Shown piece after piece: positions 1 to 64,000 of a stretch of 64,000 nt of DNA. Source of the stretch: Methylosarcina fibrata AML-C10 (GTDB taxonomy: Bacteria; Pseudomonadota; Gammaproteobacteria; Methylococcales; Methylomonadaceae); assembly GCF_000372865.1 (NCBI RefSeq), contig NZ_KB889965.1:455902-519901 (forward strand). The letters run 5' to 3'. The notes beneath the pieces are model-generated. The model was not told the origin of the DNA. It did not search any database and was given only the letters and a program-made list of their open reading frames with translations. Numbering within the stretch: the first letter of the stretch is position 1; each line of letters begins with the position of its first letter. The position numbers and the translations under genes are program-made.

Positions 1-544
1 TAGTAACGATTAGCCGATTGATATCTTCTTGCAGCCCAATGCCGTGGGGGTACCGAATAAAGGTCTCCGGCCCATTGGCAGCAATGACCTGTTTGACTTT
101 ATCCGTCTGCGCATCGCCGACGATCACATTGTTCGATCCCATACAGGTGAGATACCAGGTTTTTTGGTCTGCGGTGAACGCCATGTCTTCTCCGACCTCA
201 CACTCAGGCACATCCAGTAATTTAATGGTGTACGGCGTACGCTTCATGTCGATCACGCGCAAGGCACCATTGCCCAGGGCGGTGATATAGGCCTTGCTTA
301 AATCCTTGTTGTAAAAGAAATGATGGGAAACCGTATCCGGCGGTAAAGGCAGATCGGTTAAGATTTTTCCGAATTGCGGCGAATCAGGATCTACATCAAG
401 GATCGCAATGCCTTCCCGGCGCGGAGTGCTGCCGGGCTTGCTGTCGTAGTTCACCATGGCCAATATTTCGGCATGGGCCATCGTTGAAGTAAGCAGCAAC
501 AGACTGCACAGGGTCTTTACGATTGTTTTCTGGATTATTGTCAT
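1..544 (-). CDS. Secreted beta-propeller-type protein, partial (3' end outside window)
   Basis: The minus strand is open from an ATG at 544 to the window edge (181 codons, no stop), so the C-terminus is missing. Residues 1-25 are a clear Sec signal peptide: basic start, a run of Leu, then a cleavage site after Ala-His-Ala. The mature part alternates short beta-strand-like segments with Asp/Gly turns (for example GNGALRVIDM and GSNNVIVGDA), the style of YVTN/NHL-type beta-propeller repeats. Probably periplasmic. No catalytic motif is visible in the portion present and I cannot name a specific enzyme. Codon use matches neighbouring genes. Confidence 0.7.
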   Translation of the reverse strand, partial: MTIIQKTIVKTLCSLLLLTSTMAHAEILAMVNYDSKPGSTPRREGIAILDVDPDSPQFGKILTDLPLPPDTVSHHFFYNKDLSKAYITALGNGALRVIDMKRTPYTIKLLDVPECEVGEDMAFTADQKTWYLTCMGSNNVIVGDAQTDKVKQVIAANGPETFIRYPHGIGLQEDINRLIVT

Positions 545-885
545 GGCTCATTTGAATGTCGAAATTTAAAAAATGCTCATTTGCAAGCGGTTACAAACTC
601 GCTATTTAACTCGCTTAAACTTCCGCTGTTGCCGGTCGATGCCGAGTTTTATCTGAGAAATTCGATTGCTCGAATCCCTGCTTTCTCAGCACTTCTTTTG
701 ACCGTCGCTTGGCCTGAGGCAATAGAGACGCCATAGGCTTCAAGAAAGCCCAAGCCATTTTGGAAATCCTCTATCATTCCTGGGCGGCTAAAGCATCCTC
801 GTTAAAAATGCCCGTCGATCATGTCATTGGACATAGTCATTTCCTCCTGAAATGGCGAAGGGTAGGGTGCTGCTTGTTTTTAAGA
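545..885. other. Intergenic region between propeller gene and TetR gene
   Basis: This 341-base stretch holds only the short minus-strand reading frames at 649-840. I found no RNA gene, clear terminator or repeat in it. Confidence 0.5.
649..840 (-). pseudogene. Possible decayed small gene or short-ORF leader
   Basis: A perfect AGGAGG (plus 843-848, read on the minus strand) precedes ATGs at 840 and 834. The frame then hits TAA at 802-804 after 10-12 codons. Beyond it, in the same frame, an ATG at 777 opens a 42-codon ORF ending at 649, rich in Ala/Gly/Glu and protein-like. A short out-of-frame segment between them is also open. This suggests a gene of about 60 codons broken by a small indel or stop, though two tiny genes are possible. 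Function unknown. Confidence 0.3.
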
Positions 886-1482
886 TCATGCTTTAAACAA
901 GCCTCCCAATAATTCGTCGTAGCACTGTTTTAAAGGCTCGGTGGAGTGTTCGATTTTCATGCGCAACAACGCCCCTTGCCAGGCATTTATCCAAAGATCT
1001 GCCATTTCCCGTGCGGGTTTGTCGGCGCGAATCGAACCTTCTCTTTGAGCGCAACTTAAAGCGAGCTCCCAAGCATTACGATAACTGTCTAACGCGGTCT
1101 TCAGGGCCATTCGGCAGACACCACTGGTGTCACCGACCTCGCCCATTAAATTTCCTAATAAACAGCCCCCCTTGAATTCGATGGCTTCCAGTTCTCTCAT
1201 GGTTTCTTGAACATAACGCTCCATGGCCCCGAGAGCATTGCCTTCGGATTGTTCCAGATAACTTTGCAACCGTTCCACGTAGGTCGCTATGTAGTGAGTG
1301 ATTGACGCTGCTGCAAAGTCTTCTTTACTGCTGAAATAGCTGTAAAAAGAGCCTTTAGGAATTTGTACGGCATCAAGAATCTCTTTTAGCCCTGTTCCAT
1401 GAAAGCCCTGGAGCATGAGCAAGGAGACGCCTTGATTGAGTAAATTTTCACGCTTGGTTTGTTTTTTAGTAATCTTTTGCAT
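886..1482 (-). CDS. TetR/AcrR family transcriptional regulator
   Basis: 198-residue one-component repressor. The N-terminal helix-turn-helix of the TetR family is clear (residues about 10-55: RENLLNQGVSLL, GLKEILDAVQIPKGSFYSYF, SSKEDF), followed by an all-helical ligand-binding domain with Cys residues (GGCLLG, GVCRMA, LSCAQ). The frame stays open upstream to 1605, but the ATG at 1482 is chosen because a consensus promoter and two operators fill 1489-1536 and because it starts at the normal TetR N-terminus. The target is probably its own promoter; no divergent partner survives next to it. TetR proteins of this type often sense electrophiles or drugs, but the inducer cannot be read from sequence. 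Confidence 0.88.
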   Translation of the reverse strand: MQKITKKQTKRENLLNQGVSLLMLQGFHGTGLKEILDAVQIPKGSFYSYFSSKEDFAAASITHYIATYVERLQSYLEQSEGNALGAMERYVQETMRELEAIEFKGGCLLGNLMGEVGDTSGVCRMALKTALDSYRNAWELALSCAQREGSIRADKPAREMADLWINAWQGALLRMKIEHSTEPLKQCYDELLGGLFKA

Positions 1483-1873
1483 GTGTGTAATATACGACCG
1501 GTCGTCTATATTGTCAAAAAAAATAGACCGGTCGTCTTTTTTATTCAGTCCATTTATCCCCTCGTTTTTAAGAGATAAGGATCGATGTTTAATCCTCAAA
1601 GTCACCTTCTGATAAACGCTAACTTTCTGTTATAACTCTAATTCTTATAACTATGTCTCGAAACTTATCTTTGAATAACCCATGTTGCGAATGAGTTTTC
1701 GGAGGCTTTTTGCTCGTCGGTTATGCCTGCGTTTTCAAGCAAGACCAAAATTCCGCCCTGCAACTGATGCGCTGAAGGCGGCAGGCTGTGAAAAGCTATT
1801 TGTCGAAAAAGCCTCCGGCAATCAACGGGGTCAGGTCTTGCAATCCAACATTTCTTCACTATAATTTCTTTCT
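1483..1873. other. Intergenic region: promoter, long-range inverted repeat, transposon left end
   Basis: Besides the TetR promoter, this region has a perfect 12-bp inverted repeat (CGGAGGCTTTTT at 1700-1711, complement at 1806-1817) enclosing 94 bases, and the left 30-bp inverted repeat of the transposase unit at 1824-1853. No convincing gene is seen; short ORFs on both strands look like chance. Confidence 0.55.
1489..1536 (-). promoter_or_regulatory. Sigma-70 promoter with two TetR operators
   Basis: On the minus strand, TTGACA (1512-1517) and TATATT (1489-1494) are separated by exactly 17 bases. The 11-mer GACCGGTCGTC (plus strand) occurs twice, at 1496-1506 inside the spacer and at 1526-1536 upstream of -35, 30 bp apart (about three helical turns). 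The spacer copy sits in a perfect 12-bp palindrome, ACGACCGGTCGT (1494-1505). This strongly suggests autorepression by the TetR protein. The ATG begins 7 bases downstream of the -10 element. Confidence 0.8.
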
Positions 1874-2798
1874 ATGGCAAGACCCTTACGCATAGAACTC
1901 TCAGGTGGCCTTTATCATGTCACCTCACGCGGCGACAGGCGCGAGGCCATCTTTTTCTCCGATGACGATCGGTTAGGCTGGCTGGATTTGCTCGGACAGG
2001 TTTGTTCCCGCTTCAACTGGATTTGCCATGCCTATTGTCTGATGACCAATCATTACCACATCGTCATTGAAACGCCGGAAGGCAACCTGGCGCAGGGCAT
2101 GCGGCAACTGAACGGCGTCTATACGCAGATGACCAATCGCATGCATGGACGAGTCGGTCATGTGTTTCAGGGACGATACAAGGCAATAATGGTGGAAAAA
2201 GACAGTTATCTGCTGGAGTTGGCGCGCTATGTGGTGCTCAATCCGGTACGGGCCGGCATGGTCAACGATGTAGATGATTGGCCGTGGAGCAGTTATCCAG
2301 CAATGATCGGGTCACTGCCAACGCCGGACTGGTTACAGACTGATTGGCTATTAGGCCAGTTCGGCAGGCAGCGCAATCGTGCCCGGGCCGGCTATATCGA
2401 TTTTGTGCGTGCAGGTATTGACCTGCCCAGCCTCTGGGACAAACTGCAGGGCCAGATTTATCTCGGCGACCAGGCTTTTGTCGCCCGCATGCAGTCCGTG
2501 CTGGCAAAGGATGAGGCGCTACAGGAAATCCCCCGTGTGCAACGCCGGCCTGTTGCCAAGCCGCTGGCTGAATATCGATTCGAGTATGCGCATGCCCTTC
2601 ATGTTGGCATGGCACTGGCTTATCTTTCAGGTGATCATTCAATGAAGGCTATTGCCGAGGTATTCGGGGTGCATTATGCAACGGTCAGTCGGGCCGTCAA
2701 AGCATATGAACGGAATCACGGTAAATGATTGGCCTGCAGACATACTGAGCCAAGAGCTTCACACCAAAAAATGTTGGATTGCAAGACCTGACCCCGTT
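1824..2798. mobile_element. REP-associated transposase unit with 30-bp inverted repeats
   Basis: A Y1 transposase gene is bounded by perfect 30-bp inverted repeats: AACGGGGTCAGGTCTTGC... at 1824-1853 and its exact complement at 2769-2798, with a third copy at 3029-3058. The GACCTGACCCCGTTCTTG part is also repeated in tandem at about 2803-2820 and partly at 3061-3076. Such repeats around a RAYT gene are candidate REP-like substrates. Confidence 0.65.
1874..2728 (+). CDS. REP-associated tyrosine transposase (RAYT, Y1/HUH family)
   Basis: 284 residues. The HUH metal site is visible as NHYHIVIE near residue 58. The block containing the presumed nucleophile Tyr is visible as FQGRYKAIMVEKDSYLLELARYVVLNPVRAG in two overlapping parts (residues about 97-127), including the family hallmark LNPVRAG. 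The C-terminal 60 residues contain a helix-turn-helix (AIAEVFGVHYATVSRAVKAY), seen in the RAYT subgroup with an extra DNA-binding domain. It nicks and rejoins single-stranded DNA at REP-like hairpins. It appears full length. The last 55 codons are copied just downstream (2827-2987). Confidence 0.88.
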   Translation: MARPLRIELSGGLYHVTSRGDRREAIFFSDDDRLGWLDLLGQVCSRFNWICHAYCLMTNHYHIVIETPEGNLAQGMRQLNGVYTQMTNRMHGRVGHVFQGRYKAIMVEKDSYLLELARYVVLNPVRAGMVNDVDDWPWSSYPAMIGSLPTPDWLQTDWLLGQFGRQRNRARAGYIDFVRAGIDLPSLWDKLQGQIYLGDQAFVARMQSVLAKDEALQEIPRVQRRPVAKPLAEYRFEYAHALHVGMALAYLSGDHSMKAIAEVFGVHYATVSRAVKAYERNHGK

Positions 2799-2800
2799 CT
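2567..2800 (+). repeat. Direct repeat, copy 1 (transposase 3' end plus inverted repeat)
   Basis: A 234-bp segment covering the last codons of the transposase, its stop codon and the right 30-bp inverted repeat. It matches 2827-3060 with two differences by eye: the stop is TGA here and TAA there, and one C/T change follows. Confidence 0.9.
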
Positions 2801-2826
2801 TGAGACCTGACCCCGTTCTTGCTCTT

Positions 2827-3060
2827 GCTGAATATCGATTCGAGTATGCGCATGCCCTTCATGTTGGCATGGCACTGGCTTATCTTTCAGGTGATCATTC
2901 AATGAAGGCTATTGCCGAGGTATTCGGGGTGCATTATGCAACGGTCAGTCGGGCCGTCAAAGCATATGAACGGAATCACGGTAAATAATTGGCTTGCAGA
3001 CATACTGAGCCAAGAGCTTCACACCAAAAAATGTTGGATTGCAAGACCTGACCCCGTTCT
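2827..3060 (+). repeat. Direct repeat, copy 2 (offset 260 bp)
   Basis: Near-identical copy of 2567-2800. It carries a detached copy of the transposase C-terminal HTH region, which is open in frame from a TTG at 2779 to TAA at 2986-2988 and could in principle encode a 69-residue HTH peptide beginning in the inverted repeat. No ribosome binding site supports translation. It is probably a by-product of recombination between the GACCTGACCCCGTTCTTG repeats. Confidence 0.85.
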
Positions 3061-3539
3061 GTTGACCCCGTTCTTGTCTTTGGACGCGAAAGACCTCGGG
3101 GCCGCCAAAATAATACTGTTCGACCCTGAGATTAGGGTGGAAGCGGTGGTGAAACGTTTTCGTGTATCCTCTTCTTCTACGTTATAACCTCCATCTGCCG
3201 AAAGGCAGAGGGGTCATTCAGAAGACCGAGCCATGCTGACACCGGTCGCCTATCTCGAAGCGCGAGGTTCTGCTCGCAATATTCACCGCGTTCTCTCAGT
3301 GGTGCCAGACGTCGTTAAATGAGCGCTTACGTTATTTTTGGCCAAATCCTTGGAGAAAAAACCGGAAGAAGGGCTATAAAAAAAGGCCCGGTGCCGGAAA
3401 CTTGTCGGGCGGGCCTTATTTAGGACGTAGAGCCAAAAAGATCGAAGTCGAATTCTGTATCTGATTTCGCTGGCAAGCAGCCGTTTATTCAATAGAGGCC
3501 GGAGAGTGCTGCGGCTCCCCATCGGTTTTAACCATACCC
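3061..3539. other. Intergenic region after the transposase duplication
   Basis: 479 bases without a convincing gene. It contains a further partial copy of the transposon-end motif (to about 3076), a small GAAA-loop hairpin (TCTGCCGAAAGGCAGA, 3194-3209), a 29-codon ORF at 3233-3322 that I do not trust, and the terminator at 3378-3417. Confidence 0.5.
3378..3417 (-). terminator. Rho-independent terminator for the TIGR04073/tex unit
   Basis: Read on the minus strand, AAGGCCC (3411-3417) pairs with GGGCCTT (3383-3389) and is followed directly by a run of seven T (plus-strand A's, 3378-3384). It lies about 120 bases past the stop of the minus-strand gene at 3540. Confidence 0.7.
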
Positions 3540-4130
3540 TTATTTCATCATTTCCTTTTTGAACATCATGTCCAGCTTTTTATTGGTATCCTGGGAATTG
3601 GGCGGCGGTGGATAGGCAGCCGGCGCCGCGACTTGAGGCACGGCAACCGGCGGTGGCGGCGCCTGTACTTCCGGCGGTTTCACTTCCTGTCTTTCCTGGA
3701 GGCGGAACACGTCTCCGTAGGTGGTGTCGACGTCGAAATCGTCCCAGACATAGAGCGGGTAGGCAACGGGTTTGGTCGGCAGAGGGAAGGTGACCAAATC
3801 GGCCAATCCGACGGCCAATCGCCCTGCGGTATTTACTATGCCTTTGAATCCTCCGCCGAATATTCCGTAAAAAACATTGCCCTGGTTGGTCGTATTGATG
3901 ATGTTTTTGGGAATTTCCAACGGACCGGTCAGCATATTGGCGAAGGCGTTCAACGCTTTGGCGCCGACTTCGCTGCCGTAGCTCGGATTGACGGTATTGG
4001 TGAAATTCGGTAACTGCGCGGTGCGGGACGGTTGCGAATAGCCGTAATTTTGCTGCATGCTCTGAGCATGCACCGACGCACTGAGTCCGGCAAGAAACAA
4101 AGGAACAAAAAAACGATGGAGGCGAATCAT
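3540..4130 (-). CDS. Exosortase system-associated protein, TIGR04073 family
   Basis: 196 residues with a signal peptide (residues 1-22, cleavage after VHA). The core has the family pattern: a helix KALNAFANMLTGPLEIPKNI, then GNVFYGIFGGGFKGIVNTAGR, then VGLADLVTFPLP. The C-terminal 60 residues are a Pro/Ala-rich linker ending in a basic, Met-rich tail. Known members occur in genomes with exosortase/PEP-CTERM sorting, but the molecular role is not established. The ATG at 4130 is preferred over the in-frame 4208 start because it has AGGA seven bases upstream and begins a proper signal peptide. It lies 46 bases after tex on the same strand, probably co-transcribed. Confidence 0.75.
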   Translation of the reverse strand: MIRLHRFFVPLFLAGLSASVHAQSMQQNYGYSQPSRTAQLPNFTNTVNPSYGSEVGAKALNAFANMLTGPLEIPKNIINTTNQGNVFYGIFGGGFKGIVNTAGRLAVGLADLVTFPLPTKPVAYPLYVWDDFDVDTTYGDVFRLQERQEVKPPEVQAPPPPVAVPQVAAPAAYPPPPNSQDTNKKLDMMFKKEMMK

Positions 4131-4176
4131 ATCTAATCCTGCTGCTGGGTTTATTATTAACCGAAGTATAGCAGAG

Positions 4177-6462
4177 CTATTTTGATTTACCTGTCCGTGC
4201 CTTGACAAAGGCGCTGGCCATCGTGCCTTGTATCGGAGCGGGCGATTTCGGCTTGTGTACGGGTTTGGGTTGAGCCGGTCCGGTTTTCTGATTTTCGGAG
4301 ACGGCGTCTTTTTTCATGGATAATGAAATGCGATGGCGTTCGATGTCGACTTCCAGAACTTTTACCTGCACGATATCGCCGGTTTTGACGACGTCGCGCG
4401 GATCTTTAACGAAGGTGTCGGCCAAATGGGAGATATGCACCAAGCCGTCCTGATGCACGCCGATGTCGACAAATGCACCGAAATTGGCCACATTGGTAAC
4501 GACGCCGTTCAAGGTCATTCCGGGTTCGAGATCGGAAATTTTTTCTATCCCCGCTTTAAACTGAACGCTGGTAAATTCGGGCCGGGGGTCGCGTCCCGGC
4601 TTTTCCAGTTCCTTGATGATGTCGGTAACGGTCGGCAGTCCGAAATGGTCCTGGATGTAGCGGGCTGGATTCAAACCGCGTAAAAAGCCGCTTTGGCCGA
4701 TGAGTTCGCGGATCGATTTACCGGTATCCTGCAAAATGGCTTCCACCACCGGATAGGCTTCCGGATGCACCGCGGAAGCATCCAGCGGATTGTCGCCGTT
4801 GACGATGCGTAAAAAACCGGCGGCCTGCTCGAACGCTTTTTCGCCGAGCCGGGGCACTTTTTTCAATTGCAGGCGGTTCTTAAAGGGACCGTATTCGTTA
4901 CGGAAGGCCACGATGTTTTCGCTGACGCTCTGGGACAGGCCGGAAACCTGTTTTAACAGGGGAACCGACGCGGTATTGACGTCGACGCCGACGGCATTCA
5001 CGCAGTCTTCGACAACGGCGTCGAGGCCCCGGGCCAACTGCACCTGGTTGACGTCGTGCTGGTATTGACCGACGCCGATCGCTTTGGGCTCTATTTTGAC
5101 CAGTTCGGCCAGCGGATCCTGTAGACGTCTGGCAATGGAAACCGCGCCCCGCAGGGAGACGTCCAGGTCGGGGAATTCTTTGGCGGCCAGCTCGGAGGCC
5201 GAATAGACCGAGGCGCCGGCCTCGGACACCATCATTTTATTGAATTTGAGTTCGCCGTGCCGCTTTTGCAGATCGTTGACCAACTGTTCGGTTTCGCGCG
5301 AGCCGGTGCCGTTGCCGATACTGACCAGATCGACCCGATGCCGTGCGATCAATCTGGCCAGGGCCGCGATCGACTCGTCCCATTGTTGACGCGGAGGATG
5401 AGGATAAACGGTGTCGGTGGCCAGTAATTTGCCGGTGGCGTCGACCACCGCCACCTTGACGCCGGTGCGGATGCCGGGATCGAGCCCCATCGTGGCCTTG
5501 GCGCCGGCCGGAGCGGCCAATAGCAGATCCCGCAAGTTGCTCGAAAATACCCGGATGGCTTCCATTTCGGCCGCCTCGCGCAATTTCATTTTCAGGTCCA
5601 GATCGATTCGGGTGAATAACTTGATCTTCCAGGCGAGTCTTGCCGTCTCGGCCAGCCAGGCATCGGCCGGACGGGTGGCGTCGGCGATATCGAGAGGGCC
5701 TGCGGTTATTTTGGCGCAGAGGTCATGTTCGTATTGATCGTCTGAGCCGGGCTTGAGCGTCAGGGCCAGCAAGTCTTCATTGCGGCCCCGGAACAACGCC
5801 AGGGCTCGATGGGAAGGAATTTTATTGATGGCTTCCCGATAATCGAAATAGTCTTTGAATTTGACCGCTTCCTGTTCTTTTCCCGGCACGACCGTTGCCT
5901 GCAGAATACCATTTTGCCAGACGCGCTCGCGCAGTTCGGCCAACAATTCGGCATTTTCGGACAGCCTTTCCATAAGGATTTGTCGGGCGCCTTCGAGTGC
6001 GGCCGCCGTGTCGGCCACCCCTTTGTCGGCATCGACATAATCGTTCGCGGTGAGTTCGGGAATCAGGCTGCGATCGTTCAAAAGAGCGTCCGCCAGCGGC
6101 TCAAGTCCCGCTTCACGCGCCATCTGGGCCTTTGTCCGGCGTTTCGGCTTGTAGGGCAGGTACAAATCCTCCAGAAGGGTTTTGGTGTCCGCTGCCAGAA
6201 TGGCATTCTCCAGTTCCGGCGTCAGTTTGTCCTGGCTGCGAATGCTGTCCAGAATGGTGCCGCGCCGATCGTCAAGTTCACGCAGATAGGATAAACGCTC
6301 CGCCAGGGTTCTTAATTGAGTGTCGTCCAGGCCGCCGGTGACCTCTTTGCGGTAGCGCGCGATAAAGGGAACGGTGGCGCCTTCGTCGAGCAAGGCGACC
6401 GCGGCTTCGACCTGTTTGTTTTTAACGGATAATTCTTCGGCAATACGTTGGATAATGTCCAT
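4177..6462 (-). CDS. tex: Tex family RNA-binding transcription accessory protein
   Basis: 761 residues, the usual Tex length. Visible parts in order: N-terminal helical region ([33 protein letters not shown]), the YqgF/RuvC-like domain ([30 protein letters not shown]-like segment), helix-hairpin-helix repeats ([27 protein letters not shown]) and a C-terminal S1 domain ([18 protein letters not shown] to RISLSMK). It binds nucleic acid and is linked to transcription and RNA turnover. The frame is open to 6540, but the ATG at 6462 matches the canonical N-terminus. Convergent with nothing; followed by the TIGR04073 gene. Confidence 0.96.
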
Positions 6463-7120
6463 TTTTCGATCAATCTTTGGGTTAATAAGGAAGTGTGCAA
6501 AAACCTTGGCGGTCGTCGATGGCCTCGATCCGAATTTCACTCCGGAGAGAGAAGGATGAGGCAGATTGAGTTTTTAAAGGGACATTGTAACAGTAAGTCA
6601 GACAGAGAGAATTCTGTTTGGAAGAAGAGCGTTCAGGCCTCCTCCTTTCGGGAAGAACGTTCGCCACCGGTTATACGCTGCGTCTTGGGAAGGCGATGAG
6701 ACGGGATCGCGCTAAAAAAACAGGTTTGCCCGGCCGACCGTCAGAAACTGTCCGTCCGGATTCGAAATCTGAAAAAATCGATGGATTTCCCCGCTTCTTC
6801 AATGAGATGGACGCACCGATCCGGCGGAGCAACACACCGTACCGTCCGTAGGAAACGGCTCTATTGAATGCCTTATTCCGATTCTTAACTATACTGAGCG
6901 TAAATCCGGTCTTGCCCGGTTTAATACGAAATTAAGCTTTGGAAAATAAATTGAACTTTATTCCATGTAGGTGCCCGAAACCTGTAGCTCTGATATATCG
7001 TCCGGATTTTGATATAATTAGCCCAGATTAATGGTTGCTTACCTTTGCCGCATGGATTGGCTCTTTCCATAATCCCATTGTTCTCTTTGGCAACCACAAT
7101 AGAAGGAAAAACACTTGAAA
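6463..7120. other. Intergenic region between tex and the PBP gene
   Basis: 658 bases, divergent between tex and the penicillin-binding protein. The first half has short overlapping ORFs on both strands that I consider noise. The second half is AT-rich and contains the extended -10 at 7010-7018. No RNA gene was recognised. Confidence 0.5.
7010..7018 (+). promoter_or_regulatory. Extended -10 promoter element
   Basis: TGATATAAT is a perfect TGnTATAAT extended -10 box, about 110 bases upstream of the first ORF. There is no good -35, as is usual for this promoter class. It probably drives the leader ORF and the PBP. Confidence 0.5.
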
Positions 7121-7207
7121 ATGACGGTTCGGCTGCATTTCAATCTTATGCAGCATCAACAGATGCATTATCCGGCTCATGGGTTCGATTGCGATGCGAA
7201 TGAATAG
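7121..7207 (+). CDS. Possible 28-residue His-rich leader peptide
   Basis: ATG at 7121, preceded by AGAAGGA at 7101-7107 (spacing longer than ideal; a TTG two codons earlier is closer). It encodes 28 residues including four His and ends with TAG at 7205-7207, directly over the ATG at 7200 of the PBP in another frame (ATGAATAG). This geometry suggests translational coupling to the PBP. No homolog is recognised. Confidence 0.35.
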   Translation: MTVRLHFNLMQHQQMHYPAHGFDCDANE

Positions 7208-10200
7208 AACTGTTGTCGGAGTCTTGCTGTTAGGGTTGGTCACGGGAGTTACTGTTTTTGCCATCGTTCTGACCGTATTCATTAAAGAAGAAGTTCATAC
7301 TTCCACATATCAATCGCGGTATCTTTCCGAAATCAGCAAGCAGTTGAGCTTCAAGCTGGAGCCCGGAGCCAGTTCGTCCATTCGCTATCCCGAATACGGC
7401 CCTTACGATCAGCGGCTCGGGTATACTTTGCTGCCGGATGCCATCGATCGTCTGCATAAAGCAGGGTTCGGCATTACCGCCCAGGCCTCTTCGTCGCCCA
7501 TGATGACGCAACTGGTCGATAACGGCCTGTTCAACATCTATCGGGAAAAAACTCAGGCCGGACTTCGCATAGTCGATCAGTCCGACCGGGTGATCTTCAG
7601 CAATCTTTATCCTTACCACGGTTATCCCAGTTTTGAAGCCATTCCGCCGCTGGTGCTTTATACGCTGCTGTTCATCGAAAACCGGGAGTTGCTCGACGAC
7701 TCCCGCAAGAACGTGAACCCCGCGGTCGAATGGGACCGGCTGGGTTACGCCAGCCTGCAGATGGTGGCGAACAAACTGGGCGTGACCGACAACGTTCCCG
7801 GCGGCAGCACGCTTGCGACCCAGATTGAAAAATATCGCCATTCCAGAAACGGATACACGAATTCGATCATCGACAAGTTCAGGCAAATGAGCAGCGCGTC
7901 GGTTCGGGCCTATTTATTGGGACCGGATACTCGGCAAATGAGGCGCGAAATCGCTTTGGCCTATCTTAACTCGATGCCGCTATCCGCCACTCCGAAAGCG
8001 GGAGAAGTGCATGGGCTGGGAGACGGCTTGATGGCCTGGTTCGGAGCCGATTTCGACAAGATCAATCGGCTGCTCGGTCCCGGCGCCATCAATTCGGGAG
8101 AACGGGTTACCGAGGAACAGGCCGTAGCGTATCGGCAGGTATTGAGCATATTGCTGTCGCAGCGGCGCCCTTCTTATTTTTTGGGGCCGGGCTATCCGGC
8201 GCTGCAGACGCTGACTAACAGCTATTTACGCCTGCTGGCGGAGCAGGGAGTGATTTCCAACTCGCTCAGGGATGCTGCCTTGCAGGCATCAACGGTCCGG
8301 CCTCAGCTTGCCGTACCGACGCCCGCAGTGTTCATGACCGAGAAAAAAACCCAGGCGGTTCTAAGGACTCGTCTGGCCAAAGCGTTAAACATCAAAACCA
8401 TCTACGATCTGGACCGGCTCGATTTGACCGTAAAAACTACTCTGGATTTCGATACCCAACAGGCCGTCACTGCGGCGCTTCGCCGCCTGAACGATCCGGC
8501 CGAGGCGCGGGCGGCCGGCATTCTGGGCTTTCGATTGCTCAATGACAACGTCGATCTGACGCCGGTGGTTTACAGCTTGATGCTGTTCGAGCGAAGCGAA
8601 AGCGGCAATTTACTGCGGGTGCAGACCGACAACTACGATCAGCCCCTTGACATCAACGAAGGCATTAAACTGGATTTGGGCTCAACCTCAAAGCTCCGAA
8701 CCATGGTGCATTATCTGGAGCTGGTTGCCGACGTCCATCAACAGTACAAGGATCGACCTGTCCAGGAACTCAAGCAGATCGAGCTGCATCCGCGCGATTA
8801 CATTTCGGAATGGGTGATCGGCCAGCTCAAGGCTCAGCCGGGCATCCACTTGGAAGATTTGTTGAATCAGGCTCTGGACCGGCGTTTTTCGGCCAGTCCC
8901 GGCGAGTATTTTTTTACCGGCGGCGGTCTGCATCATTTCAATAATTTCGACAAGAGCGAAGATTCGAAGATCATGTCGATCCGGGACGCCTTGCGCGATT
9001 CGGTCAACCTGGTATTTATCCGGCTGATGCGCGAGATCGTATATCATCATTTATACAAGCCGGAAGGCCTGGCCCGCTGGCTGGAAAATCCGGATGATCC
9101 CCGGCACAAAGAATATCTGGCCCGTTTTGCCGATCTGGAAGGACGAGTTTATTTGCGACGCTTCTTCGCGCGCTACCAGGGCAAAAGCGAGGAAGAAATG
9201 TTGGCCCTGGTAGCCAAAAGGGTCCAGGCGAAGCCGTCGCGAATGACCATGCTGTACCGGGCGATTTTTCCGGACCGCGACTGGAGCCGGCTTAACGACT
9301 TTTTGAAAGCCTACGTCAGTAAAGCCGTCCTGGCCAAGGAGGACGTCTACGGATTATACGAAAAATATTCGGTGGATAAATTCGACTTGCAGGACCAGGG
9401 ATTCATTACCAAAATTCATCCGTTGGAGCTATGGCTGATCGGCTATCTGTCGAAACATCCCGATGCCACCCGCGAAGAAGTGATGGCGGCCAGCGAGGGC
9501 AAGCGTCAGGAAGTGTATCGTTGGCTGCTCAAGGGCAAGCGGCGGGGGTCCCAGCAACGCCGCGTGATGACCTTGCTGGAGGCGGATGCTTTTAAGGAGA
9601 TTCACAAGGCCTGGCAAAAGGTCGGTTATCCGTTCAGCCGGCTGACGCCGTCCTATGCCACTTCCATCGGAGCTTCGGGCGACCGTCCCGTGGCTTTGGC
9701 CGAGCTGTTGGGAATTATCCAGAACGAGGGCGTGCGTCTGCCGATCGTGCGGTTTGACCGGCTGCATTACGCGGAAGCGACGCCGTACGAAACCCTGCTG
9801 GATAAATCGGCGGATAAAGGTGAACGCGTGTTCGCTCCGGAAGTCGCCAGGGCGGCTCGGGGCGCTCTGATCGGCGTGGTCGAGGGAGGAACGGCGTCTC
9901 GTCTTAGAGGGGCTTATTCCGAAGCCGACGGCAAACCGATGGTGATCGGCGGTAAGACCGGAACGGGCGACCACCGCCAGCAAGTCTGGGGCGAAGGACA
10001 CCGCTTGATCGAATCCAAATTCATCAGCCGTGCCGCCACCTTTGCGTTTTTCCTGGGAGACCGTTTTTTCGGCGTCATGACCGCGTACGTGGCGGGCGAG
10101 CAAGCGGAAAAATACCACTTTACCAGTTCGTTGCCGGTGCAGATCGTCAAATTTTTAAAACCGACGCTGACTCCGTTGTTGAATCGTCCCGTCCGGAAAG

Positions 10201-10277
10201 AAGGGGAGCCGAATCCTTTTTCAAAGGTGACGGTGGCCGCTTCCGGGAAAAATGCTATCGCGCAATTGGTGCCTTGA
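7200..10277 (+). CDS. Large class A penicillin-binding protein (GT51 + transpeptidase)
   Basis: About 1025 residues, far longer than ordinary PBP1-type proteins (700-850). Numbering from the ATG at 7179: membrane anchor at 11-35; GT51 glycosyltransferase with the catalytic-Glu motif as FIENRE (E167), then GGSTLATQ (208-215) and REIALAYLNSMP (256-267). The transpeptidase has S-T-S-K (502-505), S-V-N (608-610) and K-T-G-T (926-929). All three active-site motifs are intact, but about 316 residues separate motifs 2 and 3, implying a large inserted helical region. It polymerises and cross-links peptidoglycan in the periplasm. ATGs at 7179 and 7194 are alternatives; 7200 is chosen because it overlaps the leader ORF stop. 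Confidence 0.88.
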   Translation: MNRTVVGVLLLGLVTGVTVFAIVLTVFIKEEVHTSTYQSRYLSEISKQLSFKLEPGASSSIRYPEYGPYDQRLGYTLLPDAIDRLHKAGFGITAQASSSPMMTQLVDNGLFNIYREKTQAGLRIVDQSDRVIFSNLYPYHGYPSFEAIPPLVLYTLLFIENRELLDDSRKNVNPAVEWDRLGYASLQMVANKLGVTDNVPGGSTLATQIEKYRHSRNGYTNSIIDKFRQMSSASVRAYLLGPDTRQMRREIALAYLNSMPLSATPKAGEVHGLGDGLMAWFGADFDKINRLLGPGAINSGERVTEEQAVAYRQVLSILLSQRRPSYFLGPGYPALQTLTNSYLRLLAEQGVISNSLRDAALQASTVRPQLAVPTPAVFMTEKKTQAVLRTRLAKALNIKTIYDLDRLDLTVKTTLDFDTQQAVTAALRRLNDPAEARAAGILGFRLLNDNVDLTPVVYSLMLFERSESGNLLRVQTDNYDQPLDINEGIKLDLGSTSKLRTMVHYLELVADVHQQYKDRPVQELKQIELHPRDYISEWVIGQLKAQPGIHLEDLLNQALDRRFSASPGEYFFTGGGLHHFNNFDKSEDSKIMSIRDALRDSVNLVFIRLMREIVYHHLYKPEGLARWLENPDDPRHKEYLARFADLEGRVYLRRFFARYQGKSEEEMLALVAKRVQAKPSRMTMLYRAIFPDRDWSRLNDFLKAYVSKAVLAKEDVYGLYEKYSVDKFDLQDQGFITKIHPLELWLIGYLSKHPDATREEVMAASEGKRQEVYRWLLKGKRRGSQQRRVMTLLEADAFKEIHKAWQKVGYPFSRLTPSYATSIGASGDRPVALAELLGIIQNEGVRLPIVRFDRLHYAEATPYETLLDKSADKGERVFAPEVARAARGALIGVVEGGTASRLRGAYSEADGKPMVIGGKTGTGDHRQQVWGEGHRLIESKFISRAATFAFFLGDRFFGVMTAYVAGEQAEKYHFTSSLPVQIVKFLKPTLTPLLNRPVRKEGEPNPFSKVTVAASGKNAIAQLVP

Positions 10278-10824
10278 TTTAGATCGTCATGGCAGTATCG
10301 CCGTTGCCAAGACCGGGCAAACAGGCCGGTTGGAGCTAAAATTCATATGTTGACGGGAAAGAAGTAGGTGCAAGCTTTCCCCAGTCATAACGGCTTTAAA
10401 TCGTCTGCCTTTGTGCCCGAGGTCGCCGAATCCCGGCATTTCACAAGATTTTGCTGTCAGGGAAAGAAATCCGAAATCATGAAAATCCGGGCCCTGGCTG
10501 GCAGTTTCGAATACTCGACTGGATCGAACTTGATTCCGATAATTTCGGTCCGGCCGCTTGCCCGAATTGAAGATTCGAAAAAATCGATCAACTGTTTTCT
10601 ATTTGATTATGATGTGCCGTGTTAGCGCCATGGGAGGAAGCTAATGACGACGTCCGAATTCGGACTTTCATCTTCAATCAACTATAAACGCGAGCGCTTG
10701 CATCGTCATCATTATGGGCATAGACTTTTTTACTCAATGCGATTCCCACTCCGATAAAATGCGCGGTTCCTGACTGGTTTAAGGCAGAGATAAAAGGTCC
10801 CTAAACGATACCTGTAAGTTTTTG
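10278..10824. other. Intergenic region
   Basis: 547 bases between the PBP and the GGDEF/EAL gene. An 85-codon ORF at 10368-10625 has no usable start signal or protein-like composition. I see no clear terminator or RNA. Confidence 0.45.
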
Positions 10825-13182
10825 ATGGGAATAATCATAAAGATCATGCAATCGATACCCCGAACGCAATGGTTTCTATTAAACCATCCAAGGATTGGTC
10901 GTCGGGGACTCGGCGGGCATCTGGTCTCCGTTGTCGTCGTTGTACTTGCGTTCGCAGCAAGCGGGCCTGTTCAGGCAACTGACGACGATCAATTATTTAA
11001 TCGCCTCGCCGTCGATTCATTCCCCGTCATTCCATCGCATAACGGCATACTCATTGTGGGCAGTGAACAAGACTATCCGCCTTTCTCCACCGGCATGACC
11101 GATGAAACCGCCGGCGGGTTTACCGTTGACTTATGGAAATCCGTGGCGGCAGAAGTCGGCTTGAAATACTCGATTCACGTGCGTCCTTTCCGTCAAATAC
11201 TTAAGGAGTTCAAAGAGGGAAAGGTCGACGTGTTGATCAACCTTGCCCGTTCCAGGGAGCGCAGTCTCTTTGCCGATTTCACCGTACCTCACGTCATAGT
11301 GCACGGCGCCATCTTTGTTCGCAAGGGCGAAACGGGTATTCGTTCTGAGAAAGATTTTGCCGGAAAGTCCCTCATTGTGTTGAACGCCGACCTGGCGCAT
11401 GACTATGCTGTAAGCAAAGGTTGGGGAAAACAACTGATATTGGTGGATACCTCCGCAGAAGGGATGAATTTGCTGGCATCGGGCAAGCATGATGCCATGT
11501 TGCTGAGCAAACTGGCCGGACAGCAGACACTGCAAGCCTTGAAGCTGACCAACGTCGAACCGCTGAAGGTCAAAGCGGGGTTTTCACAGAAATTCGCCTT
11601 TGCCGTACCGAAAGGACAATCCGAGTTGTTGGCTTTGATCAACGAAGGACTGGCGCTGACCAAAGCTAACGGAAGATACAACGAACTGTACGATAAGTGG
11701 TTCGGCGTTTACGAGCACAAAGAAGACGGACTGAGCGATCTGCTGGGCTATCTTCTGCCTTTGACCGGTATGTTTCTGACCATTACCGGATATTTATATT
11801 ATCGGCGGCAACTTTTGTTCACCGACATTACTCAAATGAGAGAACATCAGGAACAGCTTGAACAATTCGCCCATTATGATGCCTTGACCGCTCTGCCCAA
11901 TCGCGTGCTGTTGGCCGACCGCCTACAGCAGGCCATGATTCGGAACATGCGTAACAATACGTCGCTGGCGGTGGTTTTTTTGGATCTGGACGGTTTTAAG
12001 CAGGTCAACGACAAGCACGGCCATAATCTGGGCGACCAACTGCTGGTTGCCCTCACGCATCGCATGAAGGACGCGCTGCGGGAAGGCGATACGCTGGCCC
12101 GCTTCGGCGGTGACGAATTCGTCGCGGTGTTGGTCGATTTGGAACGACCGCAGGATTGTCAACCGGTGCTGTCGCGTCTGCTGGAAGCAACGTCTGCCCC
12201 GGTAACAATTGACGATATGGTGCTGCAGGTTTCGGCCAGCCTGGGCGTCACCGTCTATCCCCAGGACAACGCGGATGCCGAGCAACTCATGCGCCATGCC
12301 GACCAGGCCATGTACCAGGCCAAACAAACCGGCAAGAATTGCTACCATTTGTTCGACGTCGATCACGATGTCGCGGTAAAGACACGGCATGAGAGTCTGG
12401 AACACATCCGCCACGCGCTTGAACGGAGCGAATTCGTGCTTTATTACCAACCCAAGGTGAACATGAGAACCGGCGAGGTGATCGGTGCCGAAGCTTTAGT
12501 TCGCTGGCAACATCCCGAGCGTGGCTTGCTGGCTCCTGCGGTCTTTCTGCCCATTATCGAGAATCACTCAATTATCGTGGAACTGGGTGAATGGGTGATT
12601 GATTCGGCACTGGCTCAGATAGCAGAATGGAATATCGCGGGGCTGGACGTTGAGGTCAGCGTCAACATTGGCGCTCGTCAGTTGTTGTACGGCAATTTCG
12701 AGTCCCGCCTTGCCGAGCTACTGGCCGGACATCCGGGTGTTCGGCCGAAAAATCTGGTATTGGAAATTCTGGAAACCAGCGCGTTGCAGGATATTACCCA
12801 GGTATCCAGATTCATGCACGCTTGCCGGGACATGGGCATATGTTTTGCCCTGGATGATTTCGGCACCGGTTATTCTTCGTTGACTTATCTCAAGCACCTG
12901 CCTGCCGACATAGTCAAAATCGATCAAAGCTTCGTACGGGACATGATCGATTACCCCGACGATCGAACCATCGTCCAGGGTGTAATAGAACTGGCCAAGG
13001 CATTCCGTCGGTCCGTGATCGCCGAAGGCGTGGAAACGATCATGCACGGAGAGGTATTGCTGTCTCTGGGATGCGACCAGGCGCAAGGCTACGCTATCGC
13101 TCATCCGATGCCGGCGGCGGAAATCCCCGGATGGATAGCCAGTTGGCGCCCCGATGCAGCCTGGACGGCTAATGCCGCTTAG
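10825..13182 (+). CDS. Periplasmic solute-binding sensor, diguanylate cyclase/phosphodiesterase
   Basis: About 785 residues. Order: membrane/signal segment (about 30-52), an extracytoplasmic SBP_bac_3 domain (about 70-300; IVGSEQDYPPFS, GGFTVDLWKSVA, NGRYNELYDKWF), a transmembrane helix (about 308-326), GGDEF (GGDEF intact at 428-432, with the product-inhibition RxxD as REGD ten residues before) and EAL (EAL intact near 556, plus DDFGTGYSS, KIDQSF and EGVET). The domains for making and breaking c-di-GMP both look intact, with activity probably set by a periplasmic ligand such as an amino acid. The start is uncertain: TTG 10822, ATG 10825 or ATG 10846. Convergent with a second such sensor. Confidence 0.9.
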   Translation: MGIIIKIMQSIPRTQWFLLNHPRIGRRGLGGHLVSVVVVVLAFAASGPVQATDDDQLFNRLAVDSFPVIPSHNGILIVGSEQDYPPFSTGMTDETAGGFTVDLWKSVAAEVGLKYSIHVRPFRQILKEFKEGKVDVLINLARSRERSLFADFTVPHVIVHGAIFVRKGETGIRSEKDFAGKSLIVLNADLAHDYAVSKGWGKQLILVDTSAEGMNLLASGKHDAMLLSKLAGQQTLQALKLTNVEPLKVKAGFSQKFAFAVPKGQSELLALINEGLALTKANGRYNELYDKWFGVYEHKEDGLSDLLGYLLPLTGMFLTITGYLYYRRQLLFTDITQMREHQEQLEQFAHYDALTALPNRVLLADRLQQAMIRNMRNNTSLAVVFLDLDGFKQVNDKHGHNLGDQLLVALTHRMKDALREGDTLARFGGDEFVAVLVDLERPQDCQPVLSRLLEATSAPVTIDDMVLQVSASLGVTVYPQDNADAEQLMRHADQAMYQAKQTGKNCYHLFDVDHDVAVKTRHESLEHIRHALERSEFVLYYQPKVNMRTGEVIGAEALVRWQHPERGLLAPAVFLPIIENHSIIVELGEWVIDSALAQIAEWNIAGLDVEVSVNIGARQLLYGNFESRLAELLAGHPGVRPKNLVLEILETSALQDITQVSRFMHACRDMGICFALDDFGTGYSSLTYLKHLPADIVKIDQSFVRDMIDYPDDRTIVQGVIELAKAFRRSVIAEGVETIMHGEVLLSLGCDQAQGYAIAHPMPAAEIPGWIASWRPDAAWTANAA

Positions 13183-13338
13183 GTCGACAAAGTAGGGTTC
13201 GGGAATCAGGCTTGACGGCTGCCGCCCTGGCTTTTGCCGAAGGCGGCCGGTATCAAGCTGTTTGCAACAAAACGCATTTCGTTACGGGCAATAACCGAAA
13301 TTATGGCCGCCCGGCACTGTTCAATAAAGGTTTTCGAG

Positions 13339-15330
13339 CTATCGGGCGCCGCTCGGCACGAACGAAAATCCCAAGCTTTTCTTCTTGGCATGATACATTG
13401 CCGAATCGGCTCTTTTGATGAGGGCTTCGCAGTTCTTGCCGTCATCGGGATAAACGGCGATGCCGATGCTGACGCCCAGATTGATCAGTTGTTCACCCAA
13501 TATGAAAGTATCCCTGAGCGTATTGATGATCTTCTTGGCGACCAGCACGGAGGCCTCCTTGTTGGTTTCGGGCAGTAACAGGGCAAACTCGTCGCCGCCG
13601 AAACGCGCCGCGACGTCGGAGTCCCTAAGCGCCGTCAGCAGCCTTCTTGACGCTTCCTTAAGAATCTCGTCCCCCGCCGTGTGACCCATCGTGTCGTTGA
13701 TGCTTTTGAACCGGTCCAGATCGAGAAAAAGCAGGGCAAAGGAGAGGTTTTTCCGCAAGGTGAGATTAATCGATTGTTGCAGGCGATCCATGAACAGCCG
13801 CCGATTGGCCAGCCCGGTCAGTTCGTCGTAATAGGACAACCAGATCAAATGATCGGCCGCTTCCTTGCGGGCCGTGATTTCATGCATGACGCCGTCCACG
13901 CCAATGCACATGCCGTAATCGTCGTAAATCGGTGAATCGTTTACCTCCAGCCAGTGGACGCGCCGTTGGGAATCATATACTTCTATTTGATAGGGTGGAT
14001 TCGGAATGCCCTGGGTGCAATCTTCCATATATTCGTTGACCTTGAGATTGGCCGGATCGTCGGTCAGATAGTCCCGGTAATGGAGCATGAACTCTTCCGG
14101 AGTGTAGCCGAGGATGTGGGTAACCGACGGACTGACATAAGTAAATGCGCCTTCGCAATCGTATTTATAGAAAAAATATTCGCTGCTCTGGCTCTCGATC
14201 AGGCTGCGGAACGTATTCTCGTTGGAAGTCAATTCGGCGCTGCGGCTCAATATCAGACGCTCAAGATCGCTTTGCAACTGCTTGACGATCAGATTGGCGT
14301 TTTCAGCTTCGACGTTCGCCAGTTGAATTTTCTTGTTTTGCTGCCGGACCTTGATCAGTAATAACAATAAAATCAGCAGGAAAATCTGGGAAGAATTGGG
14401 AGAATACCAGGAGACGTCATTATCCGCCGCAGGTTTTACCGGTTCCAGGATCGGCTTGGGCGGCGGTACGGGCTCCGGTTGTTTGGCCGGCGTCACCCAC
14501 TTGGCATAAATGGCGTTCATTTGTTTCTCACTGATCGAATCCAGTCCTTTCTGCAGAATGGTCGCCAGGATGGGCCAGTCTTTGCGGACCGCGATGCTTT
14601 CGTCGGTGCTGTTTCGATCGTAAAAATCGGCCAGTTTGACGTTATCGACCTGATATTTTTCCTGTAGATAATTGGCCGTGGCCATAAACACGATGGCGGC
14701 ATCGATTTTTTGTTGATCGACCAATTTGATCCCTTCCAACATGGTGTCGACAAAATAAGGCTTGATCGACGGAAATTCCTTGATCACTTCATAGCCGTAT
14801 TGATAACCCTTTCTTAAGGCGACTTTTTTACCGGCCAGGTCGGAGCGGTCGTTTACCGAAGGTTTGTTTTTATTGGTGACGATGACCAGGGATTTTTTGA
14901 TGTACGGTTTGGTAAAGTCGAACCAGAAACTGCGTTCCGGCCGGTTGACCATGGTGGCGACCACGTCGATTTTCTGTTTTGCCGCCGCTTTGTAGAGCGC
15001 GTTCCAGTTGGTGCTCGGATGGGGTTGAAATTGAATGCCGAGATTTTTGCCGACGGCGGCAAGAATATCGACGGCGATGCCTTCAAATTGGCCCATATCG
15101 TTGACAAAACTGTACGGCGGCAACGAACTGTCGAAAGCAATCCGGATGGTTTTATGGGCGGCCAGCCAGGATTTTTCCCTGGCAGTCAACTTGATACCTT
15201 GCGTCGTTTTTTCCTGAGGGACATGGACGTTCCTCGCTTCAGCATGGGTCACACTGGATAAGCCAATTGAAAAAAACAACGTAATCAAATGGATCGTTAA
15301 TTTGCCGCGGGAAAAATAATGCGACTTCAT
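13339..15330 (-). CDS. Solute-binding sensor, PAS, diguanylate cyclase
   Basis: About 663 residues. Signal peptide/TM near the N-terminus, an SBP_bac_3 domain (IRIAFDSSLPPYSF, EGIAVDILAAVG, MNAIYAKWV), a Pro-rich linker (PEPVPPPKPILEP), a Leu-rich transmembrane helix (SQIFLLILLLLLIKV), a coiled coil, a PAS domain (FTYVSPSVTHILGYTPEEF) and a C-terminal GGDEF domain with intact GGDEF near residue 580 and RxxD (RDSD). Likely a c-di-GMP synthase controlled from the periplasm. ATGs at 15387 and 15342 are alternative starts; none has a good ribosome binding site. It ends 157 bases from the end of the convergent GGDEF/EAL gene. Confidence 0.9.
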   Translation of the reverse strand: MKSHYFSRGKLTIHLITLFFSIGLSSVTHAEARNVHVPQEKTTQGIKLTAREKSWLAAHKTIRIAFDSSLPPYSFVNDMGQFEGIAVDILAAVGKNLGIQFQPHPSTNWNALYKAAAKQKIDVVATMVNRPERSFWFDFTKPYIKKSLVIVTNKNKPSVNDRSDLAGKKVALRKGYQYGYEVIKEFPSIKPYFVDTMLEGIKLVDQQKIDAAIVFMATANYLQEKYQVDNVKLADFYDRNSTDESIAVRKDWPILATILQKGLDSISEKQMNAIYAKWVTPAKQPEPVPPPKPILEPVKPAADNDVSWYSPNSSQIFLLILLLLLIKVRQQNKKIQLANVEAENANLIVKQLQSDLERLILSRSAELTSNENTFRSLIESQSSEYFFYKYDCEGAFTYVSPSVTHILGYTPEEFMLHYRDYLTDDPANLKVNEYMEDCTQGIPNPPYQIEVYDSQRRVHWLEVNDSPIYDDYGMCIGVDGVMHEITARKEAADHLIWLSYYDELTGLANRRLFMDRLQQSINLTLRKNLSFALLFLDLDRFKSINDTMGHTAGDEILKEASRRLLTALRDSDVAARFGGDEFALLLPETNKEASVLVAKKIINTLRDTFILGEQLINLGVSIGIAVYPDDGKNCEALIKRADSAMYHAKKKSLGFSFVPSGAR

Positions 15331-15494
15331 TTTGACATTCATTCTGAATAGGAGATTAATTGAAACCCTTATGGGAACATTCAACATTTTTATTCGGGTT
15401 TACTATCTAATTATGGTTCATGTCGCAACGGAGTAAAGATTTTATTTTCCTGATTTTTTTATAATTCGGGCTGCATTTTGTTGGTGACGCAAAG

Positions 15495-16556
15495 TTAGCG
15501 GCTGGAAGATAATTGTGAATGCCGGAATAGCCGCAATTGGTTCAAAGCCATCCGCCGGAAAGACGCATTGTTTAATTTTACCCAAAGATTCATGACAAAA
15601 TAACCATAGGGAAGCCTGGGACCCTGGTTCGAATAGGCGATTTCATGGAAATGCCGGTTTTCATTTTCATGATGGCCGATGTGGTTCGACAAGCCGATGA
15701 GGGCGTAGCGGGTCATCCACGAATCGGTGACCCAGCCGAAGCTATGGCCGAACCGGCCTTCGTTCAGGCCCCAATGCTGGAAATAATTGACGGCTTCCAG
15801 GATGCGGACCGCCGCCAGGGCCTGGTAAAGAAACATCAGGACGGGAAGCCAGCCCAGAAGCGTCAGAATCAGCGCGATCAGAAGCAGTTCAATCGCCACG
15901 CCTTGCAATACCCGGTTCCGGAGCAATTTGAGCGGGCCGGTCAAGGCTTCGGCGGCCAGCCGGCTTCGTTCCGATTGCCAGGCAAAACGGAAATAGCCGA
16001 AATAAACCCTGCGCCAATAATCGTTGAAACTTTCGCCGAGCCGCGCGGTAGCGATATCGTCCGACATGCCCAGGCTCGGATGATGGCCCTGCTTGTGCGT
16101 GATAAAGAAATGATCGTAACAGACCGTGCATAACAATAAGCGTCCCAATTGCTGCATGACCCAGGCGGAACGATGAATCAATTCATGGGCGACCACGATG
16201 CCCGACGTGCCCGAACTGGTCCCCACCATGAATCTGAGAATGATTAAATTGATCAAGCCGGTTCCGATATCGTGAACAGAATGCCACGGCAATTTGCCGA
16301 CATAGTCGAGCATGAGCCAAATGTTGGCAAGTTGCAATAGGCACAGGCCGTAAAGAATGCCGTCATAAAACAGGGACGAACGCGCCGCTTTCGCCGGATG
16401 GACGGCTTTGGGCCCGCGCCAGTCCAGCAGCAGTACGATCCAGAAAGGTATCGTCCAGGCCAGGGCGCCGGGTATGTCGTGCGGGCCGTTCGCCAAAAAA
16501 AGACAGGTGCTGACCGGCAATATAAGGCAAAGCAAATGGCTCAAAGAGTGCAACAT
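15495..16556 (-). CDS. AlkB-like membrane non-haem diiron monooxygenase
   Basis: 353 residues with at least five hydrophobic helices. The histidine clusters of alkane hydroxylases are present: HELIHR (124-129), HKQGHH (154-159) followed by the AlkB-style ARLGESF (171-177), NYFQHWG (257-263; AlkB has NYxxHYG) and NHIGHH (291-296). The N-terminus is shorter than classical AlkB (about 400) and the last cluster differs (ExxNRHFHE instead of RRYQ), so the substrate is probably not a simple alkane. It acts in the inner membrane and needs a reduced rubredoxin-like donor; a rubredoxin lies at 60914-61084. It is 41 bases downstream of the diiron oxidase gene, the last gene of a probable three-gene operon. 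Confidence 0.82.
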   Translation of the reverse strand: MLHSLSHLLCLILPVSTCLFLANGPHDIPGALAWTIPFWIVLLLDWRGPKAVHPAKAARSSLFYDGILYGLCLLQLANIWLMLDYVGKLPWHSVHDIGTGLINLIILRFMVGTSSGTSGIVVAHELIHRSAWVMQQLGRLLLCTVCYDHFFITHKQGHHPSLGMSDDIATARLGESFNDYWRRVYFGYFRFAWQSERSRLAAEALTGPLKLLRNRVLQGVAIELLLIALILTLLGWLPVLMFLYQALAAVRILEAVNYFQHWGLNEGRFGHSFGWVTDSWMTRYALIGLSNHIGHHENENRHFHEIAYSNQGPRLPYGYFVMNLWVKLNNASFRRMALNQLRLFRHSQLSSSR

Positions 16557-16597
16557 CCTGATTTTATTTTTCTAATGAGGATGACAAGGCGCTGTTT

Positions 16598-18745
16598 TCA
16601 TGTTCTGAATCGTTTTAATAAATAGCACCAGACCAGTGCAAATTTAAACCCTCTGCAGACAGATTGCAATGAACAATAGCCCGTGTAGATTCTCCGCCAG
16701 TGGTAATCGGCTGCTTCCATCCCCGACACGGCGATGACGTCGTCCAGGTAAAGCTGAATCGCTTCTTTTGCCAGAAAGGCGTGGCCCGACGCAACGTTGT
16801 CGATCGACGTGTGGACGTCGACGATGGCGGGATTGAGGCCCCAATAAGCCAGTTCTTCGGACAGACGCAAATAAACGTTGCCCAGACCGCTCAATTCGAT
16901 CGCCATGTTCAAGCCCAGCAGCTCGGGCAAAAACGTGCAGGGAAATCTGGCGATCGCCAGGAGATACACCGGCAGATCGAAGGCGCTGTCGATAAATCCC
17001 GGATAATCGACAAATTCCCGGCTGGCGATCGGCGGCAGGTCAAGGCCGACGCTATTCAGCAATTGCCGATAGATGAAAGGATGGTTTTGTTCGAGCTTGC
17101 CGTTGCCGGCTTCGTCTTCATAAATTTTGCACAGCAAGGCGGCCAGGGCCGGGTTCGAGCCGAATTGGAGCCGGCTTACCGATTGAAGCCAGCAGCCGTC
17201 GGCCAGAATCGCCGGAGCGAACTGTTCGATGCCCCACAAATAAGCTTCCCTGGACAATTTGGGAGTCGAGCCGAGCGGCCGGTAGCGTTCGGTCTCCTGT
17301 CGGTAAAGGGTATCGATCAGCTCGTCCAAGGCCTGATGCGTATAAGATTTAAACGGCACTCGGCTGAACCGGTCAGCAGAGCGCAGCACTTTTCGAACTT
17401 TGCTACGGGCTGTGGCCGCCACCTCGGGGTACAGTTCGTCGTTGACCAGATGGTAATACAGTTCCCGATTGCCGAGTTTCGAAAAATCGATCACCGGGCC
17501 GGTGGGTTCCGCCGAGGCCAGAATTTCCGGCTCTGCCCGCCCGGAAGCAGGGCAGGCCGGTGGAATTTCGGCTTTTTCCGAAATCAGCCAGTTTTCTAGA
17601 ATTTTTCTTTCATCCTGAGTCAGGACGCCGAACATCCGCCCATTGAAATCGAACAGTTTCAGCAAGGGGCTTGCCGAAGGGTTTGCCTTGTCAATGTAAG
17701 GCGACTTCGTCAATTCGGACAAAAAGCCGACGGCATCGAACGGCGATTCGGCGAACCAGTCGTTCAAAGATCGCCCTCCCACTTTAACCCGGCCATGATG
17801 GCCGGCCGCCGCGGCCGCTTTCTTTTCGAGCAGCATTGCCCATTGCCGGCCGAACGAGGGCGGATTCAACGCCTGTTGCAGCAGGTGCTGCCGGCAGCGT
17901 TCGGCTTGCACCCGGTACAGGCGGAAGCCCGAGCGGATCCGGTGCCATAAATCGGCGCCCTGATCGTTGAACGCATGCACATAGCCGCCGATAATTTGGT
18001 TGAGATCGGGAATGACCGAATGCTTTCGGCTTCGGCGAATTTCCAGGAAACGGTCCAGGTTTGGGTTGCCGTTTTCCGGTCGAAAATTTTCCAGAAGATC
18101 GGGAGATCGGCAATAAGCCAGGGTGAAACCGAGGATTTCCGGAAAAAACACGCGCGGGAAACAGGCCAGAGCCCGTTGCAGGCAGGCCAGCTCGAACAGG
18201 CAGCCGCCGATGGCTTCCTGCTGTGCGAAGGCCCGGCTGGTTAATGGGAGCAATGCCTGCCCCGTTGCCAGCAAAAGGCCAAGGAATAAATTTTTACCGG
18301 TTTCCGGGCGGGCCAATTTCAAATGGACGGCCATCAGATCGACGGTCAGAGGATTCTGGCTGGTGGCGGCCTGAGAGATCGAATGCAGCCAGCCCGGCTC
18401 GGTTAAAACGACCGGCGACAGTTGCAGGATACAGTTGTTGAATGCTTCCTCGGTCAACGGCGGAACTTTCGCCGGCCGGGGCAGGGCGGCGGATTCGGTT
18501 AAAACCGCATCGGGGCAGCCTGAATCGGAGATCGGGCCGGTTTCCTCAGCGCCGGCGGCCGCCAGATGCTGCCGAATAAAGTCGTAAACGGCCGGATAAA
18601 CGGCCTCATGCTCGCTGACGTGCATCAGCGTATGAAAAAGTTCCCTACCGTCCAGCAGCCGGTATGGCTCCGCGGCGCGGTAAGCGTCTCGGGAAAAAAC
18701 CGGCCGCAGGGACGGCGCGAAAGGATGAGGCTGCTCAGTCGTCAC
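16598..18745 (-). CDS. Two-domain haem-oxygenase-like diiron oxidase (iron-containing redox enzyme family)
   Basis: 715 residues built from an internal duplication. RELF..LMHVSEHEAVYPAV (35-53) corresponds to RELYYHLVNDELYPEV (427-442), and PGWLHSIS (117-124) to GCWLQSVS (517-524). The C-terminal copy keeps the expected metal ligands: YEDEAGNG...NHPFIYR (E543/E545, H555), LPELLGLNMAIE (E608/E617) and HTSIDNVASGH (H645, D649, H655). The N-terminal copy lacks the first set and has only remnants (PEILGF, HAFNDQ). Homologs of this superfamily perform oxygen-dependent C-C cleavage, N-oxidation or decarboxylation. GTG start, overlapping the carbamoyltransferase stop by 11 bp, so translation is coupled. 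Substrate unknown. Confidence 0.78.
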   Translation of the reverse strand: MTTEQPHPFAPSLRPVFSRDAYRAAEPYRLLDGRELFHTLMHVSEHEAVYPAVYDFIRQHLAAAGAEETGPISDSGCPDAVLTESAALPRPAKVPPLTEEAFNNCILQLSPVVLTEPGWLHSISQAATSQNPLTVDLMAVHLKLARPETGKNLFLGLLLATGQALLPLTSRAFAQQEAIGGCLFELACLQRALACFPRVFFPEILGFTLAYCRSPDLLENFRPENGNPNLDRFLEIRRSRKHSVIPDLNQIIGGYVHAFNDQGADLWHRIRSGFRLYRVQAERCRQHLLQQALNPPSFGRQWAMLLEKKAAAAAGHHGRVKVGGRSLNDWFAESPFDAVGFLSELTKSPYIDKANPSASPLLKLFDFNGRMFGVLTQDERKILENWLISEKAEIPPACPASGRAEPEILASAEPTGPVIDFSKLGNRELYYHLVNDELYPEVAATARSKVRKVLRSADRFSRVPFKSYTHQALDELIDTLYRQETERYRPLGSTPKLSREAYLWGIEQFAPAILADGCWLQSVSRLQFGSNPALAALLCKIYEDEAGNGKLEQNHPFIYRQLLNSVGLDLPPIASREFVDYPGFIDSAFDLPVYLLAIARFPCTFLPELLGLNMAIELSGLGNVYLRLSEELAYWGLNPAIVDVHTSIDNVASGHAFLAKEAIQLYLDDVIAVSGMEAADYHWRRIYTGYCSLQSVCRGFKFALVWCYLLKRFRT

Positions 18746-20477
18746 GCACTTTGCCGATCAGATAATCGTTAATCACCAGCGCATCGAGCCCGGTGGTCAA
18801 AAACACCGCCAGCGCATCTTCCAGGGTATGCACCAGCGGTTTGCCCATTACATTAAAACTGGTATTCAATAATACAGGGACATCGGTCAAGCGGTGAAAA
18901 TGTTTCAATAAACGGTAAAACCGGGGATTCCATTCTTCCTTTACCGTTTGCAGGCGGCCGGTGCCGTCGACGTGGCATACCGCGGCGATCCGCTCCCGCA
19001 TTTCCGGGCGGATTTTCAACGTTTTGTCCATATAGGGCGATTCCTGGTAATTTTCGAAATACCGGGAGCCGAACTCATGCAGAATGGAGGGAGCGAAAGG
19101 GCGAAAAGTTTCCCTGAATTTGATTTGTTCGTTGATCAGATCCTGAGTCTCGGCCGATCTTGGATCGGCCAGAATCGATCGATTGCCGAGCGCACGAGGG
19201 CCGAATTCGGCCCGGCCCTGGATCCAGCCGACCAGTTTGCCGCGGGCCAGAAGGCTCGCCGTGCGTTCGCAAATGCTGTCGGGCAGGTGCTCGACGGGCA
19301 GGGAGCGGTTGAATTTGACCAGTCTGGCGATCGATTCTTCGTCGATAGCGCTGCCGGTGTAAGGCGTCAGGAGTTTGGGCCGGTGGCTGCGCTCCGGATG
19401 TCCGGCATGATACGACAGCCAGGCCGCGCCCAGCGCACAACCGTCGTCCGCCGGGGCGGAAGGGACGTGCAGCCGACGGAACGGCGTCAGCCGGGTAATA
19501 TTGCCGTTATGCGAGGAATTGAGCGCGCAGCCGCCGGCCAGAGCGAGATTTTCGCTGCCGGTGACTTCATGCAGATGGCACAACAGCCTCGATACCGTTT
19601 CCGCGAAAAAATACTGGCCGGTGTAGGCGATATCGGCGGTTCGCTCGATCGGGTCTTGCCGGTCGCGCCGATACCGGTCCAGTCGATCGAACAACCGCGA
19701 AGAGACGTATCGGCAATCGAAGCCCCGGACCGATACCGTAGCGCGGAGCAGGTCGTAGAATTCCGGATTCAATTGACCGTAGGGAGCCAGCCCCATCACT
19801 TTCCATTCTTCGCCTTTGAGCCAGTCGAAGCCGCACAGCTCGGTGATCTTCATATAATACAGGCCCAGACTGGCGGTTCCTGGACCCTTGGCCTCGTACA
19901 GGCGTTCCAGACGCCGGTTTTTATAGCGGTAGAAAGCCATGGCGCCCCGTTCGCCCCAGGAATCGATCACGGCGCAGGCGGCCTCCTCGAACGGGCTGCC
20001 GTAACAGGCGGTGGCGGCATGAGTCAGATGATGATCGTAGTCGGCGAACGTAATTCGGCAATCCGGGTATTTTTCCCGAATCGTGCGCGCCAGATTGAGT
20101 CCGGCACCGGCGATACTGTTCCTTTGGCAGGCCATCATGTGATGGATCTGGTAATTGGGCAAAGGCGAACGCAGCCTTTTGATGCCGTCTTTGAGTAAAC
20201 CCGGCGCGGACAGGAAACTCAGCCCGGACATGGCCGATTCGTAAAAAGGGCGTTTTTTTCGCCAATTGATTGCAATGACGAATTCGCCCGCATCCGGACA
20301 AAACCGGGCCAGCAATTCCGGCACGCGAAACAACTGGTCGGGTTCGCAATTCAACGCCCGTTTGTTCTGCAAATAACGTTCGGTCGCTTCGGCAAACAAG
20401 ACTTCGCCCTGATCGTCGATCACGGCCAACGCAGAGTCGTGATAGGTGACCGACAGGCCTATATGGTATTTTCTCAT
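18735..20477 (-). CDS. NodU/CmcH/TobZ-type carbamoyltransferase
   Basis: 580 residues. The Kae1-like fold is indicated by GLSVTYHDSALAVIDD at the N-terminus, the metal-binding segment DYDHHLTHAATACYGSPF, the phosphate-binding SWGERGA, LAGGCALNSSHNG, and the family signature EFGPRALGNRSILADPR in the C-terminal domain, with LNTSFNVMGKPLVHT near the end. It transfers a carbamoyl group from carbamoyl phosphate, via carbamoyl-adenylate, to a hydroxyl of a small molecule. The ATG at 20477 matches the family N-terminus; the upstream extension to 20579 is rejected. First gene of an operon with the diiron oxidase and the AlkB-like gene. The acceptor is unknown. Confidence 0.9.
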   Translation of the reverse strand: MRKYHIGLSVTYHDSALAVIDDQGEVLFAEATERYLQNKRALNCEPDQLFRVPELLARFCPDAGEFVIAINWRKKRPFYESAMSGLSFLSAPGLLKDGIKRLRSPLPNYQIHHMMACQRNSIAGAGLNLARTIREKYPDCRITFADYDHHLTHAATACYGSPFEEAACAVIDSWGERGAMAFYRYKNRRLERLYEAKGPGTASLGLYYMKITELCGFDWLKGEEWKVMGLAPYGQLNPEFYDLLRATVSVRGFDCRYVSSRLFDRLDRYRRDRQDPIERTADIAYTGQYFFAETVSRLLCHLHEVTGSENLALAGGCALNSSHNGNITRLTPFRRLHVPSAPADDGCALGAAWLSYHAGHPERSHRPKLLTPYTGSAIDEESIARLVKFNRSLPVEHLPDSICERTASLLARGKLVGWIQGRAEFGPRALGNRSILADPRSAETQDLINEQIKFRETFRPFAPSILHEFGSRYFENYQESPYMDKTLKIRPEMRERIAAVCHVDGTGRLQTVKEEWNPRFYRLLKHFHRLTDVPVLLNTSFNVMGKPLVHTLEDALAVFLTTGLDALVINDYLIGKVRDD

Positions 20478-20805
20478 CCGTGCAGTCCGGCATGCTGATG
20501 GGGATGCCATCTTATCATCAAGCCGGAAGATCGGGATGACGGGAGTGCAAAAATACGTGGGCGAGGATGCCTCCGGCAAGAGCGATCCGTTTCCGAATCA
20601 GAGGCTTGAACGATTAAATTAATTTTGTGCCGTACCTCATACATGCGACCGGAAAATGCTCTAAGCTTACTTGGGAGAAGGACATTATGCCGAATACGGC
20701 GAACCCGCCCGTTGCAATGGGAGCGTCTCGGTAATTTTAAACTTTCGCCAGGCGTTAATGTCTTTTAATGTAAAGAAACTGGACTTATATGTAAGGAGAT
20801 TTGTT
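20478..20805. other. Divergent intergenic region
   Basis: 328 bases between the carbamoyltransferase and the small membrane protein. It should contain promoters for both directions, but none is close to consensus. A 15-codon ORF (20687-20734) preceded by AGAAGG is visible on the plus strand and may be chance. Confidence 0.4.
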
Positions 20806-20898
20806 ATGCAATGGTTCGTTTTTTTAAAGACAGTTTTTTACGTGGCATGGTCTTTTTTGGTCATCAGCTTCATCATTCTGAGCAAAAAATACCGCTGA
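20806..20898 (+). CDS. 30-residue single-pass membrane protein
   Basis: Starts at an ATG seven bases after a perfect AAGGAG (20793-20798) and ends with TGA before a strong terminator. The peptide is Met-Gln-Trp, then a 20-residue hydrophobic helix rich in Phe/Val/Trp (KTVFYVAWSFLVISFIIL), then a basic tail SKKYR. This is the layout of small accessory subunits of membrane enzymes, but it does not match CydX, KdpF or CcoQ by eye. An in-frame ATG at 20758 would give 46 residues, but the ribosome binding site favours 20806. Neighbours are the carbamoyltransferase operon and a flavin oxidase. Confidence 0.65.
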   Translation: MQWFVFLKTVFYVAWSFLVISFIILSKKYR

Positions 20899-20938
20899 TA
20901 GATAAAGCCAGAGAAAAAATTTATAAACATCTTAACCG

Positions 20939-20974
20939 GGAGCGGTGCTTAATTAACTGAGTACTGCTCCTTTT
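20939..20974 (+). terminator. Rho-independent terminator
   Basis: GGAGCGGTGC (20939-20948) pairs with GTACTGCTCC (20961-20970) over ten positions, two of them G-U, followed by TTTT. It ends the small membrane protein transcript 40 bases after its stop codon. Confidence 0.7.
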
Positions 20975-21050
20975 GGAGTTAATAAAATTTTAAACGGCAT
21001 GAAAAGCCGATCGTTATCATTCCGTTCTGTATAAATGCGTAGATAAACGA

Positions 21051-22418
21051 TTAGCCAGCGGTCATTTTCTCAACCGCTTCCCGGGCCGTGCGCAGGGCGC
21101 CTTCGATGAAGCCCTGGTAATCCGAAAAGGCTTCGCCGCAGATATGAACGTTGCGGGGGCCGTGCCGCTCCAGCGCGAACGCGGCGACTTTTTCCTGAAT
21201 GTCCCAGGACCGGATTCCCGGTTTCCAGAGATGGCAGGCCGCTCCGTAAGGTTCGATGCCCCAGTGGCGAATGCCGTAATTGAGAATGCGTTTCGGATCG
21301 ATGTTCATGAAATGAGCGAATGCTTGCGGCAGATGTTTGTCCCCGTCGATCTCGGCCCGCGTCTCATAGCCTTTGCGCAGATATTGAGTCCAGAAATTCA
21401 TATAAGGCCGGTCGGCGTACACCATGATCAGACCCTTGCCGTCCGCTTTCTGATAATGCAGCTCCCGCGCCGGTAATTGCGCCAAATCCTGATGAGGAAT
21501 ATTTTCTTCCCACCACGGGTCCTGGACGACGAAAAAACATTTCAGCAAGGGGATGTCCAGAACCGAACCGAAGAGCGCCCGGATCGTCATCGGCAATCCG
21601 GCGATGCGGGACAGGCTGTGTTCCGGCAGCGCCAAAACCACGTGTTTGGCCATGCAGGGCGGTTTTTCCGAAAAATGCAGCCGAATCCGCTCCCGGTCGT
21701 GGCTTTCGATCGAAACCAGCATGTGCGCGCGGTGAAGATCGGCGCCCTGCTGCCGAATTCGCGCCAGCATCGCGTCGGTCAAGGCGTTCATGCCGTGGCG
21801 TATCGCTCTGAGGTGCGGACTCATCTGCAGCATCTTGACCCAGGTGATCAGCCAGGCGGCGGCGCTGGGGTTTTCATGGATGAAATGAAAAAAGCTCCCG
21901 TCTGCGATAATAAAGCGCAAGGCATGAGGGCTGATGACCCTGCCGAGCACGTTCCATAGACCTTGTTCCCAGAGCGGGCGTCCGAGAAAGACGCCTTCAC
22001 GGCGGATCGCTTCGAGATCGTCTTCGCTAAGCGCCATCAGCTCCGTTTCCGATTTGTCCAGAACCCGCTGTATTGCCAGTTTGTACAAGCCGAGGCTGGA
22101 TAGACCGCGTTCGGCATCTTCCACGGGATGGCGGCTGTGAAACTGCTGAGCCGGCGGACTCAGATATTCGGGAAAAGGTTGCGTTTCAACTCCCAGTTCT
22201 CGGATCAATTGCCCGAGCCGGACTTGCCGGACGGGATCGAAACGCATGGCGCCGTATTCGGCGTCGAAGCCGTGCATGGCGACGGTTTCCAGTTTGCCTC
22301 CGAAGCGATGGCTGCCTTCGAACAGGGCCACTTTCCACTCGGGCGGCGCATGCATCGCACAGTACAACCCTGCGACGCCGCCTCCCACGACCGCCAAATC
22401 GTATTCCGCTGCTTTCAT
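21051..22418 (-). CDS. Flavin amine oxidase-like FAD oxidoreductase
   Basis: 455 residues. The N-terminal Rossmann motif DLAVVGGGVAGLYCA (residues 6-20) is followed by the acidic ribose-binding segment VALFEGSHRFGGKLET. The C-terminus has the typical FAD-binding VHICGEAFSDYQGFIEGAL. Length and ends match the PF01593 amine oxidase/protoporphyrinogen-oxidase-like family; there is no signal peptide in the chosen form. The ATG at 22418 has GGGAG six bases upstream; the frame extends to 22673, but that part looks non-coding. It converges with the small membrane protein gene. The substrate is unknown; it may belong to the same pathway as the neighbouring carbamoyltransferase operon. Confidence 0.82.
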   Translation of the reverse strand: MKAAEYDLAVVGGGVAGLYCAMHAPPEWKVALFEGSHRFGGKLETVAMHGFDAEYGAMRFDPVRQVRLGQLIRELGVETQPFPEYLSPPAQQFHSRHPVEDAERGLSSLGLYKLAIQRVLDKSETELMALSEDDLEAIRREGVFLGRPLWEQGLWNVLGRVISPHALRFIIADGSFFHFIHENPSAAAWLITWVKMLQMSPHLRAIRHGMNALTDAMLARIRQQGADLHRAHMLVSIESHDRERIRLHFSEKPPCMAKHVVLALPEHSLSRIAGLPMTIRALFGSVLDIPLLKCFFVVQDPWWEENIPHQDLAQLPARELHYQKADGKGLIMVYADRPYMNFWTQYLRKGYETRAEIDGDKHLPQAFAHFMNIDPKRILNYGIRHWGIEPYGAACHLWKPGIRSWDIQEKVAAFALERHGPRNVHICGEAFSDYQGFIEGALRTAREAVEKMTAG

Positions 22419-22802
22419 GACGTCTCCCTGGCTCGAACCCCGGCCCTGCAAAAATATCCACTTTCGTAGCCGGCTGATCAATAGACCGATAAACGCAGAG
22501 AAAGTGTCATCGACAAGGAGAACGAGAGCTTTTTTGAAGAATCCGATCCTCCCGTGGAGTCCGAAGTCTGAAAGCATTGAGGATATGGGCTTTGCCTTAT
22601 GCCGAATCGCCTGGCTTGATGCGGGAACGGGAATTTCCATACGGCTTCTAAGAATAAGACTGTTACTCTTCAAGCACCGCGTCGCCGTGATTTCATTTTT
22701 GCGGGTTTTGTCGCTTCCGTGCTGGGGTGGAGTGTGCTACGCTGATTCCAGGATAATCGCTTTATTTATCCGCTACCGATGGTCGTGGGAGAGTAGATCA
22801 TT
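22419..22802. other. Divergent intergenic region
   Basis: 384 bases between the flavin oxidase and the orphan gene. It is expected to hold divergent promoters; no consensus elements or repeats stand out. Confidence 0.4.
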
Positions 22803-23381
22803 ATGACGACACTCATTTCTCTGAAGCATACCGCATCCGAAATACACCGGGCGGCACGACTCTACCAGCCCAGAAACAGAAAAATTCTCAACGGCTGCAT
22901 CTTTTATGAGCCCGAACTGATTCTTCCGCTGGAGTGGGATGACGAGACGCTCTGCCAGATGAACGAACTGCTTGCTTGTTCGTCAGTGGTTTCTTACGCG
23001 ATTCTTCAACTGCTTTCGGCTACCCGGACCCATCTTCCCATTTCCCGGCGAGACAAGTGGGCATGGCGATCGATTCGCTATCTGAACGAAGATTTCGATC
23101 CCTGGGAAGATCCGCCCGATGCTCTCTATTATGTCGAACAGGTCCGGGTACCCGTCGAACGGATCCGGTATTTGCTTTCTTCTCAAGGCATCCGGAAAAT
23201 TATCGATCAATTGTGCCTGCAACATAACGGCGACTATGTCGGCATGCCGGTATCGGAATCTCCTTGCACGGCGCAGGAAGCGATCGAGACCGCCTGCATG
23301 GACCGGTCCGTCACCCTGAAACAGGTTCGGTTCCTGCTGCATCTGAAGATTCACTATCTGGTGTCGTTGGCGGTCGTATGA
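22803..23381 (+). CDS. Hypothetical protein, 192 residues
   Basis: ATG preceded by GGGAGAG. No signal peptide or transmembrane segment. It is predicted helical, with many Leu/Arg/Glu and several Cys and Trp (ILNGCIFYEPELILPLEW, DKWAWRSIRYLNEDFDPWED). The C-terminal 20 residues are more hydrophobic. I do not recognise the family. Codon use is similar to the neighbours and the opposite strand offers no better gene, so it is probably real. Divergent from the flavin oxidase and could share regulation with it. Confidence 0.6.
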   Translation: MTTLISLKHTASEIHRAARLYQPRNRKILNGCIFYEPELILPLEWDDETLCQMNELLACSSVVSYAILQLLSATRTHLPISRRDKWAWRSIRYLNEDFDPWEDPPDALYYVEQVRVPVERIRYLLSSQGIRKIIDQLCLQHNGDYVGMPVSESPCTAQEAIETACMDRSVTLKQVRFLLHLKIHYLVSLAVV

Positions 23382-23763
23382 AGACGAGGCAGAATCTCCG
23401 GCCGGATTTCGTGATTTTAACAGCAAAAATAACGGGTCTGACCGAATCGAAGCCTTTTCGGTTCGCATGGACGGCGTACTGCACGGCAGGGAGTTCATCA
23501 GTCCAGCCGTGAGGATGATTAAAGAATTCTCTTTCCGTCCGCCGCAAATCCGCATTCTGGCGGGGCAGGGCGCCGTAACAGCGCTTGCCTCGTTTTTGCC
23601 GGAAATCGTTTTCACACCAACGCGATTCGTAGGATTTGCGTTCACTCCGCAATAAATTCTGCGTAAAATGACACTTCTGACTTTCACCCGGCTGATCGAT
23701 TTTCCGATTCCCGACGCACCAATCAGTTCAACCGAACTAAACTAAAGAAGACGAGCCTTAATC
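23382..23763. other. Intergenic region
   Basis: 382 bases upstream of the beta-glucosidase. Short ORFs overlap on both strands without start signals. No terminator or operator is recognised. Confidence 0.4.
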
Positions 23764-26007
23764 TTGCACCTGAAAATTCTTTTACCGATTCTTTTATTTG
23801 TTCCTCTGGAGGATGCCGTGAGCGCGCCAACTGTCAATCCCCAAATCGTAGCCCGAGTCGATCAACTTCTGGCTCAAATGACCGTGGAAGAAAAAGTCGG
23901 CCAGATGACGCAAGTCGATTTTACCGTGGTCGGCGCGCCTGAGAATGCCAATGCCGGTGAATTCATCGACCCGGCCAGGCTCGAGGATGCGGTATTAAGG
24001 CATCATGTGGGATCGATCATGAATACGCCGTTCACGCCGAACAACAAAGCCCAGACTATCGAAACGTGGCACAAGATTCAGGAAGCCGTCCGGGCGGTAG
24101 CGGCCAGATCGCGCTTGAAGATCCCGGTTCTCTACGGCATCGACGCCATCCACGGCGCCACCTATACGCAAAACGCCACGCTGTTCCCGCAAGCGATCAG
24201 CATGGCCGCGACCTTCAATCCCGATTTGAGCTTCCTGGAAGGCGAGATTACGGCGCGGGAAGTCCGGGCTTCCGGCTTGCAGTGGAATTTTTCGCCGGTG
24301 ATGGACATCGGCCGCCAGCCGCTCTGGCCGAGACTCTGGGAAACGTACGGCGAAGACGTACGCCTGGCTTCCGTCATGGGCAGCCGTTACATCGAAGGTC
24401 ATCAAGGCGCCGATTTCAGCGCGGCCGACAAAGGCATGACCTGCCTGAAACACTACGTCGGCTACAGCCTGCCGTTCAACGGCAAGGACCGGACCCCCGC
24501 TCTGATCGGCGAGCGCACGTTGCGTGAATATTTTCTGCCGCCTTTTGCCGCGGGCATCCGGGCCGGAGCGCCCACGCTCATGGTCAACTCGGCCGAAGTC
24601 GACGGCATTCCGGGGCACGCCAATCACCAGTATCTGACCACCATTTTAAGGGACGAACTCGGTTTTAAAGGCTTTACGGTCTCCGACTGGGAAGACATCA
24701 AGCGTTTATATACCCGCGACAAACTGGCGGCTTCGGAAAAAGAAGCGGTCAAAATCGCGGTCATGGCCGGGGTGGACATGAGCATGGTGCCGTTCGATTT
24801 TTCGTTTTACGAACTTTTGCTGGAACTGGCCAACAGCGGCGAAGTGCCGATGGCGCGCATCGACGAGGCGGTCGGCCGGATTCTGACGGTGAAATTTCAG
24901 GCCGGTTTGTTTGATCCCCCGAAACCGCCGATACCGGCGGAAGCCAATTTCGCCACCCCGGAGGCGGCCGCCATCAACCGGCAAGCGGCGCGCGAATCGA
25001 TCATTCTCGCAAAAAACGACCGTCATCTGCTGCCGCTGAAAAAGAACGCAAACATCCTGGTAACCGGTCCGACCGCCAATCTTTTGAGCGTGATGAACGG
25101 CGGCTGGACCATTACCTGGCAGGGCAATTCGGAAGATTTATACCCGAAAGACAAACCGACGGTGGTCGGGGCGCTGCAAAAACAGTCCGAAGGGAAAATC
25201 ACCTTCGTCGGCGGCCGTCGTTTCGACGAGCCGATCGATATAGCCGAGGTTGTCAGGGAAGCCGGGCGGCACGATTACATTCTGCTGTGCCTGGGCGAGC
25301 CGCCGTACACCGAAACGGTCGGCAATGTCCCTTCGCTGAATCTTCCCGAAGAGCAGACGGCCTTGGCCGATGCGGTACTGGCCACCGGCAAGCCGGTCAT
25401 TTTACTGACTTTCGGCGGCCGTCCCCGCATCATCACGACGATCGCCGAGAAGGCGCAGGCCGTGCTGCTGGGCTTCTTGCCGGGCATGGAAGGCGGGGAG
25501 GCGGTCGCCGACATTCTCTACGGCGCCTACAATCCGGACGCCAAACTGCCCATCACCTATCCGCGCGACACCAACGACATCATGACCTACGATTACAAGC
25601 CCATCGAGTCGTTCGAATTGAATACCTACCATCCGTTGTATCCGTTCGGGCACGGATTGAGTTACACCACGTTCGAAACCAGCAACCTGGAGCTCGACAA
25701 GCCCGTCATCGGCTTGCAGGAAAACGTCAAGGTGAGCGTCGACGTCAAAAACACCGGCAGGATGGCCGGGAAGGAAACGGTTTTAGTGTATCTGAACGAC
25801 GTCGCAGCCTCTGTGACCCGTCCCAACAAACAACTGAAAGCCTTTAACAAAGTGGCCCTCGAACCGGGAGAAAGCAAGCGTCTGGAGTTTACCTTGACCC
25901 CGTACGATCTGTCGTTTATCGGAGTGGATTTGAAGCGCATCGTCGAGCCCGGAGAATTTACCGTGATGGTCGGCAACGAAAAAGCCCGGTTTACCGTGAA
26001 ACCATAA
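23764..26007 (+). CDS. bglX: Secreted family 3 glycoside hydrolase (beta-glucosidase)
   Basis: 747 residues, typical of BglX. A TTG start (a stop codon lies six codons upstream in frame, so no earlier start exists) gives a signal peptide ending at VSA near residue 21. The GH3 N-terminal barrel has EEKVGQMTQVD, PVLYGIDAIHG, KGMTCLKHYVGY and the catalytic Asp in GFTVSDWEDI. The second domain (ILAKNDRHLLPL, LLCLGEPPYTETVG) and a C-terminal fibronectin-III-like domain (YTTFETSNLEL to GNEKARFTV) follow. Probably releases glucose from beta-glucosides in the periplasm. The permease gene begins 36 bases downstream. Confidence 0.93.
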   Translation: MHLKILLPILLFVPLEDAVSAPTVNPQIVARVDQLLAQMTVEEKVGQMTQVDFTVVGAPENANAGEFIDPARLEDAVLRHHVGSIMNTPFTPNNKAQTIETWHKIQEAVRAVAARSRLKIPVLYGIDAIHGATYTQNATLFPQAISMAATFNPDLSFLEGEITAREVRASGLQWNFSPVMDIGRQPLWPRLWETYGEDVRLASVMGSRYIEGHQGADFSAADKGMTCLKHYVGYSLPFNGKDRTPALIGERTLREYFLPPFAAGIRAGAPTLMVNSAEVDGIPGHANHQYLTTILRDELGFKGFTVSDWEDIKRLYTRDKLAASEKEAVKIAVMAGVDMSMVPFDFSFYELLLELANSGEVPMARIDEAVGRILTVKFQAGLFDPPKPPIPAEANFATPEAAAINRQAARESIILAKNDRHLLPLKKNANILVTGPTANLLSVMNGGWTITWQGNSEDLYPKDKPTVVGALQKQSEGKITFVGGRRFDEPIDIAEVVREAGRHDYILLCLGEPPYTETVGNVPSLNLPEEQTALADAVLATGKPVILLTFGGRPRIITTIAEKAQAVLLGFLPGMEGGEAVADILYGAYNPDAKLPITYPRDTNDIMTYDYKPIESFELNTYHPLYPFGHGLSYTTFETSNLELDKPVIGLQENVKVSVDVKNTGRMAGKETVLVYLNDVAASVTRPNKQLKAFNKVALEPGESKRLEFTLTPYDLSFIGVDLKRIVEPGEFTVMVGNEKARFTVKP

Positions 26008-26043
26008 AAGAAAGCCTCCCCGACCTTTTTCATTCGGGACCTT

Positions 26044-27333
26044 ATGCCGGCTAAAACGCCTTACTCAGGCTCTCTAAGCATTTTAACCTCGCTGTTTTTC
26101 ATGTGGGGCTTTGTGACCTGCCTGAACGACGTTCTGATTCCGCATCTGAAGTCGCTGTTCATTCTGGACTATGCCGAGGTCATGCTGGTGCAGTTCAGTT
26201 TCTTTGCCGCTTACCTGCTGGTTTCGGTGCCCAGCGGGTATTTCGTCGAAAGACTCGGCTATCAGATAGGGATCATTACCGGACTCGCCGCCGCCGGCAT
26301 CGGCTGCCTTTTGTTTTATCCGGCCGCAGAACGGCTGAGTTACCCGCTGTTTCTCGGAGCGTTGTTCGTGTTGGCCTCCGGCATCACTTTGTTGCAGGTG
26401 TCCGCCAATCCTTACGTGGCGGCGCTGGGATCGCCCGAGACCGCCGCCAGCCGGCTGACCCTGACGCAGGCGTTCAATTCACTCGGCACCACTCTGGCTC
26501 CGTATTTCGGCGGCCTGTTCATCCTGACGCTGCCGGTCAAAACGCCGGACGAACTGAAATCCTTGAATGCCGGCGCCCTGGCCGCTTATCAATCTACCCA
26601 GGCCAGGCTGGTCGAGATGCCTTATGTAAGCCTGGCGGCCATTCTCCTGGTCATCGCGCTGATCTTTACGGTCATTCCATTGCCCAGGGTGAATTCGCAT
26701 GCCAACGAGCAGGAAGCGGCACGGCGCCCGACGGACGATCATCGGAGTGCCTGGCATTATCGGCATCTCTTGCTGGGTGCTCTCGGCATCTTTGTCTATG
26801 TCGGCGCCGAGGTCGCCATCGGCAGCTTTCTGATCGGCTACCTGGGCGAACCGAATATTGCGGGATTGTCCGCCCAAGCCGCCAGCCGCCATGTTTCTTT
26901 TTACTGGGGTGGAGCGATGCTGGGCCGGTTTGCCGGCGTCCCCCTGATGCGAACCGTTCCGGCCGGCAAATTGCTGACCGTTAACGCGCTGGCCGCCGGC
27001 GGGTTGACCCTGTTTGCGATGTTCGGAGACGGACTTCCCGCCATGTGGGCGATTCTGTCCGTCGGCTTTTTCAATTCCATCATGTTTCCGACCATTTTCT
27101 CGCTGGCGATCCAAGGGCTCGGCAAGCATACGGGGCAGGGCTCCGGCATTTTATGCTCGGCTATCGTCGGAGGCGCCATTCTGCCGGTAATACAAGGCCT
27201 GTTCGCAGACCGCATCGGCCTGCAGCCGGCCTTTTTCGTTCCGGCGCTGTGTTATGGCTACATCGCCTATTACGGCTGGTACGGCAGCCGGCCGGCGGCG
27301 CCGAAAGCCGCGTGCCTGGCTTCGTCAAAATAA
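26044..27333 (+). CDS. FucP/GluP-type sugar:H+ symporter (MFS)
   Basis: 429 residues with about 12 hydrophobic segments. The family start SLFFMWGFVTCLNDVLIPHLK and the segments LFVLASGITLLQVSANPYVAALG and LTLTQAFNSLGTTLAPYFGG are hallmarks of the fucose/glucose/galactose MFS branch. It carries a hexose across the inner membrane with protons. As the second gene after a secreted beta-glucosidase, its substrate is most likely glucose. Confidence 0.9.
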   Translation: MPAKTPYSGSLSILTSLFFMWGFVTCLNDVLIPHLKSLFILDYAEVMLVQFSFFAAYLLVSVPSGYFVERLGYQIGIITGLAAAGIGCLLFYPAAERLSYPLFLGALFVLASGITLLQVSANPYVAALGSPETAASRLTLTQAFNSLGTTLAPYFGGLFILTLPVKTPDELKSLNAGALAAYQSTQARLVEMPYVSLAAILLVIALIFTVIPLPRVNSHANEQEAARRPTDDHRSAWHYRHLLLGALGIFVYVGAEVAIGSFLIGYLGEPNIAGLSAQAASRHVSFYWGGAMLGRFAGVPLMRTVPAGKLLTVNALAAGGLTLFAMFGDGLPAMWAILSVGFFNSIMFPTIFSLAIQGLGKHTGQGSGILCSAIVGGAILPVIQGLFADRIGLQPAFFVPALCYGYIAYYGWYGSRPAAPKAACLASSK

Positions 27334-27667
27334 CGGATTTTTTGCGAAGCCGTTCACAGTTTTAACGGTTGCCCATCGAATCGCTCCCAAGCGGGCCAAT
27401 CCCTGAAATCCTTCCTGAAGGCTGCCGGCCGCTTTTCCCGAAGAGCGCCAAGCCCGGTGATTGAGCCTTTCCCGGTCTCTATTTCAACGCTCCTTCCGAT
27501 CCCGAATCCGCTATAATGAATTGCCAGAGCCAGAGCTATCAGGGCGTTTACGAATGCCTGGGGTGCCGGGCTAAGGGAGATTGGTAAGTGCCGGGAAGAG
27601 AAGGTTAATCGGCTTTTCGGCATTTTCTTAATGGACTCGCGTAAATCTTTAAAGGGCTTTTCCGAAA
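27334..27667. other. Intergenic region
   Basis: 334 bases between the sugar permease and the transglycosylase gene. No gene, RNA or clear terminator seen. Confidence 0.4.
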
Positions 27668-28780
27668 ATGAATCGATGGACTTTGCGAATAGTGCTTTTA
27701 TCGGCAGCGGCGATGGCATTGAATGCGTGCAGCAGTGCCGAGCCGGCAGTGGCACGTGTTAACTCCCGGCCTTATGGCCCGTCAGCCAAGCCGGAGGCCG
27801 CTTTACCGCCAGCCGTGTACACACCGGCAACGTACTCCGGCGTATTTTTAAAACCGGGCGAGCTCGAATCGGCGGTGGCATTCTGGCGCAAAGTTTATGC
27901 CGAGTGGCAGCGTTCGGAAGTCGTATTTCACGACGACCGTCATCTGGACGTGATTTACGAAGTGATGGTATTGCCGGGATACATCGACGACAGCCTAAGC
28001 GCCGAGCAAAAGGAAATCATCAATCAGCGCCGTAATTTCTGGAAAACTCAATTGTCTCTGCTCGAAAGCAAACGGTATTACAACGTGCCGCTCAATGCGG
28101 GCGACCGGCAGTTAATCGCCAAAATGGAACGATCCGGCCGGCCGCTCGCCGGCATTCTGTCCGGCGCCGCCGATCGAGTGCATGCACAGCGGGGAACCCG
28201 CGAGCGTTTCAAACGCGGGCTCGAGATCAGCGGGCGCTACGAGCGGCAATTCAGAAGAATTTTTCGCGACGCCGGGCTGCCGGAAGATCTGGCTTATCTT
28301 CCGCACGTCGAATCTTCGTTTCAGTCGGCGGCCAGATCCTCCGCCGGCGCCGTCGGCATGTGGCAATTCACCAAAGGCGCCGCAAAAAGATTCATGCCAT
28401 CCCATAGGAAACGCGATCTTCGCCTCGATCCTTTCGCTTCCGCCGTCGGCGCAGCCCGCTATCTGAGCTATGCCTACCGGAATCTCGGCGACTGGCCTAC
28501 CGCGATTACTTCGTTTAATCATGGCATCGGCGGCATGAAACGGGCACAAAATCAGGTCGGCCGGGACTTTGCCCGCATCGTGCAGAACTATTCGAGCCCC
28601 GCGTTCGGCTTTGCTTCGCGTAATTATTACGCCCAATTTCTGGCAGCGCGTGAAATTGCCAGCAATCCGATACAGTATTTTCCGGAAGGAGAAATGGTTG
28701 TCGATAATAACGGGCATCAAAGGATCAGTTTCAGCCGCTCCGATCTTTATCTGCTGGACGGTACGACCGCCGAAAAATAA
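27668..28780 (+). CDS. MltD-like lytic transglycosylase lipoprotein
   Basis: 370 residues. A lipoprotein signal peptide ends in the lipobox LNAC (Cys near residue 21). The SLT/goose-lysozyme-like domain has the catalytic Glu in LAYLPHVESSFQSAARSSAGAVGMWQF, then AARYLSYAYRNLGDWPTAITSFNHG. It lacks the C-terminal LysM repeats of E. coli MltD, and its N-terminal 150 residues are an extra helical region. Cleaves peptidoglycan strands in the periplasm. Convergent with the LysR-type gene. Confidence 0.85.
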   Translation: MNRWTLRIVLLSAAAMALNACSSAEPAVARVNSRPYGPSAKPEAALPPAVYTPATYSGVFLKPGELESAVAFWRKVYAEWQRSEVVFHDDRHLDVIYEVMVLPGYIDDSLSAEQKEIINQRRNFWKTQLSLLESKRYYNVPLNAGDRQLIAKMERSGRPLAGILSGAADRVHAQRGTRERFKRGLEISGRYERQFRRIFRDAGLPEDLAYLPHVESSFQSAARSSAGAVGMWQFTKGAAKRFMPSHRKRDLRLDPFASAVGAARYLSYAYRNLGDWPTAITSFNHGIGGMKRAQNQVGRDFARIVQNYSSPAFGFASRNYYAQFLAAREIASNPIQYFPEGEMVVDNNGHQRISFSRSDLYLLDGTTAEK

Positions 28781-28870
28781 CCGGTCTTTCTTCTCCGCCA
28801 CGGCATCTTGAATTTCCTGTACCGAAGGCGCCGGAAACGAAAGTCAGAAGGGCCGGTGCCCGAGCCGTTA

Positions 28871-29770
28871 TTATACAAACCAGCCCCTGTTGTTATTTTC
28901 CAGGATGGCCATGACCGCCGGATGCTTGCGTTTGCGTTGCGCCGTAATCGCGTAGAATCTTTCAAAAACGGCGTCGATCTTACCGATCAATTGAGCTCCG
29001 TATTGTCTCTGAATTTCGATCTCTATGGCGATAGGCGCCACGAACAATCCTGTCCCCCCGGCGGCAAAAGTTTTCAATAAAGCGCTGTCCTCGATTTCGG
29101 CCTTGATGTCGGGATATAGACCTTGGTCATCGAACCATTGATCCAGTGACCGCCTCAGCGCGGTATTTTGGGTCGACAGTAGCAAGGGTGCGCCGTTTAA
29201 GGAATGTGGAAAATCCCGGGAATAGCGTTCGGCCAGTTCCGGCGTTCCGAATACCGCGACTTTGCTTTCGCCCAGCAGATGATTGAAAACCCGGCTGCCG
29301 ACCGATGGGGTCGCCGGAATGTCCGAGAGCACCAAATCGATGCTGTGCAGGGAAATTTCGGAAATGAGGCGCTCGGCTTTGTCTTCGTGGCAGATCAACT
29401 GCACCGGTTCGCCGGCCTGAAACGCCGGTTCCAGCAATCGATAAGAGATCAATTTGGGCAAGGCGTCCGCGATACCGACGTTGAGCTTCAAGCCTCGCCC
29501 GCCGCTTCGCCCGAGGAGCGTCTGAGTCAACTCCTGGCCCAAGGTGAATATTTCCTCGGCGTAGCGGAAAATCGTCCGCCCCGTGTCGCTCAACACCAGC
29601 TTGCGTCCGTCCATATAGTAAAGTTTTTCGCCGACGGCCTGTTCGAATACGGCCAACTGGCCGCTGATCGTAGGCTGAGCCAGATGCAATTTTTCACTGG
29701 CGCGCGAAATGCTTCCTTCTTTGGCCACATGCCAGAAATAGAACAAATGCTGATAGTTGAGACGGTTCAT
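28871..29770 (-). CDS. nhaR: NhaR-like LysR family transcriptional regulator
   Basis: 299 residues. The winged HTH (YQHLFYFWHVAKEGSISRASEKLHLAQPTISGQ) matches NhaR closely, and the effector domain (GIADALPKLISYRLLEPAF, HEDKAERLISEISLHSIDLVLSD) is also NhaR-like. NhaR activates Na+/H+ antiporter and stress genes in enterobacteria. Here no antiporter is adjacent; the divergent neighbour is cysD, so the target is uncertain. Confidence 0.85.
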   Translation of the reverse strand: MNRLNYQHLFYFWHVAKEGSISRASEKLHLAQPTISGQLAVFEQAVGEKLYYMDGRKLVLSDTGRTIFRYAEEIFTLGQELTQTLLGRSGGRGLKLNVGIADALPKLISYRLLEPAFQAGEPVQLICHEDKAERLISEISLHSIDLVLSDIPATPSVGSRVFNHLLGESKVAVFGTPELAERYSRDFPHSLNGAPLLLSTQNTALRRSLDQWFDDQGLYPDIKAEIEDSALLKTFAAGGTGLFVAPIAIEIEIQRQYGAQLIGKIDAVFERFYAITAQRKRKHPAVMAILENNNRGWFV

Positions 29771-29775
29771 GACGA

Positions 29776-29835
29776 TTTAATATATAGTTTTTATCAATAA
29801 TATGAATAGATATATTCTATTTTACTATTTATTGG
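29776..29835. promoter_or_regulatory. AT-rich divergent region with a LysR-type T-N11-A palindrome
   Basis: A 60-base AT-rich block lies just upstream of the LysR-type gene. GAATAGATATATTC (29804-29817) is a near-perfect palindrome compatible with a LysR site. Assignment is by position and shape only. Confidence 0.3.
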
Positions 29836-30054
29836 CTCCTCCGTATTCTGTAGCTTGATAAATCCACTTTAGCCAGGGCAGAGAATCATGAAAATACCGA
29901 GTAAAGCGATAAAACAGTCACAAGCTATTCTCCGGCGGCTAGCGGAGGCTGAGGGGATGTTCCATTTTTCGTTGTTCCCGTTCGACGCCACGTTACATTT
30001 ACCGGAACTTCGATCGAGCATTGCGCAACGTGTACGGTAGAGGAGCCAAAGCCT

Positions 30055-30954
30055 ATGAATTTGACCCATTTAAAACAGCTGGAAGCTGAAAGTATTCATA
30101 TCATCCGAGAAGTTGCCGCCGAATTCGAGCGGCCGGTGATGCTGTATTCGATCGGCAAGGATTCGGCGGTCATGCTGCATTTGGCGATGAAGGCGTTCTT
30201 TCCCGGTAAGCCGCCCTTTCCGCTGCTGCACGTCGACACGACCTGGAAATTCCGGGAAATGATCGAATTCAGGGACAGACTGACCCGGGATCTGGGCCTG
30301 GAGCTGTTGGTCTACATCAATCAGGACGGCGTCGCCCAGGGCATCGGCCCGTTTACCCACGGCAGCAAGAAACACACGGACGTGATGAAAACCGACGCGC
30401 TCAAGCAGGCCCTGAACCAATATCAATTCGACGCGGCCTTCGGCGGCGCCCGGCGCGACGAAGAAAAATCCCGGGCCAAGGAGCGGGTCTATTCGTTCCG
30501 CGACAAGAACCACCGCTGGGATCCGAAAAACCAGCGTCCCGAGCTGTGGAACATTTACAACGGCAAGATCGACAAGGGCGAAAGCATCCGCGTGTTCCCG
30601 CTGTCGAACTGGACCGAGCTGGACATCTGGCAGTACATCCATCTGGAAAAAATCCCGATCGTGCCGCTGTATTTCGCCAAAGAGCGGCCGGTGGTCGACA
30701 AGGACGGCATGCTGATCATGGTCGACGACGAGCGCATGCCGATCGGCCCCGAAGACAAGATCGAAATGAAACGGGTGCGTTTTCGCACGCTGGGCTGCTA
30801 CCCGTTGACCGGCGCCGTCGAATCGAACGCGACCACGCTGCCTGAAATCATCCAGGAGATGCTCTTGACTACCACCTCGGAACGCCAGGGCCGCCTGATC
30901 GATCACGACCAGGCCGGGTCGATGGAACAGAAAAAGCGGGAAGGCTATTTTTAA
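30055..30954 (+). CDS. cysD: Sulfate adenylyltransferase subunit 2
   Basis: 299 residues, full length. PP-loop ATP-binding motif [12 protein letters not shown] near residue 33; [16 protein letters not shown] and the C-terminal [11 protein letters not shown] plus [21 protein letters not shown]-type ending are diagnostic. With CysN it makes APS from ATP and sulfate in the cytoplasm. AGAGGAG lies upstream of the ATG. Confidence 0.97.
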
Positions 30955-31043
30955 GCCCGGTTTCAGCCTGCGCTCCGGTCCGCCCCCAGGACCGGCGATT
31001 CGACCGACGATATTGCACCCTTACAGGAATTCGAAGAAAGACT

Positions 31044-32669
31044 ATGTCCCATCAATCCGATCTCATCAGCACCGACATCAACGCCTATCTGGCTCAGCAC
31101 GAACGTAAGGAATTGCTGCGTTTTCTGACCTGCGGCAACGTCGACGACGGCAAAAGCACGCTCATCGGCCGTCTTCTGCACGACTCCAAAATGATCTACG
31201 AAGATCAACTGGCCGCGGTGCAAGCCGACAGCGTCAAGTCCGGCACCACCGGCGCCGGCAAGATCGACCTGGCGCTGCTGGTCGACGGCCTGCAGGCGGA
31301 GCGGGAACAAGGCATCACCATCGACGTCGCCTACCGCTACTTCTCCACGTCCACGCGGAAGTTCATCATCGCCGACACCCCGGGGCACGAACAGTACACC
31401 CGCAACATGGCCACCGGCGCCTCCACCTGCGACCTGGCGATCATTCTGATCGACGCCCGTTACGGCGTGCAAACCCAGACCAAGCGGCACAGCTTCATCG
31501 CTTCCTTGCTCGGCATTCAGCACATCATCGTCGCGGTCAACAAAATGGATCTGGTCGATTACAGCGAAGCCACGTTCAACCGGATCAAAGAGGACTACCT
31601 CGCCTTCACCCGGGCATTGTCCCTGCACGACATCCGTTTCATTCCGATTTCGGCGCTGGACGGCGACAACGTCGTCCATCCGAGCGCGCACATGCCCTGG
31701 TTCACCGGCGAGCCGTTAATGGATGCATTGAACCACGTCCAGATCGCCAACGATTACAATTTCACCGACGCCCGCTTTCCGGTGCAGTACGTCAACCGTC
31801 CCAACCTGAACTTCCGGGGCTTCTGCGGCACCGTCGCCGCCGGCGTATTCCGCCAAGGCGACCGGATCACCGCGCTGCCTTCCGGTAAAAGCAGCACGAT
31901 CAAATCGATCGTCACCTACGACGGCGAGCTGACACAAGCCTTTCCGCCGATGGCCGTGACCCTGACCCTGGAAGATGAAATCGACATCAGCCGCGGCGAT
32001 ATGATCGTCGGCGCCGACACGACCCCGGCCGTCGTCGCGGACAAATTCAACGCCCACATCGTCTGGATGAACGAGAAGGCGCTCGCCCCCGGCCGCCAGT
32101 ACACGCTGAAACTGGCCAGCCGCAGCGTGTCCGGTTCCGTTTCGCTGATCCACCACCGGATCGACGTCAATACGCTCGAGCATCACGACGCCAACGAACT
32201 GAAACTCAACGAGATCGGCTACTGCACCGTGTCGGTGAATGCCCCGGTCGTGTTCGATCCGTACCGGGCCAGCCGCGGCACCGGCTCGTTCATTATCATC
32301 GACCGCCTCAGCAACGGCACCGTCGGCGCCGGCATGATCGTCGGCGCCACCGGCGACGAAGCGCTCCAACCCGTCAGCATCGAAGAACGCGCAGCACGCT
32401 TCGGACAAGCTCCCTGCGTGATCGACTTATACGGCGATCACGCGAAGCAGACGGCTTCCTGCCTGGAGCGCAAGCTGTTCGATAACGGACATATGGTCGT
32501 CATTCTGGAACACGGCAGCGAGGAAGCGATCGCGTCGCTTAAAAGCGCCGGACTTCTGTGCCTGACTGTGAACGGAAAAGACGTCAAGAGCGATCTGGCT
32601 TTCAACTGCGCCGAGCGCACTCTCGACGAAATTTATCAAAGTTTAAAAAATTCATGCATAATTTACTAA
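31044..32669 (+). CDS. cysN: Sulfate adenylyltransferase subunit 1 with degenerate APS kinase-like tail
   Basis: 541 residues. GTPase motifs are intact: GNVDDGKST (31-39), DTPGH (111-115), NKMD (166-169). The EF-Tu-like domains run to about 440. After the CysNC-type linker EERAARFGQ (447-455), residues 458-541 resemble the start of an APS kinase ([21 protein letters not shown]), but the P-loop is replaced by YGDHAKQTA and much of the kinase is missing. So the GTPase that drives APS synthesis should work, but the tail cannot be a kinase. Lies 89 bases after cysD. Confidence 0.95.
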
Positions 32670-32894
32670 CCGAAAGTCAAGCTATGACGGTTTGTCTGTC
32701 TGGAGTCGGCGAACGGGTCGGCGCTGAACTGGACTATTCGGTAAGAAAATGCTCCGTCGGGGCATTACCGATAAAACTGAAATGGACGGGAAATGATACC
32801 TACGGGAAAATCTTGAGAAGCCTCAAAATGCTCAACAACAGCCGGGCGTTTGCAGTCGGATTGACTCATTTACTCTAACAGGGAAAAGCAGCTT

Positions 32895-34565
32895 ATGACC
32901 TCGCTCGCAAGCCCGTTGCAGCGACTCCAACATTTGATCCGGATCGAACGCGAAGACATCGGTACGCTGATTGCCTACGGCATCGGTGTCGGCGTGATGT
33001 CGCTGGCCACGCCCGTTGCCGTTCAGGCTCTGGTGAATACCATCGCTTTCGGAGCACTCTTTCAACCCTTGCTGGTGCTGACGCTGGTGCTTCTGGTGCT
33101 GGTTGGCTTCAGCAACATGCTGATCGCTTTACAGTTCTACGTCGTGGAAATGCTCCAGCGCCGGCTGTTCGTGCGTTTTTTCGACGAAGCGGCTGCACAC
33201 CTGAAGCAGGCTCATATTGCCAGCCGCGATCATCACCATCTGCCCGAATTGGCAAACCGGTTTCTGGACGTCGCCGGGCTGCAGAAAACCGCCTCCGTGT
33301 TATTGCTGGAAACCTTGGGCTACGTTCTTCAGACCTTGATCGGCATGATCCTGCTGGCGTTTTATCATCCCTTGCTGTTGGCGTTCGACCTGTTCGTGAT
33401 CGCCGCGCTCTGGGGGATCTTGTTCGTCATGGGAAAAAACGGAGTAAGCACGGCCATTGAACAATCCAAAGCCAAATACGCCGCTCAGGCTTGGCTTGAG
33501 AATATTGCCGCCAATCCGTTGCTGGGCAAGGCGGCCGGCGATAACGCCTTTCTCGGCGAGAAGACCGATCACCTGGCACGAAACTACCTGGACGCCTGCA
33601 GCCGGCATTTTCGGATACTGGCGCGGCAAAACACCGGCGCGTTGGTCCTGCATACGCTGGCGAATACCTTGCTGCTCGGCATGGGCGGATGGATGGTGAT
33701 CAATTACCAACTGAGCTTGGGGCAGTTGATCGCGGCCGAACTGGTCGTCAGCGCGATGATTTACGGACTGACTCGTTTGGGAAAAACTCTGGAAAATTTC
33801 TACGAACTGCTGACCAGCGTCGACAAGATCGGCCATTTGCTCGACATCCCTCAGGAAAGCACACGAGGGATCGGCTTTGAGCCTACCGGAGGCTCTTGCC
33901 GGCTGGACGTTTACGGCGTCTTTCTGCCGGAAAGCCCGAACACGGATTCGCTGCGCGGAATCGATTTGCATCTTGAGCCCGGCGACCGGCTGGTGCTAAG
34001 CCGCGGTGCCGACCGGGGAACGTTGCTGGAAGTCTTGTTCGGGCTTAGAACGCCGGTCCAGGGCTATGTTCGCCTGAACCATCAGGATCTGAGGGATCTG
34101 AATCTGGGCCAGTTGCGCGACAGCGTCCATCTCGTTCGGGAAGCCGAGATCATCGAGGCCACCGTCCTGGACAATTTGTGCCTGGGCCGGGATCTGGATT
34201 TGGGCGGCCTGAGGCAGATTCTGGCGCAAGTCGGTTTGCTCGAACCCTTGGACGCTCTGCCTGACGGGTTGCACAGCCGTCTCGGCGCCGATGGCATGCC
34301 CTTGACCAGGGAGCAGTGCCTGCGTCTCACCTTGGCGCGGGCTCTCGCTGGAAGGCCCGGGCTGCTGCTGCTGGATGGGGTGCTCGACCGCATCGACTAC
34401 CGGGTGGTGCCCGCTCTGCTCGATGTGCTTCTGGCGAACGAGGCTCCGTGGACGCTGATCGTAACCAGCCGGCATCCCGAAATTATCGCCCGCTTTAATC
34501 GCCATGCGTTTATTCAGCAAGGGATGCTACACGAACAGACGTTCGAAAATCAAGGAAAGCTTTGA
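32895..34565 (+). CDS. ABC exporter-type protein with a degenerate nucleotide-binding domain
   Basis: 556 residues. Residues 1-320 form a type I exporter membrane domain (helices about 25-80 and 135-185, 250-290), similar in layout to HlyB/PrtD but with no N-terminal peptidase domain. The C-terminal 210 residues align with an ABC ATPase, yet the key motifs are lost. Walker A is SRGADRGTL (369-377, no Lys), the LSGGQ signature is LTREQ (470-474), Walker B is LLLLDGVLDRID (catalytic Glu is Gly), and the H-loop is TSRHP. ATP hydrolysis is therefore doubtful. First gene of an operon with HlyD and TolC partners. Confidence 0.85.
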   Translation: MTSLASPLQRLQHLIRIEREDIGTLIAYGIGVGVMSLATPVAVQALVNTIAFGALFQPLLVLTLVLLVLVGFSNMLIALQFYVVEMLQRRLFVRFFDEAAAHLKQAHIASRDHHHLPELANRFLDVAGLQKTASVLLLETLGYVLQTLIGMILLAFYHPLLLAFDLFVIAALWGILFVMGKNGVSTAIEQSKAKYAAQAWLENIAANPLLGKAAGDNAFLGEKTDHLARNYLDACSRHFRILARQNTGALVLHTLANTLLLGMGGWMVINYQLSLGQLIAAELVVSAMIYGLTRLGKTLENFYELLTSVDKIGHLLDIPQESTRGIGFEPTGGSCRLDVYGVFLPESPNTDSLRGIDLHLEPGDRLVLSRGADRGTLLEVLFGLRTPVQGYVRLNHQDLRDLNLGQLRDSVHLVREAEIIEATVLDNLCLGRDLDLGGLRQILAQVGLLEPLDALPDGLHSRLGADGMPLTREQCLRLTLARALAGRPGLLLLDGVLDRIDYRVVPALLDVLLANEAPWTLIVTSRHPEIIARFNRHAFIQQGMLHEQTFENQGKL

Positions 34566-35923
34566 TGATGGAGAGTAACCGAAATAATGACGGAGCTGTG
34601 CCGTTGGCTCCTTTGGCGATGGCGGAAACGTCGCCGCTGGCGCGCCGGATTGCCCGCTCGCTGGTCGTCTTGTTCATGATCTTGTTCGTACTGCTGGCTT
34701 TGACGCCCTGGCAGCAGAACGTACGGGGAATCGGACGCGTCGTCGCCTATGCGCCGACCGAGCGTCAGCAAATGATTACCGCCACCGTGGAAGGACGGGT
34801 GTCGCAATGGTGGGTAAGAGAGGGAACGCCTGTCAAACGGGGCCAGATCCTGGCCGAAGTGCGCGACAACGATCCTTTGCTCGTCGAGCGACTTAAGATA
34901 GAAAAGGAAACCTTGCTGGCGCGGCAGGCGGCCACCGAGGCCCGAATCGAAACGATCCGGGAACAAATCCGGATGGCCGAAGAAGCGCGGCCTCAAGCTT
35001 TGGCCGCGGCGCAATCCCGAGTCGACATGGCCCGCGAACGCTACAAGGCGGCCGCTCATGCGCTCGAAGCGGCGCGAGCGGCCCGTTTGACCGCCAACTT
35101 GAATCTGGACCGCCAGCAACAGTTGCGCAGCAAAGGCCTGTCTTCGCAGCGGACGCTGGAGCTCTCCCGCCAGGAAATGGCCTTTCGCGATACCGAAGTC
35201 GAGCGCGGCCAAGCGATGCTGCAATCGGCAAAAAACGAGATCGAGGCGCTGGCTTCCGACAGGCAAAAGCTGGCCGCGGACGCTACGGCCGCCATCGAAA
35301 AAAATCGCGCCGATCTCAATAAGGCGATCGAAGACCAAAACTATGTCAAGGCCGATTTGTTGAAGCTGGAAACGCGCCTGGCACGCCAACTGACGCAAAC
35401 GGTGACTGCGCCCCGCGACGGCATCATTTTACGCTTATTGGCCAACCCAGGAGCGGAACTGATCAAGCCCGGGCAGCCTCTGGCGATCCTGATTCCGGAC
35501 ACGGTCGAACGCGCCGTTGAACTCTGGGTCGACGGCAACGATCTGCCGCTGATCGTCAACGGCAGCCGGGTCAGGCTCCAGTTCGAAGGTTATCCGGCGA
35601 TTCAGTTCGGCGGTTGGCCGGAATTTTCGGTCGGCTCGTTCGGCGGCCGGGTCGCATTGATCGACGCAACCGATGACGGCAAGGGTCATTTCCGTATTGT
35701 AGTGACACCCGATGCGAACGATGTCGCTTGGCCCGGGGTGCGCTTTCTCCGCCAGGGTGTCCGGGTGAACGGTTGGGTATTGCTCGGCCAGGTGACTCTG
35801 GGTTATGAATTATGGCGAATTTTCAACGGTTTTCCTCCCTTGATCCTGCCCGAAACCACCGTCGTCGATAAGCCCAAAGACGACGGCAAAACGACCGGCG
35901 GCGACGAGAAAAAAGATTCATGA
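34565..35923 (+). CDS. HlyD-family periplasmic adaptor
   Basis: About 452 residues. One transmembrane helix (about 28-48, LVVLFMILFVLLALTPW), a biotinyl-lipoyl half (ATVEGRVSQWWVREGTPVKRGQILAEV), a long coiled coil (about 105-260, rich in Ala/Glu/Arg with regular Leu), the second lipoyl half (TVTAPRDGIILRLLANPGAELIKPGQPLAILI) and a beta-barrel. The C-terminal 25 residues are charged (DDGKTTGGDEKKDS). It links the inner-membrane partner to TolC. The ATG at 34565 shares its A with the upstream TGA and has AAGGA at good spacing. Confidence 0.9.
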   Translation: MMESNRNNDGAVPLAPLAMAETSPLARRIARSLVVLFMILFVLLALTPWQQNVRGIGRVVAYAPTERQQMITATVEGRVSQWWVREGTPVKRGQILAEVRDNDPLLVERLKIEKETLLARQAATEARIETIREQIRMAEEARPQALAAAQSRVDMARERYKAAAHALEAARAARLTANLNLDRQQQLRSKGLSSQRTLELSRQEMAFRDTEVERGQAMLQSAKNEIEALASDRQKLAADATAAIEKNRADLNKAIEDQNYVKADLLKLETRLARQLTQTVTAPRDGIILRLLANPGAELIKPGQPLAILIPDTVERAVELWVDGNDLPLIVNGSRVRLQFEGYPAIQFGGWPEFSVGSFGGRVALIDATDDGKGHFRIVVTPDANDVAWPGVRFLRQGVRVNGWVLLGQVTLGYELWRIFNGFPPLILPETTVVDKPKDDGKTTGGDEKKDS

Positions 35924-37332
35924 ATAAACTCCTGAAGCTCTTTCTTGTTTTATTGGCCTGCTGGCCTCTGGCCGGAACGCCCCAGGCTGTCTCGCCTTTG
36001 ACGCTGGAAGAGGTGCTCGACGCGGCGCTGCGGGCTTTTCCCGGACTGCTCGCCGCCGAGCAGCGTAAAGAAGCGGCGGCGGGAGACTATCAAACCGCGC
36101 AGGGCGGCTTCGATACCCTGTTGAAAATTCAAAACCGTTGGTCTGTCAGAGGCGTTTACGAAAACCAGAATTACGACGTCAATCTGGAACAGCCGACGGT
36201 CTTCGGAGGCACGACCTTTTTCGGCGGCTGGCGCCGGGGCACCGGCGATTATCCGGTTTACGAAGGAAAAAGTCTGACCGCGGAGGACGGGGAAGTGCGC
36301 ATCGGCGTCACCATTCCGCTCTGGCGCAACCGCGAGATCGACCGGCGCCGGGCCAGTCTGCAACAGGCCGAATTGGGGCAGCTCATTGCCGGCCACGAAT
36401 ACGACCAGGCGTTGCTCGAAGTTCGCCGTCTGGCTACTCATCGCTATTGGGATTGGGTGCTGGCCGGCCAGCGTTTGCGCATTGCCGAGCGTCTGCTCGA
36501 AATCGCCGAGCGGCGAAACGAAGGCATACTTGAACGCGTCAGAGCCGGCGATATTCCCGAATTCGAAGCGCTGGACAACCGGCGGGCGATCATCGAGCGT
36601 CGGGAACGGAAGGTAGCGGCTCAGCGATTGGTGGAACAGAGTGCGATTCAATTGTCCCTTTACCTCCGGGGAACGGACGGCGAACCCTTATTGCCTTCCG
36701 GCAACGAACTGCCGTCCGCCTTTCCGGAGCAGGAGCCTTCGGTCAACGTGAATTTCGACGAGACCGTGCAAACGGCGCACCGTCAGAGGCCCGAGCTGAA
36801 GCGCATCGGTTTGCAGAGCCGGCAGACCGAAATCGAACGCGATCTGCAGAACGACCAGAAGTCCCCCGGAATCGATCTGTCGGTGGTCGGCGCTCAGGAC
36901 ATCGGCCAAAGCCCGGACAAAACCAACCGGGACGAATTGTACGTGGGCCTGAATTTCGATATCCCTTTGCAGCGCCGCATCGCCGGAGGCCGTGCTCAGG
37001 CGGTCGCGGCGAATCTGCAGCGGCTGAAATGGGAACGCCGCTTGTTGGAGGATCGCATCGCCGCGGAGGTAAAGGATGTGCTGTCGGCTATTGCCGCCGC
37101 CCGCCAGCGGCTGGCGCTCGGCAAGGATCAGCAAAGAGCGGCCGGCCAGCTTGAGGAAGGCGAACAAAGCCGTTTCGATTTGGGCGACAGCACCTTGCTG
37201 ATCGTCAATCTGCGCGAAATGGCCCACGGCGATGCCGCCCTGGCGGCCGCCGAAGCCGCCGGCGTTCTGTTTAAAGCCCATGCCGATTACCAGGCCGTGC
37301 TCGGCAATGAAATTGCCCATCCCGCGAACTGA
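35920..37332 (+). CDS. TolC-family outer membrane efflux/secretion protein
   Basis: 470 residues. Signal peptide with cleavage near residue 23. Two OEP repeats: LTLEEVLDAALRAFPGLLAAEQRKEAAAGDYQTAQG near the N-terminus, and the second half from about residue 285 (VQTAHRQRPELKRIGLQ). The long helices are Ala/Arg/Glu-rich, as in TolC tunnels. It forms the outer-membrane channel of the tripartite system. Its ATG overlaps the adaptor stop codon (ATGA), so the three genes are translationally coupled. Confidence 0.9.
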   Translation: MNKLLKLFLVLLACWPLAGTPQAVSPLTLEEVLDAALRAFPGLLAAEQRKEAAAGDYQTAQGGFDTLLKIQNRWSVRGVYENQNYDVNLEQPTVFGGTTFFGGWRRGTGDYPVYEGKSLTAEDGEVRIGVTIPLWRNREIDRRRASLQQAELGQLIAGHEYDQALLEVRRLATHRYWDWVLAGQRLRIAERLLEIAERRNEGILERVRAGDIPEFEALDNRRAIIERRERKVAAQRLVEQSAIQLSLYLRGTDGEPLLPSGNELPSAFPEQEPSVNVNFDETVQTAHRQRPELKRIGLQSRQTEIERDLQNDQKSPGIDLSVVGAQDIGQSPDKTNRDELYVGLNFDIPLQRRIAGGRAQAVAANLQRLKWERRLLEDRIAAEVKDVLSAIAAARQRLALGKDQQRAAGQLEEGEQSRFDLGDSTLLIVNLREMAHGDAALAAAEAAGVLFKAHADYQAVLGNEIAHPAN

Positions 37333-37350
37333 CAAGCCGATGCCGTGATT

Positions 37351-37383
37351 GGCAAGGATATGAAAAAAGCCTTGCTTCTTTTC
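37351..37383 (+). terminator. Rho-independent terminator after the exporter operon
   Basis: GCAAGG (37352-37357) pairs with CCTTGC (37370-37375), followed by TTCTTTTC. It lies 20 bases after the tolC stop and touches the stop codon of the convergent oxidase operon. Confidence 0.6.
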
Positions 37384-37753
37384 ACGCGAGTGCCCGGCAG
37401 GCGGGCAAAAAAATCGCCGCGCTGCCGGCCCACGTTACTCCGAAAAAAGCCAGCAGCGAAAGCAAGCGCATGACGCCGGTCAGAAAAGACAAAGGCTCGT
37501 CTTCGGGTCCGGGCAGAACGATCTCCGGCTTGAGCATCAACAGCAGCAACGTCGTTAACGCCGCCAGCGTCGCGGCGATAACGGCCATTTGCACCCATAA
37601 GCCGGCGCGGCTGCCGTCGATCACAAGACAGAAAGCAGGATGCAGACCGTAGACAACGGCAAAATGCAGCGCCCAGACCGCCAAAGGGCCGGCCAAAGCA
37701 ATCAATACGACGCCGATCGACGGTTCGGAACAAGGAGAGCCTGATAACTTCAT
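37382..37753 (-). CDS. Small membrane subunit of the oxidase operon
   Basis: 123 residues with three hydrophobic helices (about 13-36, 52-74, 92-116) and little polar sequence. It overlaps the stop of the fused subunit I+III by ATGA, so it is the last gene of the oxidase operon. Position and topology fit a subunit IV/CoxP-like accessory protein; sequence similarity is too low for me to name it. Confidence 0.75.
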   Translation of the reverse strand: MKLSGSPCSEPSIGVVLIALAGPLAVWALHFAVVYGLHPAFCLVIDGSRAGLWVQMAVIAATLAALTTLLLLMLKPEIVLPGPEDEPLSFLTGVMRLLSLLAFFGVTWAGSAAIFLPACRALA

Positions 37754-40293
37754 AAAATCATCCTCGGAAAGCCGTGAATCACCAGAAGCCCGAGAAGAGC
37801 CTGAGCTACGGTGTAAACCATCAGCAAGCCGGTATTTTCCAGAGTTGCGCAGCGGACACGGTCGAGCTTTCCCGTAAGGTGCCGCCCGATCACGAACAAC
37901 GACATGATCAGCACGGCAAAAACAAGTTCGCCGGTCAGGATGCTTTCCATATAGACCATGGCGCCATAGCTGGTCGATCCGGGCCGCAGTCCGGCCTGCC
38001 ACTGGCACCCGACCTCCACGGCGACGGCGGCTGTGGCCGAAAGGGCGCCGAAAAGCACCAGCATCGGCGTGGCGGCCCGCTTGCGGCCCGGTTCCGCCAG
38101 CGTTTTCTTCGCGGCCGCAAACAATGCCGCGCCGGCAATCAACAGCAACGCGCTTAAAACAGGCCACTGCAATTCGGGAAGAGTCTTTGCATCGACAGGC
38201 CAGACCTGGGGCGCAACGGTCCACAGGTAAAGATAGGAAAACAGATAGGTTAAATACAAAGAGGCGGCCACCAGCATCAGAATCACCATCGCCCACCAGC
38301 CGTGCCCTGTCGGTCCGGAAACATAAACCGGAAGACGAATGCCGGCACCGATATCGACCGGCCCTTGGCCGGGCCCTTTATCGAGCTCCCACACCCAGAC
38401 CAGGCAACTGGCGATGGCCAGCGCTCCGCACAGCAAAGCCGGGACCACTACCTTGATGGTCAGCAGCAGAAAGCAGGCCGCTGTGAAAACGGCGGCAAAA
38501 AAATGCGCCCAGCCGTTGCCTGGCATTTGAATCACGTATTGCGGCCTGGCGTCGATGACCGAGGTGACGATGGTTTCGCGTCCGCCGGTCGGCGCATTGG
38601 GCAGGTAATGCCGGCCCGCATCGACCTGCGCGGACAGACCGGGCTGGGTCCACAAGGGCTCGCGGCTGGTCACGTGCGGAATCGAGCGAGTCGAGTACAG
38701 GTCGGTCGGCAGCCATTCGAGGGTGCCCGCCTGCCAGGGATTAGGTTCATTGCTTTGTCCGATCCGGAAATTCCGGATCAGATCGGCGATGAATACCGCC
38801 ACGCCCAGGCCGATCAGATAAGCGCCGACCGTGGACACCAGGTTGTATGCGCCCCATCCGGACGCTTCGGAATAGGTCCATACGCGGCGCGGCATGCCCA
38901 GCAGGCCGGCAATATGCATCGGGAAAAAGGAAACGTTGAAGCCGATGAAGATCAGCCAGAATGCCCATTTTCCGAGCCGTTCGGACAGTCTGTTCTTGCC
39001 GATCATCGGCGCCCAGTAATAAAAGGTGGCAAACAGCGGAAAGACCATGCCGCCGATCAACACGTAATGCAGATGCGCGACGATGAAATAGGTGTCGTGC
39101 GCCTGCCAGTCGAACGGTACCATCGCCACCATGACGCCGGTCAGGCCGCCGACGGTAAAAATGAACAGCATGCCCAGCACGAACAAGGCCGGCGTCTCGA
39201 GCCGAAACCGGCCTTTCGACGAGGCGATCGTGGCGATCCAGGCAAATACCTGGATGCCGGACGGTACCGCTACCGCCATGCTGGCCGCCGAAAAAAAGGC
39301 TGTGCTGAGCGAAGGAATTCCGGTGGCGAACATGTGGTGCACCCACAGGCCGAAACTGAAACAGCCGGTGGCGATCAACGCCACGACGATCAGCCGGTAA
39401 CCGACCAGCGGGGTTTGCGCCATGGTGGGCACGATCATCGAGACGAGGCCCGCCGCCGGCAGAAAAATAATGTACACTTCCGGATGGCCGAAAAACCAGA
39501 ACAGATGCTGCCACAGTAAGGGGTCGCCGCCCTGGGACGCGGTAAAAAACGGCCAGCCGAAAGAGCGTTCGATTTCCAGAAACATAGTCGCCAGGATCAC
39601 CGCCGGGAAGGCGACGACGATCATCGCGGCGAACACCAGCATGGACCAGCCGAAAATCGGCAGTTTGTCCAGCGACATGCCGGGCGGCCGGGTTCGTAAA
39701 ATGCCGACGATGATCTCGATGGCGCCGGCGATCGCGGAAATTTCGATAAAACCGATGCCCAGGAGCCAGAAGTCGGCATTGTTTCCGGGCGAATAGGCGG
39801 TCAACGTCAGGGGCGGATACATGAACCAGCCGCCTTTCGGGGCCAGGCCGTAAAAAACCGTCGAGAAAAACACTGTGCCGCCGATAATGTAGGCCCAGAC
39901 GGCAAAGGCGCTGAGGCGCGGAAACGGCAGATCGCGTGCCGCCAGCATTTGCGGCAGCAGCAGTACGCCCAGGGCTTCCATCGCCGGAACTGCGAACAGA
40001 AACATCATCGTAGTGCCGTGCACGGTGAAGATTTGATTGTAGAGGTCCTGGCTGACCAGATCGTTCTCGGGAACGGCCAGTTGCGTGCGCATCACCAGCG
40101 CGAGCAGTCCGGCCAGCAAAAAAAACGCGAAAGCGGCGCCGAGATACAGCAGTCCCACCACCGTATTGTTGACTGCCGTGATCCAGCGCCAACCGGGGGG
40201 TGTTTCCCAGATGCGCAGTAATTCTTCTTTCTCGCCGGGCGGGCGGGGCCAAGGATTGGGCAGAGCGGTCTTTTCTTCGGTCTTATCGATCAC
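37750..40293 (-). CDS. Cytochrome c oxidase subunit I + III fusion
   Basis: 847 residues: subunit I (about 1-560) joined to subunit III (about 600-847). Haem and CuB ligands are intact: H92 (VHGTTMMF), GHPEVY (269-274 with E272 and Y274), HH 319-320, H399, H407, H409. Proton-channel positions differ from canonical A1 oxidases: D121 and E272 are kept, but the K-channel Lys is Q348 (VPSGIQVFAW), and the D-channel Asn residues appear as V110 and S128. It reduces oxygen at a haem-copper centre in the inner membrane. Overlaps both operon neighbours by 4 bp. Confidence 0.93.
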   Translation of the reverse strand: MIDKTEEKTALPNPWPRPPGEKEELLRIWETPPGWRWITAVNNTVVGLLYLGAAFAFFLLAGLLALVMRTQLAVPENDLVSQDLYNQIFTVHGTTMMFLFAVPAMEALGVLLLPQMLAARDLPFPRLSAFAVWAYIIGGTVFFSTVFYGLAPKGGWFMYPPLTLTAYSPGNNADFWLLGIGFIEISAIAGAIEIIVGILRTRPPGMSLDKLPIFGWSMLVFAAMIVVAFPAVILATMFLEIERSFGWPFFTASQGGDPLLWQHLFWFFGHPEVYIIFLPAAGLVSMIVPTMAQTPLVGYRLIVVALIATGCFSFGLWVHHMFATGIPSLSTAFFSAASMAVAVPSGIQVFAWIATIASSKGRFRLETPALFVLGMLFIFTVGGLTGVMVAMVPFDWQAHDTYFIVAHLHYVLIGGMVFPLFATFYYWAPMIGKNRLSERLGKWAFWLIFIGFNVSFFPMHIAGLLGMPRRVWTYSEASGWGAYNLVSTVGAYLIGLGVAVFIADLIRNFRIGQSNEPNPWQAGTLEWLPTDLYSTRSIPHVTSREPLWTQPGLSAQVDAGRHYLPNAPTGGRETIVTSVIDARPQYVIQMPGNGWAHFFAAVFTAACFLLLTIKVVVPALLCGALAIASCLVWVWELDKGPGQGPVDIGAGIRLPVYVSGPTGHGWWAMVILMLVAASLYLTYLFSYLYLWTVAPQVWPVDAKTLPELQWPVLSALLLIAGAALFAAAKKTLAEPGRKRAATPMLVLFGALSATAAVAVEVGCQWQAGLRPGSTSYGAMVYMESILTGELVFAVLIMSLFVIGRHLTGKLDRVRCATLENTGLLMVYTVAQALLGLLVIHGFPRMIL

Positions 40294-41357
40294 GAATTCC
40301 CCCTCATGAAATAAAGCAAAACCATGCCGCCGCCGTAAACGGCGAGCACCGCGGCCGAGTCCAGCCCCATGCGTAAAAAGGTTCGGTCGGCGCGTTCGGC
40401 GAGGCCCACCAGAAATAAGCTCGTGACAGCCAGGCCCAGCAAAGCTCCGACCGCCGAAAAATCGCCGGCGCGAGACAGCACCGGAGCTCCCGGAGTAATG
40501 GCATCGATGCCGAACAACAGCATCACGTTAAAGATATTGGAACCGAGAATATCCGAGATGGCCATCGTGTAAAGGCCGCGATTCATGCTTGCAAAAACGA
40601 TGCTTGCTTCCGGCAGGGCGGTGGCAAAGGACATCAAGCTCATTCCGGTAAAAGACTCACCCAGCCCGCTCTGCCGGGCGATTATGCCGCCTGCGGTGGC
40701 CAGCACGTAACCTGCACAGAGGATAACCAGCGCACTGGCGACGGTTTTCACGATAAGCAAGTCCCGAGGCTCGTGCCGCAACGGGAACTCGCTTTCGTCC
40801 CGGCCGCTGCGATCTTCCTTGCCCAGCGCTTCATCCTCGGGATTGTTCACGACCCAGGGGTATTGACCTTCGGCTTCGCTGATTTTGACGAAACTGTACA
40901 GAGACGCCGCCAACAATCCCCAGGTCCAGAGTCCTGCACCGAACAGTGGGACGTCGCCGACGATTACGCCGATAGCGACGAAGGCCAGCAGGCAGATCAC
41001 TAGAGCTCCCTGCAACATCACCACTGGATTTGGAACGACAGAAGTCAGAGCCCGTTCGCCGGTAAAGATATCGGCAATGGCCAGCAACGCTAATTGCAGA
41101 GCGATACCGCCGAGCATATTGTTGACGGCGAGGATGGCGTCGCCGTTATAGGCGGCGCTCAGGCTGGTCGCGATGTCGGATAAAGAAGTTACGCCGGCCA
41201 GCAGAAACAAGCCAAGTAACGCCCGGCTAAGGCGAAAGCGCTCGGCAAGTTCGTCCGCATAGGCCGCGATCTTGGTTCCGGCAACCCAGACGCCGGACGC
41301 GGCTGCCGTAAAAATCGTCAGGTTCATTGTCAGACTGTAACCGGAAAAATCGAACAT
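40290..41357 (-). CDS. Na+/Ca2+ exchanger (CaCA) family membrane protein
   Basis: 355 residues, about ten hydrophobic segments. It carries two alpha-repeats in inverted halves: GVTSLSDIATSLSAAYNG then LAVNNMLGG (about 55-85), and SFATALPEASIVFASMNRG then AISDILGSNIFN (about 238-275). A hydrophilic, acidic loop (about 168-195) separates the halves. Normal exchangers have GNxxGS and P-E-hxxS signatures; here the second repeat fits better than the first. It sits between oxidase subunits II and I with a 5-base gap and a 4-base overlap. Probably moves cations; the ion is not known. Confidence 0.8.
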   Translation of the reverse strand: MFDFSGYSLTMNLTIFTAAASGVWVAGTKIAAYADELAERFRLSRALLGLFLLAGVTSLSDIATSLSAAYNGDAILAVNNMLGGIALQLALLAIADIFTGERALTSVVPNPVVMLQGALVICLLAFVAIGVIVGDVPLFGAGLWTWGLLAASLYSFVKISEAEGQYPWVVNNPEDEALGKEDRSGRDESEFPLRHEPRDLLIVKTVASALVILCAGYVLATAGGIIARQSGLGESFTGMSLMSFATALPEASIVFASMNRGLYTMAISDILGSNIFNVMLLFGIDAITPGAPVLSRAGDFSAVGALLGLAVTSLFLVGLAERADRTFLRMGLDSAAVLAVYGGGMVLLYFMRGNS

Positions 41358-41362
41358 GGCGG

Positions 41363-42355
41363 CTATTCCAATCCGTTAAGATAAGTCGCCAGCGACCGAA
41401 GCTCGCTTTCGGAAAAGAAATCGAAAGGAAGCATTAAATTGTCCGGTTTGAGAGTTTGATGACGGCTGATCCATTGCATGAAGCTTTCCGGCGTATTCGG
41501 CAAAATACCGGCGCCGAGGGACAGCCTGCTGCCGACGTGCGTCAATTCCGGTCCTATCTTGCCGTCGGCCTTGGTGCCGCGGACGGTATGGCAGCCGCCG
41601 CAGCCGCTGTCGATGAATAATTGCTCGCCTTCTTTTTCATGCGCAGGGCGCGCATCAGACTGTTCTTTAGAGAGCCAGGCCTCGTAATCGGCCGGCGCCA
41701 TCGCGACGGCATAAAAAGCCATTAAGGCATGGGCGCCGCCGCAATATTCCGCGCATTGTCCGCGCACGATGCCGGGCTTGTCGGCGATGAAATGCAGCTT
41801 GTTGGCATGGCCGGGAATCATGTCGACTTTTCCCGCATACGCCGGCAGCCAGAAGCTGTGAATCACGTCGGCGGATAATAACTCGATTTCTACAGGGCGG
41901 CCTGCCGGGATCCGCACCTCATTGGCGCTTTCCGTCGTGCGGCCGTCGGCGTGCCGGTAAACCACCCGCCACCACCACTGCTCGCCCACCACCAGAATGC
42001 GCGCCGGATCCTGGGCTCGGCTTAAAGTTTCGCCGGCGCGCAAAACCGAAAAACCGTAAATCAGCAAAACGCTCAGCGTCGCCGCGGGAAAGACGATGCC
42101 GCCCCAGACGATGCTTTTTTCTCCGGAGAGCCGCTCGCGCCAGCCGGCAGGGCCGGCGATCGACACGCACAGCAGCAGGCCGATGAAAACCGTTATCAAC
42201 ACGGCGGCCACGAACATGATCCACATCAGCAGCGAAATTCTCGAAGAAACGGGCCCCAGCCCGGCGAAGGCCGACTGTTCGCCGCCGCAGCCTGCAAGCG
42301 TCACGACCAGCAATAGAAAACATGGGATCGATAAGCGAAAGACGGCCGTCTTCAT
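41363..42355 (-). CDS. Cytochrome c oxidase subunit II with cytochrome c domain (caa3-like)
   Basis: 330 residues. Lipoprotein signal (LAGC), two transmembrane helices, then a cupredoxin domain with complete CuA ligands (HSFW; GQCAEYCGGAHALM). A C-terminal cytochrome c domain has CGGCH and a distal Met candidate in DNLMLPF. It accepts electrons from cytochrome c and passes them through haem c and CuA to subunit I. Overlaps the triheme cytochrome gene by 4 bp. Confidence 0.94.
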   Translation of the reverse strand: MKTAVFRLSIPCFLLLVVTLAGCGGEQSAFAGLGPVSSRISLLMWIMFVAAVLITVFIGLLLCVSIAGPAGWRERLSGEKSIVWGGIVFPAATLSVLLIYGFSVLRAGETLSRAQDPARILVVGEQWWWRVVYRHADGRTTESANEVRIPAGRPVEIELLSADVIHSFWLPAYAGKVDMIPGHANKLHFIADKPGIVRGQCAEYCGGAHALMAFYAVAMAPADYEAWLSKEQSDARPAHEKEGEQLFIDSGCGGCHTVRGTKADGKIGPELTHVGSRLSLGAGILPNTPESFMQWISRHQTLKPDNLMLPFDFFSESELRSLATYLNGLE

Positions 42356-43497
42356 GGCTGCGCCCCTTCTTCCGTCCTCGACGGCGGGGCGGTTTCCGGC
42401 GACTGATTCGCAAAGAACGCGGCGGCCGCGGCAGCCTGCCGTTCCGTCAATCGCCTGGCCACGACCGACATCATCGCTCCATGCGGCGTTTCGTTACGGC
42501 CGCCTTCTTTCCAGATTATCAGTTGTTGCTTGAGATAAAGTTCGGACTGGCCGGCCAGTCGGGGATAGTCTTCGCGTCTTTTTCGGCCGTGGCAGGAATT
42601 GCAGGCAGGAATTTTATGTTCCCGATCGCCTTGCTCCGCCAGCCGGCGCCCCAGTTCCCGGTCTTCCGAAGACGTTCTTTGCCGACGAAGAGTAGGAGAC
42701 ATGGCCGAGTAATAAGCCGCCAAACGATCGATTTGCGCGTCGCTGAGATCGTCCGCCACCGGCTCCATAAAGCCGCTCTGTCGCGAATCGTCGCGATATT
42801 CGTACAGCGCCCTTTTCAAATAGGCTTCATCCTGGCCTGCGATGCCGGGAATATGGGCACTGGTCGGTGCCGCACCGGCCGCGTCGTGGCAGCGGCTGCA
42901 GGCGGTGAGGTCCAGCCTGGGCCGTCCTTCATTGACGATTTCCTCAACGGAATGGGGCTGAATTTTGCTGTTGCCGCGAGCATGGCGAAGGTATTCGGCT
43001 GCCGTCATCGACGGCAAGGCTTCCAGGAAGGCGACGACCGCCCAGACTTCATCCTCCCGGTCGCTTCCGCTCCATGCCGGCATGCCGGTGAACTGGATGC
43101 CGTGACGCGCAATCCAGAACAACTGGCCACGGGTCCAGCGAGGGGAATGAAGCTGAAGATCGGGAGGATGAGGCAGCATGTGGCCGAACACCGGATTCAC
43201 CGGCTGTCCCGGGGCGCCATGGCAGACCGCGCAAGTTCCCTGAAAATGAGCGGCTCCGAGAGGCACCAGGTCGGCCGTATCCAGTTCCGGCGGCTCAATA
43301 TTCCGGCTGTTCACTTTCACCGAACGTTCTTTCGCCATCTGTAGAAACCGCTCGAGCCAGACCGGATGCCCGGCGCTGGCCGCGACATTGTAAATCCCCG
43401 AATAAGCGGCCAGAAGCGCAAACAGCGCGCCGCCGGCCAGCAGGCCCAGCGCCCACAGCAGAAGAGACCGCCATCTCATCGTGACGTAGTTGATCAT
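42352..43497 (-). CDS. Membrane-anchored triheme cytochrome c
   Basis: 381 residues. An N-terminal transmembrane anchor (about 9-32) is followed by three class I cytochrome c domains with CAVCH, CSRCH and CNSCH. Candidate Met ligands include GMPAW, SGFMEP and HGAMMSV. The last two domains resemble cytochrome c4. Likely the electron donor to the oxidase encoded downstream. Start and stop overlap its neighbours by 4 bp each. Confidence 0.9.
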   Translation of the reverse strand: MINYVTMRWRSLLLWALGLLAGGALFALLAAYSGIYNVAASAGHPVWLERFLQMAKERSVKVNSRNIEPPELDTADLVPLGAAHFQGTCAVCHGAPGQPVNPVFGHMLPHPPDLQLHSPRWTRGQLFWIARHGIQFTGMPAWSGSDREDEVWAVVAFLEALPSMTAAEYLRHARGNSKIQPHSVEEIVNEGRPRLDLTACSRCHDAAGAAPTSAHIPGIAGQDEAYLKRALYEYRDDSRQSGFMEPVADDLSDAQIDRLAAYYSAMSPTLRRQRTSSEDRELGRRLAEQGDREHKIPACNSCHGRKRREDYPRLAGQSELYLKQQLIIWKEGGRNETPHGAMMSVVARRLTERQAAAAAAFFANQSPETAPPSRTEEGAQP

Positions 43498-44153
43498 GAG
43501 CCGCTTTCCGAGACCGGCGCCGAAGGCTCAGTCTCGCTCCGTGATTCGCAGAGAGCTGCAAACCATCGATACACCAGGACAATCGCAGCGAGCACGTAAG
43601 TCATCGGGCAGGCGATGACCATCAACAAGCCTGCCGTCTGCTGGTCGGCAAGATCGGTCTTGATGCCGGAGTGAAATGCTTCGACGCCGTAAAGCACGCG
43701 CGGAGCGAACGTCAACAGGACCGCGAGCAGGCAAAACAGCTTGCCGGTCAGCAACAGACCCAGCACGGCCCGCCATAAATGATTGTCGGCCTGATTGAAG
43801 ACCGCCAGCCAGAACCACAGGGCCGATAAAAACAGCGCGGCATGCAGCGCTCCTTCAGCACCTTGAGCTACCGCCGCAAAACCGGGAGGAGAATGCCAGG
43901 CGAAAAACAGGCCGGCCTGCAGGAAAGCGGCCGCCGCCAGGGAATTGGCTCCGGCGCATTCGGCCCTCAAACCGGTCAGGCCTCGAACCGTAACGGCCAG
44001 AATAGGTGCCGCCAGACTCATTAGCAGGATGTGAAGGATCATATGGCGCGATAAAACGCCTGCGTTTCCGGCATAATGCAAAACCCAAAACGCCAGCAGC
44101 GACAGGACCGCCAGTTCAGCAAGAGTAAGCAACGTCATCGGCTTGGTCTGCAT
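43494..44153 (-). CDS. caa3_CtaG-type cytochrome oxidase assembly factor
   Basis: 219 residues with six or seven hydrophobic helices. Family motifs: SRHMILHILLM (HMxxH), WHSPPGF, and DQQTAGLLM with GIKTDLAD just before it. Members help insert copper into caa3 oxidases. First gene of the six-gene oxidase operon; AAGGAG is eight bases upstream of the ATG. Confidence 0.85.
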   Translation of the reverse strand: MQTKPMTLLTLAELAVLSLLAFWVLHYAGNAGVLSRHMILHILLMSLAAPILAVTVRGLTGLRAECAGANSLAAAAFLQAGLFFAWHSPPGFAAVAQGAEGALHAALFLSALWFWLAVFNQADNHLWRAVLGLLLTGKLFCLLAVLLTFAPRVLYGVEAFHSGIKTDLADQQTAGLLMVIACPMTYVLAAIVLVYRWFAALCESRSETEPSAPVSESGS

Positions 44154-44499
44154 TCATGGTTCTCCTTGATCTCCGGGATGGGTACGTCATTCAAACGATG
44201 CCGTTCAGTGTCAAGGCGTTCCTGCCCAGGCACGCGCAAGCACCGTTCAAACGGCCGCGTCCGGGTAAGCGGTATGCTTTTGTGACAATGAAAATCATGG
44301 AAAGTGCATCGAGTGTATTAAATCCGCTTTTTAGGGAGACACCCTGTGTCGGTAGAGGATGCTTCTTTCCGTTTCCGCAGGGCATTCCCGTCGGCCGAAG
44401 CAGAACAATCTAGTAGTCAGTCAATTTAAATCAAAAGGATATATTGGGCTTGTAAGTCACTCTATAGTGGCATTGATGGTTACTGATTGAGGTCAAGCA
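44154..44499. other. Oxidase promoter region and IS630 left end
   Basis: 346 bases. The first 255 should contain the promoter for the minus-strand oxidase operon; no clear consensus seen. From 44413 the sequence belongs to the IS element, before its first ORF at 44500. Confidence 0.45.
44410..44423 (+). repeat. IS630 left terminal inverted repeat with target CTAG
   Basis: CTAGTAGTCAGTCA; exact complement at 45611-45624. Confidence 0.92.
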
Positions 44500-44976
44500 A
44501 TGCCAGCTCTTAAATACAAAGTCAATCTGACTGAAGACGAAAAGCGTGGCTTGGAAGCCATGATCAACAAAGGAAAAGCCGCGGCACGCCATCTGACACG
44601 CGCGCGAATTTTATTAAAAGCGGCAGCGGGTATTCAGGATAAAGACATTATCCAAGCTTTGGGTGTCTCGGAATCAATGGTGTTGACGACGCGCCAACGG
44701 TGTGTGGAAGAAGGCCCGGAAGCCGCCCTGAAAGAACGCCCCCGTCCAGGACGTGCCCCAAAACTGACGGAGAAGCAGGCCGCCCATATTATCGCCTTGG
44801 CTTGTAGTGAGGCGCCGACAGGGCATGATCACTGGACCTTGCGGTTGTTGGCGGACAAAGTGGTGGAATTAGCGTATGCCGACCGTTGCAGCTATGAAAC
44901 CATCCGTCAGCTTTTAAAAAAACACTCTCAAACCCTGGCAGAAGCAAGAGTGGTGCATTCCCGAGGTGAGTGCTGA
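44500..44976 (+). CDS. IS630 transposase, N-terminal part (DNA-binding)
   Basis: 158 residues. Two helix-turn-helix modules (ARILLKAAAGIQDKDIIQALGVSES and LTEKQAAHIIALACSEAPTGHDHWTLRLLADKV). True homology ends at LLKK (44916-44922, a run of seven A), after which the frame leaves the transposase. The following part continues in the +1 frame. Confidence 0.9.
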   Translation: MPALKYKVNLTEDEKRGLEAMINKGKAAARHLTRARILLKAAAGIQDKDIIQALGVSESMVLTTRQRCVEEGPEAALKERPRPGRAPKLTEKQAAHIIALACSEAPTGHDHWTLRLLADKVVELAYADRCSYETIRQLLKKHSQTLAEARVVHSRGEC

Positions 44977-45613
44977 ATTTGTCGCGGCGATGGAAGACGT
45001 GCTGGACCTTTATGAAGAACCCTACGATCCGTTGCGCCCGGTTGTGTGTTTCGACGAAAGTCCGAAGCAACTCATTGCGGAAGTCCGCCAACCTCTCCCG
45101 CCTGAGCCCGGTCAACCGGCCCGCTATGACACCGGCTATGAACGGAAAGGCGTCTGCGATTTGATGATGATCTGCGAACCTAAACGCGGTTTTCGGCAGG
45201 TGGACATCACCGCGCGGCGGACCAAAATCGAATTCGCGCACAGCATGAAGCATATCGCTGAACTTTATCCGGACGCGGCGGTGATCCGGGTGGTGCTGGA
45301 CAATCTGAATACCCATAAAATGGCGTCTTTGTATGAAGCCTTTCCAGCAGAGCAAGCCCGTGAATTGGCGCGACGGCTGGAGTTCCACTACACGCCCAAG
45401 CATGGCAGTTGGCTAAACATCGCTGAGATCGAACTGGCCGTCTTGTCGAACATGTGTTTATCACAGCGGATACCGGACACAGAGAGCCTCCGGCGTGAGG
45501 TCGAAGCCAATATCCTACCGCGCAACACCAAGGCGACGCCCGTCAATTGGCGATTTACGACGCAACAGGCACGACGTAAACTGGCTCGCCTGTATCCTTG
45601 TGTTTCTTCGTGA
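44966..45613 (+). CDS. IS630 transposase, C-terminal part (DDE catalytic domain)
   Basis: 215 residues in the +1 frame relative to the first part. The homologous reading begins already near 44922 (TLKPWQKQEWCIP...), so the annotated GTG start is only the first start codon. Catalytic residues are present: D in CFDESPKQL, D in VVLDNLNTHKM, E in WLNIAEIELAVL. A one-base shift at the A-run would join it to the N-terminal part. Confidence 0.9.
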   Translation: MSAEFVAAMEDVLDLYEEPYDPLRPVVCFDESPKQLIAEVRQPLPPEPGQPARYDTGYERKGVCDLMMICEPKRGFRQVDITARRTKIEFAHSMKHIAELYPDAAVIRVVLDNLNTHKMASLYEAFPAEQARELARRLEFHYTPKHGSWLNIAEIELAVLSNMCLSQRIPDTESLRREVEANILPRNTKATPVNWRFTTQQARRKLARLYPCVSS

Positions 45614-45624
45614 CTGACTACTAG
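45611..45624 (+). repeat. IS630 right terminal inverted repeat with target CTAG
   Basis: TGACTGACTACTAG. The last bases, CTAG, also form the TAG stop codon of the minus-strand mscS gene. Confidence 0.92.
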
Positions 45625-46430
45625 GATGAATCAATTTTCTTCGAAGAGACGGCTTTGGCCACCTTTTCCAGTACGGCATCCTGGGAGAGAAGGCTTTCGA
45701 GCCGGCGCGGCGGCTGCATCCACCAGCGCAGCCGAAGCACAATGCCGTTATCGGCCAGTTTGACGATGAGGACGTCGGGCGCAGGATGATTCAGTACTCC
45801 GGGAATTTTCTCTACGGTATCGAGCAGGGTTTGCTTGGTTCGCTCGACGTCGTCGGCAAAGCCGATCGTGATTTCATGTTCCAGGCGGCGAAGCGGATAA
45901 GCGGTATTGACCGTGACCGAGTTGGTGAAAAGATTCGAATTGGGGATGACCACGCGCCGGCCGTCGTACGTTTTGATAAAAGTCGCCCGGGTCTGAATGT
46001 CCTCGACCGTGCCTTCGTATTCGTTCAGAGTGATCTGATCGCCGATACGGAAAGGCTCGGTCAGCAGTAATAAAATGCCCGCCAGAAAATTCTGCAGAAT
46101 GTCGCGAAACGCAAAACCGATGGCGACGCTGGACAGACCCAGAACGTTGACCAATTCGCCCGGCGTGAAGCCGGGAACGGCGATGACCAGGGCGATGAGC
46201 AAGCCGAGGAAAATGATGACGCCGTAACTGAGCCGGCCCATCACCAGGCTTAGATTGAAATGCCGCCGGTTACGACGGGTGATGGCTCCCACTGCCGTAC
46301 GCGCTGCCTTGGCGGCGAAAAGAAACAAAACAAAAACGACGAAAGCAATTACGAAGTAGGGAGCTCTTTCGATAAAGCCGTTAATCATCTCCTGTACGGA
46401 AGCGGTGGCTTCGCTAAAGTTGAATTTCAT
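45621..46430 (-). CDS. MscS-family mechanosensitive channel
   Basis: 269 residues, close to E. coli MscS. Two or three N-terminal helices, pore helix region LSSVAIGFAFRDILQNFLAGILLLLTEPFRIGD, the beta domain (EGTVEDIQTRATFIKTYDGRRVVIPNSNLFTNSV) and the C-terminal alpha/beta domain. Opens on osmotic downshock. The stop codon TAG lies in the IS630 target site, yet the reading frame end is preserved. Confidence 0.93.
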   Translation of the reverse strand: MKFNFSEATASVQEMINGFIERAPYFVIAFVVFVLFLFAAKAARTAVGAITRRNRRHFNLSLVMGRLSYGVIIFLGLLIALVIAVPGFTPGELVNVLGLSSVAIGFAFRDILQNFLAGILLLLTEPFRIGDQITLNEYEGTVEDIQTRATFIKTYDGRRVVIPNSNLFTNSVTVNTAYPLRRLEHEITIGFADDVERTKQTLLDTVEKIPGVLNHPAPDVLIVKLADNGIVLRLRWWMQPPRRLESLLSQDAVLEKVAKAVSSKKIDSS

Positions 46431-46844
46431 AGTCTTCTCCCGCCTTATTTTCGATTATAAGCTCGAACGGTCGGAGCAGAAGGATGGTTTTTCACTGCTT
46501 TCATGCCGGACGAATCATCGGTTATCGAAATATATTTTTTTCGAATTATACGTCCCGGTGGTTGCTGATTATGTTCGCTAGCGAGCTTAAGCAAACATTT
46601 TTTGGACGGCGAGTCCGATACCCAATCAGTGACAAGGAAGGTGCACTGCGGCAAGGAGTTAAAAGATTTTTCGTCCTTCGGCGCCGCCGGCTGGCCTTTC
46701 GGCATTTTTTTCAATACAATCGAAGCGCCTTCTCCGAATGAACGAGAACACGGTTGCCCCTGCTTTTTGTCCGAAAGCAGCCGGCTGTCGAAACGTCTGC
46801 CCCTTCCACACTTAAACCGCGCCGGTAACGGAGTCGGCTACATC
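46431..46844. other. Divergent intergenic region
   Basis: 414 bases between mscS and the CNNM/CorC gene. The CorC frame is open back to 46602, but that part lacks protein character. An AT-rich block at 46525-46550 may hold promoters. No RNA or repeat found. Confidence 0.4.
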
Positions 46845-48149
46845 ATGGACATCGCGCTTATTGTCATTTTGATCCTGATCAACGGTATTTTCGCGATGTC
46901 GGAAATGTCGGTCGTTTCTTCCGCCAGGGCGCGTCTGCAGAAACTGGCCGATGAACGGCGCGCCGGTGCCCGCACAGCGTTGAAACTGCACGCCGACCCT
47001 TCCCGGTTTTTATCCACAATACAGATCGGCATCACCTCGGTAGGGATTCTGAGCGGAGCGCTGGGCGAGGAAGCGCTGGTCGAGCCGTTAATCGTTCAAT
47101 TAAGACAATTTCCGTATTTTGAGCCTTATGCGGAAAGCCTGGCGCTGGCGATCACCGTTCTGTCGATCACTTACGTTTCGGTCGTAGTCGGCGAATTGGT
47201 GCCGAAACGCCTGGCGTTGCTGCGTCCGGAAGGCATCGCGCGAATGATCGCCCGGCCCATGAACGGGCTGGCCCTGATCGCGAGCCCGCTGGTATGGCTG
47301 CTGTCGGCTTCCAGCAATTTGCTTCTGCGGCTAATGGGCGCCCACAAACCGCCGCAGGCGACCGTTACCAACGAAGAGATTAAAATCCTGATGGACATGG
47401 GATCGGAAGCGGGCGTCTTTCACGCCAAGGAAGGGCAGTGGGTATCGAACGTGTTGAAGCTGGACGAACAACGGGTCGGAGCCGTCATGACGCCGCGCAA
47501 GGACATTTTTTTCATCGATTTGAACGACGGGGAACAGGAAGTCAGACGGCTTGTCGGCGAGTGTCCTTATTCGAAAGCGGTTGTTTGCCGCGGCGGACTG
47601 GAAAACGTGCTGGGCGTGCTGCAACTGAGAGAATGCTTGAAAGTGTTGATGGAAAACAGCGAATTGAGCATTGAGCCGCTGCTGCGCAGCCCTCTGTATG
47701 TTCCGGATCTGTTAACTCTGCCCCATCTGCTGGAGTTCTTCAAGGAAAAACGGAGCGACTTCGTGCTGATCGTCAACGAATACGGCGAATTGGAAGGCCT
47801 GGTTACGCTGAGCGACGTGCTGAAAGCCATCGTCGGCGATCTGCCGAGCCTGGAAACCGATCTGGACCCGGATATCGTGCAGCGCAACGACGGCTCCTGG
47901 CTGGTGAGCGGCAGTTTATCGATCAACCGGATGAAATCCGCTATCGGCATGAACGGCCATTTTCCCGGTGAAAAAGCCGTCGGCTTCAATACGGTCGGCG
48001 GTTTCATTTTATTCTATCTGGAAAGAATTCCCCGCGTGGCCGACAGCTTCGTTTACGACGGATGGTATTTCGAAGTGATTGATGTCGACGGAACGCGCAT
48101 CGACAAGGTTCTGGTCGCAAAAGAAGAAGCCGCTCCCCTGAACAAATAG
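46845..48149 (+). CDS. CNNM/CorC-type transporter-associated protein (hemolysin family)
   Basis: 434 residues. DUF21/CNNM membrane domain (IALIVILILINGIFAMSEMSVVSSARARLQKLAD; VGELVPKRLAL), a CBS pair (VMTPRKDIFFIDL, FVLIVNEYGELEGLVTLSDVLKAIVGDL) and the C-terminal CorC_HlyC domain (GSLSINRMKSAIG to FEVIDVDGTRIDKVLV). Members are linked to Mg2+/Co2+ export; the older name hemolysin is misleading. The ATG at 46845 begins the canonical N-terminus. Confidence 0.92.
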   Translation: MDIALIVILILINGIFAMSEMSVVSSARARLQKLADERRAGARTALKLHADPSRFLSTIQIGITSVGILSGALGEEALVEPLIVQLRQFPYFEPYAESLALAITVLSITYVSVVVGELVPKRLALLRPEGIARMIARPMNGLALIASPLVWLLSASSNLLLRLMGAHKPPQATVTNEEIKILMDMGSEAGVFHAKEGQWVSNVLKLDEQRVGAVMTPRKDIFFIDLNDGEQEVRRLVGECPYSKAVVCRGGLENVLGVLQLRECLKVLMENSELSIEPLLRSPLYVPDLLTLPHLLEFFKEKRSDFVLIVNEYGELEGLVTLSDVLKAIVGDLPSLETDLDPDIVQRNDGSWLVSGSLSINRMKSAIGMNGHFPGEKAVGFNTVGGFILFYLERIPRVADSFVYDGWYFEVIDVDGTRIDKVLVAKEEAAPLNK

Positions 48150-48413
48150 AGGGCATCGCTCTCGGCAGTCCGCCGGTATGCCGAGAGGACAGGACGGAGA
48201 ATCCATGCGATGGCCGTCGTCCCCATCCCTTTTTTATCCGTGCCCTGAACCTCTCTTCATGAAGCAGGGTCGACATGAACATGTCCTTCAGTGCCTGGAA
48301 GGGGCGCCGGGCTTTAACGGGATCGGTCGTCATCCCGCAAGAACTTGGGTCAGGTCGCCCGAACACGGGAGCTCAGGACGGCGGGCCACCTGCTCAAACG
48401 GTGGAGGGGAATC

Positions 48414-49505
48414 ATGAAATTTGACGAAGAAGGCGGAAAGCCCGAAAGCGAGCGGACGGCGGCACATTCCGGAGAGAATCGAGACTTGGCCAGGCGGACG
48501 TTCATCGTTGCCGTGACGGCTTTTGGGGTGATTGCCGTCCTGCTGATCATCCGGCAGATGGCTCAGATTTTACTGCTGGTTTTCGCAAGCGTGCTGCTGG
48601 CTATTTTTCTGCGCACCCTGGCGGACTTCATCGGCCGCCATACGCCGATCTCGGTATCCTGGGCGCTCGCGGCGGTGGTTATCCTTCTGATGGGGTGTTT
48701 TGCGCTGATTCTGGTCCTGTACGGCCCGGACATCGCCGACGGATTTTATCGATTATTCCGGCAGTTGCCGTCGGCGCCCGAACGGCTTCGAAGCACGCTC
48801 GAACCGTACGAATGGGGTCCTGCCGTCATGGAGGCATTGTCCAGGGCCGGGCAAACGCTGGTCAGCCCGAAACAATTGGCCGGCATTGCCGGGATTTTTT
48901 CGACCGCGTTCGGAGCGCTCGGCAGCGGACTGTTCGTGATCGTGTTGAGCCTTTATCTGGCGGCGGATCCGAAAACCTACCTCGACGGCGTGGCGCGGCT
49001 GTTTCCGGGGGAAAGCCGGGGGCTGGTTCACGAAGCCTTCAACCGGATCGGGCACGCGCTCCGCTGGTGGCTTTTGGGTAGGATCGCGGCGATGGTCATT
49101 GTCGGTATCCTGATCGGCGCCGGACTGGCGCTATTGGGCATTCCTTTCGCCTTTATTCTGGGCCTGGCAGCGGCTATTCTCGATTTCATACCCAACATCG
49201 GGCCGCTGGTCGCCGCCTTGCCGGCTCTGATGATCGGGCTGACTCAGGACGGCTCGACGGTGGCCTACGTCGTTGTTCTCTATCTGGTGGTGCAAAGCCT
49301 GGAAGGTTATCTGATCTCGCCGCATATAGAGGAACGGGTAGTGTCCCTGCCGCCGGCGCTGCTGCTGTCCGCCCAGCTTCTGCTGGGAGCCGGCATGGGT
49401 ATTCCGGGCGTTCTGCTCGCCTCTCCGCTGACGGTGGCGGTTACGGTGCTGATACGGATGTTTTACCTGCGCGACGTGCTGGGGCAGCGGGTGGATCTGC
49501 CCTAA
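48414..49505 (+). CDS. AI-2E family transporter (PerM/YdiK-like)
   Basis: 363 residues with about eight membrane segments. The pattern GIPFAFILGLAAAILDFIPNIGPLVAALPALMIGL and the C-terminal EGYLISPHIEERVVSLPPALLLSAQLLLG are diagnostic. The ATG has GGAGGGGA upstream. Actual substrates of this family are varied. Its last 4 bases overlap the convergent DUF2956 gene. Confidence 0.92.
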   Translation: MKFDEEGGKPESERTAAHSGENRDLARRTFIVAVTAFGVIAVLLIIRQMAQILLLVFASVLLAIFLRTLADFIGRHTPISVSWALAAVVILLMGCFALILVLYGPDIADGFYRLFRQLPSAPERLRSTLEPYEWGPAVMEALSRAGQTLVSPKQLAGIAGIFSTAFGALGSGLFVIVLSLYLAADPKTYLDGVARLFPGESRGLVHEAFNRIGHALRWWLLGRIAAMVIVGILIGAGLALLGIPFAFILGLAAAILDFIPNIGPLVAALPALMIGLTQDGSTVAYVVVLYLVVQSLEGYLISPHIEERVVSLPPALLLSAQLLLGAGMGIPGVLLASPLTVAVTVLIRMFYLRDVLGQRVDLP

Positions 49506-49843
49506 GGATACGCCAGAAGCCAATAAGCGGCCAGGCCGAGCCAGGTCAGGCCCAGCAGCAGCCAGGGCAGCCAATGCTGGCGGTACGCGATCGTTTCGAG
49601 GATCTCGGCCTCGTCGGTTTCCGTCGACGGCTCTTTTTGCCTGGAAGCTTTCTTGAGCCTTTTGTTCATTTCCCTGGCTTTTTCTTTTTGCTGCCTTTTA
49701 TAAAGATCGATTCCTTTCTGGATGCCTTGCGCGATCAGCCGGGTCTGCTCTTTGGTTTGCCCCGGACGTTGAGTCGATCTGGCTATTTTTAACGCTTCTT
49801 CCTGGGTTTGCGGAGACGGTTTCTGGTAATTGGGTTTGTTCAT
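49502..49843 (-). CDS. DUF2956 family protein
   Basis: 113 residues. The conserved start PSPQTQEEALKIARSTQRPGQTKEQTRLIAQGIQKGI identifies DUF2956. A basic coiled region follows, then one C-terminal transmembrane helix (about 92-111). Function unknown. Confidence 0.85.
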   Translation of the reverse strand: MNKPNYQKPSPQTQEEALKIARSTQRPGQTKEQTRLIAQGIQKGIDLYKRQQKEKAREMNKRLKKASRQKEPSTETDEAEILETIAYRQHWLPWLLLGLTWLGLAAYWLLAYP

Positions 49844-49974
49844 GGGGCCTCGGGTTAAGGGTCAGTCTGTCGGTAGCGTCCTGCGGCGGTCAACCGGTTC
49901 TCCATCGTAAACAAAGGCATCCATTGCTTCAACAATAAATTCCGTTTGTTGGGCCGGCACGCCTATCTCGCCGT

Positions 49975-51471
49975 TCAGCCCCGCCGCCAGGCATGAAAAC
50001 GCGCCAAGAGCTTGAGCAGGGTTTCCGGCTGGTGCTGGCGCTTCCAGACCCCCGCTGCGTATTTATTGCCTTCGGCAAGGGTAGGGTAGATATGGATCGT
50101 GTTCAGGATTTTGTTCAGGCCGATGTTGTATTTCATCGCCAGAACAAATTCGGCGATCAGGTCGCCGGCGTGTTCGCCGACCAGCGTCACACCGAGAATC
50201 TTGTCCTTGCCGGGCACGGTGAGGACTTTGACGAACCCTTCGGTTTCACTGTCGACGATGGCCCGGTCCAGATCGGCCAGATCGTAGGTGCTGATTTCGT
50301 ATGGAATGCCTTGTGCAAGAGCGTCCTGCTCGTTCAGGCCGACTCGGGCCACTTCGGGATCGGTAAACGTCGCCCAGGGAATGATTGAATAGTCGGTGCG
50401 AAATTTCCAGAAGCTCCCGAACAAGGCATTGACCGCCGCGTACCAGGCCTGATGCGCCGCCGCATGGGTAAACTGATAAGGGCCGGCGACGTCGCCGCAG
50501 GCAAAAATATGGGCATGATTGGTTGCCTGGAAAGCGTCGACCCGGATCGTCTGTTTCGGCGACAGCTCCAGGCCGATTTCTTCGAGCCCGTAACCCGAAA
50601 TAGTTGCGCTCCGGCCCAGGGCCAGCAATACCCGGTCGAACGGCAGCCGCACGGTTTCTCCCCGGTGTTCGGCCAGCAGGACGTTTTCGCCGTTCTCGAC
50701 GACGAATTGCCTGGCGCTGTGCTCCAGCCGCAAGTCGATTCCTTCCTTTTCGAAACTTTTCGCGACAAGCCCGGAGACTTCTCTGTCTTCCCGGCTCAAG
50801 AGGCGGGGCGCCATTTCCACCAGCGTGACCCGGGCGCCCAGCCGGACGAAGCACTGGCCCAGTTCGCAGCCGATCGGTCCGCCGCCCAGGACCAGCAGAC
50901 GTTCGGGCCGCTCCCGCAAGGCCCAGATCGTGTCGGAAGTCAGGTAGGGCACAAGGTCGAGTCCGGGAATCGGGGGGATCAGAGGCCGGGCTCCCGCCGC
51001 GATCACCACTGCCTTGGCGGTGATCGTCCGGGTTTCGCCGGGCGTGGCCACCTCGATTGTCCAGGGCGTGATGAACCGGGCCCGGCCTTCGATGACCTCG
51101 ACGCCCAATTGCCGGTAGCGCTCGGCGGAATCGTGCGGCGCCACGGCATGGATGACCTGCTGCACACGCTTCATGATGTCTTCGAACTCGCAATCGACCG
51201 CAACGTTCCGGATGCCGTATTCCGAAGACCGCCGCATTCTGGCCAGCAGCCGGGTCGATCGGATCAACGCTTTCGACGGCACGCAGCCGGTATTCAGGCA
51301 ATCGCCGCCCAGGTTGCCGGCTTCGATCAGAGTGACTTTGGCTCTGACGGCGGCGGCGATATAGGAGGTCACCAGTCCTGCCGCCCCGCCGCCGATGACG
51401 GCGAGATTCGTGTCGAAGCGCCTGGGCCGGGGCCAGGATCGAACCGGCATTTTCTTGTTCATTTCGGCCAA
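49975..51471 (-). CDS. Pyridine nucleotide-disulphide oxidoreductase (mercuric reductase-like)
   Basis: 498 residues. FAD site VIGGGAAGLVTSYIAA, redox-active disulphide GGDCLNTGCVPSKA, NAD(P) site LLVLGGGPIGCELGQ, ACGDVAGPYQF, and a C-terminal dimer domain with HIYPTLAEG. It lacks the NmerA domain and the C-terminal Cys pair of MerA, so mercury reduction is not implied. It overlaps the upstream TVP38 gene by 13 bp; this pairing recurs in bacteria. Probably moves electrons to or from a thiol or quinone. Confidence 0.88.
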   Translation of the reverse strand: MAEMNKKMPVRSWPRPRRFDTNLAVIGGGAAGLVTSYIAAAVRAKVTLIEAGNLGGDCLNTGCVPSKALIRSTRLLARMRRSSEYGIRNVAVDCEFEDIMKRVQQVIHAVAPHDSAERYRQLGVEVIEGRARFITPWTIEVATPGETRTITAKAVVIAAGARPLIPPIPGLDLVPYLTSDTIWALRERPERLLVLGGGPIGCELGQCFVRLGARVTLVEMAPRLLSREDREVSGLVAKSFEKEGIDLRLEHSARQFVVENGENVLLAEHRGETVRLPFDRVLLALGRSATISGYGLEEIGLELSPKQTIRVDAFQATNHAHIFACGDVAGPYQFTHAAAHQAWYAAVNALFGSFWKFRTDYSIIPWATFTDPEVARVGLNEQDALAQGIPYEISTYDLADLDRAIVDSETEGFVKVLTVPGKDKILGVTLVGEHAGDLIAEFVLAMKYNIGLNKILNTIHIYPTLAEGNKYAAGVWKRQHQPETLLKLLARFHAWRRG

Positions 51472-52130
51472 TTCTCCACGATTTTTTTCGCTAGCAGCGG
51501 AAAGAGTCCCAATAATGCGAATGAACCGACCAACGGCGGAGACAACAAGCCGGAAAGCGATTCGACTTTCGCCAGTTGGGTGCCGGCGTTGACGTACACC
51601 AGAGTGCCGGCGAGCATGCCCGCCTGGCTGACCCAGTAAAAGGTAAAAACGCTCAGATGGGTCAAGCCCATGGCCAGATTGATGATGAAAAACGGAAACA
51701 GGGGAACCAGCCGCAGCGTAAACAGATAATAAGCGCCTTCCCGTTCGATTCCTTCATCGATGGCGCTGAGCCTTTCCCCGAGCCGGGCTTTCACCGCATC
51801 CCGGAACAAGAAGCGCGCGGCCAGAAAGGCCAGGGTCGCGCCGATACTCGATGCGAACGAGACCAGCAAGGTGCCCCATCCCAAACCGAACAGCGCTCCT
51901 CCGGCCAGCGTCAGCAAGGTCGCACCCGGCAGCGACAAGCCGGTTACGGCGATATAAATCAGCGCATACAGCAACCCGGCCGGCAGAGGATGAAGGCCGA
52001 CGTAGGCTTTCAAATCGGCCTGCCGGGACTTCAGATTGTCCAGAGTCAGCGCGTCCTGGAGATCGAAGTAAAAAAAGCCGCCGATTGACAAGATGAGAAC
52101 GATCAATAACAGGATACGCAAATTTGACAT
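51459..52130 (-). CDS. TVP38/TMEM64 (DedA/VTT superfamily) membrane protein
   Basis: 223 residues with about six hydrophobic segments. VTT-domain hallmarks: GLSLPGATLLTLAGGALFGLGWGTLLVSFASSIGATLAFLAAR and FTLRLVPLFPFFIINLAMGLT. Members may act as lipid scramblases or proton-coupled transporters. Overlaps the oxidoreductase, so both are coupled. Confidence 0.87.
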   Translation of the reverse strand: MSNLRILLLIVLILSIGGFFYFDLQDALTLDNLKSRQADLKAYVGLHPLPAGLLYALIYIAVTGLSLPGATLLTLAGGALFGLGWGTLLVSFASSIGATLAFLAARFLFRDAVKARLGERLSAIDEGIEREGAYYLFTLRLVPLFPFFIINLAMGLTHLSVFTFYWVSQAGMLAGTLVYVNAGTQLAKVESLSGLLSPPLVGSFALLGLFPLLAKKIVENWPK

Positions 52131-52371
52131 AATCTTTGGCTCCAGCAATAGTATTCGGGAATTTCCGAACGAGTTAAGTTTCCCCCGGACAGTTATTGTA
52201 AAATAGCCTTTATGAAAACGTGTCGTAATTTCAGTTTCAGGGCCCTTTCTTCCGATTCCTGCACGGATGTAGATTATGTCCCATGCCGCCCGAGGTTCTG
52301 TTGAGCAAATACCGTTTCAACCGAAAAGGACGATTTCCGGGCGGACACCCCTCCAACTGCCGGGTTTCTAA

Positions 52372-53619
52372 ATGAAGTTTTTGAGCAGGCTTTTATTCAT
52401 CGAAATGGTGAGGCAGATATCGCAAGATATCGGTCGCAGCCGTTCGTTACTTTATATAGAAGTCAATCACACTTTGCAGATTGCCAGTCTCCTGCAGGGA
52501 ACCGAGGCGGAAGAAGGGTTGCTGGCTTCGATTCGCGCAATCATCCTGAAAAAGGTGAAACGCTTGCCCAATGCCTATATCGGCCAACTCGATCATAACC
52601 GGTTCGGCGTCGTGCTCGATCTGCCGGTCAAGAAAGGCGTCGAATTTGCCGAAGAACTGGCGGACTATCTCGACCGGCAGTGCATTACCGTTTTTGAGCT
52701 GCCTTATTATCCCAAATTGATCATTGGGGTGACCGCCATTTCGCCGGCCTACAAGACCCCTGAACGGATGCTGGCGGCGGTCGACGAAGCGCTCTATCAA
52801 GCCCGAAGGGCCGGCAACAGTGTCGTGAAGCTGATCGAGCCGGATGACCCGTTTCTGCACGAATATTACAATCTGCTGGAATTATTGCCCGAATTGAGAG
52901 AAGGCTTGGCGAACAATTCGTTCATTCTCTACGCACAACCGATCGTACCGCTGAATCATTCGGTCACGACTGCGAAGGCGGAAGTTTTGCTGCGTTACCG
53001 AAGCGGAGACGGGGATATCGATTCGCAAAACCGTTTTCTCCAGGCGGCGGAATTGTTTCACATCAGCCGGGAGGTGGACCTGTACGTCGTCCATCATTTC
53101 GCCCGGTACATTCACCAGCAAGAACGCCAGGATATCGTTTATTCGCTGAACATCTCGGGCAGCACGATCCGCTACCCGGGCTTTCTGGACAAGGTTTTCA
53201 ACGATTTTAGAGAGTTCGGCGTGGATTCCCGGCAAGTTTGTTTTGAAATCACCGAAAACGTAGCCGACCAGGATTACCGGCAGGCCATCCTCTTCATGAA
53301 ATCTTTAAAGAACCGATTGGGCTGCCAGTTGTCGTTGGACGATATCGGCATCGGCTCCAGCAATCTATCGAATCTGTCGAAATTCGACGTCGATTTTTTC
53401 AAGATCGACGGTTCCTTTATTCATAATCTGACCGAGGATCCTTATTGCGAACTGGTGGTCGATTTCATTACCGAAGCGGCCTCTCTCTTTCATCGGGAAA
53501 CGATCGCCGAATACGTGGAAAATGCCGAGCAACTGGAAAAACTGAAAAATCTCGGAGTCGATTATGCTCAGGGTTACTTTACCGGCAAACCCGAATTGTT
53601 GTTCGATCCTTCGGCTTGA
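52372..53619 (+). CDS. EAL-domain protein with degenerate GGDEF domain
   Basis: 415 residues, no membrane segment. Residues about 20-155 are a GGDEF fold in which the signature has become LDHNRFG (73-79), so no cyclase activity. The EAL domain (about 170-410) has EVL (204-206) for EAL, N260, E292/E295, DD (323-324, DDIGIG for DDFGTG), K344/D346 and E380. Most metal and catalytic positions are kept, so c-di-GMP hydrolysis is possible, but the altered loop 6 (DDIGIG) makes it uncertain. Confidence 0.85.
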   Translation: MKFLSRLLFIEMVRQISQDIGRSRSLLYIEVNHTLQIASLLQGTEAEEGLLASIRAIILKKVKRLPNAYIGQLDHNRFGVVLDLPVKKGVEFAEELADYLDRQCITVFELPYYPKLIIGVTAISPAYKTPERMLAAVDEALYQARRAGNSVVKLIEPDDPFLHEYYNLLELLPELREGLANNSFILYAQPIVPLNHSVTTAKAEVLLRYRSGDGDIDSQNRFLQAAELFHISREVDLYVVHHFARYIHQQERQDIVYSLNISGSTIRYPGFLDKVFNDFREFGVDSRQVCFEITENVADQDYRQAILFMKSLKNRLGCQLSLDDIGIGSSNLSNLSKFDVDFFKIDGSFIHNLTEDPYCELVVDFITEAASLFHRETIAEYVENAEQLEKLKNLGVDYAQGYFTGKPELLFDPSA

Positions 53620-53817
53620 CCGAATGATTTCGCCGCAACCGAAGCCACTTCGGAACGCAGTTCACTTTGACCCGATGCGGTTTTCGGAGACGGCCCGCGG
53701 CTCGTGAAATTCCGAGTGAATTATCGGATGATAAAAATTTTAAAAGACTTTTTCATTTGCATTTATTCAAATATCGAGTAGATTGTGCTTCTTTTAATTT
53801 TAAGCTCATAACGAACA

Positions 53818-54570
53818 ATGGTCTTTCACACTCTATCATTCCAGATTCACGGAGGAGCGGATCACGATCACGGCGGCGTCGCGGAAACTCTTGCCTCGCT
53901 GCTGACTTTTCTCGAAGGATGGGTTGCCGAGACGCCTTCGGAAATAGTTCCCTCGTTTTTTCCGGGAATCGCGGCCATGGATAACCTCCACCCCATGTTG
54001 GTCCATTTTCCCCTTGCCTTCCTGCCGGCGTTTTTGATTATCGATCTGGCCGGTACCTGGTTCAAAAAAGCCGAGTGGCGGGTAGTTGCCAGTTGGCTTT
54101 TGTATATGGGCGCGATTTCGACCGTATTCACCGTCGTTTCCGGATTCCTGGCCGGCAATTCGGTCATGCACGGCGATAATGTGCACGGCATCATGGAGGC
54201 GCTTGAACTGTACGGCATCGTTACCCTGGCGTTGGTCTTTGTTCTGTCGATCTGGCGATGGGTAGGCGGCAGCCGGATGCGCGGCGGCGCCAATGTTCTG
54301 TTTCTGATCGTAGCGGCCGTCCTGTGCGCGATCATGCTGCTGGCCGCCGATTTGGGAGGGTTGCTGGTGTATAAATATGGCATCGGCGTGGAGTCGATTC
54401 CCGATCAGATAGAAATTCAGGAACACGAGCATCATCCGCACGTTCATGAAGAGTCGAGTCCCGATCCGATAGAGTTCAAGGAGCCTATGCACTCTCCGCT
54501 CGGCCATGACGAATCGGTTTCCGATCCGATCGAAGAACATGCGGATCATCCGCACAGCCATGAAGAATGA
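53818..54570 (+). CDS. DUF2231 membrane protein with His-rich tail
   Basis: 250 residues. A His-rich start (HGGADHDHGG), then the DUF2231 domain (LHPMLVHFPLAFLPAFLIIDL and three more helices to about 185). The last 60 residues are three imperfect acidic/His repeats (ESIPDQIEIQEHEHHPHVHEE; ESSPDPIEFKEP; ESVSDPIEEHADHPHSHEE), likely to bind metal. Function unknown; the tail faces one side of the inner membrane. Confidence 0.8.
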   Translation: MVFHTLSFQIHGGADHDHGGVAETLASLLTFLEGWVAETPSEIVPSFFPGIAAMDNLHPMLVHFPLAFLPAFLIIDLAGTWFKKAEWRVVASWLLYMGAISTVFTVVSGFLAGNSVMHGDNVHGIMEALELYGIVTLALVFVLSIWRWVGGSRMRGGANVLFLIVAAVLCAIMLLAADLGGLLVYKYGIGVESIPDQIEIQEHEHHPHVHEESSPDPIEFKEPMHSPLGHDESVSDPIEEHADHPHSHEE

Positions 54571-54678
54571 GTCGTCTTATTTTCCGGACTCCGGAGGCGG
54601 ACTGGACGATGGCCGTCATGCCGCCGACTTGCCGGGTTTATCCATGAGACGGCGGCGGTAAACTCTTGATCTTTTCCG

Positions 54679-55188
54679 ATGCCCGAGTTTTTTTTAACCA
54701 CCACCTGGCGAATACCGGCTTCTCTCGAAGCGGTCTGGTCCTGTCTGATCCATACCGAGAACTGGCCTTCATGGTGGAAGTATGTGGCCGGGGTCGATGA
54801 AATTTCGGCCGGCGAGCCGAACGGTTTGAACAACATCAGGCACTACGTCTGGCGCACGGCTTTACCCTACCGGCTGGCGATGAACCTGCGCGTCATCGAA
54901 TTAAAGCCCCGGCGCTCGATCGCCGTGGAAGTCAGCGGCGATTTGCGAGGCAAGGGCGTCTGCCGGTTTGCCTGTCGGACGGCGCCGATCGAGACCGAAG
55001 TTTGCTTCTACTGGCACGTCCATACGTGCAAGCCCTGGATGGACTGGTTCGGCGACCTGAGCCGTCCTGTCTTCATATGGAACCACGGCAAAGTCATGAA
55101 AAGCGGAGAACAAGGACTCATACGCCGGTTGACGGATACCGCTCAAAAACCTGCTGAACGCGAGGCAAAATTCCGGCAGGACGGTTAA
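54679..55188 (+). CDS. SRPBCC-superfamily protein
   Basis: 169 residues. The helix-grip start is seen (WRIPASLEAVWSCLIHTENWPSWWKYVAGVDEI), then strands LPYRLAMNLRVIELKPRRSIAVEVSGDLRGKGVCRF. The C-terminal helix is long and charged. Such folds bind hydrophobic ligands. Substrate unknown. Confidence 0.75.
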   Translation: MPEFFLTTTWRIPASLEAVWSCLIHTENWPSWWKYVAGVDEISAGEPNGLNNIRHYVWRTALPYRLAMNLRVIELKPRRSIAVEVSGDLRGKGVCRFACRTAPIETEVCFYWHVHTCKPWMDWFGDLSRPVFIWNHGKVMKSGEQGLIRRLTDTAQKPAEREAKFRQDG

Positions 55189-55484
55189 AGGCGGGGTATT
55201 CGCCTTACAGCTCCCGGCTTTTCGACAATCACGGCCAGTCACGGATCTGCCGGTTTCCAGAACGCGGCAGAGTCTTCTTACGGCGGCATCGGGGCTAATC
55301 GGCGCGTTTAGGCTTGCTCGGCCGGCTTCATCTTCGTGCCGGAAGGAACTTCAGTCTTGGGCACGCTGTTTTTTCAAAACCGGAGAACTGCTTGCGTATT
55401 CCAGGTCAAAGGGTAATGCACGGTGTTTTTCGTATGACCATTATCTGCTAAACTGGCCCGGTCACTCTCGGTAAATGCAAAAAG

Positions 55485-56093
55485 ATGGCTAAAGAATACA
55501 TACAAAAATTACTCGATCGATTTGTACCCGATCCCGAATTCATCAAACAACACAAAAGCCTTCAGTTTCTCGGGGAGAAACTGCATCAGCCCAATTTATG
55601 GCATTTGAACAGGCGTTCCGTATCGCTCGCCTTTGCCGTCGGCCTGTTCTGCGCCTGGATACCGACGCCGACGCAAATGGCCATCTCCGCGGCGGCGGCC
55701 ATTTATTTCAGCGCCAATCTGCCCCTTTCGGTCATTCTGGTCTGGGTCACCAATCCGGTCACGATGCCGCCCTTGTTTTATTTTGCCTACGAGGTCGGGC
55801 TCTGGTTCATGAATGCTCCGGAGACCGAGAGCCAGTTCGAGTTTTCACTGACGGGTTTGTTTTCCGGTCTGGGCGGCATCTGGCAGCCTTTCCTGCTGGG
55901 GTGCTTCATTCTGGGCGTGGTTTCTTCGTCCGCCGGTTATTTCGGCATCCAGTATTTCTGGCGGCAGCACACGCTCAAGAGATGGAAAGAGCGAAAGCAA
56001 AGAAGGGCGGCGCTGGCGGAAAAATACCCCGCTCCCAAGGAAGAGCGGAAAACCGAGGCGCGCGATCCTTTCCGTGCTCGGGATTTCAGCTAA
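55485..56093 (+). CDS. DUF2062 membrane protein
   Basis: 202 residues. Conserved DUF2062 core: LNRRSVSLAFAVGLFCAWIPTPTQM and LSVILVWVTNPVTMPPLFYFAYEVG, with three or four helices and a basic cytoplasmic tail. Function unknown. The last 8 bases overlap the convergent lolD gene. Confidence 0.85.
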   Translation: MAKEYIQKLLDRFVPDPEFIKQHKSLQFLGEKLHQPNLWHLNRRSVSLAFAVGLFCAWIPTPTQMAISAAAAIYFSANLPLSVILVWVTNPVTMPPLFYFAYEVGLWFMNAPETESQFEFSLTGLFSGLGGIWQPFLLGCFILGVVSSSAGYFGIQYFWRQHTLKRWKERKQRRAALAEKYPAPKEERKTEARDPFRARDFS

Positions 56094-56766
56094 CGATGAC
56101 GCCGTCTTCCATGTGCAGCACCTTGCCCATTCTGGAAGCCAGTTCGTGATCGTGAGTCACCACCAGTAAGCTGACGTTAAGCTCCTGGTTCAGTTCCAGC
56201 ATCAATTGATACACCTGATCGGCCGTCTTGCTGTCCAGATTGCCGGTCGGTTCGTCCGCCAGAATCAAACCCGGATGGTTGATCAGCGCCCTTGCCACCG
56301 CGGCCCGTTGCCTTTCGCCGCCGGATATTTCGCCCGGCTTGTGTTCCATGCGATGGCCGAGGCCCACCCGATGCAACAGCTTGCCGGCGCGTTCGCGCGC
56401 CGTCTTGACCGATGTTCCGGCGATCAGCAAGGGCATGGCCACGTTTTCCAGCACGGTAAATTCACCGAGCAGATGATGCGATTGATAAACAAAGCCCAAA
56501 GAGGCATTTCTCAATTTGGCCAGTCTGCTCGGACCGACTTTCTGGAGATCGACGTTATCCAGCACGATCTGTCCGCCGGTGGGTTTTTCCAGACCGCCGA
56601 GCAAATGGAGCAGGGTGCTTTTGCCCGATCCGGAAGCGCCCATGATCGCAATGCGTTCGCCCCTGCCGATGGTCAGATTGACGCCTTTCAATACCTCGAC
56701 GTTGAGCGGACCCTGCATGTAACGTTTGGTGAGTTGCCGGCATTGCAGCATAGGAGGGTTATTCAT
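56086..56766 (-). CDS. lolD: Lipoprotein-releasing system ATPase LolD
   Basis: 226 residues. All ABC motifs intact: Walker A GASGSGKST, Q-loop VYQSHHLL, signature ISGGERQR, Walker B LILADEPTGNLD, H-loop THD. The pattern matches LolD rather than MacB. It powers release of lipoproteins from the inner membrane. The ATG at 56766 overlaps the lolC stop by 8 bp; the upstream extension lies inside lolC and is rejected. Confidence 0.96.
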   Translation of the reverse strand: MNNPPMLQCRQLTKRYMQGPLNVEVLKGVNLTIGRGERIAIMGASGSGKSTLLHLLGGLEKPTGGQIVLDNVDLQKVGPSRLAKLRNASLGFVYQSHHLLGEFTVLENVAMPLLIAGTSVKTARERAGKLLHRVGLGHRMEHKPGEISGGERQRAAVARALINHPGLILADEPTGNLDSKTADQVYQLMLELNQELNVSLLVVTHDHELASRMGKVLHMEDGVIVS

Positions 56767-58006
56767 ATCTGAGTACTTCCGCGGGATTGACTTTGGCGGC
56801 CTGCCAGGCCGGGTAAATCGTTGCCAGCAGCGACAGAACAAAAGCCATGCCGGCGATCGTGTAGACGTCCGACCAGACCAGCTTGGAAGGCAGTTGGCTG
56901 ATGTAATAAACGTCGGCCGGCATGAAATTAACGTGAAAAAATTCTTCGATGCGTTTGACGATGGCGTCGGCGTTCAAGGCCAATAAAATGCCGCCCACGG
57001 TGCCGATGACGGTGCCGACCACGCCGATGACGGTGCCGAGAACGATAAAAATGCCCATCACCGAGACGGAAGTCAGGCCCTGGGTTTTTAAAATGGCGAT
57101 GTCTCCGCGTTTGTCGGTCACCACCATGACCAGGGTCGATACGATGTTGAACGCGGCCACGGCGACAATGAGCAGCAGGATGATGAACATGACCGTCTTT
57201 TCGGTTCTGATCGCCTTGAAGAAGTTGCTGTGTGCCTGGGTCCAGTCGCTGACCCGGTAATCGTCATAAAGCGCCGTCGCCAGTTCGCGGGTGATTTTCG
57301 GCGCATTGAACAAATCGTCCAGTTTGATCCGGAGGCCCGACACGGCGCCGTCCATACGGAACAGTTTGGCGGCATCGTCAATGTGGATGAGGGCCATGTT
57401 GCGGTCGTATTCGTACATGCCGACCTGAAAAACGCCGACCACGGTAAACCGCCGCATTCTGGGAATGACCCCGGCCGGGGTCGAATTGATTTGCGGACTG
57501 ATTACGGTGACTTTGTCGCCCAGGACGACGCCGAGGTAACCGGCCAGCTCCGCGCCCAGGACAATGCCGTACTGACCGGGCACCAGATCGGACAGGTGCC
57601 CCGCGATCATTTTGGCACCGACTTCCGACACTCTCGATTCATATTCGGGCGAAATGCCGTTCACCAACGTGCCGCTGACGCGCCGTTCGGCGTTGATCAT
57701 GACCTGACCGGTGATGAATGGCGCGGTACCCTCGATATGAGGAAAGTTTTTCAGTCTGTTCTCGGCTTCGGGCCAGTCGTACAGCTCGCCATATTTTCCG
57801 GTGACGGTGGCGTGAGCCGTCATGCCGAGAATGCGTTCCCGCAATTCGGCTTCGAAACCGTTCATGACCGACAGGACCGTGATCAAAGCCGTTACCCCCA
57901 GCGCTATGCCGAGGACGGAGGTCAGGGTGATAAAAGAAATGAACTGAGTGCGGCGCTTGGCTCGCGTATAACGCAAGCCGATATAAAAAATCAGAGGTTT
58001 AAACAT
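56759..58006 (-). CDS. lolC: Lipoprotein-releasing system permease LolC/LolE
   Basis: 415 residues. N-terminal helix with the LolC/E start (FIGLRYTRAKRRTQFISFITLTSVLGIALGVTALITVLSVMNGFE, read in parts), a periplasmic domain, and three C-terminal helices (IILLLIVAVAAFNIVSTLVMVV; DIAILKTQG). Only one permease gene is present with lolD, suggesting a homodimeric LolF-type arrangement or a second gene elsewhere. Confidence 0.94.
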   Translation of the reverse strand: MFKPLIFYIGLRYTRAKRRTQFISFITLTSVLGIALGVTALITVLSVMNGFEAELRERILGMTAHATVTGKYGELYDWPEAENRLKNFPHIEGTAPFITGQVMINAERRVSGTLVNGISPEYESRVSEVGAKMIAGHLSDLVPGQYGIVLGAELAGYLGVVLGDKVTVISPQINSTPAGVIPRMRRFTVVGVFQVGMYEYDRNMALIHIDDAAKLFRMDGAVSGLRIKLDDLFNAPKITRELATALYDDYRVSDWTQAHSNFFKAIRTEKTVMFIILLLIVAVAAFNIVSTLVMVVTDKRGDIAILKTQGLTSVSVMGIFIVLGTVIGVVGTVIGTVGGILLALNADAIVKRIEEFFHVNFMPADVYYISQLPSKLVWSDVYTIAGMAFVLSLLATIYPAWQAAKVNPAEVLRYE

Positions 58007-58030
58007 GAAGTGGAAGGTCGGCTGAAAATG

Positions 58031-58447
58031 TCAGGATTTTTTGCAGTTGGGGCAAAAACCGTATAAATAGAGGCTGTGATCGGTCAGTTGATAACCCATC
58101 CTTTGGGCAATTTCTTTCTGCCGGTTTTCGATGATTTCATCGGTAAATTCATCCACCTTGCCGCATTTCATACACATGATGTGATCGTGGTGATCGCCTT
58201 TGGCCAGTTCGAATACGGAATTACCCCCTTCAAAATGATGACGGGTTACCAACCCGGCCGCTTCAAACTGGGTCAGGACGCGATAAACCGTCGCCAGGCC
58301 GATTTCCTCGTGCTCGCTCAACAGAATTTTGTAAACTTGTTCTGCGGTGAGATGATGTTCGTCGACCTGGTTTTCCAGAATTTGCAAAATTTTAACGCGA
58401 GGCAAAGTCACCTTAAGACCTGCATTTCTAATATCGTGCGTTTCCAC
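58031..58447 (-). CDS. fur: Ferric uptake regulator
   Basis: 138 residues from a GTG at 58447 with GGAG seven bases upstream. The start fits Fur (ETHDIRNAGLKVTLPRVKIL). DNA-binding helix EIGLATVYRVLTQFEAAGLV, metal sites HHDHIMCMKCGKVDEF and the C-terminal FCPNCKK. Iron-responsive repressor. The longer frame to 58621 is rejected. Divergent from bamE, a common gammaproteobacterial arrangement. Confidence 0.95.
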   Translation of the reverse strand: METHDIRNAGLKVTLPRVKILQILENQVDEHHLTAEQVYKILLSEHEEIGLATVYRVLTQFEAAGLVTRHHFEGGNSVFELAKGDHHDHIMCMKCGKVDEFTDEIIENRQKEIAQRMGYQLTDHSLYLYGFCPNCKKS

Positions 58448-58514
58448 TTTTAATCTCCGGGTTATGCGCCGGGTCCGGCAGTTGTCTTTGGATTGCACAT
58501 TGTAGCCTTTTTTG

Positions 58515-58531
58515 GCCGTGATGGGCACGGC
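58515..58531. promoter_or_regulatory. Small perfect hairpin upstream of fur
   Basis: GCCGTG-ATGGG-CACGGC, flanked by T6 on the left and TGTTTT on the right, in the fur/bamE intergenic region. Could be a terminator in the plus direction or a leader structure for fur. Confidence 0.3.
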
Positions 58532-58724
58532 TGTTTTATAAATCGGGGAGAAGCGAGCGATCCCTTCCGATAACGACCCGCGATCCCGAACCGAAAGCCG
58601 ATCGTCCGTTTCCGGACGCATGGCCCGTGCTTGTCCGGCTCGGATGCGATATTATAAAGTCCCATAGGATAATTGCTTAACATCGGGTATGATTTCAAGA
58701 TTTTAATCAATTTGCAGCTTTTTA

Positions 58725-59279
58725 ATGAGTAAGTTTTTTCGTTTTTTAAGTGCCGTGGCCGGTTTGTCGGCGGTGTCCTGCTCGCCCATTTTGAATAATC
58801 TGCCTGGGGTATACACCATCAATGTTCAGCAAGGGAATATTATCGATCAATCGATGGTCGACCAGTTGCGGCCCAACATGACGAAACGGCAGGTGCTCTA
58901 TATCATGGGCTCTCCGATGTTGAACGACGTCTTCCATCCGGACCGCTGGGATTATATCTACTCGAATCAGCCGGGCGGCGAGCCGCGGCAGGAAAAGAAA
59001 GTCACCCTGATATTCGACGGGGACAACATCGTGGGCATCCAGGGAGACTTCAGGCCGAGCAGCCAGCCGGTGGTCAAGGTGTCCGAGGAAACGACGGTCG
59101 AAGTGCCCAAACGCGAGGTCGAAAAAACCTTGTGGGAAATGTTGACCGGTCTTTTTGGATTGGATGAAACGCCTGCTCCGGAGGCGGCGCCCGCATCGGA
59201 AAAGGGCGATAATGCAGCCGCACCGGCATCGGAAAAGGACTCGGCTTCGAATCCCGATCAACCGGAGGTATCGCCTTAA
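58725..59279 (+). CDS. bamE: Outer membrane assembly lipoprotein BamE
   Basis: 184 residues. Lipobox VSCS near residue 19, then PGVYTINVQQGNIIDQSMVDQLRPNMTKRQVLYIMGSPML and DRWDYIYSNQPGG, all diagnostic. It is longer than E. coli BamE (113) because of a Pro/Ala/Glu-rich tail after about residue 145. Part of the BAM complex in the outer membrane. Confidence 0.95.
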   Translation: MSKFFRFLSAVAGLSAVSCSPILNNLPGVYTINVQQGNIIDQSMVDQLRPNMTKRQVLYIMGSPMLNDVFHPDRWDYIYSNQPGGEPRQEKKVTLIFDGDNIVGIQGDFRPSSQPVVKVSEETTVEVPKREVEKTLWEMLTGLFGLDETPAPEAAPASEKGDNAAAPASEKDSASNPDQPEVSP

Positions 59280-59391
59280 ACCCGTGACTTTTCTTCTATC
59301 CAATACTCTTGAACATCTTTTTGGCCCGTCATTCCCGGCCGGTTCTATCCGCCTTCAAGAGAGAAGGCCGCAGCAATAAAGCCTTTCTGCC

Positions 59392-60015
59392 ATGAGCGAC
59401 ACGTTATTTTACATCCACGATCCGATGTGCAGTTGGTGTTATGCGTTTCAGCCCGCGCTGTTCGCTTTGAAAAACCATCTGCCTTGTTCCGTCCGGCTCG
59501 AGAAACGGGTGGGCGGGCTGGCTCCCGACACGACGACGGTGATGCCCCAGGATCTGCAGGAGCGCATACGGCAGACCTGGCGCCGAATCGAACGGACCGT
59601 TCCCGGAATTCGCTTCAATGACGACTTCTGGATGTTGAATACGCCAATCCGCTCGACTTATCCGGCCTGCCGGGCGGTTCTGGCCGCGGCACGGCAAGGC
59701 GCTGAGTATGAAGACGCCATGATCCTTGCCATTCAAACCGCTTATTACCGGCAAGCCAAAAATCCTGCGCTGTTTTCGGTGCTTCAGGAATGCGCCGCCG
59801 CTATCTCGCTGCATCCGGACCGGTTCGTACAGGATATGGCCAGTGAAAGTTTGGACAAGGAGTTACAGGATCAAATCGGCCAGGCCAGACGGTGGGGTGT
59901 TACGACCTATCCGTCGCTGCGGCTGCAGCACGGAAAACGCATCGTGCCGATCGCCGTGAATTATCTCGATTATCAAGCCATGCTCGATGACATCGGGCAG
60001 GTGGCGGAATCTTGA
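59392..60015 (+). CDS. DsbA-family thioredoxin-fold protein
   Basis: 207 residues, no signal peptide, so cytoplasmic. Active site C13-S-W-C16 in DPMCSWCYAF, and the cis-Pro region VTTYPSLRL. Resembles the FrnE-like DsbA branch. Substrate unknown. Confidence 0.85.
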   Translation: MSDTLFYIHDPMCSWCYAFQPALFALKNHLPCSVRLEKRVGGLAPDTTTVMPQDLQERIRQTWRRIERTVPGIRFNDDFWMLNTPIRSTYPACRAVLAAARQGAEYEDAMILAIQTAYYRQAKNPALFSVLQECAAAISLHPDRFVQDMASESLDKELQDQIGQARRWGVTTYPSLRLQHGKRIVPIAVNYLDYQAMLDDIGQVAES

Positions 60016-60124
60016 TGTGGCCGGTAAAATAGAGCCGGATACCCTGAAATCGTAGGTCAAAGCATCGGCAAGCCGGCGTCTGACTGTCCGGAATTTCACT
60101 TCTGATTGAGTTTTTCCGATCGCC

Positions 60125-60910
60125 GTGACCTTCGATCCACGCCTGAAAATCATCATTTTTTTGACCGTGGCCGCCACCGCCGGATTGTTCGGCCTGGCCG
60201 ATCCGATTGCCCAGGATCCTGCTTATCACCGCTTCGCGGATCGGCGCGCGGCGTTGGGTATTGCCAACTTTCTCAATGTGATTTCCAATGGGCCTTTCGT
60301 AGTGATCGGGTATAAGGGCATGCGCCTGATCGCGGCGCACGAAAACAACCGGCCGCTCGGCTCCCTGACGGCGCTCTATTTCGGTTTTTTTGCCGGCATC
60401 TTTCTTATCGGTTGCGGTTCGGCCTATTACCACTCCCATCCGGACAATCAAACCCTGGTGTGGGATCGGCTGCCGATCACTGTCGCGATGACGTCTTTTT
60501 TCTGCGTTCTGATCGGGGAGTACGTTTCGGCACGAAGCGCCCGGCAGTTGTTCATCCCCTTGCTGATCCTGGGATTGGTCTCGGTCGCTTACTGGTACAT
60601 CACCGAACTGAGCGGCCACGGCGATCTGCGCCTTTATGCGCTGGTTCAGTTTTTACCGGTCATCCTGGCGCCGGTCATTCTTCGGCTGTTTAACTCGGCC
60701 GAGCTTCATCCTCGCGTTGTCTGGGGATTGCTGGGAACGTTCGCGGCGGCTAAAATCGCCGAACATCTGGATGCGGAAATTTACAGTCTTTTGGGCTGGG
60801 TCAGCGGCCACACGCTCAAACACCTGGGCATGGCGGCCGGGATCTGGATCGTTTACCGCGAGCTGCGGAAGCGAAAAGACGAAGCGGGAACCGCCCCGCT
60901 TCGCCGGTGA
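60125..60910 (+). CDS. Alkaline ceramidase-family membrane protein
   Basis: 261 residues with seven helices; GTG start. Family motifs: DRRAALGIANFLNVISNGPF, GCGSAYYHSHPDNQTLVWDRLPIT, GHGDLRLYALVQFLP and HTLKHLGMA. The His and Asp residues match the metal site of CREST-superfamily hydrolases. In bacteria the substrate is not known. Confidence 0.85.
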   Translation: MTFDPRLKIIIFLTVAATAGLFGLADPIAQDPAYHRFADRRAALGIANFLNVISNGPFVVIGYKGMRLIAAHENNRPLGSLTALYFGFFAGIFLIGCGSAYYHSHPDNQTLVWDRLPITVAMTSFFCVLIGEYVSARSARQLFIPLLILGLVSVAYWYITELSGHGDLRLYALVQFLPVILAPVILRLFNSAELHPRVVWGLLGTFAAAKIAEHLDAEIYSLLGWVSGHTLKHLGMAAGIWIVYRELRKRKDEAGTAPLRR

Positions 60911-60913
60911 GTT

Positions 60914-61084
60914 TTACACCAATAATTTGAAAAAACTCTTGGGAGCCCCGCATATCGGGCATTCCCAGTCCTCAGGAATATCTTCCCAACGGGTTCCCGG
61001 AGCGATACCGCTGTCCGGATCGCCTTTTTCTTCATCGTAGATGTGCTCGCATTCCATGCAGTAGTATTTCTTGTAATCCGACAT
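60914..61084 (-). CDS. Rubredoxin
   Basis: 56 residues, found directly on the minus strand. Two Cys pairs hold one iron: CMEC (9-12) and CPIC (42-45), with the typical [17 protein letters not shown] block. GAGGA lies seven bases before the ATG. An electron carrier; possible partner for the AlkB-like enzyme at 15495. Convergent with the ceramidase-family gene, 3 bases apart. Confidence 0.97.
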
Positions 61085-61193
61085 TCTGATTCCTCATAAA
61101 TGATGTTTTGTGAAAAGGGTGAATATTGAGCGTTGGTCTTATCCTGACCGGCTTCGGCAGCTCTGTTGCCGGCGGACAGGAAAAACCGCCTTC

Positions 61194-62207
61194 TCAACCC
61201 AGTTTGACCTGACGTCCCAGTGCGGCGGATTGCATGGCGGCCACCAGCAGCTCGCAGTTGCTTCTGGCATCTTCCAGCGAAAGCGCCGGTTCGGATCGGT
61301 TCAGGACGCACCGGCTGAAATGTTCGATTTCCAGCCGGAAATGGTTTTCGGGCGGCATCCGCTCTTCGCATTGCCGGCCGTCTTCGGTCCACCAGGAGAT
61401 GACCGGAATATCGCCCGGCAATTGCCAGACCGTATGGCATTTAATTCCGCCTTTGGTTCCAATAATTTCGTATTCGCAGCGCCGGGCGCGTTCGAAGCTG
61501 AAATCGAAATTCACCATTTTTCCGGAGCCGTAATCGATAATGCCGCTGGTGGTGATGTCGGCGCCGCTGCCGACGTAGCTGGACACTGCCGTTACCGAAA
61601 CCGGCGGGGTGTCGAAAAACAGGCGGGCCGAATGAATGGCATAGCAGCCGATGTCCCAGAGCGCGCCGCCGCCGTTTTCGATGCTTTCGGCCAGACGGTA
61701 CATGCGCGCCGGGCGCATCATGAAGGAATAAGTGGAGCGCACGGTGCGGATCTCGCCGAACAGTCCGGACCGGATCAGTTCGAGAACCCGCTGATGCTGC
61801 GGATGAAAACGATACATGAAGCCTTCCATCACCGTGACCCGATGCCGTCTTGCTGCGGTTTCAATGGCGTCGATGTCGGCTACGGACAGCGCCATCGGCT
61901 TCTCGCACAAGACGTGCTTGCCGCGCTCGATCGCACGGAGTGTCCATTCGGCGTGTTCGTGATTGGCCAGAGGCAGATAGACCGCTTCCACTTCCTCGTC
62001 GTCCAGCAAGGCTTCGAGGCGGTCGTAGGTTTTGACGTCCGTCTGTCCCGGTCCGTATTTGGCCAGCGTTTCTTCGGCGGCGCCGGGGCGCCGGCTGGCG
62101 ATGGCCGTCAATTGGGCATTGTCCGCTTCGACAATGGCCGGCAACAGCCGTTCGTTGACCCGTGCGGCACCCAATATGCCCCAGCGTAATTGTGCTCTGT
62201 CAGTCAT
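61194..62207 (-). CDS. Gfo/Idh/MocA-family oxidoreductase
   Basis: 337 residues. Rossmann start WGILGAARVNERLLPAI, the catalytic EKPMALS, and the C-terminal barrel (EGFMYRFHPQHQRVLELIRSGLFGEI, WDIGCYAIHSARLFF). NAD(P)-dependent, acting on sugars or related polyols. The ATG at 62207 is preferred, with AGGAAGAG upstream. Substrate unknown. Confidence 0.9.
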   Translation of the reverse strand: MTDRAQLRWGILGAARVNERLLPAIVEADNAQLTAIASRRPGAAEETLAKYGPGQTDVKTYDRLEALLDDEEVEAVYLPLANHEHAEWTLRAIERGKHVLCEKPMALSVADIDAIETAARRHRVTVMEGFMYRFHPQHQRVLELIRSGLFGEIRTVRSTYSFMMRPARMYRLAESIENGGGALWDIGCYAIHSARLFFDTPPVSVTAVSSYVGSGADITTSGIIDYGSGKMVNFDFSFERARRCEYEIIGTKGGIKCHTVWQLPGDIPVISWWTEDGRQCEERMPPENHFRLEIEHFSRCVLNRSEPALSLEDARSNCELLVAAMQSAALGRQVKLG

Positions 62208-62352
62208 GTAGGCTCTTCCTATCGGGCCATCCGGTAATGGCCCTTGTGGTTCTAGTTCCAGGATGGATGTCAAAATTTGCGTCCGCTGCCCGTCAGGGCA
62301 AGCGGGAAGAACGGCGGCTCGGAGTGCACCTGAAGATAATGCTCGTTGCCGA

Positions 62353-62391
62353 CATAAATCTGCCAGGTTTTAAAAACCTGGCAGATTTATG
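62353..62391. repeat. Near-loopless 19-bp perfect palindrome
   Basis: CATAAATCTGCCAGGTTTT (62353-62371), one base, then its exact complement to 62391. Lies 28 bases past the end of hps-phi and upstream of the oxidoreductase, on the minus strand. It could end hps-phi transcription or be a mobile palindromic repeat. Confidence 0.75.
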
Positions 62392-62418
62392 GCAGGAAAA
62401 CGAGTTCCAGCCATATCC

Positions 62419-63606
62419 TTATTCGAGATTGGCGTGACGCGTCCGCATTTCTTCTTCGGCAATGCCTTTTTCGTGAATCAGATGCGACACCAAAGCTTCC
62501 AGGAAGGAAAGGGTGGACAGTTCAAAAATCGTCCCCATGGGCATGCCCACCACCTTGCCGTACTGATCCGGTTTACCCATCAGCAGGACGGCGTCGGCCA
62601 TATCGCCGATCGTGGAGCCGCTTTTTGCGGTAATGAGAACAATTTTGGCACCTACTTCCCGGGCTTTTTTGGTAAAGGCGATCAATTGTTCGGTTTCGCC
62701 GGAACCGGAAATGATGATCAGAAGATCGCCCTTTTTGATGCTCGGCGTGACGATCTCTCCGACCACGCTGACGTCGTAACCGCTGTGCATCAGCCGCATC
62801 GCAAAGAAACGGCAGACCAGGCCCGAACGGCCCGCTCCGGAGACGAAGATTCGCTTGGCCTTGTCCAGCATCTTGGTCAATTGCTCGGGATAGTCGTCTT
62901 CGGTTTCGCTTAGAATCGAATGGACTTTGCCCAGGATCATGTTCTGGTGCGGATTGCCGGCCTGGCCCTGGCCGTCGACCAGTTGCTTGATTCGGCGCGC
63001 CGCCTCGGCGGGGGAAGGGGCGCCGTAGATGGCGGCACCCACCACGATGATGTCGGCGCCCGACTGCACCACCTGATCGACCGTGGCCTCCTTGATGCCG
63101 CCGGCGACCGAGACTCTGACGTTGAGGCCCAGCCGTGCGATGTCCTGCAAATCGGCAAAAGGCGTTTGTCCGGCCGCCTGGGCATCGAGCCCGGTATGGA
63201 CGCCGACGATATGGGCGCCCAGTTCGGCTGCGGCTTTCGCGCACTCCAGTTTATCCGGCACGTTGATCAGATCGATCTGGGCTTCGGCGCCGTGCGCCTT
63301 GGCAGCCTTGATCACGCCGGCGATCGTGGCCAGTCCGGATACGCCCAGAACGGTGCAGATGTCGGCTCCCGCCGCATAGAAAGGCGCGGCCTCGTACTCG
63401 CCCGCATCCATCGTCTTGAGGTCGACCAGAATGAGTTTGTTCGGGAACTTGGCTCTGAGCGCCTTGACCAGCTCGATGCCGTTGAATTTGATGCAGGGCG
63501 TGCCGATTTCGAAAATGTCGACGTAGGGCGCGGTTTGCTCGGCCAGACTCATGGTTTGATCGAAATCCAGTGAATCCAGCGCTAATTGTATGAGTGGTCT
63601 TGCCAT
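62419..63606 (-). CDS. hps-phi: Fused 3-hexulose-6-phosphate synthase/6-phospho-3-hexuloisomerase
   Basis: 395 residues. The N-terminal half (1-210) is Hps: LIQLALDSLDF, DIFEIGTPCIKFNG, VDLKTMDAGEYE, VAGGIKEATVDQVV. The C-terminal half (about 220-395) is the Phi SIS domain: VSGAGRSGLVCRFFAMRLMH, ISGSGETEQLI, ITAKSGSTIGDMAD. It fixes formaldehyde onto ribulose 5-phosphate and isomerises the product to fructose 6-phosphate, in the cytoplasm. This fusion is a methanotroph/methylotroph marker. No Shine-Dalgarno is visible; the sequence right before the ATG is ACCTCCT. Confidence 0.96.
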   Translation of the reverse strand: MARPLIQLALDSLDFDQTMSLAEQTAPYVDIFEIGTPCIKFNGIELVKALRAKFPNKLILVDLKTMDAGEYEAAPFYAAGADICTVLGVSGLATIAGVIKAAKAHGAEAQIDLINVPDKLECAKAAAELGAHIVGVHTGLDAQAAGQTPFADLQDIARLGLNVRVSVAGGIKEATVDQVVQSGADIIVVGAAIYGAPSPAEAARRIKQLVDGQGQAGNPHQNMILGKVHSILSETEDDYPEQLTKMLDKAKRIFVSGAGRSGLVCRFFAMRLMHSGYDVSVVGEIVTPSIKKGDLLIIISGSGETEQLIAFTKKAREVGAKIVLITAKSGSTIGDMADAVLLMGKPDQYGKVVGMPMGTIFELSTLSFLEALVSHLIHEKGIAEEEMRTRHANLE

Positions 63607-63622
63607 AGGAGGTACCCCGAAA

Positions 63623-63649
63623 TGTTATTGTTATCAGTGTTATTGTTAT
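63623..63649 (-). promoter_or_regulatory. Tandem 12-bp repeat upstream of hps-phi
   Basis: TGTTATTGTTAT occurs at 63623-63634 and 63638-63649 (15-bp spacing), 17-43 bases before the hps-phi start. Could be a regulator site or part of the leader. Confidence 0.4.
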
Positions 63650-63831
63650 ACAGAAAAACCAATGGATAGAACTCTAAATCAGGTTCGAAAGGATGTCAAT
63701 TTCCCGCCGACGCTTTAGCGCGGCGGACGGCGGATTGGATCCTTTTTCCGGTGTGCATGCCGATAAAGAAAGCCCGGCTAGCGGACAAATCCGGACGGAT
63801 CCGATAGGAGGCTGTTGCCATGACGGAAGCT

Positions 63832-64000
63832 CTACCGGACCGATTCCAGAACGCCGGCCATTTGCCGGCTGAAATCGTTCATCAGTTCGCTGAGCGCCTT
63901 GACGGAAGCCGCAGGAGAACGATCGGACAAAGGGCGGCTCAGATTGACCAGACCGTGTTTCAGAATACGATGGTCGGTTTCCTTCATGACCGCCCAATTG
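63832..64000 (-). CDS. Unidentified protein, partial (5' end outside window)
   Basis: An open minus-strand frame runs from the window edge to TAG at 63832-63834, giving the last 55 or so residues. The sequence is protein-like and helical (KETDHRILKHGLVNLSRPLSD, KALSELMNDFSRQMAGVLES). It is preferred over the overlapping 107-codon frame at 63674-63997, whose composition is poor. The family is not recognised. Confidence 0.5.
   Translation of the reverse strand, partial: NWAVMKETDHRILKHGLVNLSRPLSDRSPAASVKALSELMNDFSRQMAGVLESVR

Follow-up and report, generated by a model that had tools for sequence, protein, structure and literature searches.

The window analysed here, a stretch of 64,000 nucleotides from Methylosarcina fibrata AML-C10, contains three neighbouring genes that encode a carbamoyltransferase (CT), a haem-oxygenase-like protein (HDO) and an AlkB-like hydroxylase (ALK; Table 1). 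All three open reading frames, together with the 11-bp overlap between the first two and the 41-nt gap that separates the HDO stop codon from ALK, are found where the earlier note on this DNA had placed them. The overlap likely reflects translational coupling of CT and HDO. RNA folding of the HDO-ALK gap gave no signal (z 0.13). Promoter- and terminator-like sites between positions 15300 and 22600 are no more frequent than in shuffled sequences, so the operon structure rests on gene spacing and conservation.

Table 1. Features of the carbamoyltransferase locus and its surroundings (positions in the window)
Feature	Positions	Strand	Remarks
CT, NodU/TobZ-type O-carbamoyltransferase, 580 aa	18735-20477	-	ATG start; ORF at exact coordinates
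HDO, two-domain haem-oxygenase-like protein, 715 aa	16598-18745	-	GTG start, inside CT gene
ALK, AlkB-like integral-membrane non-haem diiron hydroxylase, 353 aa	15495-16556	-	ATG start
CT/HDO gene overlap, 11 bp	18735-18745	-	seen in the sequence
Flavin oxidase	21051-22418		ORF present near operon
30-residue membrane ORF	20806-20898		ORF present near operon

Protein families and predicted folds

CT combines an N-terminal PF02543 domain (7.9e-31) with a C-terminal PF16861 domain (7.3e-72), both above the Pfam cut-off, and carries the residues of the NodU/TobZ family. The HxxxH motif, the Asp and the EFGPRALGNRS stretch are invariant in 16 of 16 orthologues. The nearest solved relatives are decarbamoylnovobiocin carbamoyltransferase (9s2t), 7xb6, GdmN and TobZ. 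CT matches the family of NovN, GdmN and TobZ in both domains and in the active-site regions, but is partnered here with HDO and an AlkB-like enzyme.

The only Pfam match of HDO is PF14518, which covers residues 507-686 (1.2e-13). In the AlphaFold model (pLDDT 92.4) both domains are predicted to adopt a haem-oxygenase-like fold, and the two are homologous to each other (hhalign E 1e-38). The nearest folds to the C-terminal domain are those of the N-oxygenases RohS (Z 22.4), HrmI (22.0), SznF (central domain, 21.5) and FlcD (17.6); BesC (Z 13.9) and UndA (Z 13.7) are less close, and the Foldseek E-values are weak throughout (best 1.0e-3). The predicted fold points to N-oxygenation rather than C-oxidation, although likeness of fold does not establish function. 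With its predicted helical fold and its candidate carboxylate/histidine ligand set the C-terminal domain belongs to the HDO superfamily. Five candidate ligands (H555, E608, H645, D649 and H655) are kept in 60 of 60 sequences and a sixth, E545, in 59. The spacings E545-x9-H555 and H645-x3-D649 equal those of E215/H225 and H311/D315, given as SznF ligands in sections of PMC11705231. The last ligand is displaced, since 6 residues separate D649 from H655, compared with 3 between D315 and H318 of SznF. A comparable stretch is seen in RohS, where the match is weak (E 0.063). HDO differs from RohS, HrmI, SznF and FlcD in its low identity (12-18%), in the displaced histidine, in its additional N-terminal domain, and in having no cupin domain. 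Matches of HDO to designed PPR proteins (phmmer) and weak profile matches to DMSP lyase were taken as noise.

The ligand motifs occur in 59 of 60 C-terminal halves as opposed to none of the 60 N-terminal halves. The N-terminal domain is a copy stripped of its ligands, that is, a pseudo-domain, in which E203 and H317 are kept in 58 of 60 sequences. The earlier description of HDO as a tandem diiron oxidase is borne out by fold and sequence profile as far as the two domains are concerned, but overstates the number of metal sites because only the C-terminal half retains the motifs.

ALK (PF00487, 3e-20; model pLDDT 94.6) is an AlkB-type enzyme by its predicted fold and its full histidine set. Ten histidines and E254 are invariant in 45 of 45 sequences. 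The closest solved relatives are the alkane monooxygenases 8f6t and 8sbb (4.5e-31 and 9.8e-22), with which ALK shares the whole fold (Z 37.0 and 33.9; identity 28 and 24%); superposition on FtAlkB gives an rmsd of 2.6 over 336 aligned residues. The alkane-hydroxylase motif NYxEHYG is replaced by NYFQHWG in ALK. In further contrast to alkane 1-monooxygenases, no rubredoxin is conserved beside ALK, which adjoins a carbamoyltransferase gene instead. Because ALK is an integral AlkB-type enzyme, we infer that the substrate is probably lipidic or membrane-bound.

Conservation of the three-gene linkage

CT, HDO and ALK occur together in 64 of the 78 HDO-bearing genomes of the order Methylococcales, which exceeds chance expectation and spans six families. 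HDO and CT share one strand in all 71 genomes that hold both on one contig. The position of ALK varies: in the window's family it is co-directional with the other two genes (25 genomes), whereas in the other five families it is divergent (39 genomes). The linkage thus extends beyond close relatives, the point on which the earlier note had made its pathway depend, and its persistence in two arrangements favours a single pathway over a frozen operon. Functionally unrelated neighbours held together by vertical descent could explain why the triad is always co-directional where it occurs together in the window's family (25 of 25), but ALK stays beside CT and HDO even where its orientation differs from family to family and the rest of the flanking genes are exchanged, which makes this explanation very improbable.

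All three genes are present in 57 of 80 named loci, and carriers include Methylococcus capsulatus Texas, Methylocaldum sp. 14B, Methylomicrobium sp. RS1 and Methyloglobulus morosus KoM1 as well as many uncultured organisms. Outside the order the CT-HDO pair recurs without ALK; a search for ALK in 21 loci, 7 of them from the order, matched 3 of the 14 from outside it, all from one genus (that of G759) and none within the gvg-type loci covered. The triad is not a gene set common to all organisms with pMMO or AMO, as HDO is absent from 6 of 11 AMO-positive genomes in a sample of the class and, in the G521 family, occurs in just 2 of 81 genomes. Since those six genomes do without HDO, neither methane nor ammonia oxidation depends on the product.

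Among 40 fetched loci no further gene is common to most, and the flanks of the triad show no conserved redox partner, transporter or gene for building a scaffold. The remaining ORFs found in at least 15 of these loci are other-frame ORFs inside CT. Small ORFs of 18-80 residues form seven clusters of at least three loci, which, judged by eye from their positions, resemble frame shadows of radical-SAM and CDP-transferase genes. The flavin oxidase and the 30-residue membrane protein that the earlier note had set next to the operon are present in the window and were rejected as operon members: the former, a relative of the FAD-binding protein 8zb2 and more distantly of VioA, lacks homologues in all 40 relatives that were fetched (flanks of some 7-9 kb at most), and the best match of the latter in loci L032-L151 reaches only E 0.98.

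Relation to gvg-type clusters

Sections of two reports (PMC8067088, PMC8064604) describe gvg-like clusters with a core of gvgA, B, C and F. In Pseudomonas fluorescens WH6 the gvg cluster makes 4-formylaminooxyvinylglycine (FVG), a non-proteinogenic amino acid with an aminooxy bond, and both GvgC (haem-oxygenase-2) and GvgF (a NodU-type CT) are required (PMC8067088, PMC8064604). Methanotrophs are not among the genera that the text section of PMC8064604 names for such clusters. Like these clusters, the triad sets a two-domain PF14518 protein of GvgC type beside a NodU-family carbamoyltransferase, and the C-terminal domains of GvgC and the window's HDO share the motifs DE.GNG...NHP, PE.LG.N.A.E.SG.G and H..IDN...GH. 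One gvg-type locus was recovered, with gvg enzyme and transporter genes but with gvgB, gvgG and gvgR not recognised; its HDO and CT are 28% and 34% identical to those of the window, and an upstream 501-aa ORF has no Pfam match.

The triad differs from gvg clusters in carrying an AlkB-like third gene, and gvgA (GDSL lipase), gvgH, gvgI, LysE, aminotransferase, formyltransferase and small ORFs are absent from its conserved neighbourhood. In a quick tree (SH-aLRT only, with long-branch warnings) the triad CT forms a separate branch outside the GvgF clade, and GvgF-type CTs cluster with CT paralogues found elsewhere in the order. The CT-HDO pairing may therefore have arisen twice, and the likeness to FVG biosynthesis appears to lie in enzyme types, as analogy more than orthology. 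Further HDO relatives sit in NRPS/ACP or acyl-CoA-dehydrogenase clusters for which the incomplete PLSDB gene table lists no CT; those from Sinorhizobium and Streptomyces fall on the methanotroph side of the HDO tree, on a long branch.

The gvg precedent suggests two alternative readings. The triad might make a soluble small molecule of oxyvinylglycine or aminooxy type, with ALK acting on an amino-acid derivative. The gvg-like CT-HDO core, whose known product is an amino acid, and the predicted N-oxygenase fold of HDO are consistent with this proposal; the integral-membrane nature of ALK, the placement of CT outside the GvgF clade, and the lack of a conserved GDSL, LysE, aminotransferase or small ORF make it unlikely. 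Alternatively, HDO could be regulatory or structural, leaving CT and ALK to produce a hydroxylated O-carbamoyl lipid without N-oxygenation. A regulatory role has been suggested for GvgC, whose part in FVG formation is unproven. The broad transcriptome changes of gvgC mutants and the ligand-less N-terminal half of HDO would fit this reading. We consider this highly improbable: the six candidate ligands persist in 59-60 of 60 sequences whose identity to the window's HDO spans 27-53%, and a non-catalytic protein would hardly retain them over such a range.

Literature searches returned no paper with CT, HDO and ALK together; in the relevant part of PMC11072679 the expressed genes include an ornithine carbamoyltransferase and a haem oxygenase, and nothing is said of the triad. 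The earlier remark that no described pathway with the three enzymes was known agrees with these searches for the full set, but not for the CT-HDO pair, already known as gvgF and gvgC. The triad joins an AlkB-type membrane hydroxylase to a pair of the kind known from gvg antimetabolite clusters.

A possible biosynthetic module

We tentatively propose, as quite possible, that the triad is one biosynthetic module, widespread among methanotrophs of the order, for a metabolite that is carbamoylated and N-oxygenated and probably associates with membranes. In a scheme whose substrate, step order and product are guesses, ALK, with electrons from an unlinked donor, would hydroxylate an unactivated C-H bond of a lipid-like or lipid-anchored substrate. 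CT would then draw on carbamoyl phosphate to carbamoylate a hydroxyl, which may be that introduced by ALK, through a carbamoyl-adenylate as in TobZ. Finally, HDO would activate O2 at a single diiron site of the C-terminal domain, with the ligand-less N-terminal domain as scaffold, and oxygenate the NH2 of the new carbamate or else an amine of the substrate scaffold. Oxygenation of the carbamate may afford an N-hydroxycarbamate, or an aminooxy group like that of FVG if a rearrangement follows. The reaction types of all three enzymes are those we infer from their families and folds. Of the dedicated pathway that the earlier note had proposed, to oxidise and O-carbamoylate a small molecule, the linkage supports the single pathway, and the HDO fold points to nitrogen rather than carbon as the atom that HDO would oxidise.

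Since the triad is common to many methanotrophs and two of its enzymes resemble a pair with which soil bacteria make an unusual N-O compound, its carriers probably make an undescribed metabolite; the literature searched describes no product for this enzyme set. Once found, this compound might serve as a methanotroph marker molecule or ligand, and could help to settle, from a second system, the role of GvgC and GvgF in N-O bond formation.

Hopanoids such as aminopentol are widely reported in type I methanotrophs. ALK might hydroxylate a bacteriohopanepolyol side chain (C-30/C-31, aminotetrol or aminopentol), with CT carbamoylating it and HDO acting on the C-35 amine, an option we regard as doubtful. 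Against it, the carbamates known from methanotrophs are N-methyl- and N-ethylcarbamates, not O-carbamoyl esters. Genes for a DUF4070 B12-radical-SAM protein and a CDP-alcohol phosphatidyltransferase adjoin some triad copies, which would fit this option, but the radical SAM protein falls well short of the cut-offs for HpnR and HpnJ and was rejected as a hopanoid methylase. Also against tailoring of hopanoids, pMMO is present in five of five tested HDO-negative genomes of the window's family. In favour of it, sections of PMC12583986 call the genes for bacteriohopanepentol and -hexol formation unknown and report carbamoyl-bacteriohopanepolyols in some Alphaproteobacteria, and sections of PMC11844350 report methylcarbamate- and ethylcarbamate-aminobacteriohopanepolyols in Methylobacter-Methylotenera enrichments.

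A more specific form of the proposed module, which we offer as speculative and rather improbable, is a new class of membrane lipid in gammaproteobacterial methanotrophs. ALK would hydroxylate an alkyl or terpenoid chain, CT would add an O-carbamoyl group, and HDO would N-oxygenate the carbamate to give an N-hydroxycarbamate or aminooxy lipid. If this were true, the lipid N-hydroxycarbamate would bind metals in the manner of a hydroxamate and could play a part in copper or iron handling at pMMO-rich membranes.

The triad genes and their distribution

The triad is a gvg-like pair of a NodU/TobZ-type carbamoyltransferase (CT) and a two-domain haem-oxygenase-like diiron protein (HDO), joined by an AlkB-like membrane hydroxylase (ALK), and it is widespread in one order of methanotrophs, the Methylococcales. 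The three minus-strand genes, with an overlap of 11 bp between CT and HDO and a gap of 41 nt between HDO and ALK, are located exactly as the earlier note had described them (see table). The genome of Methylosarcina fibrata AML-C10 (two contigs, 4.98 Mb) contains one pmoA/amoA-type gene and, by family search, no second CT. Relatives of the adjoining FAD-dependent oxidase were not found near the triad in the other genomes compared.

Features in and around the triad region of the window
Feature	Position	Strand	Assignment
CT	18735-20477	-	NodU/TobZ carbamoyltransferase by Pfam and PDB sequence searches
HDO	16598-18745	-	PF14518 'iron-containing redox enzyme' by Pfam search
ALK	15495-16556	-	AlkB-type hydroxylase by Pfam and PDB sequence searches
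FAD-dependent oxidase	21051-22418	-	near 8zb2 'FAD-binding protein' (7e-84), distantly VioA-like
Signalling protein	10822-13182	+	GGDEF and EAL with periplasmic-type solute-binding domain
Signalling protein	13339-15387	-	PAS and GGDEF with periplasmic-type solute-binding domain
Tandem duplication	2567-3060		260 bp, 1.9 copies, 99% matches

The two signalling genes are arranged tail-to-tail, and the PAS-containing one comes after ALK on the same strand. The tandem duplication contains two 19-bp AGACCTGACCCCGTTCTTG repeats and, by its look, may be a recent event at a REP/transposase-type element.

Searches of 201 genomes of the order returned matches to HDO in 78, to CT in 118 (paralogues counted) and to ALK in 93, the last count including remoter AlkB relatives. 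Co-occurrence across genomes, which the earlier note had proposed as a check, is borne out: 64 of the 78 HDO-bearing genomes have the triad on one contig, with CT within 1.5 kb of HDO and ALK within 6 kb. HDO and CT share a strand in all 71 genomes that hold both on one contig. ALK is co-directional in 25 triad genomes, all from the family of the window, and divergent in 39, spread over five other families; in one of the latter (G011) four other ORFs separate ALK from CT. The remaining 14 genomes have HDO and ALK only (three, with CT on a separate contig downstream of a radical-SAM gene), CT and HDO only (seven, with ALK on another contig in five and not found in two), or HDO alone (four, three of which carry ALK on another contig, and two of these three also CT). 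Among the 80 named loci retained from 148 relatives, gene content within each stretch gives the triad in 57, CT and HDO in eight, HDO and ALK in six, and HDO alone in nine. The titles of 70 of these loci name methanotroph taxa; the others belong to six unclassified Gammaproteobacteria, 'Chromatiales bacterium USCg_Taylor' and three cases in which HDO stands alone: a Leucothrix, a planctomycete and a Micromonosporaceae MAG.

Outside the order, the HDO profile matched nine of 369 genomes in the class sample, six of them strongly. Five of these six encode pMMO/AMO and one (G265) does not; a strict tie between HDO and AMO is contradicted by six of the 11 AMO-positive genomes of this sample, which have no HDO. 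Both genomes of one family (f36) have pMMO and HDO, with CT beside HDO in one and ALK in neither. In another family, two of 81 genomes have a two-domain HDO (G521, locus L161 on contig C1; G644, locus L189 on contig C86). G521, perhaps an ammonia oxidiser, has three AMO copies and a CT about 4.3 kb upstream of HDO on the same strand. The phylum sample (349 genomes) gave 18 HDO matches, mostly weak.

Predicted structures of HDO and ALK

The HDO model (pLDDT 92.4, pTM 0.91, from 60 sequences) contains two haem-oxygenase-like domains that are homologues of one another (hhalign E 1e-38 over 251 columns). Of the earlier description as a tandem diiron oxidase, the two-domain part therefore stands and the second diiron site does not, since both ligand motifs occur in 59 of 60 C-terminal halves versus 0 of 60 N-terminal halves. 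In structure comparisons of the model, the closest matches to residues 418-712 are RohS, HrmI and SznF (Z 22.4-21.5), followed by FlcD (17.6) and, lower, BesC (13.9) and UndA (13.7), and residues 72-297 resemble UndA/TenA/PolF-type folds (Z about 12-13). Foldseek E-values were weak (best 1.0e-3). E545 is conserved in 59 of 60 sequences and H555, E608, H645, D649 and H655 in all 60. Compared with the SznF ligands and spacing described in PMC11705231, the E-x9-H and H-x3-D spacings agree, whereas the position of the last His does not. In the N-terminal half, 58 of 60 sequences retain H317 and E203, the latter corresponding to E608. The ALK model (pLDDT 94.6) resembles FtAlkB (Z 37.0 and 33.9), and ten histidines and E254 are invariant in 45 of 45 sequences.

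Relation to gvg-type clusters

In the 4-formylaminooxyvinylglycine (gvg) cluster of P. fluorescens WH6, gvgA encodes a lipase/esterase, gvgC a 'Heme-oxygenase 2' and gvgF a NodU-family carbamoyltransferase (PMC8067088, Table 1); a core of gvg-like clusters is described in PMC8064604. An Agrobacterium vitis plasmid cluster found by tblastn (HDO, LysE, carbamoyltransferase, SGNH hydrolase) agrees with both sources; its HDO and CT are 30% and 34% identical to those of the window. Within one large genus, 119 of 179 genomes have some HDO match, mostly shorter and weak, and eight have a strong two-domain HDO, each with CT and a GvgA-like gene (BLAST) nearby. One of these eight, locus L207, encodes a GDSL lipase, HDO, a deiminase/amidinotransferase-fold protein, LysE, CT, a class III aminotransferase, a formyltransferase and two more LysE proteins, which is the published gvg order (PMC8067088); its HDO and CT are 28% and 34% identical to those of the window. 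A gvg-like variant in two distant proteobacterial lineages (L187, L188, L204, L206) combines HDO and CT with a TauD-type dioxygenase, an ATP-grasp amino-acid-ligase-like protein and one further gene.

The HDO tree separates gvg-type HDOs and that of G521 from the methanotroph HDOs (support 100/100) and places Sinorhizobium and Streptomyces HDOs, whose clusters list no CT, on the methanotroph side with a long branch. Because a quick CT tree groups GvgF-type CTs with CT paralogues of other genomes of the order and separately from the triad CT, the pairing of an HDO of this family and a carbamoyltransferase may have arisen more than once. If so, the repeated pairing hints at a functional link between the two reactions, and it counts against simple orthology of the triad with gvg.

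The earlier note knew of no described pathway, and a literature search on methanotrophs, carbamoyltransferase and alkane monooxygenase likewise found no paper in the collection searched, as did searches on heme oxygenase-like proteins, carbamoyltransferase and diiron, and on methanotrophs and iron-containing redox enzymes. A passage of PMC11072679, one of the papers on methanotrophs and carbamoyltransferase, is unrelated to the triad.

Proposed chemistry and neighbouring genes

The protein families point, with certainty falling in this order, to hydroxylation by ALK and O-carbamoylation by CT, both with high confidence, and, from the predicted fold and the analogy to gvg, with moderate confidence to N-oxygenation by HDO. 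Step order and substrate are guesses: ALK would turn C-H into C-OH, CT would convert this to an O-carbamate, and HDO would oxidise the carbamate NH2 to N-OH or N-O-C. A lipid-like substrate is favoured because ALK is an integral-membrane protein and a CDP-alcohol phosphatidyltransferase is an occasional neighbour (7 of 40 loci).

An all-against-all comparison of these 40 loci found no further gene common to most of them; non-triad ORFs present in at least 15 are other-frame ORFs within CT. A DUF4070 B12-radical-SAM gene occurs in 10 loci, immediately upstream of CT in eight (one representative each of this family and of the phosphatidyltransferases was scanned for assignment). Locus L227:6224-9781 (G009:C24) has a second paralogue of CT, with 49% identity to the CT of the window, downstream of a DUF4070 B12-binding radical-SAM gene; neither HDO nor ALK was seen adjoining. 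Since a related radical-SAM gene (27% identical) precedes CT in the eight triad loci, this paralogue and its radical-SAM neighbour may form another module. In L168, L169 and L170 (G119, G160, G139), CT lies on a contig separate from HDO and ALK, where it is preceded by the radical-SAM gene and followed by one of about 175 codons; a gene for 486-525 aa precedes HDO and ALK, and the one copy scanned had no Pfam match.
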